A DNA stretch of 64,000 bases. It comes from an uncultured beta proteobacterium. GTDB taxonomy: Bacteria > Pseudomonadota > Gammaproteobacteria > Burkholderiales > SG8-41. Position numbers and translations under genes: made by a program. Location of the stretch: NCBI GenBank assembly GCA_903889565.1, contig CAISYC010000060.1, positions 1 through 64,000 of the forward strand. Reading direction: 5' to 3'. The notes below the pieces were generated by a model. It did not search any database, had not been told where the DNA came from, and saw only the letters and a list, made by a program, of their open reading frames with translations. Shown piece after piece: positions 1 to 64,000 of this stretch (position 1 is its first letter; every line of letters starts with the position of its first letter).

Positions 1-55
1 AACTCGCGCGCCTTGCTACTGCCAACCCGCTGCAAAAACCTCTTTTCTCCCAAGC

Positions 56-129
56 TGGAGCGGGTGAAGGGAATCGAACCCTCGTCGTAAGCTTGGAAGG
101 CTTCTGCTCTACCATTGAGCTACACCCGC
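56..129 (-). tRNA. tRNA-Gly (TCC)
   Basis: Read on the minus strand, this 74-base stretch starts GCGGGTGTAGC and ends CCCGCTCCA. It forms a complete cloverleaf: a 7-bp acceptor stem, a D arm with AATGGTAGA, an anticodon loop CTTCCAA (anticodon TCC) and a T arm with GGTTCGATTCC. The 3' CCA is encoded. It lies 43 bp downstream of tRNA-Tyr and probably shares its transcript. In many proteobacteria this pair is followed by tRNA-Thr and tufB, which would lie beyond the window edge. Confidence 0.97.
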
Positions 130-172
130 GTCTCCGATAGAAAGTCAGTCTCCCGCAACCGCGTTAAATTAC

Positions 173-257
<85 letters not shown>

Positions 258-271
258 GAACGAAACCGAAC

Positions 272-300
272 ATTATCGCGATTTCTCCCATTGCTGTCAA
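272..300 (-). promoter_or_regulatory. sigma-70 promoter of the tRNA-Tyr/tRNA-Gly operon
   Basis: On the minus strand there is a perfect -35 TTGACA (300-295), a 17-base spacer and a -10 GATAAT (277-272, five of six consensus). The expected start point near 265 lies about 8 bases before the tRNA-Tyr 5' end. This is the best-matching promoter noticed in the window, as expected for a stable RNA operon. Confidence 0.85.
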
Positions 301-458
301 ACAGTTGGCAGAATAATTGCATAAGCCCTGCAATTCCCGACGAACCGGCTAAAGTTAATACTCGCTCGCCAAGTAATGTTGCAATGCAGCAATTCAATTA
401 GAATGCTCATCCAACGCGCAGTTTCCGCTTCCAAAGTCCAGCCAGCAGATTATTTTTA

Positions 459-1427
459 ATGATTAATTTTCATACGCTTATAAGATTCCTGCTGGTTTGC
501 CTGACGGCCACGACCACCGCCGCTGCCAGCCCCTACCCGAACCGGCCGATCCGCCTTGTCATCTCCTATTCTGCGGGTGGCCCGGTGGACATTGTCGGCC
601 GCCTCGCCGGCATGAAACTGGCGGAAAGTCTCGGGCAGCCCGTGGTCGCCGACAACCGGGCCGGCGCCAACGGCAATATCGCGACTGAAATCGTCGCCCG
701 CAGCACCCCAGATGGCTATACCCTGCTGGTCGGCTCCAACGGCTCGATCGCGATCAACCCCGGCCTCTACCGGGCCCTGCCGGTCGATCCGGTGCGAGAC
801 CTCGCGCCGGTGATCATGCTGGCCTCGAGCCCGCTCGCCTTGGTGGCGCATCCGTCAGTGGCATCCAATACGGTCAAGGAACTGATACAACAGGCGAAAG
901 CCAGACCAGGCAGCCTCAATTTCAGTTCCGCCGGCAATGGATCCTCGGCCCATCTCGCGGCCGAATTGTTCAAGAACCTCGCCGGCGTCGATCTTTCACA
1001 TATTCCATACAAGGGCGCCGCGCCCGCGTTGACCGATCTGGTCGCCGGCCAGGTGCAAATCATGTTCACGGGCGTATCGGCGACCCTGTCCTACATTCGC
1101 GGCGGCAAACTCAAGCCACTCGGCGTGACCGGTGACAAGCGCGTCGCCGTGCTGCCCGACGTGCCCGCGATTGGCGAAACCGTTACCGGCTATGAAGTAA
1201 TGACGTGGTACGGTGTCTTCGCCGCCGCGCAAACCCCGCCGCCCATACTCAACCTGCTCACCCGCACTCTGGCCGACGCCTCCGCGACGCGTGACATCCG
1301 CCAACGCCTTGGCGCACTCGGCGCAGAACCGGTCGGCCTGCCGCCGGAAAATTTTGCACCCTTGATCCGCCGGGAAATTGCCAAGTGGACGAAGGTGATA
1401 CGCGACGCCGGGATCAATCCGGAATAA
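459..1427 (+). CDS. Bug/TctC-family tripartite tricarboxylate receptor
   Basis: A 322-residue periplasmic substrate-binding protein of the Bug (TctC) family, which binds organic acids such as carboxylates. The N-terminus is a Sec signal peptide ending near TAAAS, followed by the family opening PYPNRPIRLVISYSAGGPVD. Other hallmarks are a DNRAGANGN block, DGYTLLVGSNG, the SAGNGSSAHLAAELF block and HIPYKGAAPAL. Length is typical (about 320). The ATG at 459 lacks a strong Shine-Dalgarno sequence. It stands alone, with the ThDP enzyme 92 bp downstream on the same strand. The ligand is unknown. Confidence 0.93.
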   Translation: MINFHTLIRFLLVCLTATTTAAASPYPNRPIRLVISYSAGGPVDIVGRLAGMKLAESLGQPVVADNRAGANGNIATEIVARSTPDGYTLLVGSNGSIAINPGLYRALPVDPVRDLAPVIMLASSPLALVAHPSVASNTVKELIQQAKARPGSLNFSSAGNGSSAHLAAELFKNLAGVDLSHIPYKGAAPALTDLVAGQVQIMFTGVSATLSYIRGGKLKPLGVTGDKRVAVLPDVPAIGETVTGYEVMTWYGVFAAAQTPPPILNLLTRTLADASATRDIRQRLGALGAEPVGLPPENFAPLIRREIAKWTKVIRDAGINPE

Positions 1428-1519
1428 AACGGCCACGGCTTGCCGCCATCAGCCACGCCACCTAGAATCCATCAGCGCATTACAAATCCAGGCGTGACAA
1501 CGCCAGCGAGGAGATCAGC

Positions 1520-3343
1520 ATGGACACATCCGACCGCAAAGCCGCGACCGCGACGCCGGCGGCGAATCGCAAGACCTGCAAGGGCGCAGAGATCATTGTC
1601 GATTACCTGATCAAGGAAAAAGTCCCTTACCTGTTCGGCGTCTGCGGCCACGGCAACATCGGCTTCCTCGACGCCGCCGCCAACGCGGCCGATCAAATCA
1701 AAACCATTTCCGTGCACCATGAGCAGGCCGCCGGCTATATGGCCGATGCCTATTACAAGGTCAAACATCAGCCGGTGGCCACCTATACCTCCTGCGGCCC
1801 CGGTTCGTGCAATCTGCCGGTCGCACTTGCCGGCGCGATGATGGACTCGTCGTCGTTTCTCGCCATCACCGGCAACGTGCCGACGACGCAGTTCAACCGC
1901 ATGCCGTTTCAGGAAACCGGTCGCTACTACCAGGGTGATTTTCCCTCGGTAATCCGGCCGCTGGTGAAAAAAAGTTTTCAGCCGACGCGCGTCGAAATGC
2001 TGCCGCTGGTGATGAAACAGGCCTTTGGTCTGCTGCGCACCGGCCGCCCCGGTCCGGTCAACATCGATGTCCCGTTGAATGTCTTTCAGGAAACCGCTGA
2101 CGTTGAGATTCCAACGCCCGATCCCTTGGTAATGCAACGCGCGCCCGGCGATCTCGATGCGCTCGATCAGGCACTCGACCTGCTGATCAATGCAAAGCGC
2201 CCGACCATACTCGTCGGTCAGGGCGGCTTGATTGGCGAAGCAACCGACGTGTTGCTTGAATTCCTGAAGCTATTGCGTATTCCGGTCGTCACCAGCCCCA
2301 ACGGCAAGGGCACGATAGACGAAACCAGCGAACTGTCGTTCGGCCCGATCGGCCGCAACGGCCCTTACGCCGCGAACGAAGCCGCACGCAATGCCGATGT
2401 GCTGCTCGCACTCGGCTGCAGCTTCGACGATCGCGCCACCAGCGCATGGATCAGCGGCTACACGCTGACGGTGCCGCCGACCAAATTGATCCAGATCGAC
2501 AACGATGCCTCCGAAATAGGCCGCAACTACCCCGCCTTCCTCGGCATATTGGGCGACGTGCGCGCCAGCCTCGAAGTGCTGCTGCGGCGCGCGAAAGAAA
2601 AACTCAAGTCACCGAAAACCTTCGACGACTGGACGACCAAGCTGCGCGACTGCAAAAAGATCTGGGACGATTACCAGAAACCCTTCGCCACTTCCGATGC
2701 GGTGCCGATCCGCCCCGAGCGCCTGCTCAGCGGTTTATCCAAAGTCATCCCGGAAAACGCGATATTCGCCACCGACGTCGGCGTGCATCACAATTGGGTG
2801 GTGCAACTGTGGAAAGCGCGTCGTCCGCGCCACCTGCTCCAATCGTGGGGCTTCGCGTCCATGGGCTTCGCCACCTGCGGCATCCTCGGCGCCAAACTCG
2901 CGCAACCGGAAAGCCCGGCGATCGCCGTTTGCGGCGACGGTTCGTTCATGATGACGCCACATATACTTGCCACCGCGGTCGAATACGACATCCCGGCGGT
3001 ATGGGTGGTGTGGAATAATTTCGGCTATTGCTCGATCCGCGACATGCAGCTCGGCATGTTCGGCCAGGAACTGGCGACCAGCTTCCAGCTCGACAAGACG
3101 AAAAAACTTTTCAGCACCGACTTTGTGATGCTCGCAAAATCGATGGGCGTCGATGGTGCGCTGGTGCAGCGCCCGGGCGATCTCGAAGGCGTGCTGGAAA
3201 CAGCGATCAAGGCCAACCGGCCTTATCTGGTCGAAGTGCAGGTCGATCGCGAAATCCGTCCGGTCGGTACCGGCACCTGGGAACTGCCGCCGATTCCGCA
3301 CGGCGAGCCGAACTTCCGCACGCTCGCCGGCCTCGACAAATAG
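1520..3343 (+). CDS. thiamine diphosphate-dependent enzyme, acetolactate synthase-like large subunit
   Basis: A 607-residue cytoplasmic ThDP enzyme with the three-domain acetohydroxyacid synthase/benzoylformate decarboxylase layout. The Pyr domain carries the catalytic glutamate in HHEQAAGYMADAY (E68). The middle domain has LLALGCSFDDRATSAW, and the PP domain has the cofactor motif CGDGSFMM (about residue 472) ending in NNFGY. An AGGAGATCAGC-like ribosome site precedes the ATG. No small regulatory subunit is adjacent, so a decarboxylase or another C-C bond enzyme is as likely as a biosynthetic acetolactate synthase. The S1/P1 nuclease follows 49 bp downstream. Confidence 0.9.
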   Translation: MDTSDRKAATATPAANRKTCKGAEIIVDYLIKEKVPYLFGVCGHGNIGFLDAAANAADQIKTISVHHEQAAGYMADAYYKVKHQPVATYTSCGPGSCNLPVALAGAMMDSSSFLAITGNVPTTQFNRMPFQETGRYYQGDFPSVIRPLVKKSFQPTRVEMLPLVMKQAFGLLRTGRPGPVNIDVPLNVFQETADVEIPTPDPLVMQRAPGDLDALDQALDLLINAKRPTILVGQGGLIGEATDVLLEFLKLLRIPVVTSPNGKGTIDETSELSFGPIGRNGPYAANEAARNADVLLALGCSFDDRATSAWISGYTLTVPPTKLIQIDNDASEIGRNYPAFLGILGDVRASLEVLLRRAKEKLKSPKTFDDWTTKLRDCKKIWDDYQKPFATSDAVPIRPERLLSGLSKVIPENAIFATDVGVHHNWVVQLWKARRPRHLLQSWGFASMGFATCGILGAKLAQPESPAIAVCGDGSFMMTPHILATAVEYDIPAVWVVWNNFGYCSIRDMQLGMFGQELATSFQLDKTKKLFSTDFVMLAKSMGVDGALVQRPGDLEGVLETAIKANRPYLVEVQVDREIRPVGTGTWELPPIPHGEPNFRTLAGLDK

Positions 3344-3392
3344 TATTCACTGCCCTGCCCCGCGCGGCGCAATCGGTCGCGCCGCAGCTGAT

Positions 3393-4367
3393 ATGCGGTT
3401 CATACTGCGGCTGATCCTGCCTTTTGCGCTGGCCTCGCTTATCGCAGCGGGTGGCGACGACGCGCACGCCTGGAGCATGGGCGGCCACCGCGTCACCGGC
3501 GTGATGGCCGCGCGCGATCTTGCAGTAACGTCGCCGCAAACAATTGCAACAATCGTCGCGCTGATGCAATCGCATCCGGCCGCCGCCGATTTCAATGCGC
3601 GCATGCGCGACGCCGGCGCGGCCCCGTCCGCACAAACCGAACGCCTGTTCGCCGAAATGGCGCAGTGGCCGGACGAAATCCGCCGCGGTCCGTTCAGGGA
3701 ATTTCATCGCGGCGAATGGCACACCGTCGAGATTCCCTATGCTGTCGCCGGCTACACAATCAACACCGAGCCGAAACGCATCGACGAGAATCTGCTGTGG
3801 GCCTGGCGCGAAAATACGCGCATCGCCGCCGACCCCGCTGCCGACCCCGCCGCGCGTGCGGTCGCCTTGTGCTGGGCGTTTCATCTGGTCGACGACCTGC
3901 AGCAGCCGCTGCATGCGATCAGCCTGTTCAGCGCCGCCTTTCCCGCCGGCGACCGCTACGGCAGCTTGTTCTGGGTGCGCCCGCCGGCCGGCGACGAAAC
4001 CGTCAGCCTGCATTACTTCTGGGACAGCGCCGTGCAGCGCACGCAAAACATGAGCGAGGTCATGCGCGCCGCCGGCCATTTGCTGGAAAGCCGGCCGCGC
4101 ACGGCGCTGGTCGAACTGCGCGAGCGTCCTTACGCCGGCGAATTCAGCTTCGAGCGATGGGCGCGCGACGAAAGCCATCCGCTTGCGATCACCGCCGCCT
4201 ACCAAAACGGCACACTGCCCGGCGCCGCGGAAAAAGCACTTGCACCGCGTCTGAGCGAAGCCTACGCCGCCGATGCGCACGCCCTCGCCGCCCGCCGCAT
4301 GGCGCTGGCCGCCTACCGCCTTGCCGACGTCCTGCGCGCCGTATTCCCTGCACAACGAACGCCATGA
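3393..4367 (+). CDS. S1/P1-type zinc nuclease, secreted
   Basis: A 324-residue exported protein of the S1/P1 nuclease family (trinuclear zinc single-strand nuclease/3'-nucleotidase; phospholipase C fold). The ATG at 3393 was chosen because it gives a short signal peptide ending DDAHA, directly before W27. In this family the mature N-terminal Trp is a zinc ligand, so the predicted cleavage fits. Further ligands are visible in WSMGGHRV (H32), FHLVDDLQQPLHA and SLHYFWDS. The usual HxxxDxHQPLH motif has D in place of one polar position. It sits between the ThDP enzyme and the repeat coiled coil. Confidence 0.87.
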   Translation: MRFILRLILPFALASLIAAGGDDAHAWSMGGHRVTGVMAARDLAVTSPQTIATIVALMQSHPAAADFNARMRDAGAAPSAQTERLFAEMAQWPDEIRRGPFREFHRGEWHTVEIPYAVAGYTINTEPKRIDENLLWAWRENTRIAADPAADPAARAVALCWAFHLVDDLQQPLHAISLFSAAFPAGDRYGSLFWVRPPAGDETVSLHYFWDSAVQRTQNMSEVMRAAGHLLESRPRTALVELRERPYAGEFSFERWARDESHPLAITAAYQNGTLPGAAEKALAPRLSEAYAADAHALAARRMALAAYRLADVLRAVFPAQRTP

Positions 4368-4433
4368 CGGTCTGCTAACCGCCGCGCAAACGCGGTATCC
4401 TAGCAACCCCGAACGCGCACGAATTCCAACGCC

Positions 4434-4898
4434 ATGCCGGCCAACATCAACGCTGAAGCGCAATCCACCGTCAGCGCGGAAGAATATTACGTACTGATGA
4501 CCGAGGTGCGCGACCTCAAGAACACCGTCGCCGCCCTGCGCAGCGCATTCGAGCAGGAAAAAATCGACAAGGAAAAGACGGTGCAGGCCGCCCACGCCGC
4601 GGCCGGCAGTGAAATCGCGCAATTGAAAGCGACCGCCGCCGCGCTGCGCGACACGCTCGAACAGGCGCGCATCGACCGCGACAAAAGCGTGCAGGACGCG
4701 GTAGTCGCCACCAATCATGAAATCGTGCAGCTGCGTGCCACCGCCGCGGCGCTGCGCGAAACACTCGAACTCGAACGTGCCGACAAGGCGCGCAGCGTGC
4801 AGGCGGCATTGCGCGATGCCGCCGACGAAATCCAGCAACTAAAATCCACCGTCGCCGCCCTGCGCGACGCGGTCGAGAGCAAGCGCGATGGCCGCTAA
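4434..4898 (+). CDS. coiled-coil protein of 36-residue tandem repeats
   Basis: A 154-residue acidic, helical protein with no recognised domain. After a 23-residue lead it consists of three and a half tandem copies of a 36-residue unit (24-59, 60-95, 96-131, 132-154), each with the core LKxTxAALRxxxExxxxDK. No signal peptide or membrane segment is visible, so it is probably a cytoplasmic rod. Its last 11 bases overlap the start of the GAF-GAF-cyclase gene, which implies translational coupling and perhaps a shared function in that signalling unit. The biochemical role is unknown. Confidence 0.8.
   Translation: MPANINAEAQSTVSAEEYYVLMTEVRDLKNTVAALRSAFEQEKIDKEKTVQAAHAAAGSEIAQLKATAAALRDTLEQARIDRDKSVQDAVVATNHEIVQLRATAAALRETLELERADKARSVQAALRDAADEIQQLKSTVAALRDAVESKRDGR
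4503..4895 (+). repeat. 108-bp tandem coding repeat (3.6 copies)
   Basis: In-frame tandem repeat inside the coiled-coil gene. Units start at 4503, 4611, 4719 and 4827; the last is 69 bp. Protein copies share E-[IV]-x-x-L-[KR]-x-T-x-A-A-L-R at their starts, while the DNA copies have diverged. This suggests old duplication with purifying selection on the heptad pattern. Confidence 0.8.
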
Positions 4899-7236
4899 AC
4901 CGAACAAACCGGCCGTGCCCGCGCGCGGCAAAACCGGCGACAAGCCGGCCGACAAACGCAATGGCAGCCGCGGCGGCGTACCGGGCGCGCGCGCCAGTCA
5001 CGATCGCCGGCTGCGCTTCGCCGAACTGCTGCTCGGCATCTCGCAAAAAATGTCCGGCATGGACACGCTCGACGAAGTACTGATCAGCCTGGTCGAAGTC
5101 ACCACCGCCGAACTGAAGGCCGAGCGCGGCACCCTGTTCCTCAACGATCCGGAAACCAATGAGTTGTATTCGCGCGTGGCGCAGGGCAATTCCTCGCGCG
5201 AAATCCGCCTGCTCAACAACAGCGGCATCGCCGGTCATGTATTTACCTCGGGCGCGGGGCTGATCATCGACGACGCCTATGCCGACGAACGCTTCAACCG
5301 CACCATCGACGAACAGACGGGTTTCATCACCAAAAGCATCCTCTGCGTGCCTATCATTACCGCTAAGGGCGACATCATCGGCGTCGCGCAGGTGCTGAAC
5401 AAGGCCGGCGGACGCTTCAACAAAGCCGACATGCAGCTTCTGATCGCGATGACCACGCAGGGCACGCTGGCATTGCAAAGCGCGCAATTCATCGAGCGCA
5501 TGAAAGCGATCCGCAAGCAGGAACTCGAATTCCTCGACATCGTCTCCGAGGTCACCTCCGACATCAAGATCGGCTCGCTGCTGCAGAAGGTGATGGGCGA
5601 AGCGACGCGCATGCTGAACGCCGAGCGCTCGACGCTGTTTCTCAACGACGAAAAAACCGGCGAGCTTTGGTCGGAGGTCGGTCAGGGTCTGGCCGCGATG
5701 CAGATCCGGCTGCCCAACCATGTCGGTATCGCCGGCGCGGTGTTCAGCTCCGGCAAGACCATCAATATTCCGTACGCCTACGCCGACCTGCGCTTCAACC
5801 CGGCGTTTGACAAGAAGACCGGCTATTTCACCCGCTCCATTCTGTGCGTGCCGATCGTCAACCAGCGCGGCATCATCATCGGCGTCACGCAAGTCCTCAA
5901 CAAGCGCGGCGGCCCCTTCACAGCCGAGGACGAATCGCGCCTCAAGGCGTTTACTGCGCAGATTTCGATCGCACTCGAGAACGCCAAACTGTTCGCCGAT
6001 GTGCAGAACATGAAGAACTACAACGAGTCGGTGCTCGAGTCGATGTCGAGCGGCGTGCTGACCCTCGACGAAGCCGAGAAGATCGTCACCTGCAACGCGG
6101 CCGGGCTGCGCATCCTGCGCGGCGGTGCGGCAGCCGTTTTGAACAAACACGCGGCGGAATTTTTCGCCGGCGCCAACGCCTGGCTGCTCGACAAGATCAA
6201 GCGCGTAACCGAGACGCAGCAGCAGGACGTGACCATGGATGCGGCGATGGAATTCGGTGGCGAACAGCTCTCTGCCAACGTCTCAATCACGCCGCTGATC
6301 AGCGTCGATCACAAGCGCCTCGGCAGCATGATCATGATCGAGGACATCTCGAGCGAAAAGCGCATGAAGTCGACGATGTCGCGCTACATGGACCCGTCGA
6401 TCGCCGAAGAGCTGCTCGCCGCCGGCGCCGAGGCGCTGGGTGGCCGCAGCGTGCCCGCCACCGTGCTTTTTTCCGATATCCGCGGCTTCACCACGCTGAC
6501 CGAGGAACTGGGCCCGCATGCGACAGTGTCGATGCTGAATGAATATTTCGAGATCATGGTCGAGTGCATCCAGAAGGAAGGCGGCATGCTCGACAAGTTC
6601 ATCGGCGACGCCATCATGGCGGCCTTCGGCATCCCGGTCGGCCACGATGACGACGAAGACCGCGCGGTGCGCGCCGCGATCGCGATGATCCGCAGTCTCG
6701 AGACTTGGAACGTGACGCGCGTCAACGACGGCAAAAAGCCGGTCAATATCGGCATCGGCTTGAACTCGGATGTAGTCGTCACCGGCAACATCGGCTCGAA
6801 GAAGCGCATGGACTACACCATCATCGGCGACGGCGTGAACCTCGCCGCGCGCCTCGAGTCGGCGTGCAAGCAGTATGCGGCGCGCATCCTGATCAGCGAA
6901 TTCACGCAGAAAAAACTGCGCGGCACCTACCGCATGCGCGAAATCGATCTGGTCGTCGTCAAGGGCAAAACCAAGCCGGTGTCGGTCTATGAGATCCTCG
7001 ACTATCACCGCGAGGAAACCTTTCCGCACCTGATGGATGTGGTCAATCAGTTCAACGACGGCATCGCCAAGTACCGCGCCGCGCGCTGGGATGCGGCGAT
7101 CGGCGCCTTCAAGGCGGCGCTGCGCCTGAATCCGCACGACAAGCTGTCAGAGATTTACATCGAACGCTGCGAAACGCTCAAGGCCAACCCGCCGCCCGGC
7201 AAATGGGACGGCGTGTGGGTGATGGAAGAGAAGTAG
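4888..7236 (+). CDS. GAF-GAF-PAS-like class III adenylate/guanylate cyclase
   Basis: A 782-residue soluble signalling enzyme. Two consecutive GAF domains occupy roughly residues 35-190 and 205-365, each ending with an ILCVPI and QVLNK pattern. A PAS-like segment (about 370-490) and a class III catalytic domain follow. The catalytic parts look intact: metal aspartates in FSDIRGFT (about 528-535) and DKFIGDAI (about 569-576), and the substrate/transition-state segment YTIIGDGVNLAARLE (about 645-657). A TPR-like C-terminal tail closes the protein. ATP versus GTP preference cannot be decided safely. It is coupled to the upstream repeat coiled coil and converges with the degenerate cyclase at 7247. 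Confidence 0.9.
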   Translation: MAAKPNKPAVPARGKTGDKPADKRNGSRGGVPGARASHDRRLRFAELLLGISQKMSGMDTLDEVLISLVEVTTAELKAERGTLFLNDPETNELYSRVAQGNSSREIRLLNNSGIAGHVFTSGAGLIIDDAYADERFNRTIDEQTGFITKSILCVPIITAKGDIIGVAQVLNKAGGRFNKADMQLLIAMTTQGTLALQSAQFIERMKAIRKQELEFLDIVSEVTSDIKIGSLLQKVMGEATRMLNAERSTLFLNDEKTGELWSEVGQGLAAMQIRLPNHVGIAGAVFSSGKTINIPYAYADLRFNPAFDKKTGYFTRSILCVPIVNQRGIIIGVTQVLNKRGGPFTAEDESRLKAFTAQISIALENAKLFADVQNMKNYNESVLESMSSGVLTLDEAEKIVTCNAAGLRILRGGAAAVLNKHAAEFFAGANAWLLDKIKRVTETQQQDVTMDAAMEFGGEQLSANVSITPLISVDHKRLGSMIMIEDISSEKRMKSTMSRYMDPSIAEELLAAGAEALGGRSVPATVLFSDIRGFTTLTEELGPHATVSMLNEYFEIMVECIQKEGGMLDKFIGDAIMAAFGIPVGHDDDEDRAVRAAIAMIRSLETWNVTRVNDGKKPVNIGIGLNSDVVVTGNIGSKKRMDYTIIGDGVNLAARLESACKQYAARILISEFTQKKLRGTYRMREIDLVVVKGKTKPVSVYEILDYHREETFPHLMDVVNQFNDGIAKYRAARWDAAIGAFKAALRLNPHDKLSEIYIERCETLKANPPPGKWDGVWVMEEK

Positions 7237-7246
7237 ATCGCCGGAT

Positions 7247-7852
7247 CTAGGTGAAGTCGAGCCGCGTGTCGAGCGGTACACCGTAGAGCGCAATCGGTTC
7301 TCGCCGCGCCACTTCCAGCGGCGGCAACTGCTCGGCCTCGATCGGATACTGACCGGCGGCCAGCGCATCGTAGACCGGTTTCGACATCACGAATTCGCCG
7401 GCGCGCGCGCGGTGCAACAACCGTTCCGCCACGCTCACCGCATCGCCGACGATCAGGCGGTGGGCAGGACCCTGGCCGCCGGTGGTGAGGCCGATCACCG
7501 CATTGCCGCTGTGGATGCCCATCGACGTTGCGGCCTGGATGCCGTATTCGGCCTGCCACGACTCTTCGACCACCGTAAACTTGCGCTGGATATCCTGCGC
7601 CGTCTGCACCGCGCGCACCGCGTGCGCTTCGCCGTCGAAGCCGGCGATCAGCGTGTCATTGACGACGTCAATCACAACGCCCTGAAACTGCTCGACCGCG
7701 ATGGTCACCAGCGCGAAAAATTCGGACAGCCGGGCGATGACGACGGCCGGATCGAGAATTTCCGAGATCCGTGTAAAACCGCGCGTTTCCACAAACAAAA
7801 TAACCAGCGGCGCGCGCGCCGGAACGCCGGAATCGGACCGCAATACAGACAT
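7247..7852 (-). CDS. degenerate class III cyclase homology domain protein
   Basis: A 201-residue protein that is essentially a single cyclase homology domain. The usual metal motif FSDIRGFT reads FVETRGFT, so the first metal Asp is Glu. The lysine of the KFIGD motif is missing (VVNDTLIAGF), and the NLAAR element reads VSVAER, keeping only the Arg. This points to a catalytically weak or inactive cyclase acting as a binding or regulatory module, though divergent activity is possible. Its end is only 10 bp from the end of the intact cyclase gene on the opposite strand. No strong ribosome site was noticed. Confidence 0.8.
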   Translation of the reverse strand: MSVLRSDSGVPARAPLVILFVETRGFTRISEILDPAVVIARLSEFFALVTIAVEQFQGVVIDVVNDTLIAGFDGEAHAVRAVQTAQDIQRKFTVVEESWQAEYGIQAATSMGIHSGNAVIGLTTGGQGPAHRLIVGDAVSVAERLLHRARAGEFVMSKPVYDALAAGQYPIEAEQLPPLEVARREPIALYGVPLDTRLDFT

Positions 7853-7949
7853 GTTCGGCCTTGCCCTGATTGATGTTTGTTCATTCTAGACCATGCCTGT
7901 CCCGCTCCCGGAAAAATTCGATGAACGGCAGGGCACGGCGGACACGCGG

Positions 7950-9422
7950 TCAGACCATCAACAGATGCCGCAGCCCGCGGATATTGCGCAGCTTTTCGAT
8001 GTTCCATACCGTATCGACGAGCTCGCGCGCGCGGCGCTTGCCGATCACCGGCGCGCACAGCAGATAGCATTTCTCATCGACCTCGTCGCGCGTCATCGGA
8101 TTCTGCGGCGTGCCGCGCACGTCGGGCGTGTGCTCGCGCAGCACGCGGCCATCGCGCAGCGTCAGTTCGACGATGCCGCCGCGGCGCGGCAGCGCCCTGT
8201 CCAGCTCGTCATCGCCCCTGAGCTCGACGCGACGGCGCAACGCCAGAACCTTGGGGTCGTTCATGCGCTTTTCGTCGTGGGCCGCCTCCAGCGTGGCGGT
8301 GCCGTCGAGCAGCATCACCGCCACCATGTACTGCATGTTGATGTCGGGCATGCTGCGGTTATCCGCGGTTTTCGCCCCCTGATGCGACACCAGCACCAGC
8401 ACCTTCTCGACGTCGTCGGCTTTGAATTTGTTGTTCTTGATCAGAATCGCCAGCGCGTCGAGCGGCGCCTGGATCGGACTGCCAACCGTCCAGCGTTTGA
8501 TATTGGTATTCACGATCTCGAACGTTTCACCAAGCCCGCGCGCGAACTGCTCGGGATTGCTTTTCGGCCCGAACGCGAAAAACAGATTGCGGTCGCCGCT
8601 GAACACGTCGTCGATGCCGGTCATGCCGGAAGCCACCATGTCCGTGGCCGTCGTGCCGTTGCGCGCCGGCATGCCGCCGAACAAAAACGACTTTTCGACG
8701 TGCTCGGTGTCGCGCGGATAATTCGACAACCCCGCCGCCTGTGTCGCCGTGTACGACAGCACATGGCGTATCTGGTCGGCCGTCAGCCCGGCGATCGCCG
8801 CGGTTGCCGCCGCCGCACCGAACGAAGTTCCGATGCTGTGGGTATCGCGCCCGGCTTCGGCCAGCGCGTAGCCGCCGAGCGCAAACGAAGCACGTGTGCC
8901 GATGTCATAACCGAGCGTGACCGCGCGCAGCAACTTCGTACCGTCGCATTGCTTGCGCTCGGCCATCGCCAGCGCCGCCGGCACGATTGCGCATCCCGGA
9001 TGCGTCAGCGACGGCGCATGCGAATCATCGGTCTCGTCGGCCTGCGCAAGCATGCCGTTGATCAGCGCCGCGTTGACCGCGGTCGTCATCACGCGCGAAC
9101 CGGCGATACAGGCCTCCGGCCTGCCGCCAAGCGTCTTGACGTAGGCGATGGCCCTGACGCCGGGCAAAAGGCGCGAGCCCGATATCATCGATGCCAGCGT
9201 ATCGATCAGGTGATGTTTGGCGTGCTCGGTCACGTTATCGGGCAGCGGGCTCTTCAGTGCCTGCGCGATGTATTGCGAAACGCGTTGCATCAGCGGCGAT
9301 ATCGGTGTCGGCGCCACCGCATCGCCCTCGGCCGCGCGCGCGCCCAGCGCGACAATCCACGCGCCGGCCAGGGCGCGCTGCAGCACCGCGCGACGGGTGA
9401 TGCTGTTATTGATCGTATCCAT
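7950..9422 (-). CDS. MmgE/PrpD family protein with Tat-like signal
   Basis: A 490-residue member of the MmgE/PrpD family (2-methylcitrate dehydratase, cis-aconitate decarboxylase and relatives). Family blocks include HLIDTLASMISGSRL, a DETDDSHAPSLTHPG segment, TLGYDIGTR and LSYTATQAAGLS. The start at 9422 follows a perfect GGAGGAGATGAT ribosome site. The N-terminus has SITRRAVLQRALAGAW, a twin-arginine-like signal, which is unusual for this normally cytoplasmic family. It follows the SMP-30 gene by 31 bp on the same strand, probably as an operon. The substrate is unknown. It is clearly related to the gene at 26992. Confidence 0.88.
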   Translation of the reverse strand: MDTINNSITRRAVLQRALAGAWIVALGARAAEGDAVAPTPISPLMQRVSQYIAQALKSPLPDNVTEHAKHHLIDTLASMISGSRLLPGVRAIAYVKTLGGRPEACIAGSRVMTTAVNAALINGMLAQADETDDSHAPSLTHPGCAIVPAALAMAERKQCDGTKLLRAVTLGYDIGTRASFALGGYALAEAGRDTHSIGTSFGAAAATAAIAGLTADQIRHVLSYTATQAAGLSNYPRDTEHVEKSFLFGGMPARNGTTATDMVASGMTGIDDVFSGDRNLFFAFGPKSNPEQFARGLGETFEIVNTNIKRWTVGSPIQAPLDALAILIKNNKFKADDVEKVLVLVSHQGAKTADNRSMPDINMQYMVAVMLLDGTATLEAAHDEKRMNDPKVLALRRRVELRGDDELDRALPRRGGIVELTLRDGRVLREHTPDVRGTPQNPMTRDEVDEKCYLLCAPVIGKRRARELVDTVWNIEKLRNIRGLRHLLMV

Positions 9423-9453
9423 ATCATCTCCTCCGGTATTTTTGGAATGTTTT

Positions 9454-10371
9454 TTACTGATGCGAATACATTGCACGCCCTGCCACCGGCAAACGCGCGC
9501 GCATTACGGTACCGGTTTCCGATTCGGTGATGTAAATCACCCGGTTATCGACACCGCCATAAGCAATATTGGTATTGATATCCCCCGCGCAGGTTTCAAC
9601 CCGCAACAGCGGCACACCCTTCTTGCTGAATAGCCAGACGTTGCCGCTGCGCGCATGCACTACGGCAACGTTGCCTTCGACATCCATCGCCAGCCCGTCG
9701 GGCCCGCTCGGCCCGTACAACTGGTAGAACACGCCGACCTTGGTCAGGCTGCCGTCTTTCATCAGCGGGCCGCGCCAGATGCAGTTGCCGCGCGTCACCG
9801 CGATATAGAGCACGTTCTCCTCCGGGTTCATCACCAGGCCGTTCGGGCTCGGCACGGTATCGATCAGGCAATCGAGTTGGCCCGATGCCGACAAACGGTA
9901 AACGCGGCCGGTCGGATCATGCAGACCGGTCTGGCCCTGATCGGTAAAGTAGAGATCGCCGTTCGACGCAAAAAACAGATCGTTGACGCCCTTGAAGCTC
10001 TCCGAATGGCGGCGGCCGAGGAAGGAGTCGACTCTGCCGCTCGCGGGATCGAGCACCATGATGCCGTTGCGGTAGTCGGTAATGAAAATGCGGCCGTCCT
10101 TGTGAATCTTGAGCCCGTTCGGTTCGCCGTCGTATTCAGTAACCAGCGTCCATTCGCCGGCCGGCGAAATACGAAAGATGCGGCCGAACGGTATATCGGT
10201 CACATACAAATTGCCGGCACGGTCGAAGGAAGGCCCTTCGAGAAAGGAATGAATGTCCGCGCCGCCGCTGTTGGCCGTCACCCACGGCGTCACCACACCG
10301 CGCTTGCGAAAATGTGCGGGCATTGCCGAGAATACTTCGGCCTTGACCACCGGCACCGAAAATCCAAACAT
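9454..10371 (-). CDS. SMP-30/gluconolactonase/LRE family beta-propeller
   Basis: A 305-residue six-bladed propeller hydrolase of the SMP-30/gluconolactonase type, usually a metal-dependent lactonase. Typical blocks are FLEGPSFDRAGNLYVTD, NGLKIHKDGRIFITD, GVNDLFFASNGDLYFTD, PSPNGLVMNPEENVLYIA and GPDGLAMDVEGNV. The ATG at 10371 is preferred to the one at 10383 because GGAGAACCTC lies just upstream of it. It is followed by the MmgE/PrpD gene 31 bp later and is divergent from the FAH-family gene, suggesting a small lactone/hydroxy-acid pathway. Confidence 0.88.
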   Translation of the reverse strand: MFGFSVPVVKAEVFSAMPAHFRKRGVVTPWVTANSGGADIHSFLEGPSFDRAGNLYVTDIPFGRIFRISPAGEWTLVTEYDGEPNGLKIHKDGRIFITDYRNGIMVLDPASGRVDSFLGRRHSESFKGVNDLFFASNGDLYFTDQGQTGLHDPTGRVYRLSASGQLDCLIDTVPSPNGLVMNPEENVLYIAVTRGNCIWRGPLMKDGSLTKVGVFYQLYGPSGPDGLAMDVEGNVAVVHARSGNVWLFSKKGVPLLRVETCAGDINTNIAYGGVDNRVIYITESETGTVMRARLPVAGRAMYSHQ

Positions 10372-10476
10372 GAGGTTCTCCATTCGTGGCAGCGTCTTCG
10401 TCGCGGCGAGCGGCGACATGCGCGTCTTTTGCCGGTAGCATAGCGGACTTGCCAATCGAATGCAGGAGCACAAACG

Positions 10477-11181
10477 ATGACGATGAAACTCGCGATCCCC
10501 GGCTGGGACGTACCGACGCTGGCAGTGGCCGGCAGCAGTGAGCGCATTGCCGTGCGCAGGATTTTCTGCATGGGTCTGAACTATCACGATCACAAAAAAG
10601 AAATGGGCATCACCACCGACGTGCCGCCCTTCGTCTTCACCAAGGCGACCTGTCATGCCGTCGCCTGCGAGCCCGAAAAAGTCACTGATCTCAAATATCC
10701 AAGCAGAACCACCAACTACCAGTGGGAATGCGAACTCACCGCGGTGATCGGCAAAACCTGCATCAACGTCAGCGCCGCCAACGCCAACGACTACATCTGG
10801 GGCTACGCGGTCGGCCTCGACATGACGCGCCGCGACCTGCAGCTCTGGTGCAAGGACCACGCGCTGCCGTGGGAAATCGGCAAGGATGTCGAACAGTCGG
10901 GACCGGTCGGCGCCGTCGTGCCCGCGTCGAAGATGGGGCACCCGACGGCCGGCGCGCTGTGGCTCACCTGCAACGGGGTGACCAAACAGAAATCCGACAT
11001 CAGCCAGATGATCCTCGACACACCGCATATCATCGAATGGCTGTCGTCCTACTACACGCTCGAACCCGGCGACGTCATCATGACCGGCACGCCGGGCGGC
11101 ATCGGGCCGGTGAAGGTTGGTGATGTGGTTGAAGCAGGGATTGGCGATTTGCCGGTGCTGAAAGTGCGCATCGTTGCATAA
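10477..11181 (+). CDS. fumarylacetoacetate hydrolase (FAH) family protein
   Basis: A 234-residue single-domain FAH-family enzyme. Relatives include acylpyruvases, 2-hydroxyhepta-2,4-diene-1,7-dioate isomerases and oxaloacetate decarboxylases. Seen in the sequence: FCMGLNYHDHKKEMG, the metal-binding pair in WECELTAVIG, GLDMTRRDLQ (third acidic ligand region) and MTGTPGGIGPVKVGD near the end, all in family order. An AGGAGCACAAACG ribosome site precedes the ATG. It is divergent from the SMP-30 gene (105 bp apart), so both may share a control region. It is likely a cytoplasmic C-C hydrolase or isomerase in aromatic or sugar-acid breakdown. Confidence 0.88.
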   Translation: MTMKLAIPGWDVPTLAVAGSSERIAVRRIFCMGLNYHDHKKEMGITTDVPPFVFTKATCHAVACEPEKVTDLKYPSRTTNYQWECELTAVIGKTCINVSAANANDYIWGYAVGLDMTRRDLQLWCKDHALPWEIGKDVEQSGPVGAVVPASKMGHPTAGALWLTCNGVTKQKSDISQMILDTPHIIEWLSSYYTLEPGDVIMTGTPGGIGPVKVGDVVEAGIGDLPVLKVRIVA

Positions 11182-11223
11182 ACATACGATGCCAGTTCCA
11201 TCGCGAGGGTTTTGCCTCCCCCT

Positions 11224-11521
11224 GAGAGCCGCCGAGCAGCGCAGCCGTGTCGGGGGAAGTCGGCGAGGACTGTCTGAGCCCTTGCCGCGCAGCGGCTAGG
11301 GCGAGTTCCGCAGCCGCCCGACACGGCGAGCAGCACAGGGAAGTCCGAAGGACCGGCGAACCGGGGCGGCCTTCTCTTTGGTTACTTTCTCTTGGCCGCA
11401 CAAGAGAAAGTAACCGGCCGCCGGGCCGCCCCCGGCGACTTTCAATACCGCAAACGCGTGGGCAACATGTTGCCCACCCTACAATATTCATACGGCACAG
11501 CTGCGCTGCTCGGCGGCTCTC
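11224..11521. repeat. 298-bp intergenic element with 22-bp perfect inverted ends
   Basis: The ends 11224-11245 and 11500-11521 are perfect 22-base inverted repeats, read from the left as GAGAGCCGCCGAGCAGCGCAG plus C. Inside lie three more palindromes: a pair at 11244-11254/11317-11327, a 15-bp hairpin with a 6-base loop at 11380-11394/11401-11415 (GGTTACTTTCTCTTG arm) and a 20-bp perfect palindrome at 11458-11477. There is no coding capacity that looks real. It occupies most of the gap between the FAH gene and the deacetylase gene. It could be a MITE-like or REP-cluster element. Confidence 0.7.
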
Positions 11522-11601
11522 AAGGGGAACCCAAATGCGCCGCTTGGGACACTTCGCTTTTGTGGCGCAGGCGCCTCGCCTGCGTGAGCTGCCGCAGCCA
11601 G

Positions 11602-12510
11602 TTAGCTTCCGGGAATCACACCCGCCGGCTGCACCAAACAAAAATCCGCAATATCCCCCGGCCGGCACTTCCAGACCCGTTCCATCAACTTGTTCTGAAA
11701 ACAATGCTGCAACGCCCGCCGCAGCGGGCGCAGGCGGAATGGATAGCCGAAGGTATGCGGGTGGATCGACACGTTGAACACCAGCGGATGCTGCGCGCTC
11801 TGCTCGACCATCTCTTCAAACTGGTCGACCAGCATGTCGCAGAATTCGCGCGCGCTGTGCTGTCGATGAATGATCTGCGGCGAATCGTTGAGTTCGACCG
11901 GATAGGGCACCGACAGCAGCGGGCCGGCGCGCGTCCTCAGCCACATCGGTTGGTCGTCGCAGGGCCAGTCGGAAAAATACACGTAGCCCGCCTCCTTCAG
12001 GAGATCGGGCGTCCATGAATGCTCATACGAACCGCCGGAGAACCAGCCGCGCGGTTGCTTGCCTTCGTGCTGAATGAAGGTCTCGGTGACTTCGCGGATC
12101 ACGCGCCGCTCGTCTTCCTCCCAGCGGAAATCGTTGAAGTTCTCGGCGTTGTTGCGGCCATGCGCAATGATCTCGTCGCCGCGGCGCCGGATGCGTTCGA
12201 AAATCTGCGGCGCTTCGCCGTACAGCATGCTGTTGGTGTTATGCACCAGCGGAATATCCAGTTCGTCAGCGAGATCGAACAGCCGCCAGATACCGATGCG
12301 GTTGCCGTAGTCGCGCCACGAATAATTGCGGTTGGTCTGCGGCTCGCCGTGTTTGGCGTTGTCGTGACCGCGCCCCTTGCCGAAGGCATGCACCGAAATA
12401 TTCGTGGTCAGACAAAACGCCAGCCGCTTGCCGCCGGGCCAGGAATAATCCTTGCGCTCGATGAGCGGCAGATAGTCGTAACGGCCGTGGTGCGGAAGTT
12501 TGAATGTCAT
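11602..12510 (-). CDS. polysaccharide deacetylase (NodB-like) family protein
   Basis: A 302-residue protein of the carbohydrate esterase 4/NodB superfamily, closest in pattern to the PuuE/allantoinase-like branch. Visible features are LTTNISVHAFG, DYGNRIGIWRLFDLADEL, the histidine motif AHGRNNAENF, GWFSGGSYEHSWTPDLL and VSIHPHTFGYP. The classical metal Asp-Asp pair is replaced by TTN, as in some of these relatives. The ATG at 12510 is taken as the start; an in-frame ATG 18 bases upstream exists and neither has a strong ribosome site. It probably acts in the cytoplasm on an amide or N-acyl compound. Confidence 0.83.
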   Translation of the reverse strand: MTFKLPHHGRYDYLPLIERKDYSWPGGKRLAFCLTTNISVHAFGKGRGHDNAKHGEPQTNRNYSWRDYGNRIGIWRLFDLADELDIPLVHNTNSMLYGEAPQIFERIRRRGDEIIAHGRNNAENFNDFRWEEDERRVIREVTETFIQHEGKQPRGWFSGGSYEHSWTPDLLKEAGYVYFSDWPCDDQPMWLRTRAGPLLSVPYPVELNDSPQIIHRQHSAREFCDMLVDQFEEMVEQSAQHPLVFNVSIHPHTFGYPFRLRPLRRALQHCFQNKLMERVWKCRPGDIADFCLVQPAGVIPGS

Positions 12511-12536
12511 TGCGTCTACCCAAAACATAAAAACAC

Positions 12537-12657
12537 AGCCGCAGAGGACACAGAGTTCACAGAGGAAAACCCGTCAAGTTCGATACGGAATATCCATGCG
12601 AATCATGGTCACGCCGTTTACTTGCCCTTCCCTGTGTTCTCTGTGCCCTCTGTGGCT
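12537..12657. repeat. CACAGAGG-type imperfect inverted repeat
   Basis: The left arm near 12537-12567 (AGCCGCAGAGGACACAGAG and on) is the imperfect reverse complement of the right arm near 12628-12657 (ending CCTCTGTGGCT). The unit separates the deacetylase and Bug genes. A looser relative is at 22421..22565. Confidence 0.55.
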
Positions 12658-12666
12658 AAATTGCTT

Positions 12667-13635
12667 TTAATCCACTTTCGCGCCGGATTCCTTGACCACC
12701 TTCGCCCACTTCGCGATGTCGGCGCGCACAAAACGGCCGAAGTCGTCGGCGCTCATCGGCTGCGGCTCGGCGCCGAGTGCGGCGAGGCGTTCCCTGACGT
12801 CCGCGGCGCCGAGCACTGCAACGATGTCGGCATTGATTTTCGTCACCAGTTCCTTCGCCAGCCCCGGCGGCGCGAACACGCCGTACCAGGAATTCACTTC
12901 GTAGCCCGGCAGTCCGGACTCGGCGACGGTCGGCGCGTCGGGCAGCAGCGGCGAGCGCTTCGCGCTCGTCACCGCGATCACGCGCAGGCGACCGGACTTC
13001 ACATAGGGCATCGCCGGCGGCAGGCCCATCGATGCCATTTGCACCTGCCCGGCGAGCAGATCGCTCACCATCTGGCCGGAGCCGCCCTTGTACGGGATGT
13101 GCGTCATTTCGACCTTCGCCATCGTCTTGAACAGTTCCATCGACAGATGGTTCGGCGAACCGTTGCCGGCGGAACCGAAATTGAGTTCGTTGGGCCGCGC
13201 CCTTGCCAGCGCGATCAGTTCTTTCACCGAGCGCACCGGCACCGATGGATGCACCGCAATCAGGCTCGGAAACGCCGCGATCGCGGTGATCGGCACGAGA
13301 TCGCGGGCGAGGTCATAGTGCAGATTGCTGAACAGGCTCATGTTGATCGCGTGCGGCGCACCGGCCACCAGCAGGGTATAGCCGTCGGCCGCCACCGATT
13401 TGGCGACGTACTCGGCGCCGATGTTGCCGCTGGCGCCGACGCGGTTGTCGGCGAGCACGATCTGGCCCCAGCGCTCATAGAGTTTTTGCGCGGTAATGCG
13501 CGCCAGCACGTCGGTGGCGCCGCCGGGCGCGAACGGCACGATCATGCGCACGGTTTTGTTCGGATAATCCTGAGCCGACGCTACGGCGGCAATCAACAGC
13601 AGAAACACAAGACTGCGACGCGTGAGTCCGAGCAT
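12667..13635 (-). CDS. Bug/TctC-family tripartite tricarboxylate receptor
   Basis: A 322-residue secreted binding protein. The ATG at 13635 follows AGAGGGGAAC and opens a short signal peptide ending VASAQ, before DYPNKTVRMIVPFAPGG. The family blocks DNRVGASGNIG, DGYTLLVAGAPH, FGSAGNGSPNHLSMELF and HIPYKGGSGQM are intact. It ends GAKVD, shared with several paralogues here. It is transcribed towards the deacetylase gene on the same strand, 157 bp away with a repeat between, so co-transcription is uncertain. Confidence 0.93.
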   Translation of the reverse strand: MLGLTRRSLVFLLLIAAVASAQDYPNKTVRMIVPFAPGGATDVLARITAQKLYERWGQIVLADNRVGASGNIGAEYVAKSVAADGYTLLVAGAPHAINMSLFSNLHYDLARDLVPITAIAAFPSLIAVHPSVPVRSVKELIALARARPNELNFGSAGNGSPNHLSMELFKTMAKVEMTHIPYKGGSGQMVSDLLAGQVQMASMGLPPAMPYVKSGRLRVIAVTSAKRSPLLPDAPTVAESGLPGYEVNSWYGVFAPPGLAKELVTKINADIVAVLGAADVRERLAALGAEPQPMSADDFGRFVRADIAKWAKVVKESGAKVD

Positions 13636-13664
13636 GTTCCCCTCTCTGTCGGTCGAACGGGGCC

Positions 13665-13748
13665 CGTCGTTCCGCGCAAGCGGAGACCCGGGTTTTGTAA
13701 TTGATCCGTTCAACCAACGGCTGGATTCCCGCGTGCGCGGGAATGACG
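13665..13748. repeat. intergenic repeat unit with dRS3-like core
   Basis: An imperfect inverted unit starting CGTCGTTCCGCGCAAGCGG and ending in a core ATTCCC-N8-GGGAAT (13725-13744) followed by GACG. The core fits the dRS3 pattern known from Neisseria. Related units are at 20919..21001 and 29532..29597. It lies in the 231-bp gap between divergent genes. Confidence 0.6.
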
Positions 13749-13866
13749 TTGTGCATGCATTCTGCCAAAAGCGCGCCCGCCGCACCACAGATGTTTCGCG
13801 CCGTTCACACAGCGACGGTAAATCCATGCGGTAGAATGAACAAAAAACACCCCATGAGGAGACCGC

Positions 13867-15171
13867 ATGTCCGCAGCCGCGCCGCTTTCACGCAATGTCA
13901 CCCGTCTCGCCCATCTCGACCTGCCGGGTTCCGGCCAGGTTTATGTGCACGGCAACTACGCCTACCTCGGCCATCTGCCGAACAAAGCGGGCCTCGGCAC
14001 CAGCATCATCGACATCTCCGATCCGCGCAAACCCAAAGTGGTGTCGCAGCTCAACCTCGACGACCCGACCTCGCACAGCCACAAGGCGCGCGTGATCGGC
14101 GACATCATGATTACAAACAGCGAGCGCAACATGACCAAGATCGGCCGCAAGGCCGACGAGTTGCCGGGCCTGCGCACCCGCCTCAAGGCAGAAATCGGTC
14201 GCGAGCCGAACCACGCCGAACTCGCCGAAAAACTCGGCGTCAGTGCCGCCGACATCCCGGCGGTCGAAGAAGCCCAGCGCAATCCCTACAACATGGGCGG
14301 CTTCAAACTGTGGGATGTCTCCGACAAATGCAAACCGAAACTCATCTCGTTTCAGAAAACCCACGGCATCGGCGTGCACCGCTTCGACATGGACGCCAGC
14401 TACGCCTACATCTCGACCGAAATGCCGGGCTTCATCGGCAACATTCTGGTCATTTACGACATCCGCAACCCGTCCAAGGTCGAGGAAGTCTCGAAATGGT
14501 GGATGCCGGGCCAGAAGGAAGGCGAACACAAATCATGGCCGGGCCGCCAGCACCGTCTGCACCACGCGCTGCGCTCGGGCGATCGCCTGTTCGCCGGTTG
14601 CTGGCACGGTGGTGTTCGCATCATCGATGTCTCCGACATCAAAAAGCCCACCACCATCGGCGAGTACAACTATCACCCGCCGTTCCCGGAACCCAGCCAC
14701 ACCTTCATGAACGTGCCCTTCGAAGTCGCCGGCCGCAAGATCGCGCTCGCCATCGATGAAGAAGATCACGCGCACGACGGCGCCGAAATGGCGCGCCGCC
14801 GCGGCCGCCCGCACGGCTGTATGTGGGTGTTCGACATCACCGACCCGAAGAAAATGTTCCCGTTGTCGATTTTCGAAGTCAGCGAACTCGACTCACCCTA
14901 CAGCCGCGCCGCTCCCGGCCGCTTCGGCGCCCACCAGTTCCACGAGCGCATGGACGACACCCTGGTCTACTGCGCGTGGTTCGCCGGCGGCCTGCGGATC
15001 GTTGACATCGCCGACCCCACGGCGCCGCAGGAAGTCGGCCACTACATCCCGGAGCCATTGCACGGCCAGGCCGGCCCACAGACCAACGATATCGACGTCG
15101 ATCACCGCGGCATCATTTACGTCGTCGATCGCGGACCGGGATTCAACATTCTCGAGTTCAATCGCAAATAG
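13867..15171 (+). CDS. LVIVD-repeat beta-propeller protein with a helical insertion
   Basis: A 434-residue protein built of LVIVD-type propeller repeats; blades carry YAYLGHL, SIIDISDPRKPKVV, LVIYDIRNPSKVEEV, VRIIDVSDIKKPTTI and LRIVDIADPTAPQEV. Between the second and third blades (about residues 101-138) is a helical insertion containing GREPNHAELAEKLGVS, which resembles a sigma-70 region 3 helix-turn-helix. No signal peptide is visible, so it is probably cytoplasmic. The function is unknown; relatives are annotated only by the repeat. An AGGAGACCGC ribosome site precedes the ATG. A terminator follows at 15191. Confidence 0.85.
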   Translation: MSAAAPLSRNVTRLAHLDLPGSGQVYVHGNYAYLGHLPNKAGLGTSIIDISDPRKPKVVSQLNLDDPTSHSHKARVIGDIMITNSERNMTKIGRKADELPGLRTRLKAEIGREPNHAELAEKLGVSAADIPAVEEAQRNPYNMGGFKLWDVSDKCKPKLISFQKTHGIGVHRFDMDASYAYISTEMPGFIGNILVIYDIRNPSKVEEVSKWWMPGQKEGEHKSWPGRQHRLHHALRSGDRLFAGCWHGGVRIIDVSDIKKPTTIGEYNYHPPFPEPSHTFMNVPFEVAGRKIALAIDEEDHAHDGAEMARRRGRPHGCMWVFDITDPKKMFPLSIFEVSELDSPYSRAAPGRFGAHQFHERMDDTLVYCAWFAGGLRIVDIADPTAPQEVGHYIPEPLHGQAGPQTNDIDVDHRGIIYVVDRGPGFNILEFNRK

Positions 15172-15190
15172 CGATTCAGTCGATGCAAAC

Positions 15191-15218
15191 AAAAACGCGG
15201 GCGAATGCCCGCGTTTTT
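15191..15218 (+). terminator. Rho-independent terminator, bidirectional
   Basis: A perfect 12-bp stem (AAAAACGCGGGC with its complement) and a 4-base GAAT loop, with T-runs on both sides. It lies between the convergent LVIVD gene (ends 15171) and Bug gene (ends 15238) and can serve both. Confidence 0.88.
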
Positions 15219-15237
15219 TTGTCGCGTATGGCCTGCG

Positions 15238-16218
15238 CTACTCGATGTGCACGTTCGCGGCCTTCACCACCTTCGCCCACTTCGGAATTTCACGCGCGAT
15301 GTGATCGGCGAATTCCTTCGGCGTGCCGCCGATGACCTCGGCGCCGAGGCCGGCGAGTTTTTCGCGCACGTCGGCCATCTGCAGCGCGCGGTTGATTTCG
15401 GCATTGAGCTTGTTGATGATCGCCACCGGCGTGCCGGCATTGGTCAGCACGCCGTGCCAGGTCGTAGCTTCGAAACCCGGCACGCCGGCTTCGGCGATGG
15501 TCGGCAGGTCTTTCAGCGCAGCCACGCGCTTGGCCGTGGTCACGCCGAGCGCGCGCAGCTTGCCCGACTGTATGTGCTGCATTACCGACAGCGAAGTGGC
15601 AAACATCATATGCGTCTGGCCGGCCATCAGATCGATCAGCGCCGGCGCCGCGCTTTTGTAGGCAATCGCCTCGATCGAAGTGCCGGTCATGCTCTTGAAC
15701 AGTTCCGCCGCCAGATGCGCGTTGGCGCCAGTGCCTGAATTTGCATAGTTCAACTGGCCCGGCCGCGCCTTTGCCAGCGCGATCAGTTCCTTCACGTTCT
15801 TCACCGGCAGCGCCGGATGCACGACGAGGATGTTCGGTTGCGTCGCCACCAGCACGATAGGGGCAAAGTCCTTGATCGGATCAAACGGCAGTTTCTTGTA
15901 GAGACTCGGATTGGCGCCGAAGGTCGCATTGTTGCCGGTAACCAGCGTGTAGCCGTCGGGCGGCATCTTCGATGCAATCTCGGTGCCGATGTTGCCGCCG
16001 GCGCCGGCGCGATTTTCAATTACCACCGGCTGACCGAAGGCCTCGGCGAGTTTTTGCCCGAGCAGGCGCGCCAGAATGTCGGTCGGTCCCGCCGGCAGAT
16101 TCGGCGCGATGAAACGGATCGCCTTGACCGGATATTCCTGCGCCTGCGCTGCGGACGTCGCCAGCAGAATTGCCGCGCCCGCGAACGCGCGACGCGTCGC
16201 ACCGTAACCGTTCAACAT
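15238..16218 (-). CDS. Bug/TctC-family tripartite tricarboxylate receptor
   Basis: A 326-residue receptor. The N-terminus has ATRRAFAGAAILLATSAAQAQ, a signal peptide with an arginine pair, so Sec or Tat export is possible. It continues EYPVKAIRFIAPNLPAGPTDI, ENRAGAGGNIGTE and DGYTLVTGNNATF, then YANSGTGANAHLAAELF and AYKSAAPALIDLM. A GAGAGGAGCAGC ribosome site supports the start at 16218. It converges with the LVIVD gene through the terminator and is divergent from the LigI-like amidohydrolase (160 bp apart). A shared regulator region with that enzyme is possible, but no operator was recognised. Confidence 0.92.
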   Translation of the reverse strand: MLNGYGATRRAFAGAAILLATSAAQAQEYPVKAIRFIAPNLPAGPTDILARLLGQKLAEAFGQPVVIENRAGAGGNIGTEIASKMPPDGYTLVTGNNATFGANPSLYKKLPFDPIKDFAPIVLVATQPNILVVHPALPVKNVKELIALAKARPGQLNYANSGTGANAHLAAELFKSMTGTSIEAIAYKSAAPALIDLMAGQTHMMFATSLSVMQHIQSGKLRALGVTTAKRVAALKDLPTIAEAGVPGFEATTWHGVLTNAGTPVAIINKLNAEINRALQMADVREKLAGLGAEVIGGTPKEFADHIAREIPKWAKVVKAANVHIE

Positions 16219-16378
16219 GCTGCTCCTCTCTTATGGCGATCGCCGTTTTCCTGCAGTCTAGCAAACCGCGGCGGCCGCAACCATTGGCAATCGCCGAAAT
16301 GACGCGCTGTGTATACTCGGAGAAAATGATCTCCCCCGGCAAGGTGCGCGAATCCGCACCCCGAACAGACAAAATAAA

Positions 16379-17287
16379 ATGACTGACAATCCCGCCACTG
16401 TCGCCGAACCGCCCGTCGTCGCGCCGCCCGATTTCCGTCCGCGCAAACCGAAGATTCAATTCCCGCCGCTCGCCTGTGACAGCCATGCCCACATCTGCGG
16501 ACCGATCGCGCGTTACCCCTACTATGCGCGCCGCATCTACACGCCATGCGACACCCTGCTGCCCGACTACGAGCACATGCTCGCAACCATCGGCTGCGAA
16601 CGCGCGGTGCTGGTGCAGGGCAGCATCTACAGTACTGACAACACGGTGCTGCTCGAAGCCTTGAAGGCCGGCCGCGGCCGTTATCGCGGGGTTGCCGTAG
16701 TCGCGCCCGGTGTTTCCGAACGCGAACTGCGCGCCTTGCATGACGCCGGCGTGCGCGGCATCCGCATGAACATTGTCGACACCAAAGACAACAAGGGCGT
16801 GCTGCCGATGGCGATGCTGCTGCCGCTGGCGGAAAAAATAAAACCCTTCGGCTGGCATGTCGAGTTTCTGCTGCATGTCGACGAGTTTCCGGATCTCGAC
16901 CGCACGCTGGAAAATTTTCCGGTCGAGGTCAGTTTCGGCCACCTGGGTTACATGCGCACCGACCGGCCGATGGAAACGCCGGGCTTTCAGGCGCTGCTGC
17001 GTCTGCTCAAAACCGGCAGGGCCTGGGTAAAACTTACCGCACCCTACCGCATCTCGCCGAACCCCATGCCTCACGCCGACGTCAACCCGTTCGCGCACGC
17101 GCTGGTCGCCGCCAACACCGACCGCGTCGTCTGGGGCAGCGACTGGGGTCACATCATGCTCAATTGGAAAATACCGATGCCCAACGACGGCGACATTGCC
17201 GATCTACTGGGCGCGTGGGTGCCCGATGAGGCAACGCGCAAGAGGATTCTGGTCGATAACCCGGCCAAACTATACGCATTCGACTAA
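16379..17287 (+). CDS. amidohydrolase-2 family protein, LigI-like lactonase
   Basis: A 302-residue TIM-barrel metal hydrolase close in pattern to 2-pyrone-4,6-dicarboxylate lactonase (LigI). Seen: the HxH motif in ACDSHAHICGP, the barrel strand motif HVDEFPDLD, FGHLGYM and the catalytic Asp in VVWGSDWGH, ending DNPAKLYAFD. It is cytoplasmic and 30-odd residues longer at the N-terminus than the catalytic core, with a proline-rich lead. A close paralogue lies at 29633. The true substrate could be any lactone or dicarboxylate related to that of LigI. Confidence 0.87.
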   Translation: MTDNPATVAEPPVVAPPDFRPRKPKIQFPPLACDSHAHICGPIARYPYYARRIYTPCDTLLPDYEHMLATIGCERAVLVQGSIYSTDNTVLLEALKAGRGRYRGVAVVAPGVSERELRALHDAGVRGIRMNIVDTKDNKGVLPMAMLLPLAEKIKPFGWHVEFLLHVDEFPDLDRTLENFPVEVSFGHLGYMRTDRPMETPGFQALLRLLKTGRAWVKLTAPYRISPNPMPHADVNPFAHALVAANTDRVVWGSDWGHIMLNWKIPMPNDGDIADLLGAWVPDEATRKRILVDNPAKLYAFD

Positions 17288-17302
17288 CCGGGCACCGCTC
17301 TT

Positions 17303-17359
17303 GTAGCGCAGGCGACCCGCCTGCATCGGTTTACCGAGCAGGCGGGGCGCCTGCGCTAC
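17303..17359. repeat. REP-like palindrome between convergent genes
   Basis: Arms 17303-17324 and 17338-17359 match in 21 of 22 positions as inverted repeats (GTAGCGCAGGCG core), with a 13-base loop. A half-unit with the same GGCGCAGGCG core occurs near 11563. It lies between two converging genes and may act as a terminator or mRNA-stabilising structure. Confidence 0.72.
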
Positions 17360-17376
17360 GGGAAACGCCTCCTGCC

Positions 17377-18132
17377 TTAACGAATGCCGTTGGCGTCGAA
17401 CAACGCCTTGCCCTCGGGTGACGCAAGAAATCTCAAGAACACTATCGCTGCATCGCGATTCACCGTCGCCGCCACCATCGCCGCCGCATACGCCGTGTAA
17501 TTCTGAATCTCTTCCGGCAACGGCCCGACCAGTTGCAACCCCTTGTCGCGATACAAAAGAATGTCGGTCACGCCGCCGAAGCCGAACTCGCGGCCCTGCC
17601 CCTTGATCAGGTGATTCATCACTGCAGTGCCGTCGTCGTAACGAATCAAACGCGCGCCCAGCTCGTCGTAAACGCCGAGCTTCTTCAGCATGGTCTCGAT
17701 GTAGACGCCGCTCGAAGCACGGTTGTAGACGACGCGTTCGGCGGCGAGCAACGAACGCTTCAATGCCTCCGCACTTGAGATGTCCGGCAGCGGCGCACCA
17801 TTCCGTACGACGACGCCTGCGCCGACGCGACCGGCCGCGACTTGCCCCTCGCCAACCAGTCTGCCGGCTTTGGTCAACGCGTCGATCACATCGAGCGGCG
17901 CCAGCAGCACGTCGGCAGCCTCGCCACCGGCGACGCGCCGGCGCAATTCAGAGGCGATCGCAAATTCTGTCGTGATTGTGTGACCGCCGGACTCGCGAAA
18001 CGCCGGCGCTGCCGCGATCAGTCCCGCCCGCATCGCACCGGCGCTCAACACCCGAAGTTCTGCCGCCGATGCCGCCGCGCAGGCGGACGCCAGCAGCACC
18101 GCACCGGCGACGATCCGGGCGGGGCGGCGCAT
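17377..18132 (-). CDS. ModA-like extracellular substrate-binding protein
   Basis: A 251-residue periplasmic binding protein of the molybdate-binding ModA-like class II fold. A signal peptide ends ASAAE, followed by LRVLSAGAMRAGL. Further features are ADVLLAPLDVIDAL, GRVGAGVVVRNGAPLPDI and the C-terminal FLRFLASPEGKALFDANGI typical of the family. It starts 5 bp after the end of the paralogue at 18138, so the two are co-transcribed. No ModB/ModC genes are adjacent, so this is an orphan pair, and molybdate is not assured as ligand. Confidence 0.85.
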   Translation of the reverse strand: MRRPARIVAGAVLLASACAAASAAELRVLSAGAMRAGLIAAAPAFRESGGHTITTEFAIASELRRRVAGGEAADVLLAPLDVIDALTKAGRLVGEGQVAAGRVGAGVVVRNGAPLPDISSAEALKRSLLAAERVVYNRASSGVYIETMLKKLGVYDELGARLIRYDDGTAVMNHLIKGQGREFGFGGVTDILLYRDKGLQLVGPLPEEIQNYTAYAAAMVAATVNRDAAIVFLRFLASPEGKALFDANGIR

Positions 18133-18137
18133 ATTGC

Positions 18138-18884
18138 CTACTCGACGCCGGCCACCGCGAACGCCGCCCTGGCGGCGGGGGTCGCCAGCAATCGCAAGGC
18201 CGCGCGCGCCGGCTCTGCCGCGGTCGCGCCCTGCATCAGCACCGCTTCATAGCTCGTGTAGTTCTGCGCATCGGGCGGCAGCGGCGCGATCATGGTCAGA
18301 CCCTTGGACGTATACATCCGGATTTCGGTGATCGCACCAAAACCGATTTCATTGCCCTTGCTCTTGATCACATGCTCCATCACCGAAGCACCGTCGGCAT
18401 AGCGCGTGGTTTTCGGCTTGATCTGATCGAGTATGCCCCAGCCGGCGAACAGCTTGTCGAGATAAATGCCGGTCGAAGCCGAGTTGTAGACCACCGAATC
18501 GGCGGCCAGCAGCGCCTGCTTCAAAGCCTCGACGGTAGCGACATTCGGCGCCGTCGCCCCGGTGCGCATGATGATGCCGGCGCCGACGCGGCCGACCGCG
18601 ACGCGCGTGTCCGCAACAACCTTGCCCTCTTTCACCGCCTGATCGATCACCGCCGGGGGTGAAATCAGGATGTCGTACACCTCGTTGCCGGCGATCCGCT
18701 TGGCGATCTGCGGCGCCGTATTGAACTGGGTGACGAGGTAATAGCCCGTTTCGCGTTTCACCAGCTCGGCGAAGGCGTGCACGCCGGGTTCGACCGCGCC
18801 CGCACTCAGCACGCGGATCTCGGCCGCCTGCGCGAACCCGGAAGCGGCCATCATCACCAACAGCATCTGCAATATTTTTTTCAT
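18138..18884 (-). CDS. ModA-like extracellular substrate-binding protein (paralogue)
   Basis: A 248-residue relative of the downstream gene. The ATG at 18884 follows GGAGGGCAA; the signal peptide MKKILQMLLVMMAASGFAQA precedes AEIRVLSAGAVEPGV. It shares YDILISPPAVIDQA, GRVGAGIIMRTGA and the C-terminal LRLLATPAARAAF pattern with its neighbour. The pair looks like a tandem duplication that has diverged. It comes 39 bp after the alpha/beta hydrolase gene on the same strand, and all three may form one transcript. Confidence 0.85.
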   Translation of the reverse strand: MKKILQMLLVMMAASGFAQAAEIRVLSAGAVEPGVHAFAELVKRETGYYLVTQFNTAPQIAKRIAGNEVYDILISPPAVIDQAVKEGKVVADTRVAVGRVGAGIIMRTGATAPNVATVEALKQALLAADSVVYNSASTGIYLDKLFAGWGILDQIKPKTTRYADGASVMEHVIKSKGNEIGFGAITEIRMYTSKGLTMIAPLPPDAQNYTSYEAVLMQGATAAEPARAALRLLATPAARAAFAVAGVE

Positions 18885-18923
18885 TTGCCCTCCGGTTGTT
18901 TTCCGCATGCTTTTGTTCGACGG

Positions 18924-19769
18924 CTATTGCTCATGGCAGGCAATGCCGTCGTGGCGCGCAATGAAGTGCAATACCATATCCGCGCAGGTTGCCGGCGCGA
19001 TGGTCTGCAGACTGTGCGCCTTGAGCGGAATGCGCACGATGTCTATATTCGGCACCTTGTTGCGCATCGTGTCGATGTGCTCTTCCTTGGTGATCACGCC
19101 CGACTGCGGATAAATTGCCAATACCGGTGCCTTGATCTTCGGCAGATAGGGCTCGGCGTCCACATTCGAGGTCCAGATGAAACTGGCGATCATCACGTTG
19201 ACGTCGGATCTGCCCATCTCGTCGAGCGTCCATGCCAGGAGGCGAGGGTCCGCATCGGCGGGATAACGGCGTCCGGCATTCGATGATTCGAGCCAGCCGC
19301 GCGATCCCATCTTCTGCAAGGCGGTCACGCGGTCGGGGTGCCCCGCCAGCGCGCTCTTCTTGTCTTCTTCCGTCATCGCCACCGGCGACGAAATCACCGT
19401 CAAGGTGCGCACGCGGTCCGGACATTCGGCCGCATAGGCCATGCCCAGCGTACCGGCCGAAGATTCGCCGCAGTAATGCGCCGATTCGATGCCGAGATGA
19501 TCGAACAGAGCGTTGAAGTCCTTTACATAGGCAGCGAGATTGAGCCCGCTCTTCAGATCGAAATCGGTCGATGACTGCCCGAAGCCGCGCAGATCGAGAC
19601 GCAGCACGCGATAGAAGCGCGCCAGATAGGGCACGCAGGCGCGCCAGAATTTGGTCGAGCGCGCGTAACCATGCTGCAGCAGGATGGTCGGCGCCTTCTT
19701 CCACGGGTCGGTGTAATCGTCGAGTTCGTAATACAGGCGCGGTTCGCCCGCACGTTCGAAATAGGGCAT
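18924..19769 (-). CDS. alpha/beta hydrolase
   Basis: A 281-residue alpha/beta-hydrolase-fold protein without a signal peptide. The oxyanion region is ILLQHGYARS, the strand before the elbow is LRLDLRGFGQS, and the nucleophile elbow reads YCGESSAG, with S103 as likely nucleophile. The elbow departs from GxSxG because Ala replaces the last Gly. The probable catalytic His lies in LKAHSLQTI near the C-terminus. A GGAGGAAACC ribosome site precedes the ATG. It could be an enol-lactone hydrolase or esterase. It is the first gene of a run with the two ModA-like proteins. Confidence 0.85.
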   Translation of the reverse strand: MPYFERAGEPRLYYELDDYTDPWKKAPTILLQHGYARSTKFWRACVPYLARFYRVLRLDLRGFGQSSTDFDLKSGLNLAAYVKDFNALFDHLGIESAHYCGESSAGTLGMAYAAECPDRVRTLTVISSPVAMTEEDKKSALAGHPDRVTALQKMGSRGWLESSNAGRRYPADADPRLLAWTLDEMGRSDVNVMIASFIWTSNVDAEPYLPKIKAPVLAIYPQSGVITKEEHIDTMRNKVPNIDIVRIPLKAHSLQTIAPATCADMVLHFIARHDGIACHEQ

Positions 19770-19935
19770 GGTTTCCTCCGGGTTCGCATTATCGCCTGTT
19801 GCCGATGTTCTGCAACAGGCGATCGATCGGGAATCCCTTCAGCGGGTTGTATTCCTACGAATTGCGGCCCGCCTGCGCATGCGGCCTTGCCATCGCGTGA
19901 CTGCTGGCCGAAACTTCGGGTCCGGAGGAAAAACC

Positions 19936-20901
19936 ATGGCCTTTACTGCTCGTATCGCGATTGCGTCCACCGCTGCTTGTTTATGCGCATCGGCCGCGGC
20001 ACAGCAATATCCCGCAAAACCGATCCGCATGGTCGTGCCCACCTCGCCCGGCGGCATCATCGACATCGTCTCGCGATTGCTCGCGCAGAAGCTGACCGAG
20101 GCGACCGGCCAGATCGTGGTGGTCGAAAACCGCGCCGGCGCCTCGAACAACATCGGCACCGAATACGTCGCGCGCGCGCCGGCCGACGGCTATACCGTGC
20201 TCTGCGCCACCCTGCCCCTCGTCGTCAACCCCGGCCTGTTCGAAAAACTGCCGTTCAACGTCGAGCGCGATTTCGCGCCGGTGTCGCTGGTGGTCGCCGC
20301 GCCTTATGTGCTGGTCGCGCATCCGTCGGTGCCGGCAAAGACCGTAAAAGAACTCGTCGCGCTGGCGAAAGCCCGCCCCGGCGCGCTCAGTTACTCGACC
20401 GGCGGCTCCGGCACCAATCTGCACATCGCTGCGGAATTGTTCGCTCTGCAGACCGGAATCAAGCTGCTGCACATTCCCTATAAAGGAGGCGGACCTGCGC
20501 TGGCCTCGGTGATCGCCGGCGAAACAAGTCTGAGCTTTCCATCGCTGAGCGCGGTGCTGCCCCAGGTCAATGCGGGCCGCCTGCGCGCGGTGGCAATCAC
20601 CAGCATCCGGCGCTCTGCACTGCTGCCGAAGGTGCCGACGATCGCGGAATCGGGTTACCCGGAATATGCGTTCACCAGCTGGGTCGGCGTACTGGTGCCG
20701 GCGGCGACTCCGGCCGCCATCGTCACCGCGCTCAACGCGCAGATCGTCAAGGCGATGCGCACTCCGGCGGTGATCGAACGCCTCGCCGCCGACGGCAATG
20801 AAGTCGTCGCCGGCACGCCGGAACAGTTTGCTGCGCTGATCAAGACCGAACTCGCGCGCTGGGCAATCGTGGTCAAGGCCAGCGGGATGAAGCCGGAGTA
20901 G
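19936..20901 (+). CDS. Bug/TctC-family tripartite tricarboxylate receptor
   Basis: A 321-residue receptor. The ATG at 19936 follows GGAGGAAAAACC and starts a signal peptide ending ASAAAQ, then QYPAKPIRMVVPTSPGG. Family blocks present: ENRAGASNNIGTEYVA, DGYTVLCATLPL, YSTGGSGTNLHIAAELF and HIPYKGGGPAL. It is divergent from the alpha/beta hydrolase gene, with 166 bp between their starts, and no partner gene follows on its strand. A dRS3-like repeat unit begins 17 bp after its stop. Confidence 0.93.
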   Translation: MAFTARIAIASTAACLCASAAAQQYPAKPIRMVVPTSPGGIIDIVSRLLAQKLTEATGQIVVVENRAGASNNIGTEYVARAPADGYTVLCATLPLVVNPGLFEKLPFNVERDFAPVSLVVAAPYVLVAHPSVPAKTVKELVALAKARPGALSYSTGGSGTNLHIAAELFALQTGIKLLHIPYKGGGPALASVIAGETSLSFPSLSAVLPQVNAGRLRAVAITSIRRSALLPKVPTIAESGYPEYAFTSWVGVLVPAATPAAIVTALNAQIVKAMRTPAVIERLAADGNEVVAGTPEQFAALIKTELARWAIVVKASGMKPE

Positions 20902-20918
20902 CCAGGATATATAAAGAT

Positions 20919-21001
20919 GTCATGCCCGCAAAGGCGGGCATCCGGAAATTTTGCCGGGACCTCAATATCCAATTGTGGCCCCCCGCCTGCGCGGGAGTGA
21001 C
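20919..21001. repeat. intergenic repeat unit (dRS3-like family)
   Basis: The unit begins GTCATGCCCGC, with a perfect inner palindrome ATGCCCGC-AAAG-GCGGGCAT (20922-20941, loop shared). It ends CCCGCCTGCGCGGGAGTGAC, whose reverse complement matches the left end at 10 of 12 positions. It belongs to the same family as the units at 13665 and 29532 and sits between convergent genes. Confidence 0.6.
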
Positions 21002-21021
21002 AATCATTTCCCGGTGGCGCG

Positions 21022-21924
21022 TTACCGCGTGCGCCGCCGCACTTCCTCGATGACGGCGCAATTGTCGAAATCGCCCTCACCGTTTTTGACATTACCCTCA
21101 AGCAGGTTCTCCACCACTTCCATCAGCGGCAGCGTCTGCCCGGCACGGTGGGCGTAATCAACCATCATCCTGACGTCTTTCAGATGCTGGACGATTTTGC
21201 CGTGCGGATGGAAGTCGCGGTTGACGTACTTCTCGCCCTTGACGTCCATGATCTGCGAATAGGCGGCCGAACCGCGCGCGACTTCGAGAAAGGCGCGCGG
21301 ATCGAGGCCCAGCCGCTCGGCGAACACGAGACCCTCGGCGAGCGCCGCGCGATTGAGCCCGAGAATCAGGTTGACCGCGAGCTTGGTCTTGGCGCCATTG
21401 CCCACCGCGCCGGTGAAATAGCGCTTGGGACAGATTGCATCGAGGATATCGGCGCAGGCTTCGAAGGCGCCGCGTTCGCCGCCGATCAGGCCGACGCCGT
21501 CGCCCTGAATGATTTGTTCGCTGGTGCCGGAGATCGGCACTTCGAGCAGCGTCACGCCCAGGGCGGCAATGCGCGCCGAGAGCGCCGCCACTTTGTCCGG
21601 ATCGCTGGTGGTCACATTCAAAACCGTGCGCGGCGCACCCGCCGCCGTTTCGACCACCCCCCCCTTGCTCTCGATAACATCGGCGAGCTGTTCGGTGTTG
21701 AACACCGCGCTGATGATGCGCGGGCAGCCGCGCGCAACGTCGGCCACACTAGTCACTGCCGTGCCGCCCATCGCGGCAAAGGCATCACGCCGCGCCGCAT
21801 CGATATCGAACCCGGTGACTTTGATGCCGGCGCCGATCAGGCGCCGCGCCAGTGCGGTGCCGACCAGACCAAGACCGATGAGGCCCGCATTCCCGTTATC
21901 ACCCACTTGAAAACTCGCTTTCAA
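21022..21924 (-). CDS. NAD(P)-dependent beta-hydroxyacid dehydrogenase (HIBADH family)
   Basis: A 300-residue cytoplasmic dehydrogenase of the 3-hydroxyisobutyrate/6-phosphogluconate family. The Rossmann motif is AGLIGLGLVGTALA; the substrate-binding motif appears as EVPISGTSE, and the catalytic lysine region is GNGAKTKLAVN. The residue after the second strand is Asp (GFDIDAARR), which favours NAD over NADP. It is divergent from the CMD gene, 64 bp apart, and resembles the second HIBADH-like gene at 22570. The substrate is probably a 3-hydroxy or 2-hydroxy-3-oxo acid. Confidence 0.88.
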   Translation of the reverse strand: MKASFQVGDNGNAGLIGLGLVGTALARRLIGAGIKVTGFDIDAARRDAFAAMGGTAVTSVADVARGCPRIISAVFNTEQLADVIESKGGVVETAAGAPRTVLNVTTSDPDKVAALSARIAALGVTLLEVPISGTSEQIIQGDGVGLIGGERGAFEACADILDAICPKRYFTGAVGNGAKTKLAVNLILGLNRAALAEGLVFAERLGLDPRAFLEVARGSAAYSQIMDVKGEKYVNRDFHPHGKIVQHLKDVRMMVDYAHRAGQTLPLMEVVENLLEGNVKNGEGDFDNCAVIEEVRRRTR

Positions 21925-21988
21925 AAATCGATGGCAGAATGCGGATTATAGCCGCGCCCCGTTACAACTCTCATTCACCGGAGGACAC

Positions 21989-22411
21989 TTGGCCACCCGC
22001 AAACCCGTTCGCAGCAAAGCCTTCAAGGCCGGACTCGCCACGCGCAAAAAAGTGCTGGGCGCCGATTACGTCGAGCGTTCGTTCCGCAACGCCGATCCGT
22101 TCAGCCGGCCGTTTCAGGATTACGCCACCGAATGCGCCTGGGGCACGGTGTGGACACGCCCCGGTCTGTCGCTGCGCGACCGCAGCCTCATCACGCTGGC
22201 GCAGGTGATCGCGCTCAACCGCCCGGCCGAAATCCGCGTGCATCTGCGCGGCGCCATCCGCAACGGCATCAGCAAAAAGGAATTGAGCGAGCTCTGCCTG
22301 CACTCGTTTCTGTACTGCGGCGGGCCGGCGGCGCTCGATGCATTTCACACCATCAGCGCGGCGCTGCCCGAGATCGAGAAGCTGGAGAAGGCGGCGAAGA
22401 AAAAGCGCTGA
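21989..22411 (+). CDS. carboxymuconolactone decarboxylase family protein, TTG start
   Basis: A 140-residue CMD/AhpD-superfamily protein resembling 4-carboxymuconolactone decarboxylase. Seen: VLGADYVERSFRNADPFSRP, the ECAWGTVW segment, LSLRDRSLITLAQVIAL, LRGAIRNGISKKEL and FLYCGGPAALDAF. There is no CxxC pair, so it is not the AhpD peroxidase type. The start is TTG at 21989, chosen because GGAGGACAC sits directly upstream and no ATG is available. It lies between two HIBADH-like genes on the opposite strand. A role in ring-cleavage product metabolism is inferred, not shown. Confidence 0.88.
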   Translation: MATRKPVRSKAFKAGLATRKKVLGADYVERSFRNADPFSRPFQDYATECAWGTVWTRPGLSLRDRSLITLAQVIALNRPAEIRVHLRGAIRNGISKKELSELCLHSFLYCGGPAALDAFHTISAALPEIEKLEKAAKKKR

Positions 22412-22420
22412 TGCTTTTTG

Positions 22421-22565
22421 GCCACGGAGGTCACCGGGAGCACAGAGCAAAACCAGATTTCATCCAACTGTTGCTTGCGAAGACCCGACCAACAAGGATC
22501 GCTCCAAACAGACACTTTCCGCCGCGCCGGATTTAACTCTGTGACCTCAGTGCGCACGGTGGCTT
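22421..22565. repeat. loose CACAGAG-type inverted repeat
   Basis: Left end GCCACGGAGGTCACCGGGAG and right end ending GTGCGCACGGTGGC are partial inverted complements and share the CACAGAG core with the unit at 12537. The stretch has no gene and separates the convergent CMD and HIBADH-like genes. Confidence 0.35.
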
Positions 22566-22569
22566 GATT

Positions 22570-23475
22570 TCAGCTTTTCCTTTTCCGGCCGCGTTTTGTC
22601 CCGCCCGCCATCGCGTCGAGCACTTCGCACACCGATGCGGTGTCGTGCTGACTCAGGCCCTGCGCCATCGCCGCATTGAAGATCGGCCCGCAGGCGGAAA
22701 ACAGCGGCGTCGGGCAATCGACCGCCCTGGCCATGTCGCCGATCACCTGCATGTCTTTCTGCCAGACTTCGACCTTCATGGTCGCCGGCAGGTACTTGCG
22801 GTCGACCATGAACTTGCCGCGCAGCTTGAACACGCCGTTGCCGATCACCGGGCTTGCCGCAAAAAGATCCCAGACCTGCTGCGCATCGAGACCCATCTTG
22901 CGCGCGAACGTCATCGTCTCACCGATCGCGACGTTGTAGATCGCCACCATGTGGTTGGCAATGAATTTCATGCGCATGCCGTTGCCGAAGACGCCGACAT
23001 AAGGCGCGTTTTTGGTGAACACGGCGAGCACATCCTTCGCCTTGCGCGCCGCCGCTTTGCCGCCGCTGACGAAGATGGTCCAGCCGCCCTCTTTCATGCG
23101 CACCGCAGTGCCGCTGATCGGGCAGTCGAGCGTCTGCATGCCCGCTTTCGCCAGCAGTTTGGCGGCGCGTTCCTTGTCGGCGATCGGCAGGGTGCTGGTT
23201 TCGATCACCAGCGGTTTGCCGGCCGGCTTCGCCGCCGCCACTTCGGCGCTGGCGGCATCAAGCGCGCGCACCGTCGCCAGCGACACGATCAAAACGTCGC
23301 AACCGCGCGCAACCGCGGCGCCTGAAGCGAGCACTTTGCCGCCGGCGCGCTTCAGGCGTTTGCAGGCCTCGGGCTTGAGGTCGAATCCGCACACCTTGTA
23401 ACCGGCGGCGAGCAGCGCCTCCGCCATCGCGCCGCCCATGATGCCCAGTCCGATCACGCCCACCGCCGGTTTCAT
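22570..23475 (-). CDS. NAD(P)-dependent beta-hydroxyacid dehydrogenase (HIBADH family), second copy
   Basis: A 301-residue paralogue type. The Rossmann motif is VGVIGLGIMGGAMAEALLAAG; other features are ETSTLPIADKERAA, DCPISGTAVRMKEGG and the catalytic lysine in GNGMRMKFIANHM. The C-terminus ends in a very basic tail GGTKRGRKRKS, unusual for the family. Its first four bases (ATGA) overlap the stop of the gene at 23472..23891, so it is translated as the second gene of a coupled pair. The substrate is unknown. Confidence 0.88.
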   Translation of the reverse strand: MKPAVGVIGLGIMGGAMAEALLAAGYKVCGFDLKPEACKRLKRAGGKVLASGAAVARGCDVLIVSLATVRALDAASAEVAAAKPAGKPLVIETSTLPIADKERAAKLLAKAGMQTLDCPISGTAVRMKEGGWTIFVSGGKAAARKAKDVLAVFTKNAPYVGVFGNGMRMKFIANHMVAIYNVAIGETMTFARKMGLDAQQVWDLFAASPVIGNGVFKLRGKFMVDRKYLPATMKVEVWQKDMQVIGDMARAVDCPTPLFSACGPIFNAAMAQGLSQHDTASVCEVLDAMAGGTKRGRKRKS

Positions 23476-23891
23476 TTCAGTTCGCCTCCGAGATCCGCCA
23501 CACTGCCCAGTTCGAGTTGTTCCGGCACCGCCGGCTTGTGCGCGCGCGCGAGTGCCAGCAGCGCGCGGCGCGCCGTATCCGAAACGCCGCCGCCGTGCTT
23601 GAGAAAATTGTCGACCGCGCGGTCGATCGGATATTCGATGCGCTCGAAGCCGCGCAGGCCGAAAAACTTGGTGTCCGGCAGCGAGCGCGTCGTCAGCTGA
23701 CCCTTTTTCATTTCGACGAAGGAAATGCGCGTCTTGCCGATCTTGACCACGATCGCGTGATGCGCGTTGTGGTCGCGGTAGACGCCGAGCAGCTTGTTGT
23801 TGTGCCGGATGTCCGTCTCGTCGAGCGGCAGATGCATCTGATCGGCCGGCGTACTGCGGCGTCGGACACGGCGTGGATTATTGTTTGGCAT
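23472..23891 (-). CDS. conserved hypothetical protein coupled to HIBADH gene
   Basis: A 139-residue basic protein that I do not recognise. The start at 23891 gives MPNNNPRRVRRRSTPADQ, a basic lead, then a compact beta-rich stretch (NKLLGVYRDHNAHHAIVVKI, ISFVEMKKGQLTTRSL) and a helical C-terminus. No signal peptide or membrane segment is present. The four-base ATGA overlap with the dehydrogenase gene is the only functional hint. Confidence 0.7.
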   Translation of the reverse strand: MPNNNPRRVRRRSTPADQMHLPLDETDIRHNNKLLGVYRDHNAHHAIVVKIGKTRISFVEMKKGQLTTRSLPDTKFFGLRGFERIEYPIDRAVDNFLKHGGGVSDTARRALLALARAHKPAVPEQLELGSVADLGGELK

Positions 23892-23976
23892 GGCTGAGTG
23901 AGGCGATTTTACACGCAGTCGCCGCGCTGCGCCGCCGCATGACAGCCTCAATCCGGCGGCGTTGCCGCCGGCCGGA

Positions 23977-24885
23977 TCAACGCACCACGTGCAACGCCTT
24001 GCGCTGGATCGAATCGATTTCGTCGGGATCGAACACACGCACCATCACGCGATTGCGGCCGGAGGATTTGACGCGCTGCATCACGTGTTCGCAGAATGAC
24101 ACCACGCGATCGACGCTCGCCGGCGCCGTCGGGAACACGCCGATGCCGATGCTGAAGGTGATCGGCCAGTCATGCTGCGTCATCGCCTTTTCGAGCTGGG
24201 TGCACAGCTTGCGCACGACCTGCGTCGCCTCGGCCTCGCCGCTGTGCGGAAACACCATCGCAAATTCGTCGCCGCCCAGACGCGCGACGACATCGGTTTC
24301 GCGCAGATTGGAGGTGATGACCTGACCGATCATGCTCAACACGCGGTCGCCCTCGCTGCGGCCGAGACCTTCGTTGATGACCTTGAAATAATCGCAATTC
24401 AGATAGGCCACGGCAAACGGGTCGTGGGTGCGCCGGTGGCGGGCAATCTCGATCGACACCTTCTCGTAAAAGCCGAGGCTGTTGGTGACGCCGGTGACAA
24501 AATCGATGCGTGCCGCGGCCTGCAGTCGTTCGTAATTGGCGCGCACCGTCGCCACCAGAAACACCGTCACCAGATAAGCGAACAGTCGATTGCCGTTGGC
24601 AACATAAAAATACACCGGCTCGGAAAAAGTGGTGCCGGTAGCAAGTCCAATCTCGATCTGCGAATAGGCCGACAGACTGGCGAACAGCGTGCCCCACCAG
24701 GGGCCGCAGAACCACGCTACCGCCAGCATTACCAGCATGTAGAGCGCGGTCAGCTGCAATTCATAAGAGGTCAGGTAGTCGGCAGTAACCACAATGGCCA
24801 GCGCAATGCATGCCAGCATCAGCACTGCCGCCTTGACCGGCAGCCAGCCGGCGATTTTCGCCCCCTGTGTACCGTCCGCAAACAT
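23977..24885 (-). CDS. membrane-bound diguanylate cyclase (GGDEF)
   Basis: A 302-residue inner-membrane protein with about four N-terminal transmembrane helices (about residues 17-115) and a C-terminal GGDEF domain that makes c-di-GMP from two GTP. The active-site loop is intact (ARLGGDEFAMVFP), and the inhibitory I-site RxxD is present five residues upstream (RETDVVARL). NCDYFKVINEGLG carries the metal Asp. The start at 24885 is preferred over 24930 because GGGACAATCG precedes it; this is uncertain. No sensory domain other than the membrane region is visible. Confidence 0.9.
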   Translation of the reverse strand: MFADGTQGAKIAGWLPVKAAVLMLACIALAIVVTADYLTSYELQLTALYMLVMLAVAWFCGPWWGTLFASLSAYSQIEIGLATGTTFSEPVYFYVANGNRLFAYLVTVFLVATVRANYERLQAAARIDFVTGVTNSLGFYEKVSIEIARHRRTHDPFAVAYLNCDYFKVINEGLGRSEGDRVLSMIGQVITSNLRETDVVARLGGDEFAMVFPHSGEAEATQVVRKLCTQLEKAMTQHDWPITFSIGIGVFPTAPASVDRVVSFCEHVMQRVKSSGRNRVMVRVFDPDEIDSIQRKALHVVR

Positions 24886-24981
24886 CGATTGTCCCAACTG
24901 GTTTACCTTACCGCGCCACCGGCGTTGCACGCGACGGCCGAATGATAGCCGGAATCGGCATAAATTGAATCAGCAATGTCG

Positions 24982-25938
24982 CTAATCCGCCCTGGCGCCG
25001 GAATCCTTCGCCACCTTCGCCCACTTGACGAGTTCAGCCTTGACGAAATCGCCGAACTCCGCGGGCGTGCTGCCGACCGGCTCGAAGCCGAGCACCGCAA
25101 TTTTATCGAGGAACTCCTGCTGTTTGAGATTCTTCAGCACTTCGGCATTGATCTTGTTGACCACCGTCGCCGGCGTGCCGGCCGGCGCGAGTATGCCGTT
25201 CCACGCCGGCGCTTCGAAACCCGGCAAGCCCGACTCCGCCACCGTCGGCAGATCAGGCAGGGATTTCGAACGCTTGAGCGTGGTCACCGCAATGCCGCGG
25301 ATGCGGCCGGCCTGGATCTGCGGCACCGCCGACGGTCCCACCGCGAACATCACCTGCGCCTGTCCGGCAATGAGGCCCGTCACCCCCTGCGCAACCGTCT
25401 TGTACGGCACGTGCACCATGTTGACACCGGTCATCGTCTTGAACATCTCGCAGATCAAATGACCGGGCGAGCCGTTGCCGCCCGAGGTGTAATTGAGTTC
25501 GCCCGGCCGCGCCTTCGCCAGTTTGACCAGATCGTTGACGGTTTTCACCGGCAGCGAAGGATGCACCGCGAGCACGAACGGAATCGTCGCGATCAGCGTG
25601 ATCGGCGTGAAATCGCGTACCATGTCGTAGGTCAGTCTGAAAAAATTCGGGTTGATGGTGTGCGTGCCGGTAGCCAGCAGCAGCGTATAGCCGTCGGGCA
25701 CCGCGCGCGCCACCGCTTCGCCGGACAGCATGCCGCCGCCGCCGCCGCGTTCATCAACGACCACCTGCTGGCCCCAGGCATCGGTAAAACGCTGGCCGAG
25801 GATGCGCGCCATTGAATCGGGGCCGCCGCCGGTGACCCAGCGAATCGGTTTGACCGGATACTGTTGCGCATGGACTGCAGCGACAAGCGAGGCAAACACG
25901 AGTGCGCCCGCCAGATACATCATCGAATTGCGTTGCAT
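24982..25938 (-). CDS. Bug/TctC-family tripartite tricarboxylate receptor
   Basis: A 318-residue receptor whose ATG at 25938 follows GGAGGGGAA. The signal peptide ends AAVHAQ and is followed by QYPVKPIRWVTGGGPDSMAR. Here the usual G-G-P-x-D turn reads GGGPDS, as in the frameshifted gene at 31896 (VGPGPDV), so the two form a subgroup. The DERGGGGGMLSGE segment replaces the usual DNRxGA block. It is the last gene of a likely four-gene minus-strand run starting at 29397. Confidence 0.92.
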   Translation of the reverse strand: MQRNSMMYLAGALVFASLVAAVHAQQYPVKPIRWVTGGGPDSMARILGQRFTDAWGQQVVVDERGGGGGMLSGEAVARAVPDGYTLLLATGTHTINPNFFRLTYDMVRDFTPITLIATIPFVLAVHPSLPVKTVNDLVKLAKARPGELNYTSGGNGSPGHLICEMFKTMTGVNMVHVPYKTVAQGVTGLIAGQAQVMFAVGPSAVPQIQAGRIRGIAVTTLKRSKSLPDLPTVAESGLPGFEAPAWNGILAPAGTPATVVNKINAEVLKNLKQQEFLDKIAVLGFEPVGSTPAEFGDFVKAELVKWAKVAKDSGARAD

Positions 25939-26019
25939 TTCCCCTCCCCGATGCGGCGCGCCTGCCTGCGCGGCGTCGCCGCCATCAAGAATAACCATTT
26001 TGACGCGGGCGAAACAGCT

Positions 26020-26967
26020 TCAGTGCGTCGCCGCATAGTAATCCGCGTATTCGCAACCGTTGCCGGTGGCGAACGAACTTTCGATCGTGCCGCCAGCGAG
26101 ATCGAGCACCGAAACGACACCATCGTCGTGATTGCACAACAGCGCGCGGTCGGGCGCCTGCGGAAAGGCAAAACCCATCGGCGCGCGGCCAACGGCGATC
26201 AGCGCCGTCTGTTCGAGCGAGGGCAGACGAAACACCGCGACCGTGCGGTCCTTGCTCGACGACAGCAGGAGCCAGCGCCGGTCCGGCGACAGGCGCGCAC
26301 GGCGCAATTGCGGCAGACTTGCGCCGGCGCCCTCGAAGCGCAGGCTTTTCACCAACCGGTCGCTGCGCGTGTCGATGACGTTGACCTCCGGCTCGGCGTG
26401 CGAAGCCACATACAGATACTCGCCGTCCGACGCCATTGCCATGCCTTCGCAGCGGTTCGGAATCGTAATCTGGCCGCTGACGCGGTGCGTCGCCAGATCG
26501 ACCACCGCAACATTCGGTGTTTGCTTACACGAGGCATACAGCCGCCGGCCGTCCGGATGCGCCACCACCCAGTGCGCGGCACCGCCGATATCGATCGTGT
26601 GCACGACGCGGCGCGCCTTCACATCGACCCCGAGCAAGGCGTTGTTGAGCTCGGCCGTCACCCACAGCAGACCGTCCTTGCCGAACATCATGCCGTGCGG
26701 TGCAAGGCAGGCGCCTGTATCGATAAAGCCGTCGATCGCGCGCGCCGCCAGATCGATTACCACCAGGCGGTGATCCGGATCCTTGTTTTTCCCGAATACG
26801 CCGCCACCGAACACCGAACCGTAAGCCACCGCAGCATCGGGCGCCAGCACCAGCTCGTGCACGCAGGACGGCATGTCGAGCGCGGCCAGCCGCGCGTGAC
26901 TGGCGCCGTCATAGAATTCGACGCGCTTGTCGTTCTTCGCGGTGAGTATGATGTTGCGCTGACTCAT
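26020..26967 (-). CDS. YVTN/NHL-type beta-propeller protein
   Basis: A 315-residue propeller protein of the YVTN/cytochrome-cd1-like repeat kind. Blades include ILTAKNDKRVEFYDGAS, RLVVIDLAARAIDGFIDTG, AHWVVAHPDGRRLYASC, NVAVVDLATHRVSGQI and YLYVASHAEPEVNVIDTRSD. No signal peptide is visible. It lies 24 bp after the MmgE/PrpD gene and 81 bp before a Bug gene, so it is probably part of that cassette. Lactonase-like or scaffold roles are possible; no catalytic motif was recognised. Confidence 0.83.
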   Translation of the reverse strand: MSQRNIILTAKNDKRVEFYDGASHARLAALDMPSCVHELVLAPDAAVAYGSVFGGGVFGKNKDPDHRLVVIDLAARAIDGFIDTGACLAPHGMMFGKDGLLWVTAELNNALLGVDVKARRVVHTIDIGGAAHWVVAHPDGRRLYASCKQTPNVAVVDLATHRVSGQITIPNRCEGMAMASDGEYLYVASHAEPEVNVIDTRSDRLVKSLRFEGAGASLPQLRRARLSPDRRWLLLSSSKDRTVAVFRLPSLEQTALIAVGRAPMGFAFPQAPDRALLCNHDDGVVSVLDLAGGTIESSFATGNGCEYADYYAATH

Positions 26968-26991
26968 CGTGGCGCCGCCGCTACCGCAGCG

Positions 26992-28386
26992 TCAGGACCG
27001 CAGCAGCGGCCGCAGCGCGCGCATGTCCTTCACCTGTTCGATATTCCATACGGTGTCGCAGAGTTTGCGCGCGCGCGCCTTGCCCAGCACCGGCGCCATC
27101 AGGTCGTAGCATTTCTCGTCGACCTCGGGCGTGGTCATCGGATTCTGCGCGGTGCCGCGCACGCCGCGGGTGTGGTGCTTCACGGTGCGGCCGTCCTTCA
27201 ATTTGATTTCGACGATGCCGTGGCGCTCCGGAATCAGGCTTTGCAGCCATTCGTCGCCGACCAGTTCGACCTTGGCGCGCACCCGCATCACGTTCTTCTC
27301 GGTCATGCGCTTTTCGTCGTGCGCCGAAATGAAGCTGGCGGTGCCGTCGATCAGCATCACCGCGCACATGTACTGCATGCAGATGTCGGGCATCTCGCGG
27401 TTGTTGACGGTGTTGGCGCCGGTGGTGGAAACGCGCACGATAATTTTCTCGACATCGGCTTCCTTGATGTTGTGGGTGCGGATCAATTCGAGCAGCGAAT
27501 CGAGCGGCGCCTGAATCGGCGAGCCGACGGTCCAGCGCTTGATGTTGGTGCGCATGATTTCGTAATTGCTGCCGAGCCCGCGGATCAGCACCTGCGGATC
27601 GGGCTTGATGCCGCCCATGCGGCGCGATTCGTCGAAGGCGTGATAGAAGTTGCGCTCGCCCGAGAACACGTCCTCGACGCCGCTGCAGCCGGAAGCGACC
27701 ATGGTCGTCGCCGACATGCCGTTGCGCGCGGCCATGCCGCCGAAGTCGAAGGCCTTCTCGATGTGGTCGAGGTCGCGCATGTAAGTCGAAAGCCCGCCGG
27801 TCTGCTGCGCCGTGTACGACAGCACATGCCGCACCTGATCACTGTCAAGCTTGGCCAGCGCCGCGCTGGCCGCTGCCGCGCCGAAGGTCGGCCCGAAGCA
27901 ATGCGTCATGTGGCCGAGTTTGCGGAAATCGACCGGGTTCAACGAAATATTGAGCCGCGTGCCGATATCGTAACCGAGTGTCACCGCGCGCATGAAAGTG
28001 CGGCCGTCGCTTTTTTCGCGCTCGCCCATCGCCAGAGCGGAGGCCACGATCGCACAGCCCGGATGGCACCACGACGGCGCGTGCGAATCGTCGGTTTCGT
28101 CTGCGTGCGCCAGCATCGCGTTGATCAACGCGGCATTGACGCTGTTGGTGAGAATTTTTGTGCCGACCACCAGCGCCTCGGGCTTGCCGCCGAGGGTTTT
28201 GGCATATGACAGCGTGACGCGGCCCGGCTTCAGTTTGGCGCCGGACACCATCGCCGCCAGCGTGTCGAGAATGTGGTGTTTGGTTTTCTCGACCACCTCC
28301 TTCGGCGGCGACTTTTTCGTCGCGCCGGCGATATAAGCGGAGAGTTTTTTCATCAGCGGCGAGACCGCCGTTTTTTTCGCTGCCAT
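26992..28386 (-). CDS. MmgE/PrpD family protein (cytoplasmic)
   Basis: A 464-residue member of the 2-methylcitrate dehydratase/cis-aconitate decarboxylase family. Blocks are HHILDTLAAMVSGAKL, ADETDDSHAPSWCHPGCAI, TLGYDIGTR, LSYTAQQTGGLS and KRWTVGSPIQAPLDSL, closely matching the protein at 7950. Unlike that protein it lacks a signal peptide and starts MAAKKTAVSPLMKKL. An AAGGAGCACTTGA-like ribosome site precedes the start. It is the second gene of the run Bug - MmgE/PrpD - propeller - Bug, with 27- and 24-bp gaps. Confidence 0.9.
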   Translation of the reverse strand: MAAKKTAVSPLMKKLSAYIAGATKKSPPKEVVEKTKHHILDTLAAMVSGAKLKPGRVTLSYAKTLGGKPEALVVGTKILTNSVNAALINAMLAHADETDDSHAPSWCHPGCAIVASALAMGEREKSDGRTFMRAVTLGYDIGTRLNISLNPVDFRKLGHMTHCFGPTFGAAAASAALAKLDSDQVRHVLSYTAQQTGGLSTYMRDLDHIEKAFDFGGMAARNGMSATTMVASGCSGVEDVFSGERNFYHAFDESRRMGGIKPDPQVLIRGLGSNYEIMRTNIKRWTVGSPIQAPLDSLLELIRTHNIKEADVEKIIVRVSTTGANTVNNREMPDICMQYMCAVMLIDGTASFISAHDEKRMTEKNVMRVRAKVELVGDEWLQSLIPERHGIVEIKLKDGRTVKHHTRGVRGTAQNPMTTPEVDEKCYDLMAPVLGKARARKLCDTVWNIEQVKDMRALRPLLRS

Positions 28387-28413
28387 TCAAGTGCTCCTTG
28401 TTTTTATCGTGCC

Positions 28414-29397
28414 CTATTTAACCATGCCAAGCTCGCCCAGCAACATGCGCGAGAGCTCGTAATCCTTTTTCAGCAATTCGCGCGCCGCCGGCCCCTTGAC
28501 GAATTCCCATTCAAGCGCGTCTTCGGCCAGCACGCGCTTCCATTCCGGCAGATTGACGGCGCGTTCGAGCATGGTTTCCCAATAAGCGGTCTGCGCGTCG
28601 GTCAAGCCGTGCGGCGCCATTACCGCGATCCAGCCGCCCTGCACCACGTCATAACCCTGCTCCTTCAGCGTCGGCACATCGGGCAACGCAGTCGAACGGC
28701 GCGCGCTCGACACACCGAGCACGCGCATCGCACCGGACTGCACATGCGGAATCACGTTGTCCACCGAGCCCGCCAGCAGATCGATGTGCCCGCCGAGCAG
28801 ATTGGTCACCGATTCGGCCGCGCCGCCGAACGTGATGACCTTGAGCCTGCGCGGATCGACACCGGCGGATTTGGCCACCAGCGCATAGACGAAATGCGGC
28901 GTCGCACCGCGCGCGCTGCCGACCGCAACGCTGATCGATTGCGGATCAACCCTGATCCGGTCCACCAGATCCTTGACCGTCCTGATCGGCGAATCGGCGC
29001 GCACCGCCAGTGCCATTGCCTCGTCGCCGATCACGGCGAGCGTGGTGAAATCGGTGTAATTGAGCGTGCTGCGGCCGAGGATATGATTGGCGAGCAGCGC
29101 CTTGCGCACTACCGCAAGGTAATGCGCATCGCCGGCATGCTGGGCAACGTAGCTGTAGGCAATGGCGCCGCCGCCGCCGACCTTGTTGACGACGGCGATA
29201 TTATCGAGCCATTGGTTGGCCTGCCACAGGCGCTGCAGCGTGCGCGCAGTCTTGTCGTTGCCGCCGCCGGGTGCCGAGCCGACGACGCATTCGACGGCCT
29301 TCTGCGGCTTCCAGTTCTGCGCCGACACGGCGCAACTGCAGATTGCCGCAAGCGCGACGACGCGGACAAGCAAGACACGCAGGAAACGGTGTGACAT
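28414..29397 (-). CDS. divergent Bug/TctC-family receptor
   Basis: A 327-residue receptor from a more distant Bug branch. After a signal peptide ending CAVSAQ it reads NWKPQKAVECVVGSAPGGGN, with GGGNDK in place of the usual GGxxD turn, and it lacks the DNRxGA block (VVNKVGGGGA instead). It retains SVAVGSARGATPHFVYAL and SSARRSTALPDVPTL. The ATG at 29397 is taken; in-frame ATGs upstream would lengthen the lead without adding a better signal. It is the first gene of a four-gene minus-strand cassette. Confidence 0.87.
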   Translation of the reverse strand: MSHRFLRVLLVRVVALAAICSCAVSAQNWKPQKAVECVVGSAPGGGNDKTARTLQRLWQANQWLDNIAVVNKVGGGGAIAYSYVAQHAGDAHYLAVVRKALLANHILGRSTLNYTDFTTLAVIGDEAMALAVRADSPIRTVKDLVDRIRVDPQSISVAVGSARGATPHFVYALVAKSAGVDPRRLKVITFGGAAESVTNLLGGHIDLLAGSVDNVIPHVQSGAMRVLGVSSARRSTALPDVPTLKEQGYDVVQGGWIAVMAPHGLTDAQTAYWETMLERAVNLPEWKRVLAEDALEWEFVKGPAARELLKKDYELSRMLLGELGMVK

Positions 29398-29531
29398 GCG
29401 CAATGCGGTCAGTCCATGCGGGGGAAGCCGCATCATAGTCCGCAGCTGTCCTCGTCGCAATAAACGCGGTGTGCTGCGATGCTAGAATCGCAGCCCGGAG
29501 TCATTAAAAAACTTTCTATACCCATTGGAAC

Positions 29532-29597
29532 CGTCATTCCGGCGAAAGCGGGAATCCAGATCAGAAACCCTGGGTCCCCGCCTGCGCGGAAAAGACG
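29532..29597. repeat. intergenic repeat unit (dRS3-like family)
   Basis: It starts CGTCATTCCGGCGAAAGCGG, with a 20-base near-palindrome ATTCCG-N8-GGGAAT (29536-29555, one base off the ATTCCC-N8-GGGAAT pattern). It ends CCCCGCCTGCGCGGAAAAGACG. This is the third copy of the family, 36 bp before the amidohydrolase start. Confidence 0.6.
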
Positions 29598-29632
29598 ATA
29601 TTTGTTAACCGACTGCTGACGGAAATTCAATC

Positions 29633-30523
29633 ATGAGCGCCATGCCCGAACCGCCGCTGTGCGCGGCCCCCGATCCCGCCCCGCGCAAACCGAACATCAC
29701 GCTGCCCGCCGGAGCCACCGACACGCATGCGCACATCTGCGGTCCGAAATCGCAATACGCCTATTTCTCCGAACGCGTCTACACGCCGCCCGACTGCCTG
29801 TTGCCCGCCTACAGTCATATGCTTAAAACGCTGGGCGTCGGGCGCGCGGTGCTGGTGCAGCCGTCGGTTTACGGCACCGACAACACCGCGATGCTGGCGG
29901 CGATGAAAGCCGCCGGCCCGTCGTTCCGCGGTGTCGCGGTGGTGGCCGATGACATCAGCGAAGCCGAATTGAAAACCCTGCACGCCGCCGGTGTGCGCGG
30001 CGTGCGCGTGAACATCGTCGACGTGCCCAACCGCAAACCCGGCACGCTGCCGCTGGAATCACTCAAGAAACTCGCCAACAAGGTCAAACCCTTCGGCTGG
30101 CACATGGAATTCCTGGCGCACGTCGATGAATTTCCGGATCTCGACAACATGCTCGACGGCTTTCCGGTCGAAACCGTTTACGGCCATCTTGGCTACATGA
30201 AAACCGACAAGGGCATCGCGCATCCGGGCTTCCAGGCGCTGCTGCGCCTGATGAAAGCCGGCAAGGCCTGGGTCAAACTCACCGGCCCCTATCGCATCTC
30301 GATGCAGACCATGCCGCACGCCGACACCAACGTCTACGCGCACGAATTGATCAAGGCTGCGCCAAAACAGGTGGTGTGGGGTTCCGACTGGCCGCACGTG
30401 ATGGTCAAGGGCGCGATGCCCAATGACGGCGACATCTGCGATCTGCTCGGCAACTGGGTCACCGACGAAGCCGTACGCAAACAAGTACTGGTAGACAACC
30501 CCGCGCGGCTCTACGGTTTCTAG
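29633..30523 (+). CDS. amidohydrolase-2 family protein, LigI-like lactonase (paralogue)
   Basis: A 296-residue paralogue of the gene at 16379, sharing ATDTHAHICGP, AVLVQPSVYGTDNTAML, KPFGWHMEFLAHVDEFPDLD, GHLGYMKTDKGI and the catalytic Asp in VVWGSDWPH. Cytoplasmic. Each copy is located near a Bug receptor (this one divergent from the gene at 28414..29397). The two copies probably hydrolyse related lactones or dicarboxylates. Confidence 0.88.
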   Translation: MSAMPEPPLCAAPDPAPRKPNITLPAGATDTHAHICGPKSQYAYFSERVYTPPDCLLPAYSHMLKTLGVGRAVLVQPSVYGTDNTAMLAAMKAAGPSFRGVAVVADDISEAELKTLHAAGVRGVRVNIVDVPNRKPGTLPLESLKKLANKVKPFGWHMEFLAHVDEFPDLDNMLDGFPVETVYGHLGYMKTDKGIAHPGFQALLRLMKAGKAWVKLTGPYRISMQTMPHADTNVYAHELIKAAPKQVVWGSDWPHVMVKGAMPNDGDICDLLGNWVTDEAVRKQVLVDNPARLYGF

Positions 30524-30530
30524 CGCGGCG

Positions 30531-31775
30531 TCAGCGGTTCCACGGCATTTTCGCCAGCACCACGGTCATGCCGCAGGAATTGCTGAGTCCGGCGTAGACG
30601 AGGCCGGCGCCGATAAACGCGGCGAGCCAGTACGCCGCCGGATGCACCAAGGCGCCGGCGGCAATGCCTGTAACCACCAGCGCGCCGGCGGTGATGCGCA
30701 TCTGCCGGTCGAGCGACATCACTTTGCGCGCGCCGCTTTCGACCGCGTAGCCCGCCGCCACCCACGCGTTGGTGCCGCCATCGACTTGTATTACCTGCCG
30801 CAGGCCGCCGACGCGTAACTTCGACGCCGCGATCTGGCTGCGGGTGCCGGTCTGACAGATGCAATAGAGCGGCGTCTCGGCGCCGAAGCGCGCAATCAGC
30901 GCCGCTGCATCGAGGCGGTCGAGCGGCATGTTGAGCGAGCCGGCAATTTTGACGGTGTCGAATTCTCCGGGCGTGCGCACATCCAGAATGTTGACCGCGC
31001 CCGCCGCCATCGCTGCGAAAAGCTGTTCCGCCGAGACGCTTTGCAGAGCGGTATCGGCGGCAGCAGGGTTCGCTTCAATGCGCGTGGCCGCCTGCATGGC
31101 ACCCGCCTCAAGATTGGCCGGCACTGCCTCATGGATGCGCTTGGGCATCGGCAGCCCGAGGTTGTTCATGATGCCGATGAATTCGTCGCGCGTCTTGCCG
31201 GCGACCCGCGCGTTGAATTGTTTCTCTTCGCCGATGCTGCTGAGCCGGCGCCCCTTGTAATCGTGGCCGGGAAACACCAGCGTCTGATCGTCGAGTGAAA
31301 ACAGTTTTTCGGTGATGCTGCTCCACAAGTCCGCCGCGCTGCCGCCCTGAAAATCGGTGCGCCCGCAGCCGCCGATCAACAGCGTGTCGCCGGTGAACAC
31401 GCGGTCGCGCCACAACAACGACACGCTGCCCGGAGTATGGCCGGGGGTTGCGATTACCGTGATCTCTTCGTGCCCGAACAGGATCACGTCCCCGTCCTTC
31501 AGCAAGCGATCGTAACCCTGCGCATGGCAATCGGCCGACACCGCAGTCACCGCGCCGGTCGCATCCTTCAGCGTCTGCGCACCCGTAATGTGATCAGCGT
31601 GCACATGGGTTTCGAGCGAGTACTTGAGTTTGAGCCCGTGCTCGCGCACCAGTTTGAGATCGCGTTCGGCCTGTTCGAACACCGGATCAATGATGACCGC
31701 TTCGTGGGTGGCGTCGTCGGCGATCAGATAGGTATAAGTCGACGACTCGGCATCAAACAATTGCTTGAAAAACAT
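30531..31775 (-). CDS. persulfide dioxygenase-rhodanese-DUF2892 fusion protein
   Basis: A 414-residue three-part protein. Residues 1-240 are an ETHE1-like metallo-beta-lactamase fold with the iron motif THVHADH (H57, H59, D61, H62), TPGHTPGSVSLL and VFPGHDYKGR. A rhodanese domain follows with NILDVRTPGEFDTV and the active-site loop CQTGTRS. The C-terminus has a DUF2892-type membrane hairpin (two hydrophobic segments, RQMRITAG lead) ending AKMPWNR. It is expected to oxidise glutathione persulfide and transfer sulfane sulfur at the inner membrane. The stop lies 8 bp from the convergent amidohydrolase stop. Confidence 0.9.
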   Translation of the reverse strand: MFFKQLFDAESSTYTYLIADDATHEAVIIDPVFEQAERDLKLVREHGLKLKYSLETHVHADHITGAQTLKDATGAVTAVSADCHAQGYDRLLKDGDVILFGHEEITVIATPGHTPGSVSLLWRDRVFTGDTLLIGGCGRTDFQGGSAADLWSSITEKLFSLDDQTLVFPGHDYKGRRLSSIGEEKQFNARVAGKTRDEFIGIMNNLGLPMPKRIHEAVPANLEAGAMQAATRIEANPAAADTALQSVSAEQLFAAMAAGAVNILDVRTPGEFDTVKIAGSLNMPLDRLDAAALIARFGAETPLYCICQTGTRSQIAASKLRVGGLRQVIQVDGGTNAWVAAGYAVESGARKVMSLDRQMRITAGALVVTGIAAGALVHPAAYWLAAFIGAGLVYAGLSNSCGMTVVLAKMPWNR

Positions 31776-31895
31776 GGCGGTCTCCGCTAACCGTATTCCG
31801 GCACTGCGGCACTATCGCACGCGGTACAGGCGACCGTCCACCGACGAGGGCCAGCCCCCTACGCTCTGCCGCGAGGGGAAGGGGGAGAAGCGCAA

Positions 31896-32851
31896 TCAAT
31901 CCACCTTCGCGCCGGTCTCCCTGATCACCTTCGCATAGCGAGCAATGTCGGCGCCGATGAATTTGGCGAATTGCTCGGGGGTGGCGCCGTAGCTGACCTG
32001 CTCCCAGCCGGTGTCGGCGATTTTCTGCGCCACCGCCGGATCTTTCATCGCGCGCGTGACTTCAGCGCTCAGCTTCTCGATCAGCACCTTCGGCGTGCCC
32101 GCAGGCGCGACGAGTCCGTTCCAGCCGTTGGCCTCGAAGCCGGTCAACCCCGACTCGATCATGGTCGGCAGTTCAGGCAGCTGCGGCGAACGCGCCACGC
32201 CGGTCACCGCGAGCGCGCGGATCTTGCCCGACTTGATCTGCGTGAGCGAACCGGGTCCGGTCTTAAAAACATCTGCACCTGGCCCGCCATCAGATCGACC
32301 ATCGCCGGCGCCGCCCCCTTGTAGACGATGTGCACGATGTCGATCTTCGCAATGTTCCTGAACATCTCGCCCGCGAGATGCGGTCCGGTGCCGTTGCCCG
32401 ACGACGCATAATTCAGTTGCCCGGGCTTAGCCCTCGCCAACGCGATCAATTCCTGAATACTGCGCGCGGGCACTGCCGGATGCACCGACAGTATGTACGG
32501 CGACATCACGCACAACGCGATCGGCGCAAAATCCCTGACCAGGTCGTACGACGTTTTTTGCAAGACTGCATTGATGGTGTAGGCCGAGGTGATCATCAGC
32601 AGCGTGTAGCCGTCGGCCGGTGCCTTTGCCGCAAGTTCCGCCGAAATCACCCCGCCGCCGCCCGGGCGTTGATCGATGACCGTCTGCTGGCCCCATGAAT
32701 CGGTGAACTTCTGGCCGATGATGCGCGCCAGCACATCGGGGCCGGGGCCGACGAGGATGCGAATCGGCCGCGCCGGATAGTTCTGCGCCGTCGCCGGCAG
32801 CGCCATGCCGGCCGCCAGCACCAGCAGCGGCAAAAATATTTGGTGCCGCAT
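31896..32851 (-). pseudogene. Bug/TctC-family receptor, frameshifted
   Basis: The N-terminal part (start 32851 after GGAGGAGTATCG, signal peptide ending LPATAQ, then NYPARPIRILVGPGPDV) runs to MVDLMAGQVQMF. It then leaves frame at an A5 run near 32265-32269 (minus-strand T5). The remaining family sequence (KTGPGSLTQIKSGKIRALAV to ETGAKVD) continues in another frame to 31896. Restoring one base gives a normal receptor of about 318 residues. This is either a recent frameshift or a homopolymer assembly error. All other family blocks are well preserved, arguing for a recent event. Confidence 0.85.
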
Positions 32852-32911
32852 CGATACTCCTCCATTCTTTTGTCCGCCCCGCAATCGCAGCGGGCGTTTC
32901 ATCGGAACAGC

Positions 32912-34972
32912 TCAGGTCAAATGCGACAAACCCTCGAGTGCGAAGCGCGCAAATCCGCTTAACAGCAGGGCCACGCCCACCGACAGCGCCACCGAATAGA
33001 GCGCATCGCGGCGGCCGAGCGTTTTCAGCATCACCGCAAAAGTCGAAATGCACGGCACATAAAAAGTCATGAACAGCAGAAAGGTCATGATCTGGATGGC
33101 GTTCATGTACTGGTTGACCTCGAAGCTGCCGAGGGCCTGATAGATCATCACCAGCGACAATTCCTTGCGCAGCACGCCGAACAGCAGCGGCACGCCCAGC
33201 ACCATCGGCAATCCAAGCCACCAGGTGGTGACCGGCATCAACGCCGTATTGATGGCCTGATCGGCACCGACATGCGACAGCAGCGCCAGTACCACGCTGC
33301 CGCCGACCAGCAGCGGCGTCACGATGGTCAAAATATCGCTGGTACGCGCCCAGGTTTCGCGCAGCATCGGTTTGAATCGCGGCATGGCGTAGGGCGGAAT
33401 CTCCTGCACCTGACCGGGTCCGCCGCGCGGCAGGCGCCGCCGCATGATTTGGCCGAGCAGACCGATCACCACCAGCGTCAGCAGAAAAATCGCGCAGACA
33501 CCGAGTGCGCCCAGATATTTTCCGGCCAGCGCCAGTATGATCGCCGAGCGCGCCGAGCACGGCACGAAGGTCACCAGCATCGACGCCGTCACGCGCTCGG
33601 TTCCGCTTGAGGTGCTGCCGATCGCCGAAATCGCCGGCACGTTGCAACCGAGTCCCAGCAAAAACGGCACGGCAACACCGCCATGCAGCCCGATGCGGTG
33701 GAACATGCGGTCCACCGCGAACGCGATGCGCGCCATCACGCCGGCTTCCTCGAGCGCCACCAGCAACAGCACCAGCGGAATCATGTACGGCACGACGATG
33801 CCGACAAGCCCGATCAGGCCGTCAACCACCGCATGCCCGACCACCCCTGTGGTCGATGCCGGCGTCCACTCGGCGGCCCATTCGGCCAGCTTCGCCGAGG
33901 TGTGGCCATCGATCCAGCCGCTGACGTAAAACACCATGAACAGCACCAGCGCGAACACTGCCACGCTGCCGATGAAACCGAAGCGCGGACTGAGAAACAG
34001 CGCATCGAGCCAGCCGCGCCAGCCGCGGTGCGAGCGCTTTGAACCGAGCAGCGTGACCATTTCGAACAGCGAAACGGCGCGGTAATGACGGTCGGCGTGC
34101 AGTTCTTCGTCGAGCGGGCGCGGCAATGCCGCGTTCGCATCGGCAAGAATTTTTTCCACCGCCGGTTCGCGGTCCGGGAAATGCTGCCTGAGCTCGTCGC
34201 GAAACCACGCATCGCCGGCGGCAATCTCGCCGACCAGCAGCGGCGCCGGCACGCGGAAGGCGCGCGCGATCTCCGGCGCGGCGAGCAGTGTTTCCAGCGG
34301 CTTCAGCGCGCGCGCAATGTGCCCGCTCGGCGGCTGCGCGCGCGGATATTTCTTTTCGCGCACCGCCGCCACTGCCGCGCGAAAAAGTTCGGCGATGCCG
34401 TGGCCCATGGTCGCCACCGTGCGCACCACCGTGACGCCGAGCTCCGCGCCGAGCACCACGCTGTTGATATAAAGTCCGCGGTCCTGTGCCTCGTCCACCT
34501 TGTTCAGCGCAATGATCAGCGGACGGCCGAACTGCGCCAGTTCAAGCGTCAATTCGAGATGCCGCTCGAGCGTGGTGGCGTCAATGACCTGGATGATGAC
34601 GTCGGGCGGCGCGAACGGCGCCGGCGGACCGCCGGGCTCGTGCAGCGACACCGGCGGCCGCTTGTCGCCCCACAGCAAATACTTGAAAGCGGCGCGGTCT
34701 TCGTCACCGCTGTGACGCAGCGAATGCAGACCCGGCAGCGCGATCACGCGCGCCTCGTCGAAGCCGATCTGCACCGCGCATTCGTCGTAGGTGCGCTGCG
34801 TGCCGGCCAGCGTGCCGCGTTCCACCGAGGTGCTGGCCACCGCCTCGAACAAGGTGCTCTTGCCGCTGTTGGGCAGCCCGACCAGCGCGATGCGCAGGCG
34901 CCGCTCGCCGCGGAACAGCGGATGATGCAAGGCGACCGTGGCGGTATGCGGTTTGGGCGGCGTCTGTGCCAT
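32912..34972 (-). CDS. feoB: ferrous iron transporter FeoB
   Basis: A 686-residue inner-membrane Fe(II) permease with an N-terminal G domain. The P-loop is GLPNSGKST (residues 32-40) and the base-recognition motif is ALNKVDEA. The G3 motif, usually DLPG, reads ALPG, losing the Asp. The membrane part has the conserved FLLGLGCNVPAISAIGS and FVPCSARSAII gate regions and a final VPCISTFAVML. It is about 85 residues shorter than the E. coli protein. No feoA or feoC is adjacent on either side. Its start is 173 bp from the divergent Bug start. Confidence 0.93.
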   Translation of the reverse strand: MAQTPPKPHTATVALHHPLFRGERRLRIALVGLPNSGKSTLFEAVASTSVERGTLAGTQRTYDECAVQIGFDEARVIALPGLHSLRHSGDEDRAAFKYLLWGDKRPPVSLHEPGGPPAPFAPPDVIIQVIDATTLERHLELTLELAQFGRPLIIALNKVDEAQDRGLYINSVVLGAELGVTVVRTVATMGHGIAELFRAAVAAVREKKYPRAQPPSGHIARALKPLETLLAAPEIARAFRVPAPLLVGEIAAGDAWFRDELRQHFPDREPAVEKILADANAALPRPLDEELHADRHYRAVSLFEMVTLLGSKRSHRGWRGWLDALFLSPRFGFIGSVAVFALVLFMVFYVSGWIDGHTSAKLAEWAAEWTPASTTGVVGHAVVDGLIGLVGIVVPYMIPLVLLLVALEEAGVMARIAFAVDRMFHRIGLHGGVAVPFLLGLGCNVPAISAIGSTSSGTERVTASMLVTFVPCSARSAIILALAGKYLGALGVCAIFLLTLVVIGLLGQIMRRRLPRGGPGQVQEIPPYAMPRFKPMLRETWARTSDILTIVTPLLVGGSVVLALLSHVGADQAINTALMPVTTWWLGLPMVLGVPLLFGVLRKELSLVMIYQALGSFEVNQYMNAIQIMTFLLFMTFYVPCISTFAVMLKTLGRRDALYSVALSVGVALLLSGFARFALEGLSHLT

Positions 34973-35145
34973 GGCTAAGGCCGGCGCCGCCGTTGCGGCG
35001 GCGCGGCATTCAAATCGGTTTTCATTTTTCGGTCGCGATTGTCGAATCGAGTATTATGCCGCATCGGCACAGACCGGCAGTCCATGACAATGAATCAACC
35101 GCCGGCGAATCTTTCGCGCCTGCCGGTTGCCGCAAGGAGGATGAC

Positions 35146-36111
35146 ATGAAGCGCGCGCTCAGCCTGCTGCTGCCCCTGCTCACGATCCTGCCGGCATTGC
35201 CGCTTGCCGCGCAGGATTATCCGAACCGTACCGTCAGGCTGATCGTGCCGTTTCCGGCCGGCGGCTCAACCGATATTCTCGCCCGCACCGTCGCGCAAAA
35301 ACTCAACGAATCCTACGGCCAGCTCTTCATTGCCGAAAACCGCGCCGGCGCCACGGGCACCATCGCCGGCGCCTTTGTCGCCAAAAGCCCGCCCGACGGA
35401 TATACGCTGATCATGCATTCGGCCAGCACCTATACCGCCGGCTACCTCTATCGAAAATTGAGCTACGACGCCGCCAGCGCATTCGCGCCGGTGATCAACC
35501 TCGTGGTCAATCCGTTCATCATCGTCTCGGCCGCCTCGCTGCCGGTGAAAAGCATCACCGAACTGATCGCGCTGGCGCGGCGCCGGCCCAACGAACTCAC
35601 CTACGCGACGGTCGGCACCGGCAGCGGCGCGCATCTGGCCACCGAAATGTTCAATTTCGCCGCCGGCATCAAAACGATCGCCGTCGCCTACAAGGGCTCG
35701 ACGCCGGCGATGATCGCGCTGGCCTCCGGCGAAACCGGCTTCGCCACCAACAACATTCTCGACACGCAATCCTTTGTCAGGCAGGGCAAGATGCGCGCGC
35801 TCGCCACCACCGGCGCGAAACGTTCGCCGGCGGTGCCGGATGCGCCGACACTGATCGAATCCGGAATTCCGGTCGAGGCGAATCTGTGGACGGGCGTGTT
35901 TGCCACCGGCGGCACGCCGAAAACGATCGTCAACAAACTCAACGACGACATCGCGCGTTTTTTCGACACGCCGCAGATGAAGGACTGGCTGCTCGCCAAT
36001 CTCGGCGGCGAATATACGCCGAACACGCCTGAACAGTTCGCCGCCTTCCTCGCCGGCGATTCGGCGCGCTGGAAAAAAATCGTCGAGCAGACCGGCCTGC
36101 GGCTCGACTGA
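35146..36111 (+). CDS. Bug/TctC-family tripartite tricarboxylate receptor
   Basis: A 321-residue receptor. The ATG at 35146 follows AAGGAGGATGAC and the signal peptide ends ALPLAAQ. Mature start DYPNRTVRLIVPFPAGGSTD; then ENRAGATGTIAGAFVA, DGYTLIMHSASTY, YATVGTGSGAHLATEMF and AVAYKGSTPAM. It converges with the M28 peptidase gene (37 bp between stops) and is divergent from feoB. No partner membrane genes are present. Confidence 0.93.
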   Translation: MKRALSLLLPLLTILPALPLAAQDYPNRTVRLIVPFPAGGSTDILARTVAQKLNESYGQLFIAENRAGATGTIAGAFVAKSPPDGYTLIMHSASTYTAGYLYRKLSYDAASAFAPVINLVVNPFIIVSAASLPVKSITELIALARRRPNELTYATVGTGSGAHLATEMFNFAAGIKTIAVAYKGSTPAMIALASGETGFATNNILDTQSFVRQGKMRALATTGAKRSPAVPDAPTLIESGIPVEANLWTGVFATGGTPKTIVNKLNDDIARFFDTPQMKDWLLANLGGEYTPNTPEQFAAFLAGDSARWKKIVEQTGLRLD

Positions 36112-36148
36112 AAATATATTCCGGCCGGCACCGCACCGCGCGCCGGCC

Positions 36149-37702
36149 CTACATCCCGATCGGCCCGATCACGCTGCCGCGGCCGTCCTTCGGCGGAAAG
36201 CCGGGCCCGCGCAACTGCTCCAGCGTCAGCTGATTGACGCCATCGATAATCGCGGCAAACGCGCGCACCGACCGCTGCATGCCTTCGGCCGGCACCATCT
36301 CGGGCGTATCCAGACTGGTGTGGTAAACGACGTGATTGATGATGTGAAACGACGGCGCGTAGCTGCCGTTCTTCGGCGTATCCTCGACGCCGTAGACGGA
36401 AACGCCGAAGTCGCGCAGCCGGTTGAACACCATGCGCTCGAAGGCGGCGCTGCCCATCGCATTCCAGCGCACCGCGCTCAGGGCATTGGTCGCCGTCAGA
36501 TCCGAGTTGTACATGTAGAGCAGGGTTTCCGACGGATGTTCGATGGTCAGCTTCAGCGCGACCTTGTTCCAGTCATGGGTTTCGTCGAAGCCGCCCTTCA
36601 TGCGGTGCGCGATCTCGCCGTGGTGGTGGTCCGGAAACAGCAGAAAGGTCAGCGTGCGCGGTCGCTGTTCGAGCGGCAGCGCGGCATAATGGCGCGCGAG
36701 TTCCAGCGCCGCCGCCATGCCCGAGTTGTTGTCGGTGGCGGCCTGGAAATAGCCGTCGGTATGAATCTGCAGATTGATCTCTTCGTCCGACCGGCCCGGC
36801 AGCGTCGCGATCGTGTACGCGGTCTGCACGTTGGTGAGCGGCGGTATATCGAGGTTCAGCGTGAGCATCACCTTCTCGCCCTTGCCGAGACGGTCGCGCA
36901 GCGCAAAGCCTTCGTCCTGACTGACGGTCATCTGCGGAATCCCGGTCAAAGCGTCTTCCGGCTGAAACATGCCGTTGCCGGGCACCGCCATCACGTTGAT
37001 CACCATCGCCGCGCCCAGCCGCTGCGCGCGCGAGTTGGCGTTGAACAAACCCGAGCGGTCGGAGGCCGAATGACTGCGCCCGCCGGGGACAAAGGTGCTG
37101 TAGATGACCACGGCCTTGCCCTTGACCTCGCGGCCGATGAAATCGGCTGCGGCACCGATGCCCACCCACACTGCCTCGGTGGTCAGCCCCTTCGGCGCGG
37201 TGCCCGGCGTGCCCGACACCGGAAAGACGGTCAGCAGATCGATCTTTGCGCCTCCCGCTGCAACATAACTTGCGCTCCAGCGCTGCGGCCGCCAGTCCTT
37301 CGGCAGCGTGTACGGATAGGTCTTCACGCTCAAACCGAGGCGCACGAATTCGTCGGTCATGTATTGCACGCCGGCCTTGTCCGCCGCGGTGCCGGGAAAG
37401 CGTCCCCACATCTGCGCGTTGACCGTGTCGCGGTAGTTCAGCGCGATTTTCGACAGCGCAACGACGTCTTTCTTCATGCGCGCGCCGTCGATATCCCTGT
37501 ACGCTTCCTGCCCGGGCTTCAGCGCGAACACCGGATAGTCTTCATCCTTGAACAATTGCGAAGCGTGATCGCGCGGCAGACCGATGCCGAAGGTTTTCTC
37601 GACCCGCGGCCCGGTGTCCATCTGCGCCAGTGCGACGCCGTTGCAGAAAATTGCCGTCAGCGCAAATGCGGCGGCGACGCGGGATCGAATGCGGTTCTGC
37701 AT
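36149..37702 (-). CDS. secreted M28-family zinc peptidase with PA-like domain
   Basis: A 517-residue exported metallopeptidase. The start at 37702 follows GGGAGGGGCAAACC, and the signal peptide ends NGVALAQ. A PA-like region (about residues 150-270, with GKAVVIYSTFVPGG) is inserted before the catalytic M28 part, where the first zinc ligands fall in IHTDGYFQAATDNNSGMAAA, followed by LLFPDHHHGEIAHR and a late HIINHVVYHTSLDTPEM. The catalytic Glu position is less clear: LLFPDHHHGE differs from the usual EExG, so activity is not certain. It is likely periplasmic or extracellular. Confidence 0.82.
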   Translation of the reverse strand: MQNRIRSRVAAAFALTAIFCNGVALAQMDTGPRVEKTFGIGLPRDHASQLFKDEDYPVFALKPGQEAYRDIDGARMKKDVVALSKIALNYRDTVNAQMWGRFPGTAADKAGVQYMTDEFVRLGLSVKTYPYTLPKDWRPQRWSASYVAAGGAKIDLLTVFPVSGTPGTAPKGLTTEAVWVGIGAAADFIGREVKGKAVVIYSTFVPGGRSHSASDRSGLFNANSRAQRLGAAMVINVMAVPGNGMFQPEDALTGIPQMTVSQDEGFALRDRLGKGEKVMLTLNLDIPPLTNVQTAYTIATLPGRSDEEINLQIHTDGYFQAATDNNSGMAAALELARHYAALPLEQRPRTLTFLLFPDHHHGEIAHRMKGGFDETHDWNKVALKLTIEHPSETLLYMYNSDLTATNALSAVRWNAMGSAAFERMVFNRLRDFGVSVYGVEDTPKNGSYAPSFHIINHVVYHTSLDTPEMVPAEGMQRSVRAFAAIIDGVNQLTLEQLRGPGFPPKDGRGSVIGPIGM

Positions 37703-38045
37703 GGTTTGCCCCTCCCGGGCGCATGAATTAAATGCAAATTCCCGCCGCGGCATGGCGCCGTCTTGTTGGCGGGTCAAGGCATGAGTTTAACGCAGGCGCT
37801 ACCCGGCGCCGCGATGGCGGTCTTGTTGTTATGCAAAGCCGACACACCCGATTCCGGCGCAGCGAGCGGTGGGAACGTCGCGACGCAACTGATCGGGCGG
37901 CGCGTTGACCGATGGACGCACACGGCATGCGCGACCGCGAAGAACCGAGTGCTGCGCTGCATTATTGCAGCGGAGGCAAGCGTATCTGCGGCCGCCCGCC
38001 TGCGCCTATAATCGCATTTCAGTCACCGATCCTCGCGAGCCCTCC
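37703..38045. other. intergenic stretch without a recognised gene
   Basis: A 343-bp gap between the divergent M28 peptidase and RraA-family genes. Short open frames on both strands have no ribosome site or recognisable protein pattern. No clear promoter, hairpin terminator or repeat was identified. Confidence 0.5.
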
Positions 38046-38777
38046 ATGTCCAGCAAACAAACTCTCGGCAAACTGCCGCGCGACGCCGTCCGCATGCTCG
38101 AACTGCCGCGCCTGCCGGCTGCAATACTCGACGGTTTCAGGGCGCTGGTCGATCTGACCGGCGCGATTTCGGATGCGTTCGACGAGCTTGGCATTGTCGG
38201 CATCGTTCCCGCCTTCGAAATGCCGCCGGTCAACAGCGGCAAACGCATCGTCGGGCCCGCGCTCACGGTGCGCAACATCCGCCACACCACGCAGATTCAC
38301 AAGGCCGCGCTCGACAAGGCGAGCGGGCAGTGTGAAACCGAAGCGCACAATCTCGCCACGCCTGGCGACGTGCTGGTGATGCAGGGCGTGATGGGCTGCT
38401 CCAACATGGGCGGCCAGTCCGCCACGCTGAACCGGCGCGAAGGCTGCATCGGCGCGGTGGTCGACGGCACGCTGCGCGACCCCGATCAGTACCGGCAGAT
38501 GGGCTGGCCGGTGTGGTGCCGCGGCTTCACGCCGGTTACCGGCAAATGGCGCATGCAGACGGTGGAAGTCAACGGCACCGTGGAAATCGGCGGCATTGCG
38601 GTGCGCGCCGGCGATCTCGTATGCGCGGATGAAGCCGGCATCGCCTTCGTGCCGTATGCGCAGGCGGCGGCGGTGCTCGAGGTCGCGCGCAAAATCGATG
38701 GCGGCGACACGCGACGCAAGGCCGATATCGACAGCGGCGTGCCGCTCGTCGAGATTCTGCAGACCAAATACAAGTAG
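38046..38777 (+). CDS. RraA/HMG aldolase-family protein
   Basis: A 243-residue protein of the RraA-like superfamily, whose enzymatic members are 4-hydroxy-4-methyl-2-oxoglutarate/4-carboxy-4-hydroxy-2-oxoadipate aldolases and oxaloacetate decarboxylases. Seen: GAISDAFDELGIVG, GKRIVGPALTVRNI, GDVLVMQGV, a G-x(20)-R-D region as CIGAVVDGTLRDPDQY, and VNGTVEIGGIAVRAGDLVCAD. The RD pair binds the metal-bridged substrate in the aldolases and supports an enzymatic rather than RNase-regulator role. The start at 38046 gives the family's normal length. Cytoplasmic. Confidence 0.88.
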   Translation: MSSKQTLGKLPRDAVRMLELPRLPAAILDGFRALVDLTGAISDAFDELGIVGIVPAFEMPPVNSGKRIVGPALTVRNIRHTTQIHKAALDKASGQCETEAHNLATPGDVLVMQGVMGCSNMGGQSATLNRREGCIGAVVDGTLRDPDQYRQMGWPVWCRGFTPVTGKWRMQTVEVNGTVEIGGIAVRAGDLVCADEAGIAFVPYAQAAAVLEVARKIDGGDTRRKADIDSGVPLVEILQTKYK

Positions 38778-38926
38778 CGCTGATTCAACCCTGCGCGCGA
38801 CCGCAGGGGACCGCTCAAAACATCAAGCAGCGCCGCTTTTACCCCGCAATTCCGGCGATGGCGGCAAAGCGAGGCGCAACATAATCCGGTCTTAGCCTGA
38901 CCCACTGGCCACTTCAGGAGTCGCCG

Positions 38927-39250
38927 ATGTCAATTGCCAACGTTTCATCCGTCGCCACTGCAAACACCGCGGCGGTCCAGTCAACGCAAACCAATTCAAC
39001 CCAGAAGCTGGCGCAGGATTTCAACACCCTCGCGCTGGCGCTCAACTCGAGCAGCGGCTCCAGCGCGAAAGATGCGTTCGCCAGCCTGTTGCAGGATTTG
39101 CTGGGTCAGACCGGTGCGACACAATCGCATCATCATCACCAGCATCACGGCGGCGGCGCGCAACCGGTTGCCGGCGCCGGCGCAACGACCACAAACGGCG
39201 CGACATCGAGCGTGGCGTCGGTCGGCGGCAAAATCAACACGACCGCCTGA
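38927..39250 (+). CDS. small Ser/Ala-rich protein with a polyhistidine cluster
   Basis: A 107-residue protein that I do not recognise. It starts MSIANVSSVATANTAAVQST after CAGGAGTCGCCG. A helical segment (residues 27-62, ending FASLLQDLLGQTG) is followed by a histidine cluster (H68-71, H73-74) and a Gly/Ala/Thr-rich tail. No signal peptide or membrane helix is seen. The His cluster could bind nickel, zinc or copper. It converges with the RhlE gene 113 bp away. Confidence 0.65.
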   Translation: MSIANVSSVATANTAAVQSTQTNSTQKLAQDFNTLALALNSSSGSSAKDAFASLLQDLLGQTGATQSHHHHQHHGGGAQPVAGAGATTTNGATSSVASVGGKINTTA

Positions 39251-39363
39251 TCAAAGCACCGTTCACGCCGCATCGACAGCGCAGCGCTAGCCGTCGGTCA
39301 ACTACAGCATCTCTGCTCCTTTGCGGAACAGGGATGCGTTCAACGCCAACCATAAAGTAAAAA

Positions 39364-40983
39364 TTAGCGCGGCCGCCCGCCGAAGCGATATACCGCCTTC
39401 GGTTTTGCCGGCGCCCCCGTCTTGGCTGCGGGCGCCGCGTGATGCGTACCGGCGGGTTTGGCGTGATGCGTCGCCGGCTGTGCCGCATGATGCGGCCGCG
39501 CCGGCTGCTGATTCGGCCGCGCGTGTTGCGGCTTGCCTGCGGCGTCGTTGGGATGACGCGGGCGTGACGGCGCCGCATTCGAGGCGCCGCGTTGCTGCCC
39601 GGCCGCATTCTTTTGTCCTTGCGCACTGCCGCCCGCATGCGTGCGCGGCTGGCTTTGGCCGTGGCGTTGCTGAGCCTGCGAACCGGCACTGCGTGGCTGT
39701 CCCTGACCGCCGCCGCTGCCGCGCTGTTGTGACTGACCGCCGCCGCGCGCTTGCGTGCGCGGCTGCCCGCGGCCCTGCCCCTGACGCTGTCCCTGGCGCT
39801 GGCCCTGCCGTTGCAGGATCGGTTGCGCCTTCGCATTGCGATCGGGTTCGAAGCCGGGCACGACTTCCTGCGGAATGTCGCGCTTGATCAGGCGTTCGAT
39901 ATCGCGCAAAAACTCATGTTCGTCCACGCAGACGAGCGAGGTCGCTTCGCCGGTGGCGCCGGCGCGGCCGGTGCGGCCGATGCGGTGCACATAATCTTCG
40001 GGCACGTTCGGCAGTTCGTAATTCACCACATGCGGCAGCTGGTCGATGTCGATGCCGCGCGCCGCGATGTCGGTCGCGCACAGCACCTGCAGATCGCCGG
40101 CCTTGAACTCGGCCAGTGCGCGCGTGCGCGCGCCCTGACTCTTGTTGCCGTGGATGGCGAGGGCGGTGATGCCGTCCTTGCCCAGTTGTTCGGCCAGGCG
40201 GTTGGCGCCGTGCTTGGTGCGCATGAATACCAGCACCTGGTGCCAGTTGTTGGTTTTGATCAGATGCGCCAGCAGTTCGCGCTTGCGATCACGATCGACC
40301 GGGTGCACCTTTTGCGTAATGATTTCCACCGTTGAATTGCGGCGCGCGACTTCGATCATCGCCGGCGCGTTGAGCAACTCGTCGGCCAGCGCCTTGATCT
40401 CGGCGGAAAACGTCGCCGAGAACAGCAGGTTCTGCCGGCGCCTGGGCAGCACGGCAAGGATGCGCTTGATGTCGCGGATGAAGCCCATGTCGAGCATGCG
40501 GTCGGCTTCGTCGAGCACCAGAATTTCAACATGCGACAGATCGGCCGCGTTCTGCTGATGCAGATCGAGCAGACGGCCCGGTGTCGCGACGAGAATATCG
40601 ACGCCGCGGCGCAACTGCATCATCTGCGGGTTGATGCCGACGCCGCCGAACACGCAGGTCGAAGTCTGCTTCGAATATTTGCCGTAGATGCGGACACTTT
40701 CTTCGATCTGCGCAGCGAGCTCGCGCGTCGGCGCGAGAATCAGCGCGCGCACCGGCTTGCGCACGCCCGGCGCCTTGTGCACCGGATTCATCGTAAACAA
40801 CTGCAGGATCGGCAGCACGAAGCCGGCGGTCTTGCCGGTGCCGGTCTGCGCGCCGGCCAATAAATCACCGCCGTTCAGCACGGCGGGGATCGCCTGCGTC
40901 TGGATCGGGGTGGGTGTGGAGTAACCGTGTTCGGCGACTGCACGAACGAGTTCCGCGGACAAGCCGAGGTTTGCAAATGACAT
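39364..40983 (-). CDS. rhlE: DEAD-box RNA helicase RhlE
   Basis: A 539-residue ATP-dependent RNA helicase. It has the Q motif [14 protein letters not shown], Walker [31 protein letters not shown], the SAT motif, a DIAARGIDI element and the final [10 protein letters not shown]. The [12 protein letters not shown] start and domain pattern fit RhlE (ribosome maturation, RNA decay). After about residue 385 comes a low-complexity tail, first Gln/Gly/Arg-rich and then His/Ala/Pro-rich, of the kind that binds RNA non-specifically and may promote condensation. A GGAAATTTCA ribosome site precedes the ATG. Confidence 0.92.
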
Positions 40984-41002
40984 TGAAATTTCCAGAAAGG
41001 GC

Positions 41003-41040
41003 TCAGCCCGTCACCATTTGAGGCGCCAGTCACGGGCTGA
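41003..41040 (-). promoter_or_regulatory. hairpin in the rhlE 5' leader
   Basis: Arms TCAGCCCGT (41003-41011) and ACGGGCTGA (41032-41040) form a perfect 9-bp stem with a 20-base loop, 20-57 bases upstream of the rhlE start and just before its ribosome site. It might affect mRNA stability or translation; no known leader family was recognised. Nothing else was seen in the remaining 250 bp of this divergent gap. Confidence 0.4.
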
Positions 41041-41291
41041 AGTTGGGTGCTGCGTCGGGGGTGACAGCGGCAGGGGGACTGGTCAACAGCGCCGCGTGGA
41101 CCGCAGTATAACAGGGCGCGTGTCATACCCGTAAGCAATTCAATCCGCGCTGCCGGCACTGGAATTCCGCCGCATTCCCCCTTACCATGCGGGTCGTGAG
41201 TCGAGCGCCTGATCACAACGCATAATACCGGCGACGCCCGGCATCCCCCACCATCCGGACTTTCACGCGGTTACGCGTATTGGAGCGCCAG

Positions 41292-43526
41292 GTGCTTCAG
41301 TTCATGAACAGCGCGCGCTTTCGCAGCCTGCGCAACGACACCGCGGGCGGCGTAATGTCCGCCGCGCTCGCGATCCCGCTCGCCATCGGTTACGGCATGT
41401 TCGCCTTCGTGCCGCTCGGTGACGCCTATTTCGCCTACGGCGTGCTGGCCGGTCTCTACGCCGCATTTGTGGTGGCCATCGTCAGCGTCGCGCTCGGCGA
41501 CAAAACCACCACGGTCTACGCACCGCGCATCGTCACCACCTTCTTTCTCGGCGCGATCATCCGCCACAGCCTGATCAACCCGGATGCCGCCATCCTGCAT
41601 GCGGGCAGCATCGAACTGACGATCGCCATCGTGTTTTCGATCGTGCTCCTGGGCGGTGCCTTGCAGCTGCTGTTCGGCCTCATCCGTATCGGCACGCTGA
41701 TCCGCTACATTCCGCACCCGGTCATGTCCGGCTTCCAGATTGCCGCCGCAATACTGCTGTTCCTGGTCCAGATCGGCACGGTGCTGGGCTACGAACAGGG
41801 CATGCCGCTGGGGCAAATCCTCGGCCACATCGGCGCAACGCGCCCGCTCAGCGTGCTGATCGCGCTGGTGACCTGCGGCGCGATGTGGAACGCCAAAACA
41901 TTCGCGCCGAAAATCCCCCCCTTGATCGTCGGCCTCACCGCCGGCACCGCCGCCTATTACGTGTTTTTCATGTTCGGTTACGGCACCCGACTCGGCCCCG
42001 TCATGGGCGAGACACCGGCACCGCAACTGAATTTCGCCAATCTGTCGGCGATTGCCGATCTGCTGCGCAACCCCGGCCTGTTCGAAGTACTGCCGGTGAT
42101 CGTGAGCGGTGCGCTGGGCCTCGCCATCATCGCTTCGGTCGACGCGCTGCTGTGCACACGGCTGCTGCAGATTCCGGGCGCCGTCAAACCCGACAGCAAC
42201 CGCCAGCTGATCCGGCTCGGCATCGGCAACATGCTCTCGGCGAGCTGCGGCGGCATCACCAGCGGTGTCAACATCGGCCCCAGCATCGCCAACCGCAACT
42301 ATGGCGGACGCACGCCGGTGTCGGTGCTGGTCAATGCCTTCGTCGTGCTGCTGACGCTGGCAGCGTGTTTGCCGGTGATCGCGCTGCTGCCGCGCGTGGC
42401 CCTCTCGGGCGTCATCATGGTCATCGCCATTCAGCATATCGACCCGTGGGCGCTGCAACTGGTGAAACGTCTGGTTTCGCGCGACGTCGCCAACCGGCTG
42501 CAGGTCGCGATCGAACTCTTCGTGATCGCGCTGGTCGCGTTTGTCGCCATTGCCATGAACATCGCGGTCGCGGTGTTCATCGGTATCGCGGTGGCGATTC
42601 TGTTCTTTCTGTTGCGCATGAGCCGCTCGGTGATCCGCCGCATCTACCGCTGCGAGGGCGTGCATTCGCGGCGCACGCGCCGTCCGCAGCAGGCCGAGCT
42701 GATCAACCGCCACGGCGGCAAGATACTGGTGATCGAGCTCGAAGGCGCTTTGTTCTTCGGCACCTCGGACAGCCTCGAGAACGAAATCGAAGCCGCGCTG
42801 CGCGAAGACACCTGGTACCTGATTCTCGATCTGAAAAAAATCGGCGAAATCGACAGCACCGGCGCGCGGCTGCTGTTGCGCATCCACGACGCGCTGACCA
42901 AACAGGGCAGGCATCTGCTGATCACGCATCTGCCGGAACACTCGCCGACCGAACGTTTTCTGCGCGACATGGGCGTGACCGCGGCGGTGACCCGCAGCCG
43001 CATATTCGCCGACACCGATCACGCGATCGAATGGGCCGAAGACCATTTGATCATGCGCGAATCGGGTGCCATCGCCGATGCCGACGAATTCCCGTTCGCA
43101 CAGCTCGATGTACTGGCCGGCTTCACGCCGGCGGAGATCGACGTCGTCAAGCCGCTGCTGCAACGGCGCAGCTACGACAAAGGTGATCTGGTGTTCCGCG
43201 AAGGCGACGCCAGCGGCGAGATGTTCATCATCGTGCAGGGCAGCGCCAGCGTGCGCATCAACCTCACCGCCCGGCGCGAGGCGCGTCTCATCACCTTCTC
43301 ACCCGGCACCCTGTTCGGCGAAATCGCGCTGCTTGATCAGGAGGCGCGCTCGGCCAGCGTCACCGCCGACGAACATCTGGTCTGCCATGTGATGACGCGC
43401 GAGGCCTTCGTCGCATTGTCCGGCCACCATCCGGTCATCGCGCTCAAGCTGATGGTCAACCTCGGGCGCGAGCTGTCGAGCCGCCTGCGCCGCGCCAACC
43501 GCACCATCTACGAACTGGCGATTTAG
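41292..43526 (+). CDS. SulP-family anion transporter with STAS and cyclic nucleotide-binding domains
   Basis: A membrane protein of about 744 residues. Residues about 20-440 form the SulP transporter core (many hydrophobic segments; IPLAIGYGMFAFVPLG and ALSGVIMVIAIQHIDPWAL are family-like). A STAS domain follows (LVIELEGALFFGTSDSLENE, KIGEIDSTGARLLLRIHDAL), then a cNMP-binding domain whose phosphate cassette is complete (FGEIALLDQEARSASV, about residue 675). The GTG at 41292 is preferred because GGAG stands 6 bases upstream; TTG 41280 and ATG 41304 are alternatives. It probably imports sulfate or bicarbonate-type anions under cAMP/cGMP control. Confidence 0.9.
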   Translation: MLQFMNSARFRSLRNDTAGGVMSAALAIPLAIGYGMFAFVPLGDAYFAYGVLAGLYAAFVVAIVSVALGDKTTTVYAPRIVTTFFLGAIIRHSLINPDAAILHAGSIELTIAIVFSIVLLGGALQLLFGLIRIGTLIRYIPHPVMSGFQIAAAILLFLVQIGTVLGYEQGMPLGQILGHIGATRPLSVLIALVTCGAMWNAKTFAPKIPPLIVGLTAGTAAYYVFFMFGYGTRLGPVMGETPAPQLNFANLSAIADLLRNPGLFEVLPVIVSGALGLAIIASVDALLCTRLLQIPGAVKPDSNRQLIRLGIGNMLSASCGGITSGVNIGPSIANRNYGGRTPVSVLVNAFVVLLTLAACLPVIALLPRVALSGVIMVIAIQHIDPWALQLVKRLVSRDVANRLQVAIELFVIALVAFVAIAMNIAVAVFIGIAVAILFFLLRMSRSVIRRIYRCEGVHSRRTRRPQQAELINRHGGKILVIELEGALFFGTSDSLENEIEAALREDTWYLILDLKKIGEIDSTGARLLLRIHDALTKQGRHLLITHLPEHSPTERFLRDMGVTAAVTRSRIFADTDHAIEWAEDHLIMRESGAIADADEFPFAQLDVLAGFTPAEIDVVKPLLQRRSYDKGDLVFREGDASGEMFIIVQGSASVRINLTARREARLITFSPGTLFGEIALLDQEARSASVTADEHLVCHVMTREAFVALSGHHPVIALKLMVNLGRELSSRLRRANRTIYELAI

Positions 43527-43634
43527 GCGCGCCTGTCATTGACGCCGCCGCCGCGCACAGGCAATCTGTCGTCGCAACGGGGTATCGCGCCACAAGACGC
43601 GAGCCGAAACTGCAGTCGCGCATCGGAGGAAACC

Positions 43635-44492
43635 ATGGATAACAACCGCCGCACCCTGCTCGCCACCGGCGCGGCCGCCGCCGTGGTCGCCGCCGCGCCA
43701 ACCGCATTCGCACAAGCCAAACCCGGCCAGGGAGGAGGCATGTCGATCTATCAGAAGGGCGACGTCCGCATTCACTATGAAGACACGGGCGGCAGCGGCT
43801 TTCCGCTGCTGATCATCCCCGGCGGCGGATTGAATTCCACCATCGGCTTTCTTGCCGGCGCCGCGCCGTTCAACGCAATCGAAGAATTCAAAAACGAATA
43901 CCGCTGCATCGCCGCCGATCTGCGCAACGCGCCCGGCGGCCAGTCCAGCGGTCCGCTCGAAGTCGAGCGGCCGTGGGATTCACACGCCGACGACCAGCTG
44001 GGCCTGATGGATCACCTCGGCATCAAACAGTTCATCGCGCTCGGCTATTGCATCGGCGGCCCGATGATCTGGAACCTGATCAAGCGCGCGCCCGATCGCG
44101 TGGTTGCCGGCGTGCTGGCACAACCGGTCGGCTCGCGCCCCGAAGCGCGCGATTTTTTCTATGAAGGCAACTTGAAATCATGGGCACCGGAAATCATGAA
44201 GCGCCGGCCCGAGCTGACAATGGAAACGATCGACCGTTTTCTGACGAAAATGTACCGCACCAACCCCGATTTCGTGTTCACCGTCACGCGCGACTTCGTG
44301 CGCAGTTGCCGGACGCCGGTGCTGGTGCTGCCCGACGACGTGCCGCCGCACCCCTATGCGGTGGCGATGGAATCGGCGATGCTCGCCCCCAACGCCGAAG
44401 TCAGCATGTTTCCGTGGAAGGAACCGAAAGAGCGCATTCCGCTCGCGGTGCGCCAGATCCGCTCGTTCATGAAAGCGCACCGGACGGCGTAA
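43635..44492 (+). CDS. Tat-exported alpha/beta hydrolase with Cys nucleophile
   Basis: A 285-residue alpha/beta-fold protein. The ATG at 43635 follows GGAGGAAACC, and the N-terminus NNRRTLLATGAAAAVVAAAP ending AFAQA is a twin-arginine-type signal. Core: LLIIPGGGLNS, the elbow LGYCIGGPM (C139 in the nucleophile position, as in dienelactone hydrolases) and VLVLPDDVPPHP as the acid region. The expected C-terminal catalytic His is not obvious (SMFPWKEPKER where it would be), so the triad may be altered. The heme protein gene begins 2 bp after its stop. Confidence 0.82.
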   Translation: MDNNRRTLLATGAAAAVVAAAPTAFAQAKPGQGGGMSIYQKGDVRIHYEDTGGSGFPLLIIPGGGLNSTIGFLAGAAPFNAIEEFKNEYRCIAADLRNAPGGQSSGPLEVERPWDSHADDQLGLMDHLGIKQFIALGYCIGGPMIWNLIKRAPDRVVAGVLAQPVGSRPEARDFFYEGNLKSWAPEIMKRRPELTMETIDRFLTKMYRTNPDFVFTVTRDFVRSCRTPVLVLPDDVPPHPYAVAMESAMLAPNAEVSMFPWKEPKERIPLAVRQIRSFMKAHRTA

Positions 44493-44494
44493 TA

Positions 44495-45064
44495 ATGGTC
44501 ACCCGCAGAAAAGCCATGAAAATATCGCTCGCCCTGTTCATCAAGATCTCGATCATCGTCTTCAGCGCCGCCCTGCTCGCGCTGCAAATCGCCTGCGCGC
44601 TGGCGCAGACCGAGCCGACGCCGCCACCCGATGTCGCAGCGCTCAAGGCGGAAATCGACGCACTCAAGCGCCTGGTGCCGAGCCAGTCGCACGCGATGAC
44701 CGATGTCGACTACCAATTTTCCAATCTGTGGTTTGCCGCGCAGAACCGCAACTGGCCGCTGGCCGAGTTCTACCTGAACGAAACCCGCTCGCATCTCAAC
44801 TGGGCGGTGCGCATCCGCCCGGTGCGCAAATTGTCCAATGGCGGCGAGCTTGAATTGCAACCGGTCCTCGACGGCGTCGAGAAATCTTCGCTGGCGCAGC
44901 TGAAGTCCGCCATCGCCGGCAAAGATCCGGCGGCGTTCGAGGCGGCGTACCGGCAGACCATCACCGAGTGTTATGCCTGTCACAAACTTGCCGGGAAACC
45001 CTATCTGCGCCCGCATATCCCGGAAGCGCCGGCGGCACGCATGATCGACATGAAACCGGATTAA
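44495..45064 (+). CDS. small membrane-anchored monoheme c-type protein
   Basis: A 189-residue protein with an N-terminal hydrophobic segment (about residues 10-36) serving as signal or anchor. It then has a helical region and one c-type heme motif, CYACH (C159-C162-H163), close to the C-terminus. A possible sixth ligand is M184 or M187 in the final ARMIDMKPD. It starts 2 bp after the hydrolase stop, so the two are co-transcribed and probably act in the same periplasmic process. The family is not recognised beyond the cytochrome c-like motif. Confidence 0.8.
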   Translation: MVTRRKAMKISLALFIKISIIVFSAALLALQIACALAQTEPTPPPDVAALKAEIDALKRLVPSQSHAMTDVDYQFSNLWFAAQNRNWPLAEFYLNETRSHLNWAVRIRPVRKLSNGGELELQPVLDGVEKSSLAQLKSAIAGKDPAAFEAAYRQTITECYACHKLAGKPYLRPHIPEAPAARMIDMKPD

Positions 45065-45128
45065 AGCGGGCAGACCTTTGCGGCAAAAGCCGCTTCGCGC
45101 CTGAAGCAGGCAACACACGCAACCAATT

Positions 45129-45389
45129 TCATTTGGACTTGCGGCTGCCGCCCCGCCCCCGCCTCACTTTCTGCTCGAGATAAATCAGCACGCAATTATC
45201 GAACGGCGTGCGCTTGTAATGCGCGGCCAGTTTCACCGCCTGATCGTTGGTGACCATCTCGACCAGCGCAAAGGGCTTCGGTGTGCGGTGCAGCTTGATC
45301 ACTTTGACTTCGCCGAATTGCGAACAGTGCGTAACGATCTGCAAACACAACTCCTGGTCGGGGGTCTCCAGGTTGACTTGCAACATCAT
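45129..45389 (-). CDS. small RRM-like RNA-binding protein
   Basis: An 86-residue protein with an RRM-like pattern: an RNP2-like MLQVNLETP strand, helix DQELCLQIVTHC, GEVKVIKLHR and an RNP1-like KPFALVEMVTN, then a very basic Arg/Gly tail (KVRRGRGGSRKSK). A GGATCGGGAAAT ribosome site precedes the start. The RNP1 match is poor in aromatic residues, so RNA binding is a family inference. Cytoplasmic; probably monocistronic. Confidence 0.72.
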   Translation of the reverse strand: MMLQVNLETPDQELCLQIVTHCSQFGEVKVIKLHRTPKPFALVEMVTNDQAVKLAAHYKRTPFDNCVLIYLEQKVRRGRGGSRKSK

Positions 45390-45715
45390 ATTTCCCGATC
45401 CTTCGTTTCAAACTTCGTAATTCAGAATCACCAACCCGGTCGCCAAAAGAACCAATACGCCTGCCTGTTATCTTAATGGAACTTGCGGCGTCTGCAAGTA
45501 CGTGACTGCCGCGACCGGTTCCGGTTGCCCCTTGCTTGAATTCGCGCATTCCGGCTCGGCCCGTGATTGATGCGTATGGCAACTGCGGGAAACGCTCTGC
45601 GCGATTGAGCGAATGGCGGAAAGATCAGTCAGCCCGCTTTTCGCCGACGCGCTCAGCGCAAAAGCGCGCCACAACAGGCGCGACGAGACGGATCGGCCGT
45701 CCCGGCAAAGTGCGC
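45390..45715. other. intergenic stretch without a recognised gene
   Basis: A 326-bp gap between two minus-strand genes. There is no open frame with a ribosome site, no clear terminator, and no repeat related to the families elsewhere in the window. Confidence 0.5.
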
Positions 45716-46810
45716 TCAGGCGATGCGCAATTTCTCGATCACTGCGGGATCGGGGTCGATGCCCAGCCCCGGCCCCTGCGGCACGGCAAAGCGGCCGTTC
45801 ACCGGATTGATCGCATCGTGCAGCGGATTGACGGCGAAGTCGATGTCGTAGCGCTCGACGATGGATTCGGTTTGCATCGCGGCGGCGCAGTGCAGCGTTG
45901 CGATCAGGCCGGGCCCGAAATACGCCGAATGCGGCACGACTTCGACGCCGAAGGCCTCGGCCAGCGCCTGCACCTTGCGAAACTGCGTGATGCCGCCGAC
46001 CCGCGCGACGCTGGGCTGCGCGTAATTCAGCGAGCCGGCCTCGAACATGCCGTAGAAATCGCTGAAAGTCGAATTTTCCCCCGCCGCGGTGGCAACCCCG
46101 CCCTCCTGACGCGCGCGCGCAATGCCGGCGAAGTTTTCCGGCGGCCACACCGGCTCTTCGATCCATTTGAGATCGAGCGGTTCGAGTTTGCGCGCCATCC
46201 TGATCGCATCATCGACCGTCCATGCGCAATTAACGTCCACCATCAGCGGAATGGCCGCGCCGGCCGCATCGCGCCCGGCCTTGATCGCGGGGAAGGCGAT
46301 CTCGTGCAGCTTGATGTGGCGAAAGCCGCGCTTCAATCCGCGCTCGGTGAAGCGCGCAACCGTGTCCGGCTCGCTGTAGCGCAATAGACTGCAATAGCCG
46401 GGCAGTTCGCGGCGCAGCGAACCGCCGAGCAAACGGTACAAGGGTAACCCGGCGATTTTGCCGGCAATGTCCCACAACGCAATATCGATCGCCGACATTG
46501 CATAACGCGACACGCTGCTGCGTCCGCTGCCGCCGAGCGTGCGTTCGATGTGATTGGCGACGTCGGTGATCGCCGTCGCATCGCGGCCGATGCACATGGG
46601 CGCAATCAGCGTATCGATGGCCGTCCTGGTCGCCGCCAACAGGCGGTTGGCCGACGCCTCGCCCCAACCGCTCACGCCTTCGTCGGTGTCGATGCGCAGC
46701 AGCAGCATCTCTACTGCGGTCATCGGGCGACCGCCCGGATGCGGCACCGCATTGCCCTCGATGAGCATCGGCATTTTGACGACGATGGTTTCTATTTTTG
46801 TGATCTTCAT
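45716..46810 (-). CDS. mandelate racemase/muconate lactonizing enzyme family protein
   Basis: A 364-residue enolase-superfamily enzyme. An N-terminal capping domain (residues 1-125) is followed by the barrel with K167-x-H169 (HIKLHE), metal ligands D192 (DVNCAW), E218 (WIEEPVW) and E245 (AGENSTF), and a late His in VPHSAYFGP (H294). These match the superfamily, but the first catalytic pair is KxH rather than KxK, and subgroup and substrate are open: a sugar-acid dehydratase or a lactonizing/racemase activity. Cytoplasmic. No adjacent same-strand gene suggests an operon. Confidence 0.88.
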   Translation of the reverse strand: MKITKIETIVVKMPMLIEGNAVPHPGGRPMTAVEMLLLRIDTDEGVSGWGEASANRLLAATRTAIDTLIAPMCIGRDATAITDVANHIERTLGGSGRSSVSRYAMSAIDIALWDIAGKIAGLPLYRLLGGSLRRELPGYCSLLRYSEPDTVARFTERGLKRGFRHIKLHEIAFPAIKAGRDAAGAAIPLMVDVNCAWTVDDAIRMARKLEPLDLKWIEEPVWPPENFAGIARARQEGGVATAAGENSTFSDFYGMFEAGSLNYAQPSVARVGGITQFRKVQALAEAFGVEVVPHSAYFGPGLIATLHCAAAMQTESIVERYDIDFAVNPLHDAINPVNGRFAVPQGPGLGIDPDPAVIEKLRIA

Positions 46811-47045
46811 GAATTTGGCAAACTTTCAGGTCGATTGGCAGGAAACGGTGAATTCTAGTGTGGGCCGACATCAAATGTCGAACCATGGCAGTAAAACAGG
46901 CGTTGCATAAAGACCCCGCATCGACTGGTCACAACCCGCGGCGAGACGCGCAAACGATTGAACCGGCATTGGCTCTAGGCTAGACTGGAACTGCAGGTAT
47001 CAAACGAATCAGTATGCAATGCATGTCATATCAAAGAGGACGTGA

Positions 47046-47468
47046 ATGAAGATCAAGCGTATCGAGCATGTCGGCGTTGTCGTGCGGGATCTCGAAGCGA
47101 GCCGGCGGCTCTGGGAAGACTGTCTTGGCATTCCCCTGGGCGGCCTCGAACACTCTCCGGGGCGCCCCCACAAGCTCGCGCTTTATCCGGTCGGCGAATC
47201 CATGGTCGAACTGCTCGCCGGAATCGAACCCGACAGCAAGTTCGCGCGCATGTGCGCCGAAGGCAAGGGCGGGATCAATCACATCTGCTTCGAAGTTGAA
47301 AACATCGATGAAGCGCTGGCGGAATTGAAGGCCAAAGGAATACCCTTGATCGATCAAGTGGCGCGCATCGGCCATGGCGGCTGCCGCATTGCCTACCTCG
47401 ATCCGGCCGGCACCGAAAACTGCCTCATCGAACTCGCGGAATTGCCGGCTGCCTCATCGCATGCATGA
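47046..47468 (+). CDS. VOC-fold protein, methylmalonyl-CoA epimerase/glyoxalase-like
   Basis: A 140-residue vicinal-oxygen-chelate protein. The first ligand is H9 in RIEHVGVVVRD, then LYPVGESMVELLAG, the GINHICFEVENID half-repeat (second His) and GTENCLIEL with the closing Glu. The length and GxxxHxCFEV pattern suit methylmalonyl-CoA epimerase or related enzymes. An AGAGGACGTGA ribosome site precedes the ATG. It converges with a Bug gene (55 bp between stops). Other VOC reactions cannot be excluded. Confidence 0.87.
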   Translation: MKIKRIEHVGVVVRDLEASRRLWEDCLGIPLGGLEHSPGRPHKLALYPVGESMVELLAGIEPDSKFARMCAEGKGGINHICFEVENIDEALAELKAKGIPLIDQVARIGHGGCRIAYLDPAGTENCLIELAELPAASSHA

Positions 47469-47523
47469 AGCGGGAATCGTATTTCCTTGACGCAACCTTG
47501 CGCGACTTGCCGCCGGCTTGATT

Positions 47524-48501
47524 TCAATCGGCCGTTAATCCGAGGTCGCGGATGATTTTGCCGAGCCTGTCGATTTCAGATTTCAGGTATGCGGAAAATT
47601 CTGCCGGCCTGTTGCCGATCGTGATGTAGCCCGCCTCGTCAAGCCGCCTGGTTACCGCCGGTTTGTTCAAGGCTGTCACCGCGGCATCGTGCAGCGCTTC
47701 GATGATTTCCCTGGGCGTCTTCGCCGGCGCCAGCAGACCGTACCACTGCGCCGTCTCATAGCCCGGCACGCCGGCCTCGGCGACCGTCGGCAGATCCGGC
47801 AACAGCGGCACGCGCTTGCCGGTGGTGACCGCGAGTGCGCGCACCCGGCCGGACTTGAGGTAAGGCAGCGCTGCCGAGAGCGGCGCAAAGTAGACCGCGC
47901 TTTCGCCTGCGATCAGCGCGGTCATTGCGGGACCGCCGCCGCGATAAGGCACGTGCAGCATTTTCACGCCGGCCTGCGTCTTGAACAATTCCGCTGCAAG
48001 GTGCGTGGAACTGGCTGAACCTGCCGAGCCGAAGACCAGCGCATCCGGCTTCGCCTTCGCCAGCACCACCAGATCGCGAATCGTCTTCACGGGCAGTGAC
48101 GGGTGAACGACAACGATCTGCGGAGCCGCCGCAAGCTGCGTAACTGCAGTGAAATCGCGCATCAGATCAAACGGCAATTTGCGATACAGCGAGACCGCGG
48201 CCCCCAGTGCCGAGCTGAGCTGAAGCACGGTATAGCCATCGGCAGGCGCCTTCGCCGCAAAATCGGCCCCGATCGCACCGGTGGCGCCGGGCCGGTCGTC
48301 CACGATCACCTGCTGCCCCAGAACCGGCGTCAGTTCCACCGCGAGCATGCGTGCCAGCGTGTCGGAACCACTGCCTGGCGCATCGGCAACGATGTAACGG
48401 ACGGGTTTTACCGGATAACGCTGGGCCCACCCGCCGGCAGCAAAGTGGCAGGCGAGGCAAATCAATCCGGATACCCGCAGACCAAACCGGAGCATTCTCA
48501 T
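47524..48501 (-). CDS. Bug/TctC-family tripartite tricarboxylate receptor
   Basis: A 325-residue receptor. The start at 48501 follows AGAGGACGCTC; the signal peptide ends AAGGWAQ. It continues RYPVKPVRYIVADAPGSGSD, where the turn usually read PGGxxD has GSGSD. DDRPGATGAIGADFA, DGYTVLQLSSAL, FGSAGSASSTHLAAELF and HVPYRGGGPAM are typical. The final residues are DLGLTAD. It stands alone on the minus strand. Confidence 0.92.
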   Translation of the reverse strand: MRMLRFGLRVSGLICLACHFAAGGWAQRYPVKPVRYIVADAPGSGSDTLARMLAVELTPVLGQQVIVDDRPGATGAIGADFAAKAPADGYTVLQLSSALGAAVSLYRKLPFDLMRDFTAVTQLAAAPQIVVVHPSLPVKTIRDLVVLAKAKPDALVFGSAGSASSTHLAAELFKTQAGVKMLHVPYRGGGPAMTALIAGESAVYFAPLSAALPYLKSGRVRALAVTTGKRVPLLPDLPTVAEAGVPGYETAQWYGLLAPAKTPREIIEALHDAAVTALNKPAVTRRLDEAGYITIGNRPAEFSAYLKSEIDRLGKIIRDLGLTAD

Positions 48502-48881
48502 GAGCGTCCTCTGCCGGACTCAACGGGTCCAAGCTTCACTTGGCCCCGTGATCGAAATAATCGAGCCAACTTTTTATTGATTCTACACTGCCGATGCAGA
48601 ATCAACGGCCGGGATGCGTCGTGGCGGGCAACGCGATCGTTGGATTTTTCAAAATCCATTGCCAATTCCAATAACAACTGCTCCCGCCGGAATCACCAGG
48701 GAAGTTAACGCAGATTATTTGATCTACCCAATTCAATCCTGCACCGCAACCGTTTGTTTTCGTGCAAGCCGGCGCGGTTCCCATTGCATATTTGGCCTTA
48801 CAATGAGCGGCATCCGATCACCATGACCGAGACGATGCCCACCCTTGACTTTGCATACGCTGCCGGCCGCAAGGCGGCGCG
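48502..48881. other. intergenic stretch with a possible 20-codon leader ORF
   Basis: A 380-bp divergent gap. The only coding hint is a 20-codon frame at 48823..48885 on the plus strand (MTETMPTLDFAYAAGRKAAR), whose TGA overlaps the TTG start of the next gene. Nothing else was recognised. Confidence 0.45.
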
Positions 48882-49916
48882 TTGAGCAAACTGCTCGACA
48901 GCATCCGCGATGCCGCCGCCGCGCGGCGCGCACTGGAAGGCAATACCGCTGCGGCAACCACCCCTGAATCCGTAAAGCATGACAGCAACAGCAAGGGCGA
49001 CGACAGTCCCCTGATGGGCGCGATGCGGCGCGCCGGCGAGATCGTTCAGAACGCGCCGTCAGGCGACGACGCCGATGCCGCGGCGCATATGGAAGCCGAC
49101 GCGCAGCGCGAAACGGCACGCGCGCAAAACGCAATCAGCGCGGCACAAACGCGCGAATCGATCGAACGCGGCACCGCCACGCGCGCGAAAAAGATGGCTG
49201 CCGCGGAAGCAGCGGCGCAACAGCTTGCGCTGGAGCGCATCGACGCGGAAAAGCGCGCCGAGGCCGCGGCACTGGCGCGCATTGCCGCCGAACTGGAAGC
49301 CACGGAGAAAGCGGTAGCACGGGCCAAAAGCGAACACGATGCCGAAGCGGCGGCGCTGCGCAACGCGGCCGCACAGCAGGCGGCGATTGAAGCCGCGCGC
49401 AAGCGCGAGCACGCGGCGACAGACGCGGAGCAAGCCGCGGCGGCTCGCGCTCAAGTGGAAGCGGATTTGCAGGCGAAAATTGCCGCGCGCATCGAAGCCG
49501 AGCGCGTTGCCGCCACGCGCGAGCACGAGCGCCTGCTGGCTGAAGAAAACGCAGCGCAGGCTACGGCTGCACGCGCCGCACTGGAGGCGCAGCACGCAGC
49601 CGCACAAAACGAGATGCAAAATTCGCGACCGCAGACTGCACGCATCGTGGCGCCTGCGATAACGGCATTACGCCGGCATGGGACATTGATCGCCGGCACC
49701 ATCGCCGCCTTGCTCATCGGCATCGCGATCGGCATTCGCACAGGGCACAACGCGGCACCCGACGCGACGGCAACTGCACGCGCAACAGCGGCACCGGCGG
49801 AAATGCAATTACGCATCGATGACGATGCCGATGCCTTCGCTCAGCGCCTGCGAGCGAACACAGCCAAAGCGAAGACGACGCCGCCGAAAAAAGCGCCGGG
49901 CGCGCGCGCAAAATAG
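48882..49916 (+). CDS. long coiled-coil protein with a C-terminal membrane segment, TTG start
   Basis: A 344-residue alanine- and glutamate-rich protein: a short N-terminal region (MSKLLDSIRDAAAARRAL), a predicted continuous coiled coil (about residues 65-255, rich in AAExxA heptads), one transmembrane helix (about 264-285, LIAGTIAALLIGIAIGI) and a basic Pro/Lys tail. The TTG at 48882 is the only available start in frame; an upstream stop lies at 48846. The topology suggests a membrane-anchored rod, perhaps in envelope or division functions. The family is not recognised. Confidence 0.72.
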   Translation: MSKLLDSIRDAAAARRALEGNTAAATTPESVKHDSNSKGDDSPLMGAMRRAGEIVQNAPSGDDADAAAHMEADAQRETARAQNAISAAQTRESIERGTATRAKKMAAAEAAAQQLALERIDAEKRAEAAALARIAAELEATEKAVARAKSEHDAEAAALRNAAAQQAAIEAARKREHAATDAEQAAAARAQVEADLQAKIAARIEAERVAATREHERLLAEENAAQATAARAALEAQHAAAQNEMQNSRPQTARIVAPAITALRRHGTLIAGTIAALLIGIAIGIRTGHNAAPDATATARATAAPAEMQLRIDDDADAFAQRLRANTAKAKTTPPKKAPGARAK

Positions 49917-49930
49917 CGGATTCGAAAAAC

Positions 49931-49969
49931 CCGGGGGCGGGCTCGAAACTCGCTCGAGCCCGCCCCCGG
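49931..49969 (-). terminator. Rho-independent terminator of the MBL gene
   Basis: A 16-bp perfect stem (49931-49946 with 49954-49969) and a 7-base loop. On the minus strand it is followed by GTTTTTCGAA, the expected T-tract. It lies between converging genes and may also limit the coiled-coil transcript. Confidence 0.85.
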
Positions 49970-49976
49970 CCACGAC

Positions 49977-50807
49977 CTATTTCGCAGCAGCGGGAAACGC
50001 CGGCAACAGGCCAATGTCGCGCGCGTCGTGCTGAATGATAAGAGTGGCTTTGAAATTCGCCGCCAGCTTCTTGAAGCGATCGATCGACGCCAGCGATTCC
50101 GCGCGGCTGCTGTTGAACCACGGCACACCGTTGGTATCGTAGTTCTCGTGAAAATGCGCGAGATCGCCGGTGATCAGCACGTTGCCCTTCTCTTTCAGCC
50201 GGACCAGCAGGCTGTGGTGACCCGGCGTGTGACCGGGCGTGTTCAACATCACGACGGTGCCGTCGCCGAACACGTCCTTGTCGGTCGGCTGCGGTTCGAC
50301 CTTGCCGCCGCCGCTGATCCAGCGCGCAAACGGCGGCGCATTGACGCCGGCGGCCGGCTTGGGCGCGGTAATCGCATCCCAGTCACCCTTGCCGATCAAG
50401 AGCGTCGCCTGCGGAAACGAATCGACCTGCCCCGTATGATCGGCGTGATAGTGGCTGATGCCGACATACTGAATCTGCTCGGGCTTGACGCCCAGGTGCG
50501 CCAACTGATCGACCACGCTGACCTTCGGCGCCACGCCGCCTGTGGCGCTCATCGAATGGCCGGTATCCCACAGCAGGTATTGATCACCATGTTTGATCAG
50601 GTAACAGCTGAACGTAAATTGCACCTTGAGGTTGCCGTAGGAATAGGTGTCGGAGAAACGCTGATTGACCTCGGTGGGCGCCTGTTGCGTGCCGCAATCA
50701 GCCAATCGCGTAAGCGTGACCTCGGCTGCGGGTTGCGCCAAAACCGGCGCGGCAAGCAAAGCACAGGCGCAGAAGCCGAGCGCCATGGTATTCAGAGTCC
50801 GTCGCAT
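49977..50807 (-). CDS. secreted metallo-beta-lactamase-fold hydrolase, AHL-lactonase-like
   Basis: A 276-residue MBL-fold enzyme with a signal peptide ending APVLAQ. It has the dizinc motif SHYHADHTG, the TPGHTPGHHSLL second-shell motif, TGDLAHFHENYD (third Asp) and IIQHDARD. The YLLWDTGHS strand and gene length match the N-acyl-homoserine-lactone lactonase family, but most of these act in the cytoplasm; here the signal peptide predicts the periplasm. Quorum quenching is possible but only inferred. A terminator follows. Confidence 0.87.
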   Translation of the reverse strand: MRRTLNTMALGFCACALLAAPVLAQPAAEVTLTRLADCGTQQAPTEVNQRFSDTYSYGNLKVQFTFSCYLIKHGDQYLLWDTGHSMSATGGVAPKVSVVDQLAHLGVKPEQIQYVGISHYHADHTGQVDSFPQATLLIGKGDWDAITAPKPAAGVNAPPFARWISGGGKVEPQPTDKDVFGDGTVVMLNTPGHTPGHHSLLVRLKEKGNVLITGDLAHFHENYDTNGVPWFNSSRAESLASIDRFKKLAANFKATLIIQHDARDIGLLPAFPAAAK

Positions 50808-51074
50808 TGCAGTCCCCTCCAGGAATGGTTAAAGATATTCAGTGTGCCCCGCTGCACTCGCAACGCGGCCGCAAGCGGCAAGAGCGGCCCGCCAATCTAC
50901 ACCGGCGACAGCAGGGTCGCAAACCGGCGTCGATTCGCACCGCCTGCCCGGGCGCGAATGCGGCTTCATGCGGCGACGTGAGCCGCCCTTGCATAAAAAC
51001 GGCCGGAATCTCTCCACAGTCGCCGTTCCGGAATTTCGGTTACAGTTTGCACTCGCCGATTTCAGGAGCCCATC

Positions 51075-51533
51075 ATGCTGGCAATCAGATTATCCTTATG
51101 GTCAATCGCGGCGGGCGCGCTCATACCGATCATGGCCGTGCCGAATGCGCGTTTGGGGCTTGCGTTAGGCGAGCCGCTGCATGCATCCACCATTCTCTTT
51201 ATGGTGGGCTTGGTCACCTGCGTAATTATTTCAATTCTGCTGACCGGTTCGATCCCCGACTTTTCCAGGCTGACCGCCGTGCAACCGATTGAGTTGGCCG
51301 GCGGCCTGATCGTCGGCTTTTACGTCATCAGCGCGACCTTGCTGGCGCCCCGCTTCGGCGTGGGAAACTTCATCCTGTTTGCCGTCGCCGCGCAAGTGGT
51401 CAGCGCGGCATTGATCGACCACTTCGGGTTGTTTGGAGCGGTCATTCGCCCCGTCAATCCGGTCAGACTGGGCGGCATATCGTTGCTGCTGGCGGGGCGG
51501 GCAATCACGCAATTTGCGAACGCAAAAGTTTGA
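51075..51533 (+). CDS. YdcZ/DUF606-type small multidrug-like membrane protein
   Basis: A 152-residue inner-membrane protein with about five hydrophobic helices (starts MLAIRLSLWSIAAGALIP). Sequence pattern and length match the YdcZ/DUF606 branch of the drug/metabolite transporter superfamily: PIELAGGLIVGFYVISATLLAP and the terminal GISLLLAGRAITQF. A CAGGAGCCCATC ribosome site precedes the ATG. These proteins often work as pairs; only one is here. The substrate is unknown. Confidence 0.83.
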   Translation: MLAIRLSLWSIAAGALIPIMAVPNARLGLALGEPLHASTILFMVGLVTCVIISILLTGSIPDFSRLTAVQPIELAGGLIVGFYVISATLLAPRFGVGNFILFAVAAQVVSAALIDHFGLFGAVIRPVNPVRLGGISLLLAGRAITQFANAKV

Positions 51534-51668
51534 ACACTTTCTAAACAGGCGCGCTTCCTGTTCGGTGTTCTGACTGATCATTGGAAGCCATCCGAAAATG
51601 GCTTCCAATCACGCCGGCCGCTTTGGTGTTCACGCAGGGCTCAAATCGGAACCCACGGCCTGAAATAT

Positions 51669-52067
51669 TTACGCGCGCTTCGCCCAGCGCCGGATATCGA
51701 AGTCCTCGGGCACCGGGATAATCAAGCTTTCGCGCGGGCCCAGCAATTCGCGGTTGGCATGGCCTTCGCCGGTGAGGTCTTCGGCAAACAGCACGTCGCC
51801 GTGACCGAAACAGCGTTTGCCGCCGCCGCAGCTGATCTCCACCGCACCGAACAGCGTAATCACGAACTGCTTCTGCCGCGGACAGTGAAATTCCTCCGAG
51901 CGGCCGAGCGGATTCTCGCGAAACGACAGCCCCGTCACCGGCAGCAGCGCCGATCTCAACGAAATGCGCTCGCCGGCGATCAGTTCGTTCATCGGCACCA
52001 TCAGATCCTCGAAGTGCGAACGGCCGTCGTCGCCGGTATAAATGCGGATGATTTTTTTGTGCGACAC
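51669..52067 (-). CDS. cupin-fold protein
   Basis: A 132-residue single-domain cupin-like protein: KIIRIYTGDDGRSHFED, CPRQKQFVITLFGAVEISC and GHGDVLFAEDLTGEGHANREL, the last resembling the second cupin motif with a His. The first motif lacks the usual HxH, so metal binding is doubtful. It comes 81 bp after the CxxC..CC gene on the same strand and may be the third gene of that unit. No signal peptide. Confidence 0.78.
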   Translation of the reverse strand: MSHKKIIRIYTGDDGRSHFEDLMVPMNELIAGERISLRSALLPVTGLSFRENPLGRSEEFHCPRQKQFVITLFGAVEISCGGGKRCFGHGDVLFAEDLTGEGHANRELLGPRESLIIPVPEDFDIRRWAKRA

Positions 52068-52148
52068 GTGGAATCCTTGTTCAGAAAATTAAACAGCAAT
52101 TGGTGCAACGGTTTTAGTCAGAATGTCACGATCAAAGGATGACCGCAG

Positions 52149-52796
52149 TTATTCGTTGATCAACGCTTCGAACCGCGGCAGGCTGTCCGGAAACTGTTCG
52201 GCCAGCAGGCGAAACCACTGCTCGGATTGCGCCGGTGCTGGAACACGGCCTTCGCGCGGCCGGTTACAGGTAAAAAACAGGCAGTCGACCGGTTTGGCGC
52301 TCACCATGGCCTTGCTTTCCGGCGCATGCAGTATGCAATGCCGGCTGCTGTCGCCGTCGTCCGACGGCCAGTTGCCGACACGCTTGCTTAGAAAGACGCA
52401 ACCGCGATTGAGCCAGGGATTGCGCTCGAACAATTCCTTGCGGATGTCCCAGTAATCGTCGCCGCCGGGAATGCTGATCAGGTGGCCGTCGGCCGACAGC
52501 GATTTCATGTGAAACAACATGAGCGTGGCCTCACCGCCGCCCGCCCTCACCGTCTTGCGGTAGACATCGAAATATTGAAACACGAAATCGCCGAAACTCA
52601 ATCCTGGCGCGAATTCAAAATCCGTGCGTCGCAGGTTACCGCGGCCGTAACGCTCAAAAATGGCGACGACGTTTTCCAGTATCGCAAAGCCGCCCAGGCT
52701 GCAGCAGGGGGATGAACACGCGCGGCAGTCGCCTTCGGTGACGCCGCCACGGTGATATACATCCAGAAACCGGACGATGGCTTCCGGCAATCGCAC
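52149..52796 (-). CDS. Cys-cluster protein (YkgJ-like), GTG start coupled to LVIVD gene
   Basis: A 215-residue protein starting with GTG at 52796, whose first base is the last base of the upstream TAG (TAGTG overlap). Near the N-terminus is C-x2-C-x3-CC (GDCRACSSPCCSLGG), as in the YkgJ-like zinc/iron-chelating family; more cysteines occur later (HCILHAPESK, DCLFFTCNRP). A longer frame runs upstream antisense-like through the LVIVD gene but is a shadow. It is likely made by termination-reinitiation with the LVIVD protein. The function is unknown; metal binding is inferred. Confidence 0.7.
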   Translation of the reverse strand: MRLPEAIVRFLDVYHRGGVTEGDCRACSSPCCSLGGFAILENVVAIFERYGRGNLRRTDFEFAPGLSFGDFVFQYFDVYRKTVRAGGGEATLMLFHMKSLSADGHLISIPGGDDYWDIRKELFERNPWLNRGCVFLSKRVGNWPSDDGDSSRHCILHAPESKAMVSAKPVDCLFFTCNRPREGRVPAPAQSEQWFRLLAEQFPDSLPRFEALINE

Positions 52797-54478
52797 TAGG
52801 CGGGCGCCCCTGCGTTGAGTTGCGGCAGCGACCATTCGCTCACCGGCATTGCGCCGAGTACGGGCTTGCCGAGTGCCGGCGTCGACAGGATATAAATGCC
52901 GGTGGTGGTCCCCGCATAAATCAGATTGCGATCCCACTCGATAAAGATCTGGTCGGTCGGCCGGCTGTAGGCAAGCCCTTCCTTGTCGCAGGCGCGCGCG
53001 GACGCGCTGGTGTAATCGACGGGATCGACGCAATCCGGTCCGAGCGTGCCGCCATGCGGTGCGACAAACCACGCGACCTCTTTCGGACGACTCGGCTCCG
53101 ACAGGTCGTAACAACGGATCCCCGCATTGAAGAACGACAGCGCCATAAAGGTGGGAGACATGCGACCGGGTGCATTGTGCGAAGGCGAGATATGCGAGCC
53201 GAAGCGTCCGCGCGCGAAGCAAAAGTCGGTGTAGGGCGCATCGGCCGGCGGTTTCGGCCGCGGCAGCTGCGCGATCGGCACCGGATTGCGCGGATCGCGC
53301 ACATCGAGCACCCAGTTGGGCAGCCATGATTCGTTGCAGTCGGGGTTCAGCGGTTCCGCATTGGTGACGACAATGCCGCGGTCGAGCATGCCGAGGTACA
53401 TCGAATGAAACGGTATGCCGTCGAGACCATACGCCGGGGTCGGATCGAAGCGACCGATCACGCGCGGATTCCTGATGTCCGACAGATCGTGCGTCATGAA
53501 GCCGAACGCCGACCACGTGGCATAGCCGATCCTGCCGCCGTCTTCGATCCGTTTCGGCACGCACATCGGCAGGTGCGACATGGTGTAGGGCATGCGGTCA
53601 AGCGGAAAGCGCAGCTTCTGGAACACCGCGGTCGCCTCGTCGATCGAGAGCGGATGATCCGGAATGTTTTCAACACCGCGCCCCTGCAGGAATTTCCATT
53701 TCTTCAAATGCTCGACTTCGCCGGCCACACCGGCGCGCTGCCCCGGCACCCAGTAGCGCGAGACCTCCTTGATCTTCGACGGATCCGAAACGTCAACGAT
53801 CATCAGGCAGTTCGAATACGGCGTCAGGTTGGCGAGGATGCCGGTGTAAGTCTCATCGGGCGCGCAATCGATGTAGGCGTATTTTCCGCCGTCGTAGAAC
53901 ATCGAGTCGCCATGCGAACCGGAGCCGGTCTGGCCGGTGCTGAACTCGGAAATGCGCACCAGCCTGGTCGGGTCGGTGGCATCCCACGCGCGTATGCCGC
54001 GCAGCCCTTTCCAGTTCTTGTATTCCTCGTTGACCGATGGATCGAGAAAACGTCCGCCCGGCATGTGCAGAATCGAAACATAGGGCACCGCCGACGATTG
54101 CAACAGGATCCATTTGCGCAATTGCGCGTTGTAGGCGAGCTGACCGCCCGCCGCGCCGCCCTTGTTGATGAATCGCGGGTTGCGCGGATCGGTGACGTCG
54201 ATTACATCGCCGCCCTGGAAAATCAACCGCTGTCCGCCGGGCGCGCTCATCATCTGCATGCCGCCGCTGCGTCCGGCCCCAGGCAGATGCCCGATCAGTT
54301 CCATGTTGTTGAAATACATGCGCTGATCGAGGTAGGGCACGCTTTGCGGCGATGGCCGCGGATGGTGGTGCGCCAATCCGTTGGTGGCGGCCACCGCAGC
54401 ACCCGCCGCGACGGTACGGCCGGCCAGCTTCAGAAAATCCCGGCGCGCCGGTTCGTAACGCTCATGTTGCGAAGACAT
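52796..54478 (-). CDS. Tat-exported LVIVD-repeat beta-propeller protein
   Basis: A 560-residue exported propeller protein. The N-terminus has a classical twin-arginine motif (ARRDFLKLAG, residues 11-20) and a His-rich stretch (AHHHPRPSP). LVIVD-type blades are clear: GGDVIDVTDPRNPRFI, IRAWDATDPTRLVRI, CLMIVDVSDPSKIKEV, IVTNAEPLNPDCN-type segments and IRCYDLSEPSRPKEV. It belongs to the same broad family as the gene at 13867 but lacks that protein's helical insertion. It may bind a folded cofactor, given Tat export. It is the first gene of a coupled unit. Confidence 0.87.
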   Translation of the reverse strand: MSSQHERYEPARRDFLKLAGRTVAAGAAVAATNGLAHHHPRPSPQSVPYLDQRMYFNNMELIGHLPGAGRSGGMQMMSAPGGQRLIFQGGDVIDVTDPRNPRFINKGGAAGGQLAYNAQLRKWILLQSSAVPYVSILHMPGGRFLDPSVNEEYKNWKGLRGIRAWDATDPTRLVRISEFSTGQTGSGSHGDSMFYDGGKYAYIDCAPDETYTGILANLTPYSNCLMIVDVSDPSKIKEVSRYWVPGQRAGVAGEVEHLKKWKFLQGRGVENIPDHPLSIDEATAVFQKLRFPLDRMPYTMSHLPMCVPKRIEDGGRIGYATWSAFGFMTHDLSDIRNPRVIGRFDPTPAYGLDGIPFHSMYLGMLDRGIVVTNAEPLNPDCNESWLPNWVLDVRDPRNPVPIAQLPRPKPPADAPYTDFCFARGRFGSHISPSHNAPGRMSPTFMALSFFNAGIRCYDLSEPSRPKEVAWFVAPHGGTLGPDCVDPVDYTSASARACDKEGLAYSRPTDQIFIEWDRNLIYAGTTTGIYILSTPALGKPVLGAMPVSEWSLPQLNAGAPA

Positions 54479-54889
54479 CGGTTACCCCTCCCTCAAAATG
54501 ATTTGCCGCAGGTTTTTGTTGTTTGAACGGGCATTCACTGCAAAGGCCGGATGAAGTTCTGAACGCGACCACGATCGAGCCTTCTGATCGGATGCTACCC
54601 GACGCCTACCGGCCACGCAAACGGGATGACCATGACTATGGAGCAAGTTGAATTTCCAGATTGCCGGCGGCAATTGACAGCGAAGCCGCTCATGCCGGCG
54701 CGCGGATCACTCGCTTTACTGACCCCCGGGGTTGAAGGTCTTTTCTTCCCACTCCCCCGGGGAGAGGGATTAAGGGTGAGTGCGCAATATCATGAATTAC
54801 CTAATGCTCAATAATCCGCTCCAACGACATGATTGTTGTCCAAGTCGCAGCCCCGGCACCTTACCCAAGAAAGATGGCCGAAAATCGTA
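54479..54889. other. intergenic stretch without a recognised gene
   Basis: A 411-bp gap between the selenoprotein gene and the LVIVD gene, both minus strand. It contains a GC-rich inverted patch with CCCCCGGGG motifs near 54721-54770. No open frame with a ribosome site was seen. Confidence 0.5.
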
Positions 54890-56614
54890 TCACCCGCGTT
54901 TGCGCAGCTTGATTTCCTTGCCGACCGGATAGCCCAGCACGCCGTTGTGCGTGAACACAAAGCAACTGTTCCTGCCCAGATCGCCGGTGACGACGATCAT
55001 GTAATCATCGGGCTTCCAGACCAGCGGCACCATGCGCTCCGGATTGTCGGATTCATGAAACGCCTTCGGGATGCGGCCGGCATTGAATTCCTCGGTCAGA
55101 TTCCAGATCGGCTTCTGCGTCCAGTCGCGCAGGATGCTTTCGAACAGTTTTGCCGGAATGCGCGCGCGCTCGAACAGTTGCTCCTTGAATTTCTGTTTGG
55201 ACCAGCCGCCGGCGGCGATGGTCTCGGCCATGATCGGCGACAACAGAATCAGCGGCCGCAAGGTACCCATGCCCTGCCCCACGGTGAACATGAGTTGCCA
55301 GGTGTATTGGCGGACCACCGCATCGGCCATATATGGCATCATCGCTTCGGGCGTCGAGCCGGAGATCGACGAGATGTGATTGCCACCGGTGTAGCGCCCG
55401 ACCGACAACGCGTTGGTGCCCGCAGCAAAGCCGAACTCCGCGCAATTGGGCGGCCAGCCGATCTTCGCCAGCACATCCTCGTTTTCGGCCACCACCACAC
55501 GCCAGGTGTTGCCGAAGGTGGCCTTGTCGTTTTTGTGCGGCAGAAAGCCGGCGACGTTGCGCAGATACATCCGCCAGAAACGGCCGATCGAGGTGTTGGC
55601 CTGAAAGCCGTCGCGCATCACGCCCTGCGTATAGTTGAAGCCGAGTTCCTTGATGATGGGGCCGTTCAGCACGATCAGATTGTCGCCGCCCGGCGTGTTG
55701 CCGCTGTGCTCGACGCCGTAGTCGTGATCGGCCATCGCTTCGACCGCCGCAATCAGCACCGGCATGTATTCGGGCCGGCAGCCCGCCATCACGCCATTCA
55801 CCGCCACGCTCCACACCGTGGCCGCGCGATTGTCGGGCAGCATCACGCCAAGCACTTCGTCCGCATCGCGATCGGTGTGCTGCAAAAACCCTTCGACCTT
55901 GTCGACCGTCGGCGGCACGATCGGCAGGCCGTCCGACAACTCATGCGCGAGAAAATATTCGTTGACCTCCTCGAAGCTGCCGCGGCACACGATGTCGCGC
56001 GCGCCGGGTTCGCCGCCGACCACCGCTTTCGCCGGCAGCGTGCGCAGGTTCTCAATCACCTGCGCCAGCGTCACCTCGCGAATGTTCTTCTGCAGCACAT
56101 CCTTGGTTTGCACCCCCGGATGCCCCGGCACGCCCGCCATCTGGATATTCGGATAACCAAGGCCGATCGACGTCGCCTTGGCCAGCGTCATGAAACTCTC
56201 GCAGATCAGCGTCGACGACGGAATGCCTGCGGCTTCGGCTGCTGCACTGGCCCGCAACACGGCGGGCGCACAGCTCCCTCAACACCCCATGCCGGAGATG
56301 ACGGCGTCGACCCCCAGCGCTTTGAGTTTTTCCGGCAGTGCGGCGACGACTTTGCGTTCGTCGCTGCCATGCGTGTTGCCGAACTCGCTCCAGTTGATAA
56401 ATTTCATGCCGGGATACAGCGCGGAGAGGCTGCCCTCGAGCTGCTCGAAGACTTCATTGCCGCGGAACACATAGTCCCAGATCCAGCCGATGGTTTTGCC
56501 TTCGAGTGTATCGAGCCGCTTCGCCAGCGGCTTGACCCTGGTCTGGCGCGGGCTGCGCGGCCACAAGGCTTCGTACTGCGCGCGCGCGTATGAATTGGTG
56601 TTGGTCGTGTTCAT
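54890..56614 (-). CDS. UGSC-family selenoprotein (in-frame TGA = selenocysteine)
   Basis: A 574-residue protein read through TGA at 56281-56279. Without decoding it would appear as two genes: 56614..56279 ending GMGC, and an unstarted frame to 54890. The TGA falls in the context G-M-G-C-U112-G-S-C115, the UGSC motif that names a selenoprotein family; U-x-x-C is a redox-type pair. Residues 1-190 are the UGSC domain (LEGKTIGWIWDYVFRGNEV before it; SFMTLAKATSIGLGYPN after). A C-terminal domain of about 380 residues starts near a SDGLPIVPPTVDKVEGFL segment and ends KEIKLRKRG. A SECIS-like hairpin follows the TGA. The ATG at 56614 is preferred; TTG 56680 is possible. The reaction is unknown. Confidence 0.85.
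56241..56281 (-). promoter_or_regulatory. UGA codon and bacterial SECIS-like stem-loop
   Basis: UGA at 56281-56279 is followed after GGGA by a stem: GCUGUGC (56274-56268) pairs with GUGCAGC (56247-56241), and GCCCGC (56267-56262) with GCGGGC (56255-56250). A CA bulge sits on the 3' side and the apical loop is CGUGUU. The loop begins 18 bases after UGA and has G as its second base. This fits the known bacterial SECIS rule (G in the first two loop bases, 16-37 bases from UGA). Confidence 0.8.
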
Positions 56615-56801
56615 GAGAACTTTCGAATCTTTGGTTGCTCTGTAAATGCGGTGTTGCGGATTAATCGCGGTTTGCGACAACGCAATTATTTTACGCGCTT
56701 TGCTCCCCCGTTCCCGACGACTGCTTTATCGCAACCCGCCTCAATTTGACCGCCACTCGACCATACGCTTAAGCTTTCCCGCATTTCCCGGAGAAGTCCT
56801 C

Positions 56802-57764
56802 ATGGCGCAAGCAACAATCCTGTTCGCGGCCGTCGCCTCGCTGTGCGCGCTGTCCGCTTCCGCGCAAAGCTATCCCGCCAGGCCGATTCGCATCATCGTC
56901 GGCTTTGCACCGGGCGGCGCCGTTGACATCATCGCGCGCATCTCGGCGCAGCGGCTCTCGGAAGCCTTCGGCCGCACCGCCGTGGTCGAGAACCGCCCGG
57001 GCGCCAGCACCAACATCGCCGCCGACCTCGTCGCCAAGGCCGCACCCGATGGCTACACGCTGCTGATGGGGTCGTCGTCAAACGCTACCAACATGACGCT
57101 CTTCCGCAATCTGCCCTACGAAACGCTGCGCGACTTTGCCCCCGTCACGCAGGTCGGCTACGGACCGCAGGTACTCGCCATGCATCCATCGCTGCCGGCG
57201 AAATCCGTGAAGGAGCTGGTCGCGCTGTCAAGAAAGATACCCGGCCAGTTGAGTTACGCCTCGGCCGGCAACGGCAGCTCGCAACATCTGGCCGGCGAAC
57301 TCTTCAAGATGATGAACAAGGTGGACATCGTGCACGTGCCGTACAAGGGCGGCCAGCCGGCGCTGGTCGATGTCATCGGCGGTCAGGTCGCTTATCTGTT
57401 CATCAATACGCTCGAAGCGCTGCCGCACGCAAAATCAGGCCGCCTGAAAGTGCTCGCCGTGGCGAGCGCCAGGCGATCGAGCGTGCTGCCGGAGGTGCCC
57501 ACCTTCGCCGAATCGGGCGTGCCGCCCCTCGTGTCGGAAACGTGGTGGGGCCTGCTCGCCCCCGCCGGCACACCGAAAGAGATCATTGCGCGGCTGCACG
57601 GTGAAATCGCCAGGGGCCTCGCCACCGCTGAATTGAAAGAGCGATTCACCACGCTCGGCGCCGAACCGGTCGGCAGCTCACCCGAGCAGTTCAGCGCGTT
57701 TATTCGCGAGGAAGTGCAGAAATGGGGGGATGTCGTGAGGAAGCTGGGGATCAAGGCGGATTGA
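56802..57764 (+). CDS. Bug/TctC-family tripartite tricarboxylate receptor
   Basis: A 320-residue receptor divergent from the selenoprotein gene (187 bp between starts). The ATG at 56802 follows GGAGAAGTCCTC, and the signal peptide ends LSASAQ. It continues SYPARPIRIIVGFAPGGAVD, ENRPGASTNIAADLVA, DGYTLLMGSSSN, YASAGNGSSQHLAGELF and HVPYKGGQPAL. The intergenic region may control both genes, which would tie uptake of an unknown acid to the selenoprotein. Confidence 0.93.
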   Translation: MAQATILFAAVASLCALSASAQSYPARPIRIIVGFAPGGAVDIIARISAQRLSEAFGRTAVVENRPGASTNIAADLVAKAAPDGYTLLMGSSSNATNMTLFRNLPYETLRDFAPVTQVGYGPQVLAMHPSLPAKSVKELVALSRKIPGQLSYASAGNGSSQHLAGELFKMMNKVDIVHVPYKGGQPALVDVIGGQVAYLFINTLEALPHAKSGRLKVLAVASARRSSVLPEVPTFAESGVPPLVSETWWGLLAPAGTPKEIIARLHGEIARGLATAELKERFTTLGAEPVGSSPEQFSAFIREEVQKWGDVVRKLGIKAD

Positions 57765-57905
57765 GGCGGGCAGTCATTATTTCTATTTAAACGAACCTGC
57801 CCTTTTGGGTGCCAAGACTGTGTGTGCGACTTTGACAACGACCCGTGATCGGCGCATAAAGAAAACGTTGTTTCCCCGGGTGCAACCAATGCCGTTTGAG
57901 ATGTC

Positions 57906-58232
57906 ATGAAAAACTTCATGTTGTTTGGCGCCGCGTTAATTTATATTGTTCTGATCGCCTGGCCGCTCGAATATTGCCTTACAAGAAAATGTACTGGATC
58001 TGATCTCGATGCATTTATGCCGGCGTTCCTTTTCAGCATCATAGGAATTCCGGCTGTTATATCTGCCGTCTTCATCATCCTCAAAAATCTTTGGCCAGGC
58101 TCCACCTTTGTGCCGCGGCTGGAAAAGGCGGCATGGATTGCCCTGGTGGTCGTGGTGGTTGGCGGGTGCATTTGCCTCAGCTTTAAATCGCAGGGTTCAC
58201 AGCTCAACCGATCCGTGCCAATGACGAGATGA
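57906..58232 (+). CDS. small membrane protein in a low-GC patch
   Basis: A 108-residue protein with three hydrophobic segments (about residues 5-22, 38-60 and 75-92) and no recognised family. Codon and base use are less GC-rich than the neighbours, hinting at transfer. Its stop overlaps the start of the decayed hydrolase gene by four bases (ATGA), so the two were once one transcription unit. Confidence 0.65.
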   Translation: MKNFMLFGAALIYIVLIAWPLEYCLTRKCTGSDLDAFMPAFLFSIIGIPAVISAVFIILKNLWPGSTFVPRLEKAAWIALVVVVVGGCICLSFKSQGSQLNRSVPMTR

Positions 58233-59015
58233 AACGAATACTTCTAGCCTTGGTGGCTGCGTTCACGATCAACGCGAATGGCGTTTGGGCCGCGCAGGTA
58301 TTTGCAGTAGACCCGCCTCAAAGCAGCAGCCCTAACGCTCCACCGACACTGACCCTGCTGTATGCCGTAGATAGCCCGCAGGCCACTGTCATTGCCATAC
58401 CGGGCGGGGAAGGCCACATTAATCTAACGGAACAATCCACGACTTCACGCAACGGAACCGCGCTGATGCTGGAAAATCTGGTCAGCCCGGTTTTTCAACA
58501 TTGAGAATAAATGTGGTCGTGTTTGACACCCCACTGGAATTTCCCCCAATGCAAGAACAAGCGGAGATCACCAGGACCGAATAGACAGCGTTGTTCGTTT
58601 TTACAAAAACAAGTTGAATACACCAATTGGGCTGCTTGGGCACAGCTGGGGCTCGTTGAGCGTCTCTGCGTTTGTGAACCGGGCACCTGAAAACAGAGGA
58701 CTCCTTGCGGGGATCATCACGAGCGGGAGCGAAAACGCGATTGAGTTTGCGGATGATTTGAACATGCCGATCCTTTTCTTGCATCATGAGCGAGATGGAT
58801 GCACGAACACTCAATACCATAGCGCTCAAACCAATTTCGAGAAAACAAAATCAAGAAACAAGGGCATCACCGAATTCGCCACGGTCAAAGGCGGACAGGC
58901 ACAAGGAAATCCGTGTCGGGACGGGCTTCATATGTATTTCGGTGCACACGAAGCAGCCGCCCGGCTTATTGAGCAATTCGTAGCGAGAAATACCCGGGCA
59001 GGAACAGGCAAATAA
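58229..59015 (+). pseudogene. decayed alpha/beta hydrolase
   Basis: The frame starts with a signal-like MKRILLALVAAFTINANGVW and VIAIPGGEGH (oxyanion strand). It leaves frame near a T-run at about 58490, passes through a second frame (INVVVFDTPLEFPP) and enters a third near 58580. There the nucleophile elbow LLGHSWGSLS and the rest of the fold (ILFLHHERDGC, GLHMYFGAHEAA with a likely catalytic His) are found. Two frame changes make a functional product unlikely, unless both are assembly errors. It is low-GC like the gene before it. Confidence 0.75.
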
Positions 59016-59157
59016 GCGGCTGCAAACAGCCACAAATGCCGATTGCCATCGATGCTCAAGCCGACGGCATCAAGCCTATTTTCAGCTTCGGGTTGGCCCG
59101 CCCTTCTTCCTTTGCCGGAATCAAAGGTATCAGGCTCAACAAATTCGCTGCGCCTTC

Positions 59158-60168
59158 CTACCATCGCAGGTTCCGCCACCCCTCCTGCTGCTGAGCGTTT
59201 AGGAAGGTCCACGCGACAAAACGGCTTTGCTTTTGCCCCTGCCGCATCGCAATCGTTTTGTGCTGCACGACATTGGCGCTCTTCAACGCATCGCAAATCG
59301 CCGGCAGACTGGTTGCCTTCGATACCAGCGTGGTGAACCAGAAGCAGCGTGTGGCGATGCGTGCACTTTCGCCGATCATGCGCAGGATGAAGCCTTGCTC
59401 GCCGCCCTCGCACCAGAGTTCGGCGCCCTCACCGCCGAAATTGCGGCGGGCACTTTCGACATTGTCGTGTTTGCCGAGTTTCGCCCATTTATTCCGGTTC
59501 GCCTCCAGGGCTTCGGCTTCGGAAGCATGAAACGGCGGGTTACACAGCGTCAGATCAAACCAGTCGTCGTCGGCGATCACGCCCTTAAAGACGGCCTGCG
59601 ATGACGCTTGCAGGTGCAAAGTAATTTTTGATTTCAACTGCGAGTTGGCATCGAGAATGCGCTGCGCGTTGGCGAGCGCGGCGGCGTTGATGTCGGTGGC
59701 GACAAAGCGCCAGCCGTATTCGCTACATCCGATCAGCGGATAGATGCAGCTCGCGCCGGTGCCGATATCCAGCACCCGCATGGTTTTCGTGCGTGGCACA
59801 ACGCCACCATTGCTTGCGGCCAGCAGATCAGCCAGATAATGCAGGTAATCGGCACGCCCCGGCACCGGCGGACACAGGCTGTGCGGCGACAGTTCCCATG
59901 CGTGTATGCCGTAGCTGTCGTTCAGCAGAGCGCGATTCAACGCTATGACGGCAGCGGGGTTGGCAAAATCAATACTTGGCTCGCCATGCTCGTCGTGGAC
60001 CTTGCGCTCGACAAATTCGCGCAGTGCCGGCTCGGCCGCGATCAGGCGCGCAAAGTCATAGCGGGCGCGGTGTCGATTGCGCGGATGAAGTTTGCTCTCT
60101 GGCGCGGCGGGCCGCGCTAGCTGAGGTTTGTTTGCTCGGGAAGAGATCACGGATGGTTCGCGAATCAA
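59158..60168 (-). CDS. rlmF: 23S rRNA (adenine(1618)-N(6))-methyltransferase RlmF
   Basis: A 336-residue SAM-dependent N6-adenine methyltransferase of the RlmF type that modifies A1618 of 23S rRNA. Seen: LHPRNRHRARYDFARLIA, the AdoMet motif VLDIGTGASCIYPLIG, the acidic strand FVATDINAAALANA, the catalytic NPPFHASEAEAL and GAELWCEGGEQGFILRMI. The leading 25 residues are a basic low-complexity lead; a shorter start is possible. It is followed on the same strand side by a toxin-antitoxin pair but is otherwise a housekeeping gene. Confidence 0.92.
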   Translation of the reverse strand: MIREPSVISSRANKPQLARPAAPESKLHPRNRHRARYDFARLIAAEPALREFVERKVHDEHGEPSIDFANPAAVIALNRALLNDSYGIHAWELSPHSLCPPVPGRADYLHYLADLLAASNGGVVPRTKTMRVLDIGTGASCIYPLIGCSEYGWRFVATDINAAALANAQRILDANSQLKSKITLHLQASSQAVFKGVIADDDWFDLTLCNPPFHASEAEALEANRNKWAKLGKHDNVESARRNFGGEGAELWCEGGEQGFILRMIGESARIATRCFWFTTLVSKATSLPAICDALKSANVVQHKTIAMRQGQKQSRFVAWTFLNAQQQEGWRNLRW

Positions 60169-60181
60169 TTCCCACGCCAGA

Positions 60182-60487
60182 TCATCGGGGCGCGGGTTGC
60201 GCGATCAATCGCACGCCCAAAGCTGCACAAACACGGCTCACCGTATCGAAGCGCGGCTGCGCATTGGGCCGCAGCGCTTTGTAGAGGGCCTCGCGGGTAA
60301 GTCCCGAAGCCTTCGCAATTTCGCCCATGCCGCGCGCACGCGCGATATCACCGAGTGCCGCCGCGAGCATGGCCGGATCTCCGCCTTCAATCATCGCGGT
60401 CAAATACGCGGCAATCGCTTTTTCGTTATTTAGATATTCGGCCGCATCGAATTCCGGAAGTTCGGACGCCAGTATTTTCTTTTTCAT
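60182..60487 (-). CDS. HigA-family antitoxin
   Basis: A 101-residue antidote protein. The N-terminal DAAEYLNNEKAIAAYLTAMI segment and the HTH MGEIAKASGLTREALYKAL are typical of chromosomal addiction-module antidotes (HigA-like/YbaQ type). It is the second gene of a toxin-first pair with a 3-bp gap, as in higBA. It is expected to neutralise the toxin and repress the operon. Confidence 0.88.
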   Translation of the reverse strand: MKKKILASELPEFDAAEYLNNEKAIAAYLTAMIEGGDPAMLAAALGDIARARGMGEIAKASGLTREALYKALRPNAQPRFDTVSRVCAALGVRLIAQPAPR

Positions 60488-60490
60488 CGA

Positions 60491-60787
60491 TTACTCCTCG
60501 ATCAGGGCCGCAAGTTTCATAGCCTTGGCAATATCAGACACCTGCGTGGATTTTGCACCGCCGCCCAACATCACGATCAGCACCGCACCGCGTTTAAGGT
60601 AATACAATCGCCAGCCCGGGCCGAAATGCTCGCGCATCTCGTAGACGCTGGCGCCCAGCGCTTTAACGTCACCAAGATTGCCCAGCTGCGCCTTGCGTAA
60701 TCGCGCGACCAAACGCTGCTTTGTAACGCCATCGCGAATACCGGTAAACCAAGCGTCAAACTCGACGGTTCGCTTGATCGTGAACAT
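60491..60787 (-). CDS. RelE/ParE-family toxin (HigB-like)
   Basis: A 98-residue toxin resembling the phage Gp49/HigB-like branch. Seen: FTIKRTVEFDAWFTGIRD, ARLRKAQLGNLGDVKAL, VYEMREHFGPGWRLYYLKRG and VLIVMLGGGAKSTQVSDI, with basic residues in the active-surface positions. Probably a ribosome-dependent mRNA endonuclease. It is the first gene of the pair with the antitoxin at 60182. Confidence 0.88.
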   Translation of the reverse strand: MFTIKRTVEFDAWFTGIRDGVTKQRLVARLRKAQLGNLGDVKALGASVYEMREHFGPGWRLYYLKRGAVLIVMLGGGAKSTQVSDIAKAMKLAALIEE

Positions 60788-60921
60788 GAGTTATTGTAAT
60801 CGTTCGATTACATGCGGTCAATTGCTCGAATTTCACCGGGTGCGCCCCCTCCCGCATGTCCCCGCACTTTGCGGAGGCAGGGACCTGCCGCACTCGCCTC
60901 AGCTTGCCAACTTGAGAACAG

Positions 60922-61899
60922 CTATTCGCCCTTGATGCCGGCGTCCTGTATCACCTTCTGCCAGCGTTCGTAGTCGGCCTTGTGATGCGCGGCGAGATCG
61001 GCGGGTGTGCCGCCGGCCGGATCCGCGCCGTCTGCGGCGAGTCGCTTGCGCGTGTCGGCGGTGGCGAGAATCGCATTCAGTTCGCGATTGAGGCGGTTGA
61101 CGGTATCGGCGCTCATGCCGGCGGGGCCGTAGACCGCCCACCACTGGGTTGAATCGAAGCCGGGCAATGCCGATTCCGCAATGGTCGGTAGCGTTGGCGC
61201 AGCGCTGATGCGTTTGCTGCTGGTCACCGCGAGCGCTTTCAATTTTCCGGATTGCATTTGCCCCGACACGCTGCCGTACGCCGCGAACAGCATGGACACC
61301 TGCCCCGCCACCGTATCGATGACCGCCGGTGCGGCGCCGCGGTACGGCACATGCAGCATGTTGACGCCCGCCTGCTGCATGAACAGCGCGCCGGTCAGAT
61401 GGCTCAATGAACCGGCGCCGTTGGACGCAAAGGACAGCGCACCCGGATTGGCCTTAGCGATCGCGATCAGTTGCTTTACGTTGGCCGCCGGCAGCGAGGG
61501 ATGCACAACGAGGACGTTGGGCGAATAGCCGATCAGGATCACCGGCGCGAAGCTCTTAAGCACCTGATAGCTGGTCTTCGCCCCCAGGTGCGGATTGATC
61601 GACAGCACGCTCGACGAGGCGAACAGCAGCGTGTAGCCGTCGGCCGCCGCCCGCGAGACCAGCTCCGCACCGATCGACCCGTTGCCGCCGCCGCGGTTAT
61701 CGACCACAAACTGCACGGCCAGCGTTTCCCCGAGTTTCTGCATGAAGTGGCGCACCACCACATCGAGTGCGCCGCCCGCCGGCGCGGGCACGATCACGCG
61801 CACCGGCTTGTCAGGGTAATTCTGCGCAAATGCCGCTCCGTGCACCGCGATCGTGGCGATTAATGCGAGCAAGCACTGCGGGTTGACAATTTTCACCAT
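60922..61899 (-). CDS. Bug/TctC-family tripartite tricarboxylate receptor
   Basis: A 325-residue receptor with a signal peptide ending HGAAFAQ, then NYPDKPVRVIVPAPAGGALD, DNRGGGNGSIGAELV, DGYTLLFASSSV, FASNGAGSLSHLTGALF and HVPYRGAAPAV. It follows the MmgE/PrpD gene on the same strand by 46 bp, making a two-gene unit of enzyme plus receptor. Confidence 0.93.
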   Translation of the reverse strand: MVKIVNPQCLLALIATIAVHGAAFAQNYPDKPVRVIVPAPAGGALDVVVRHFMQKLGETLAVQFVVDNRGGGNGSIGAELVSRAAADGYTLLFASSSVLSINPHLGAKTSYQVLKSFAPVILIGYSPNVLVVHPSLPAANVKQLIAIAKANPGALSFASNGAGSLSHLTGALFMQQAGVNMLHVPYRGAAPAVIDTVAGQVSMLFAAYGSVSGQMQSGKLKALAVTSSKRISAAPTLPTIAESALPGFDSTQWWAVYGPAGMSADTVNRLNRELNAILATADTRKRLAADGADPAGGTPADLAAHHKADYERWQKVIQDAGIKGE

Positions 61900-61945
61900 T
61901 CAATGAAACCAGTAGCCATCTCAAACATATCCGCGTAGACCGACC

Positions 61946-63454
61946 TCACACCCGCGTCATTTCAACCAGCGCCCCGGCCTGCGGCAAGTCTTCGAGCGCC
62001 CACAGTTGGCGCAGCAGTGCATCGGTCTTCTGCGCCGCCAGTTGGCCGCGCGCGAGCAGGCGGAGTTTCTCTTCCATCTCGGCGTCGGTCATCGGGTTTT
62101 TCCAGTGGCCGCGGTGGTAATCCACGCGCACGGTCTTGCGCTGGTCGGATTTGAATACGAGTTCGAGATCGCACAGGTTGTATTCCTGCTCCACCCGGTC
62201 GGCTTCTGCCGACGGAATGCATTTCACGCGGCTGACGAGATCGAGCAGACGCGCATCGTGCAGATAGGGGTCTTCGTAGTAAACGGGGTCGATCCTGCCA
62301 TAGATCATCGCCACGCCGGCCGAATACGGCATGCTGTGGTCTGCGGTTTCGTGGGTTTGCGGACGCCACTTGTCCGGGCTGTCGGCCATGACCTTGATTG
62401 CGCTGCGCGAAACGCGGATGTTGATGGCCTCGATCTCGCTCACATCCTTGAAGTACTGGCGTGACTCCAGCGCGGCCTGGGCAACAGTCTGTGCGTACTG
62501 GCCAAGCGCGAAACGCTTGAGGAATGCGTGCATGATGCCGTACGGCGCACCCAGCGGCGGCAGCGTAAACGGCTTGTGGCTGATCACGTTGAAGAAGCCA
62601 TCGCGGCCCTCGAACACCTGCGCCGGCCCCGTCATCCCGGATTGCGCGAGGCGGACGGCGAACATCGCCTTGCGGCAGGATTCGGCCGAACCGTACGATT
62701 TCCAGTTCGACAAGGTGCCGACCCGGCCCTGGTTGATGGCGATATTGCCGCCGACAAAAATGCCGATCGCCGTCACCATTTGCTGCTCCGTCAACCCGCT
62801 CAAGCGGCCGGCGCCGACACAGGCGGCGAGACCGGCAATGGTTGACGAGTCGAGGCCGATGCCGCGGATATCCAGCACATCGTTGACTTTGCAGAACACC
62901 TCATAGGCAAGCACGGTGGCCATAATCAGATCGCGCCCGCTGCGCCCGCCCAGTTCGGCCGCCGGCAACAGCGCCGCGATGCTGTCGCTCGGGTGACCAT
63001 TGCCGACGCTGATAAAGCCGTCGTTGAAATCCAGATAGCGGATGGCCACGCCGTTGGCGAACGTTGCCAGATCGGCACTCGTTTTGATGCCGCTGCACAG
63101 TACGGTCGCCGGCTTCCTAGTGGTGATCTCGCCGGCGAGTTCGACGGCAATCTGTGCCGGGCCGGAGCTGTAACCGCCCAAGGCGCAACCGAACGTGTCG
63201 AGAACGATACGCTTGGCCGTGTGCACCACTTCCGGCGGCAGCTCTTCGTACTTTAAATTGACGGCGTAACGGGCCAGCGTTTCCGCCACACCAAGCTGGC
63301 CCCTCGCCAGCGTGGACCACGAACGTTCGCTATCGGGGCTCTGCGCCTGCACCGGCGCGGCTGCTGCGGCGCCAGTTGCCGCCACCTGCGCCAGAAAAAT
63401 ACGGCGCCCCGCGCCGCGTACGTCGAGCGTTTCATCCAGCGCAACAGGTTCCAT
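61946..63454 (-). CDS. MmgE/PrpD family protein with Tat-like signal (third copy)
   Basis: A 502-residue family member. The start at 63454 follows GGAGGAGACC. The N-terminus GAGRRIFLAQVAATGAAAAA ending PVQAQ is a Tat-like signal. Family blocks are more divergent: KRIVLDTFGCALGGYSSG, RYLDFNDGFISVGNGHPSD, TVLAYEVFCKVND and ESCRKAMFAVRLAQSGMTGP. It belongs to a different branch from the genes at 7950 and 26992. Export of this enzyme type is unusual. Confidence 0.86.
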   Translation of the reverse strand: MEPVALDETLDVRGAGRRIFLAQVAATGAAAAAPVQAQSPDSERSWSTLARGQLGVAETLARYAVNLKYEELPPEVVHTAKRIVLDTFGCALGGYSSGPAQIAVELAGEITTRKPATVLCSGIKTSADLATFANGVAIRYLDFNDGFISVGNGHPSDSIAALLPAAELGGRSGRDLIMATVLAYEVFCKVNDVLDIRGIGLDSSTIAGLAACVGAGRLSGLTEQQMVTAIGIFVGGNIAINQGRVGTLSNWKSYGSAESCRKAMFAVRLAQSGMTGPAQVFEGRDGFFNVISHKPFTLPPLGAPYGIMHAFLKRFALGQYAQTVAQAALESRQYFKDVSEIEAINIRVSRSAIKVMADSPDKWRPQTHETADHSMPYSAGVAMIYGRIDPVYYEDPYLHDARLLDLVSRVKCIPSAEADRVEQEYNLCDLELVFKSDQRKTVRVDYHRGHWKNPMTDAEMEEKLRLLARGQLAAQKTDALLRQLWALEDLPQAGALVEMTRV

Positions 63455-63671
63455 GGTCTCCTCCTCCAAGGATTGACGATGAAGCGTGATTTTGCGCCAG
63501 TTCCGCAATGACCGGTTGGCGGGTTCGTTTGCCCAAAGTTAAAGGAGTCAAAGGGTTCAAGCGGCAATTCATGCGCGGGTGACCCGTTGCCCGCCGCGCC
63601 GCTTCCCTGACAATATGCGCAATGCATTGCAGCAGGCTATGATGGCGGCAACAACGAAGGAGGAGAACAAC

Positions 63672-64000
63672 ATGATGACAAAACATCTGCCGTTCGCCTG
63701 TGCGGCGTGCGCGTTTGCGGCAACGAACGTTTTAGCCGCCGACGCCTTCCCGAACAAGCCGGTGCGCATCGTGGTGCCGTTCGCCGCCGGCGGCGGCGTT
63801 GACCTGACCGCGCGCATCCTCGCGCAAAAACTCACCGAGCGCGTCGGCGTATCGTTCATCGTCGACAACCGCGTCGGTGCCAGCGGCATCATCGGCACCG
63901 AATACGTCGCCAAGGCGGCGCCGGACGGCTATACGCTGCTGGTCGGCTCGCAGACTTCGCAGGCGGTGGTGCCGGCGATGTACCTCAAGCTCAATTACGA
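63672..64000 (+). CDS. Bug/TctC-family receptor, cut by window end
   Basis: The 5' part of a receptor gene. ATG 63672 follows GAAGGAGGAGAACAAC; a second ATG is at 63675. The signal peptide ends NVLAAD, and the mature start is AFPNKPVRIVVPFAAGGGVD, then DNRVGASGIIGTEYVA and DGYTLLVGSQTSQ. The reading frame is open to the last base. It is the twelfth family member in 64 kb, divergent from the third MmgE/PrpD gene. Confidence 0.92.
   Translation, partial: MMTKHLPFACAACAFAATNVLAADAFPNKPVRIVVPFAAGGGVDLTARILAQKLTERVGVSFIVDNRVGASGIIGTEYVAKAAPDGYTLLVGSQTSQAVVPAMYLKLNY

Follow-up and report, generated by a model that had tools for sequence, protein, structure and literature searches.

Sequence evidence indicates that a gene which standard annotation divides in two is one intact gene encoding one selenoprotein of the UGSC family. 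The gene comes from an uncultured beta proteobacterium and lies in a stretch of 64,000 nucleotides (assembly GCA_903889565.1, contig CAISYC010000060.1, positions 1 to 64,000), which was analysed as a whole and is here called the window. An earlier reading of the letters without database searches (the sequence-only reading) had proposed that the split gene is really one UGSC-motif selenoprotein, and that proposal is supported by the codon pattern, the hairpins and the selenocysteine (Sec) machinery described below. Three observations go beyond it: the gene is one of 22 UGSC loci in its genome, its second half also occurs as a stand-alone gene, and its Sec domain is a distant relative of GrdB/PrdB.

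Read directly, the minus-strand frame runs from ATG 56614, a conventional choice of start, to TGA 56281-56279 and then stays open in the same frame until the stop TGA 54892-54890, so that the two same-frame open reading frames of the sequence-only reading are indeed parted only by that codon. With TGA translated as Sec, the joined product has 574 amino acids with Sec as residue 112, and its context, GMGC-U-GSC, bears out the join G-M-G-C-U-G-S-C given earlier. Under translation table 11 the gene is split, as had been foreseen, into a truncated 111-residue protein and a headless one: the first open reading frame has 133 amino acids from TTG 56680 (111 if counted from ATG 56614), and the second has 456 from GTG 56260, without the first 118 residues and without the Sec motif. 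In the accompanying claim that the second frame has no good start or ribosome site of its own, 'no ribosome site' was slightly too strong, since GAGGGAG (56280-56274, within the TGA-GGN codons) ends 13 nt ahead of GTG 56260. The window protein belongs to the Pfam UGSC family PF24696, with 89.3 bits against a gathering cut-off of 25. It is filed there and not under the NCBIfam equivalog NF041046 because its score against the latter, 44.6 bits, is below the cut-off of 125. Coordinates are collected in Table 1. Two further reading frames adjoin or overlap the gene: a 560-residue protein at 52796-54478 (minus strand), whose start looks Tat-like by eye and which matches no Pfam family at E 1e-5, and a 586-residue antisense open reading frame at 54833-56593 (plus strand), which is most likely the mechanical shadow of a GC-rich gene.

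Table 1. Positions of the UGSC selenoprotein gene, its parts and its neighbours in the window
Feature	Positions	Strand	Basis or remark
UGSC selenoprotein gene	54890..56614	-	574 codons (Sec at 112) plus stop; sequence read; PF24696 match
In-frame TGA, Sec residue 112	56279..56281	-	Codon counts in 103 homologous segments
U-G-S-C motif, residues 112-115	56270..56281	-	Sec follows strand 104-110 and precedes helix 115-128 in the AlphaFold2 (AF2) model
N-terminal UGSC domain, residues about 16-195	56030..56569	-	Pfam match; distant GrdB/PrdB relative
C-terminal domain (C-domain), residues about 206-574	54893..55999	-	Matched by no Pfam or NCBIfam model; elsewhere a separate gene next to short UGSC genes
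Candidate SECIS hairpin after the Sec codon, apical loop CGUGUU	56241..56274	-	Folding; family hairpin scores; covariation in relatives
TctC/Bug solute-receptor gene	56646..57764	+	Divergent neighbour; HMM match 56808-57761, 194 nt from UGSC start
MmgE/PrpD-family gene	61946..63508	-	5.3 kb away, not counted as close

Is the TGA read as selenocysteine? Bacterial genomes were scanned with an alignment of the 13 fused proteins of the host genome, which gave at least 580 confirmed stretches; the 80 best loci were retained. A tblastn search of these 80 loci with the window protein yielded 129 segments; 26 that did not reach residue 112 were dropped, leaving 103 that cover it. The codon there is TGA in 89 segments, TGC in 9, TGT in 4 and GGC in 1, with TAA and TAG in none, and Sec or Cys therefore occupies the motif position in 102 of the 103. 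Because TGA appears 89 times, Cys codons 13 times, Gly once and the other two stop codons never, the TGA is not a matter of chance. With the hairpins and the Sec machinery taken into account, decoding of TGA 56281-56279 as Sec can be called nearly certain. The 13 Cys segments are the uninterrupted homologues that the sequence-only reading had named as its test. They come from Novosphingobium flavum (L101), Nocardioides sediminis (L127), two Bacillota metagenome-assembled genomes (MAGs; L141 and L142), a Lachnospiraceae MAG (L106, in one of its three copies), and eight records of Bacteroidia, Prevotellaceae, Muribaculaceae or Verrucomicrobia (L144-L151). The segment with Gly at the Sec site is L106:5196-6890. 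A codon preference is also seen at the Arg position of the motif, where the codon closes the stem of the hairpin: 73 of the 77 TGA genes with Arg use CGG, whereas the four non-TGA segments with Arg at the stem-closing place have CGC, CGC, AGA and AGG, the Cys homologues L101 and L127 both using CGC.

The family carries the hairpin of bacterial selenoprotein genes, just 3' of the Sec codon and with G in its loop, although the hairpin of the window gene is weak when taken alone (z -1.55; 18 of 200 shuffles fold as well). By a home-made score, a GC-weighted helix sum compared with single-base shuffles, the mean best hairpin reaches 19.3 in the 21 TGA genes of the host genome against 10.2 when shuffled, and 17.8 against 11.2 in the 89 other TGA segments. 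The corresponding values are 8.9 and 9.4 in the 14 non-TGA segments, an imperfect control drawn mostly from distant Bacteroidia and Bacillota. The 95% point of the pooled shuffles is exceeded by 18 of the 21 host TGA genes, 27 of the 89 other TGA segments (30%) and none of the 14 non-TGA segments. Within one register class, 23 of the 110 TGA sequences, 92.9% of cells pair, compared with 18.5-46.7% for slid controls, and two-sided changes are seen in 6 of the 8 stem pairs; this subset comprises 22 sequences picked for having their best hairpin in that register, together with the window gene (one register off), and the choice favours pairing. Counted from the list of loops, GUG lies within the loop in 75 of the 110 TGA sequences.

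The genes for Sec insertion are present as well. The host genome has tRNA-Sec at C59:35128 (75.5 bits against a cut-off of 47), SelB at C59:36321, SelA at C59:38959 and SelD at C64:1542, each above its curated cut-off, so that all four of the genes selA, selB, selC and selD, for which the sequence-only reading had proposed to check the genome, were found. Neither of the two results which that reading had named as counting against it, a genome missing selB or selC and halves that are separate genes with their own starts, appeared. The host SelD gene (G000:C64:1542-2465, L161) itself has an in-frame TGA, and its product, selenophosphate synthase, is another selenoprotein candidate.

Considering these results, it is difficult to see how the locus could consist of two genes, or of one with a restart at GTG 56260, the TGA being a true stop. 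The GAGGGAG ahead of that GTG and the split in table-11 annotation would favour such an arrangement. However, there are uninterrupted Cys homologues, TGA is the sole stop type at residue 112, a hairpin follows the codon, the genome has the Sec machinery, and the restarted product would begin within helix 115-128 of a confident AF2 model; we regard this explanation as very improbable. A pseudogene, a nonsense mutation or an assembly error might be suspected in a draft genome of 74 contigs, yet the same TGA column is found in 21 of the 22 paralogues of the host and in 89 segments from other genomes, and an accident of this kind is hardly credible.

The host genome (G000; 5.04 Mb, 74 contigs, completeness 99.69%, contamination 3.9%) matches PF24696 at 22 places, 21 of them with exactly one TGA, which in each case is the U of the U-G motif. 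These paralogues are 16-63% identical to the window protein in the alignment, while named homologues with 74-82% identity come from records titled Burkholderiales, Betaproteobacteria or Bordetella parapertussis. The titles of the last group, MAG records CAMAYE01, CAMDLH01, CAMCYY01 and others (L072, L074, L075 and further loci) with close homologues, look misassigned. Two host paralogues depart from the motif. One, at C5:87234-87752 (L025:1586-3370), is the only one without TGA; it has Met for Sec (LADMGIC) and a fused C-domain, and is perhaps a non-redox descendant. The other, at C58:73465-73968 (L027:10880-12625), bears the TGA in a UGTS motif and is the one of the 21 host TGA copies with Ser for the resolving Cys.

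UGSC matches were found in 21 of 30 relatives searched, and the 14 of the same genus have 7 to 58 each. The highest count belongs to G003, with 58 matches, of which 54 have TGA (a second stop being present in three), 4 lack it and a few are fragments; this genome is a 5.7 Mb draft of 330 contigs (completeness 98, contamination 2), in which mixed strains could inflate the count. For comparison, a table in a survey that covered more than 5200 genomes gives 26 and 33 for UGSC (excerpts of PMC5029168), figures that we take to mean 26 organisms and 33 genes, and the largest whole bacterial selenoproteomes reported in passages of a 2026 review have 57 and 63 genes (PMC13188914). With 22 loci here and 7 to 58 matches in each relative of its genus, the host lineage makes unusually heavy use of Sec in a single family. 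UGSC proteins have been listed among the prominent selenoproteins of aquatic metagenomes (excerpts of PMC2398784 and PMC9402790), and our literature search found no paper that combines selenoprotein, selenocysteine, Burkholderiales and metagenome-assembled genomes.

The C-domain accompanies the UGSC domain throughout the host genome. Thirteen of the 22 loci encode fused proteins of 531-595 residues and nine have short UGSC genes (with starts chosen by us), and all nine short genes have an adjacent C-domain gene on the same strand, so that a fused or adjacent partner is present at 22 of 22 loci. Gaps range from -50 to 126 nt in eight of the short-gene pairs, and in the ninth (L025) the partner, found by HMM, is about 0.1 kb off. 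No family in Pfam or NCBIfam describes the C-domain: among 35 members scanned, no family was matched by more than one member, with best E values of 0.017 and 0.066. Residues that are invariant or nearly so are mostly located in it (D228, C279, R345, N353 and E377 in the numbering of the window protein), C279 being Gly in 2 of the 13 host fused proteins. A second domain fused to UGSC was named 'Unknown_1' in 2008 (an excerpt of PMC2398784), and the C-domain is probably the same. In nine loci (L085, L087, L089, L090, L092, L093, L094, L097 and L107), a fused UGSC gene is followed by a second, separate C-domain gene that has an additional N-terminal segment, and in five of the nine a gene resembling thioredoxin reductase (TrxR-like) comes next.

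The AF2 models are confident both for the full window protein (pLDDT 94.4, pTM 0.93) and for the C-domain (pLDDT 90.9, pTM 0.91). The UGSC domain is modelled as repeated strand-helix units, Sec lying between strand 104-110 and helix 115-128. Judged from the order of secondary-structure elements alone, its predicted layout would be Rossmann/flavodoxin-like, and this order is not that of a thioredoxin-like fold, the fold called likely for UGSC in text from the 2008 paper (PMC2398784). Searching the sequences of solved structures with the single protein gave nothing at E up to 1, and the best E with a 22-member profile was 0.25. Foldseek returned only generic, low-TM rows for the whole model (best E 7.8e-4; among the 50 matches listed, TM to query did not exceed 0.20), and for the C-domain no match at E <= 0.001 and no convincing solved relative. 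The top 17 C-domain rows are all class I fumarases, but their E (at least 6.5e-3) and TM to query (at most 0.26) make them a lead only.

A relationship to GrdB/PrdB emerged from profile comparison. Among the 22 host UGSC proteins, seven match the GrdB model (best E 1.3e-4), seven PrdB, five sarcosine GrdF, three betaine GrdH and three the mixed selenoprotein B model TIGR01918. None of the GRDB-type models was reached at its cut-off, the window protein giving E 0.003 and 17 of 300 bits against PrdB (TIGR04483), and PF07355 (GRDB) matched neither the window protein nor the host genome. A GRDB search of ten genomes behind the homologous loci found eight matches in two of them (Rokubacteriota and Chloroflexi), and all eight that were inspected have TGA at the corresponding Sec site. 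These GrdB/PrdB-like proteins (L152-L159) have the motifs UGTC, UPVC or UPLC; two are full-length GrdB, one of them beside a GrdE gene. When the host UGSC domains were aligned by hhalign with the six PrdB-like proteins, Sec fell on Sec with E 2.2e-6 and prob 89; with all eight proteins, Sec again fell on Sec, with E 6.3e-6 and prob 85. Six unrelated neighbour families used as controls gave prob 1.8 or less, and a reversed set 0.2. The UGSC domain is thus very probably homologous to GRDB (GrdB/PrdB), as a distant relative with Sec in the same place and not as a member of that family. PF09338 (Gly_reductase), the model for the pyruvoyl partner GrdE/PrdA, found nothing in the host genome, while the same search was positive in the Rokubacteriota genome. 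The C-domain was also considered as a GrdE/PrdA relative and rejected, with prob 0.4 against the one GrdE tested. The C-terminal part of that GrdE weakly resembles the UGSC domain, with prob 36 for a set of 89 proteins and 2 for the host set.

The neighbourhoods of UGSC genes were surveyed in 99 loci (18 stretches of the host genome, the window and the 80 named loci) with home-made gene calls that include antisense shadow frames, the key genes being rechecked by HMM. An initial tally found a Bug gene in all 19 of the host loci, which is uninformative because Bug genes are everywhere in this genome; adjacency was therefore counted instead. Measured between the edges of HMM matches, 18 of the 22 host units have a TctC/Bug gene no more than 350 nt away, on the same strand in 14. 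The chance level is rough, P being 1.4e-10 if 18% of genes have a Bug neighbour and 5e-5 if 39% do, both percentages being our own estimates. The genome has at least 150 TctC/Bug genes (445 candidates, 150 scored). It also has 58 MmgE/PrpD genes, which occur within 3.5 kb of 8 of the 22 units (P about 9e-4 by a crude density estimate; two pairs of units share a stretch and so are not independent). TrxR-like genes appear in 15 of the 99 loci, and in 10 the distance to a UGSC-family gene is no more than 350 nt; the Cys form of Novosphingobium flavum (L101) also has a TrxR-like neighbour. The best NCBIfam match of the five that were tested is thioredoxin reductase, below the equivalog cut-off; the TrxR-like gene of the host stands beside selB-selA, 3.1 kb from a UGSC gene, and not beside the UGSC gene of the window. 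Nine surveyed loci include selA and six selB, with one selA counted twice since the host stretches L038 and L040 overlap. Transporters named by Pfam beside homologues include the TRAP components DctM in L107 (Vineibacter terrae CC-CFT640) and DctP in L124 (Rhodospirillales URHD0017), two carriers of the Sec form, as well as citrate, dicarboxylate or sodium-sulfate types in L106. Taken together, the genes around UGSC units suggest the uptake and catabolism of organic acids.

What reaction might such a protein carry out? The sequence-only reading held that the UGSC family has no established function, which agrees with passages of the 2026 review (PMC13188914), and the UGSC selenoprotein literature, as represented by excerpts, yielded neither a function nor a relationship to GrdB/PrdB. 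In the mechanism held for glycine reductase and D-proline reductase, Sec attacks a carbon of the substrate, from which a leaving group is expelled. Parts of this mechanism are supported by excerpts of PMC13188914 and PMC10838667, and Sec-dependent C-F cleavage has been proposed for the GrdB/GrdE relatives encoded with a transporter by farACEB (excerpts of PMC10838667). By analogy, the UGSC and C-domain pair may act as a substrate-specific reductase. The neighbouring solute receptor would bring in a small carboxylate, and the C-domain would bind and polarise it. The Sec-112 selenolate would then attack the carbon that bears the leaving group (a C-N, C-O, C-S or C-halogen bond) and expel that group; Cys-115, in copies that have the Cys, would resolve the selenium intermediate as an Se-S bond, and the TrxR-like flavoprotein would serve as electron donor and reduce that bond. 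The roughly twenty divergent copies could each be an enzyme for one substrate. Substrate-specific, Se-dependent reductive C-X cleavage of imported carboxylates is the reading we favour, tentatively and at somewhat under an even chance; against it stand the search of the host genome that found no GrdE/PrdA partner, the GRDB-type models that stay short of their cut-offs, the Ser that replaces the resolving Cys in 1 of 21 TGA copies, the distance of the host TrxR-like gene from the UGSC gene of the window, the C-domain's want of a significant fold match, and the sheer abundance of Bug genes.

Might the UGSC protein instead be a thioredoxin-like redox enzyme that acts on disulfides or peroxides? 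U-x-x-C is a classical redox motif, TrxR-like genes are among the neighbours, and excerpts of PMC2398784 call a thioredoxin-like fold likely. However, in the AF2 model (pLDDT 94.4) strand-helix units recur in Rossmann/flavodoxin-like order and Sec follows a strand, the domain is related to GrdB/PrdB, and about 20 divergent copies with a C-domain, mostly with a receptor, would better fit substrate-specific enzymes; we consider a thioredoxin-like role unlikely. Alternatively, catalysis may lie chiefly with the C-domain, as a lyase, dehydratase or isomerase that acts on organic acids, the UGSC domain serving only to activate or reduce it. In favour of this are the concentration of invariant or nearly invariant residues in the C-domain, the extra stand-alone C-domain gene of some homologues, the class I fumarases in the top 17 PDB fold rows and the MmgE/PrpD genes within 3.5 kb of 8 of the 22 units. 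Yet the fumarase rows are not significant, given their E and TM values, and Gly takes the place of C279 in 2 of 13 host fused proteins, and this division of labour seems rather improbable, if worth keeping in mind.

A broader reading may also be entertained, which we put forward as speculative and quite possibly wrong: UGSC and C-domain pairs would form a large, unrecognised class of Se-dependent reductases that radiated in carboxylate-scavenging Betaproteobacteria, with dozens per genome, most with an adjoining receptor, acting on different C-X bonds by the selenolate mechanism of GrdB/PrdB, and with a new substrate-activating domain in place of the pyruvoyl subunit. Single genomes would then, by the UGSC family alone, rival the largest known bacterial selenoproteomes.

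Several known systems, all cited from excerpts, invite comparison. The UGSC selenoprotein of 2008 (PMC2398784; PF24696; NF041046) shares the UxxC motif, the Pfam match, the in-frame TGA with a hairpin and the fusion to a second conserved domain, but the window protein is below the NF041046 cut-off, its predicted layout is not thioredoxin-like, and its genome has 22 loci. With GrdB/PrdB it shares distant profile homology, Sec aligned on Sec and a two-component arrangement, and some bacteria have several substrate-specific versions of GrdB/PrdB per genome (PMC10838667); it differs in falling below PF07355, in a host where no GrdE/PrdA partner was found, and in having a C-domain unlike the one GrdE tested. 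The fluoroacetate reductase operon farACEB, which also has a radical-SAM component, similarly combines a GRDB-type selenoprotein, a partner subunit and an organic-acid transporter, but its proteins are true GrdB/GrdE relatives, in Synergistota (PMC10838667). The UGSC selenoproteins of Geodermatophilaceae belong to the same motif family and also rely on a recoded stop, although there Sec is inserted at TAG by a tRNA with anticodon CUA, whereas the window gene uses TGA (PMC5330540).

Taken together, the relationship with GrdB/PrdB, the C-domain as a constant partner throughout the host genome and the receptor and TrxR-like neighbours provide a testable enzyme hypothesis. The difficulty of making Sec proteins can be sidestepped with the Cys versions from Novosphingobium flavum and Nocardioides sediminis.
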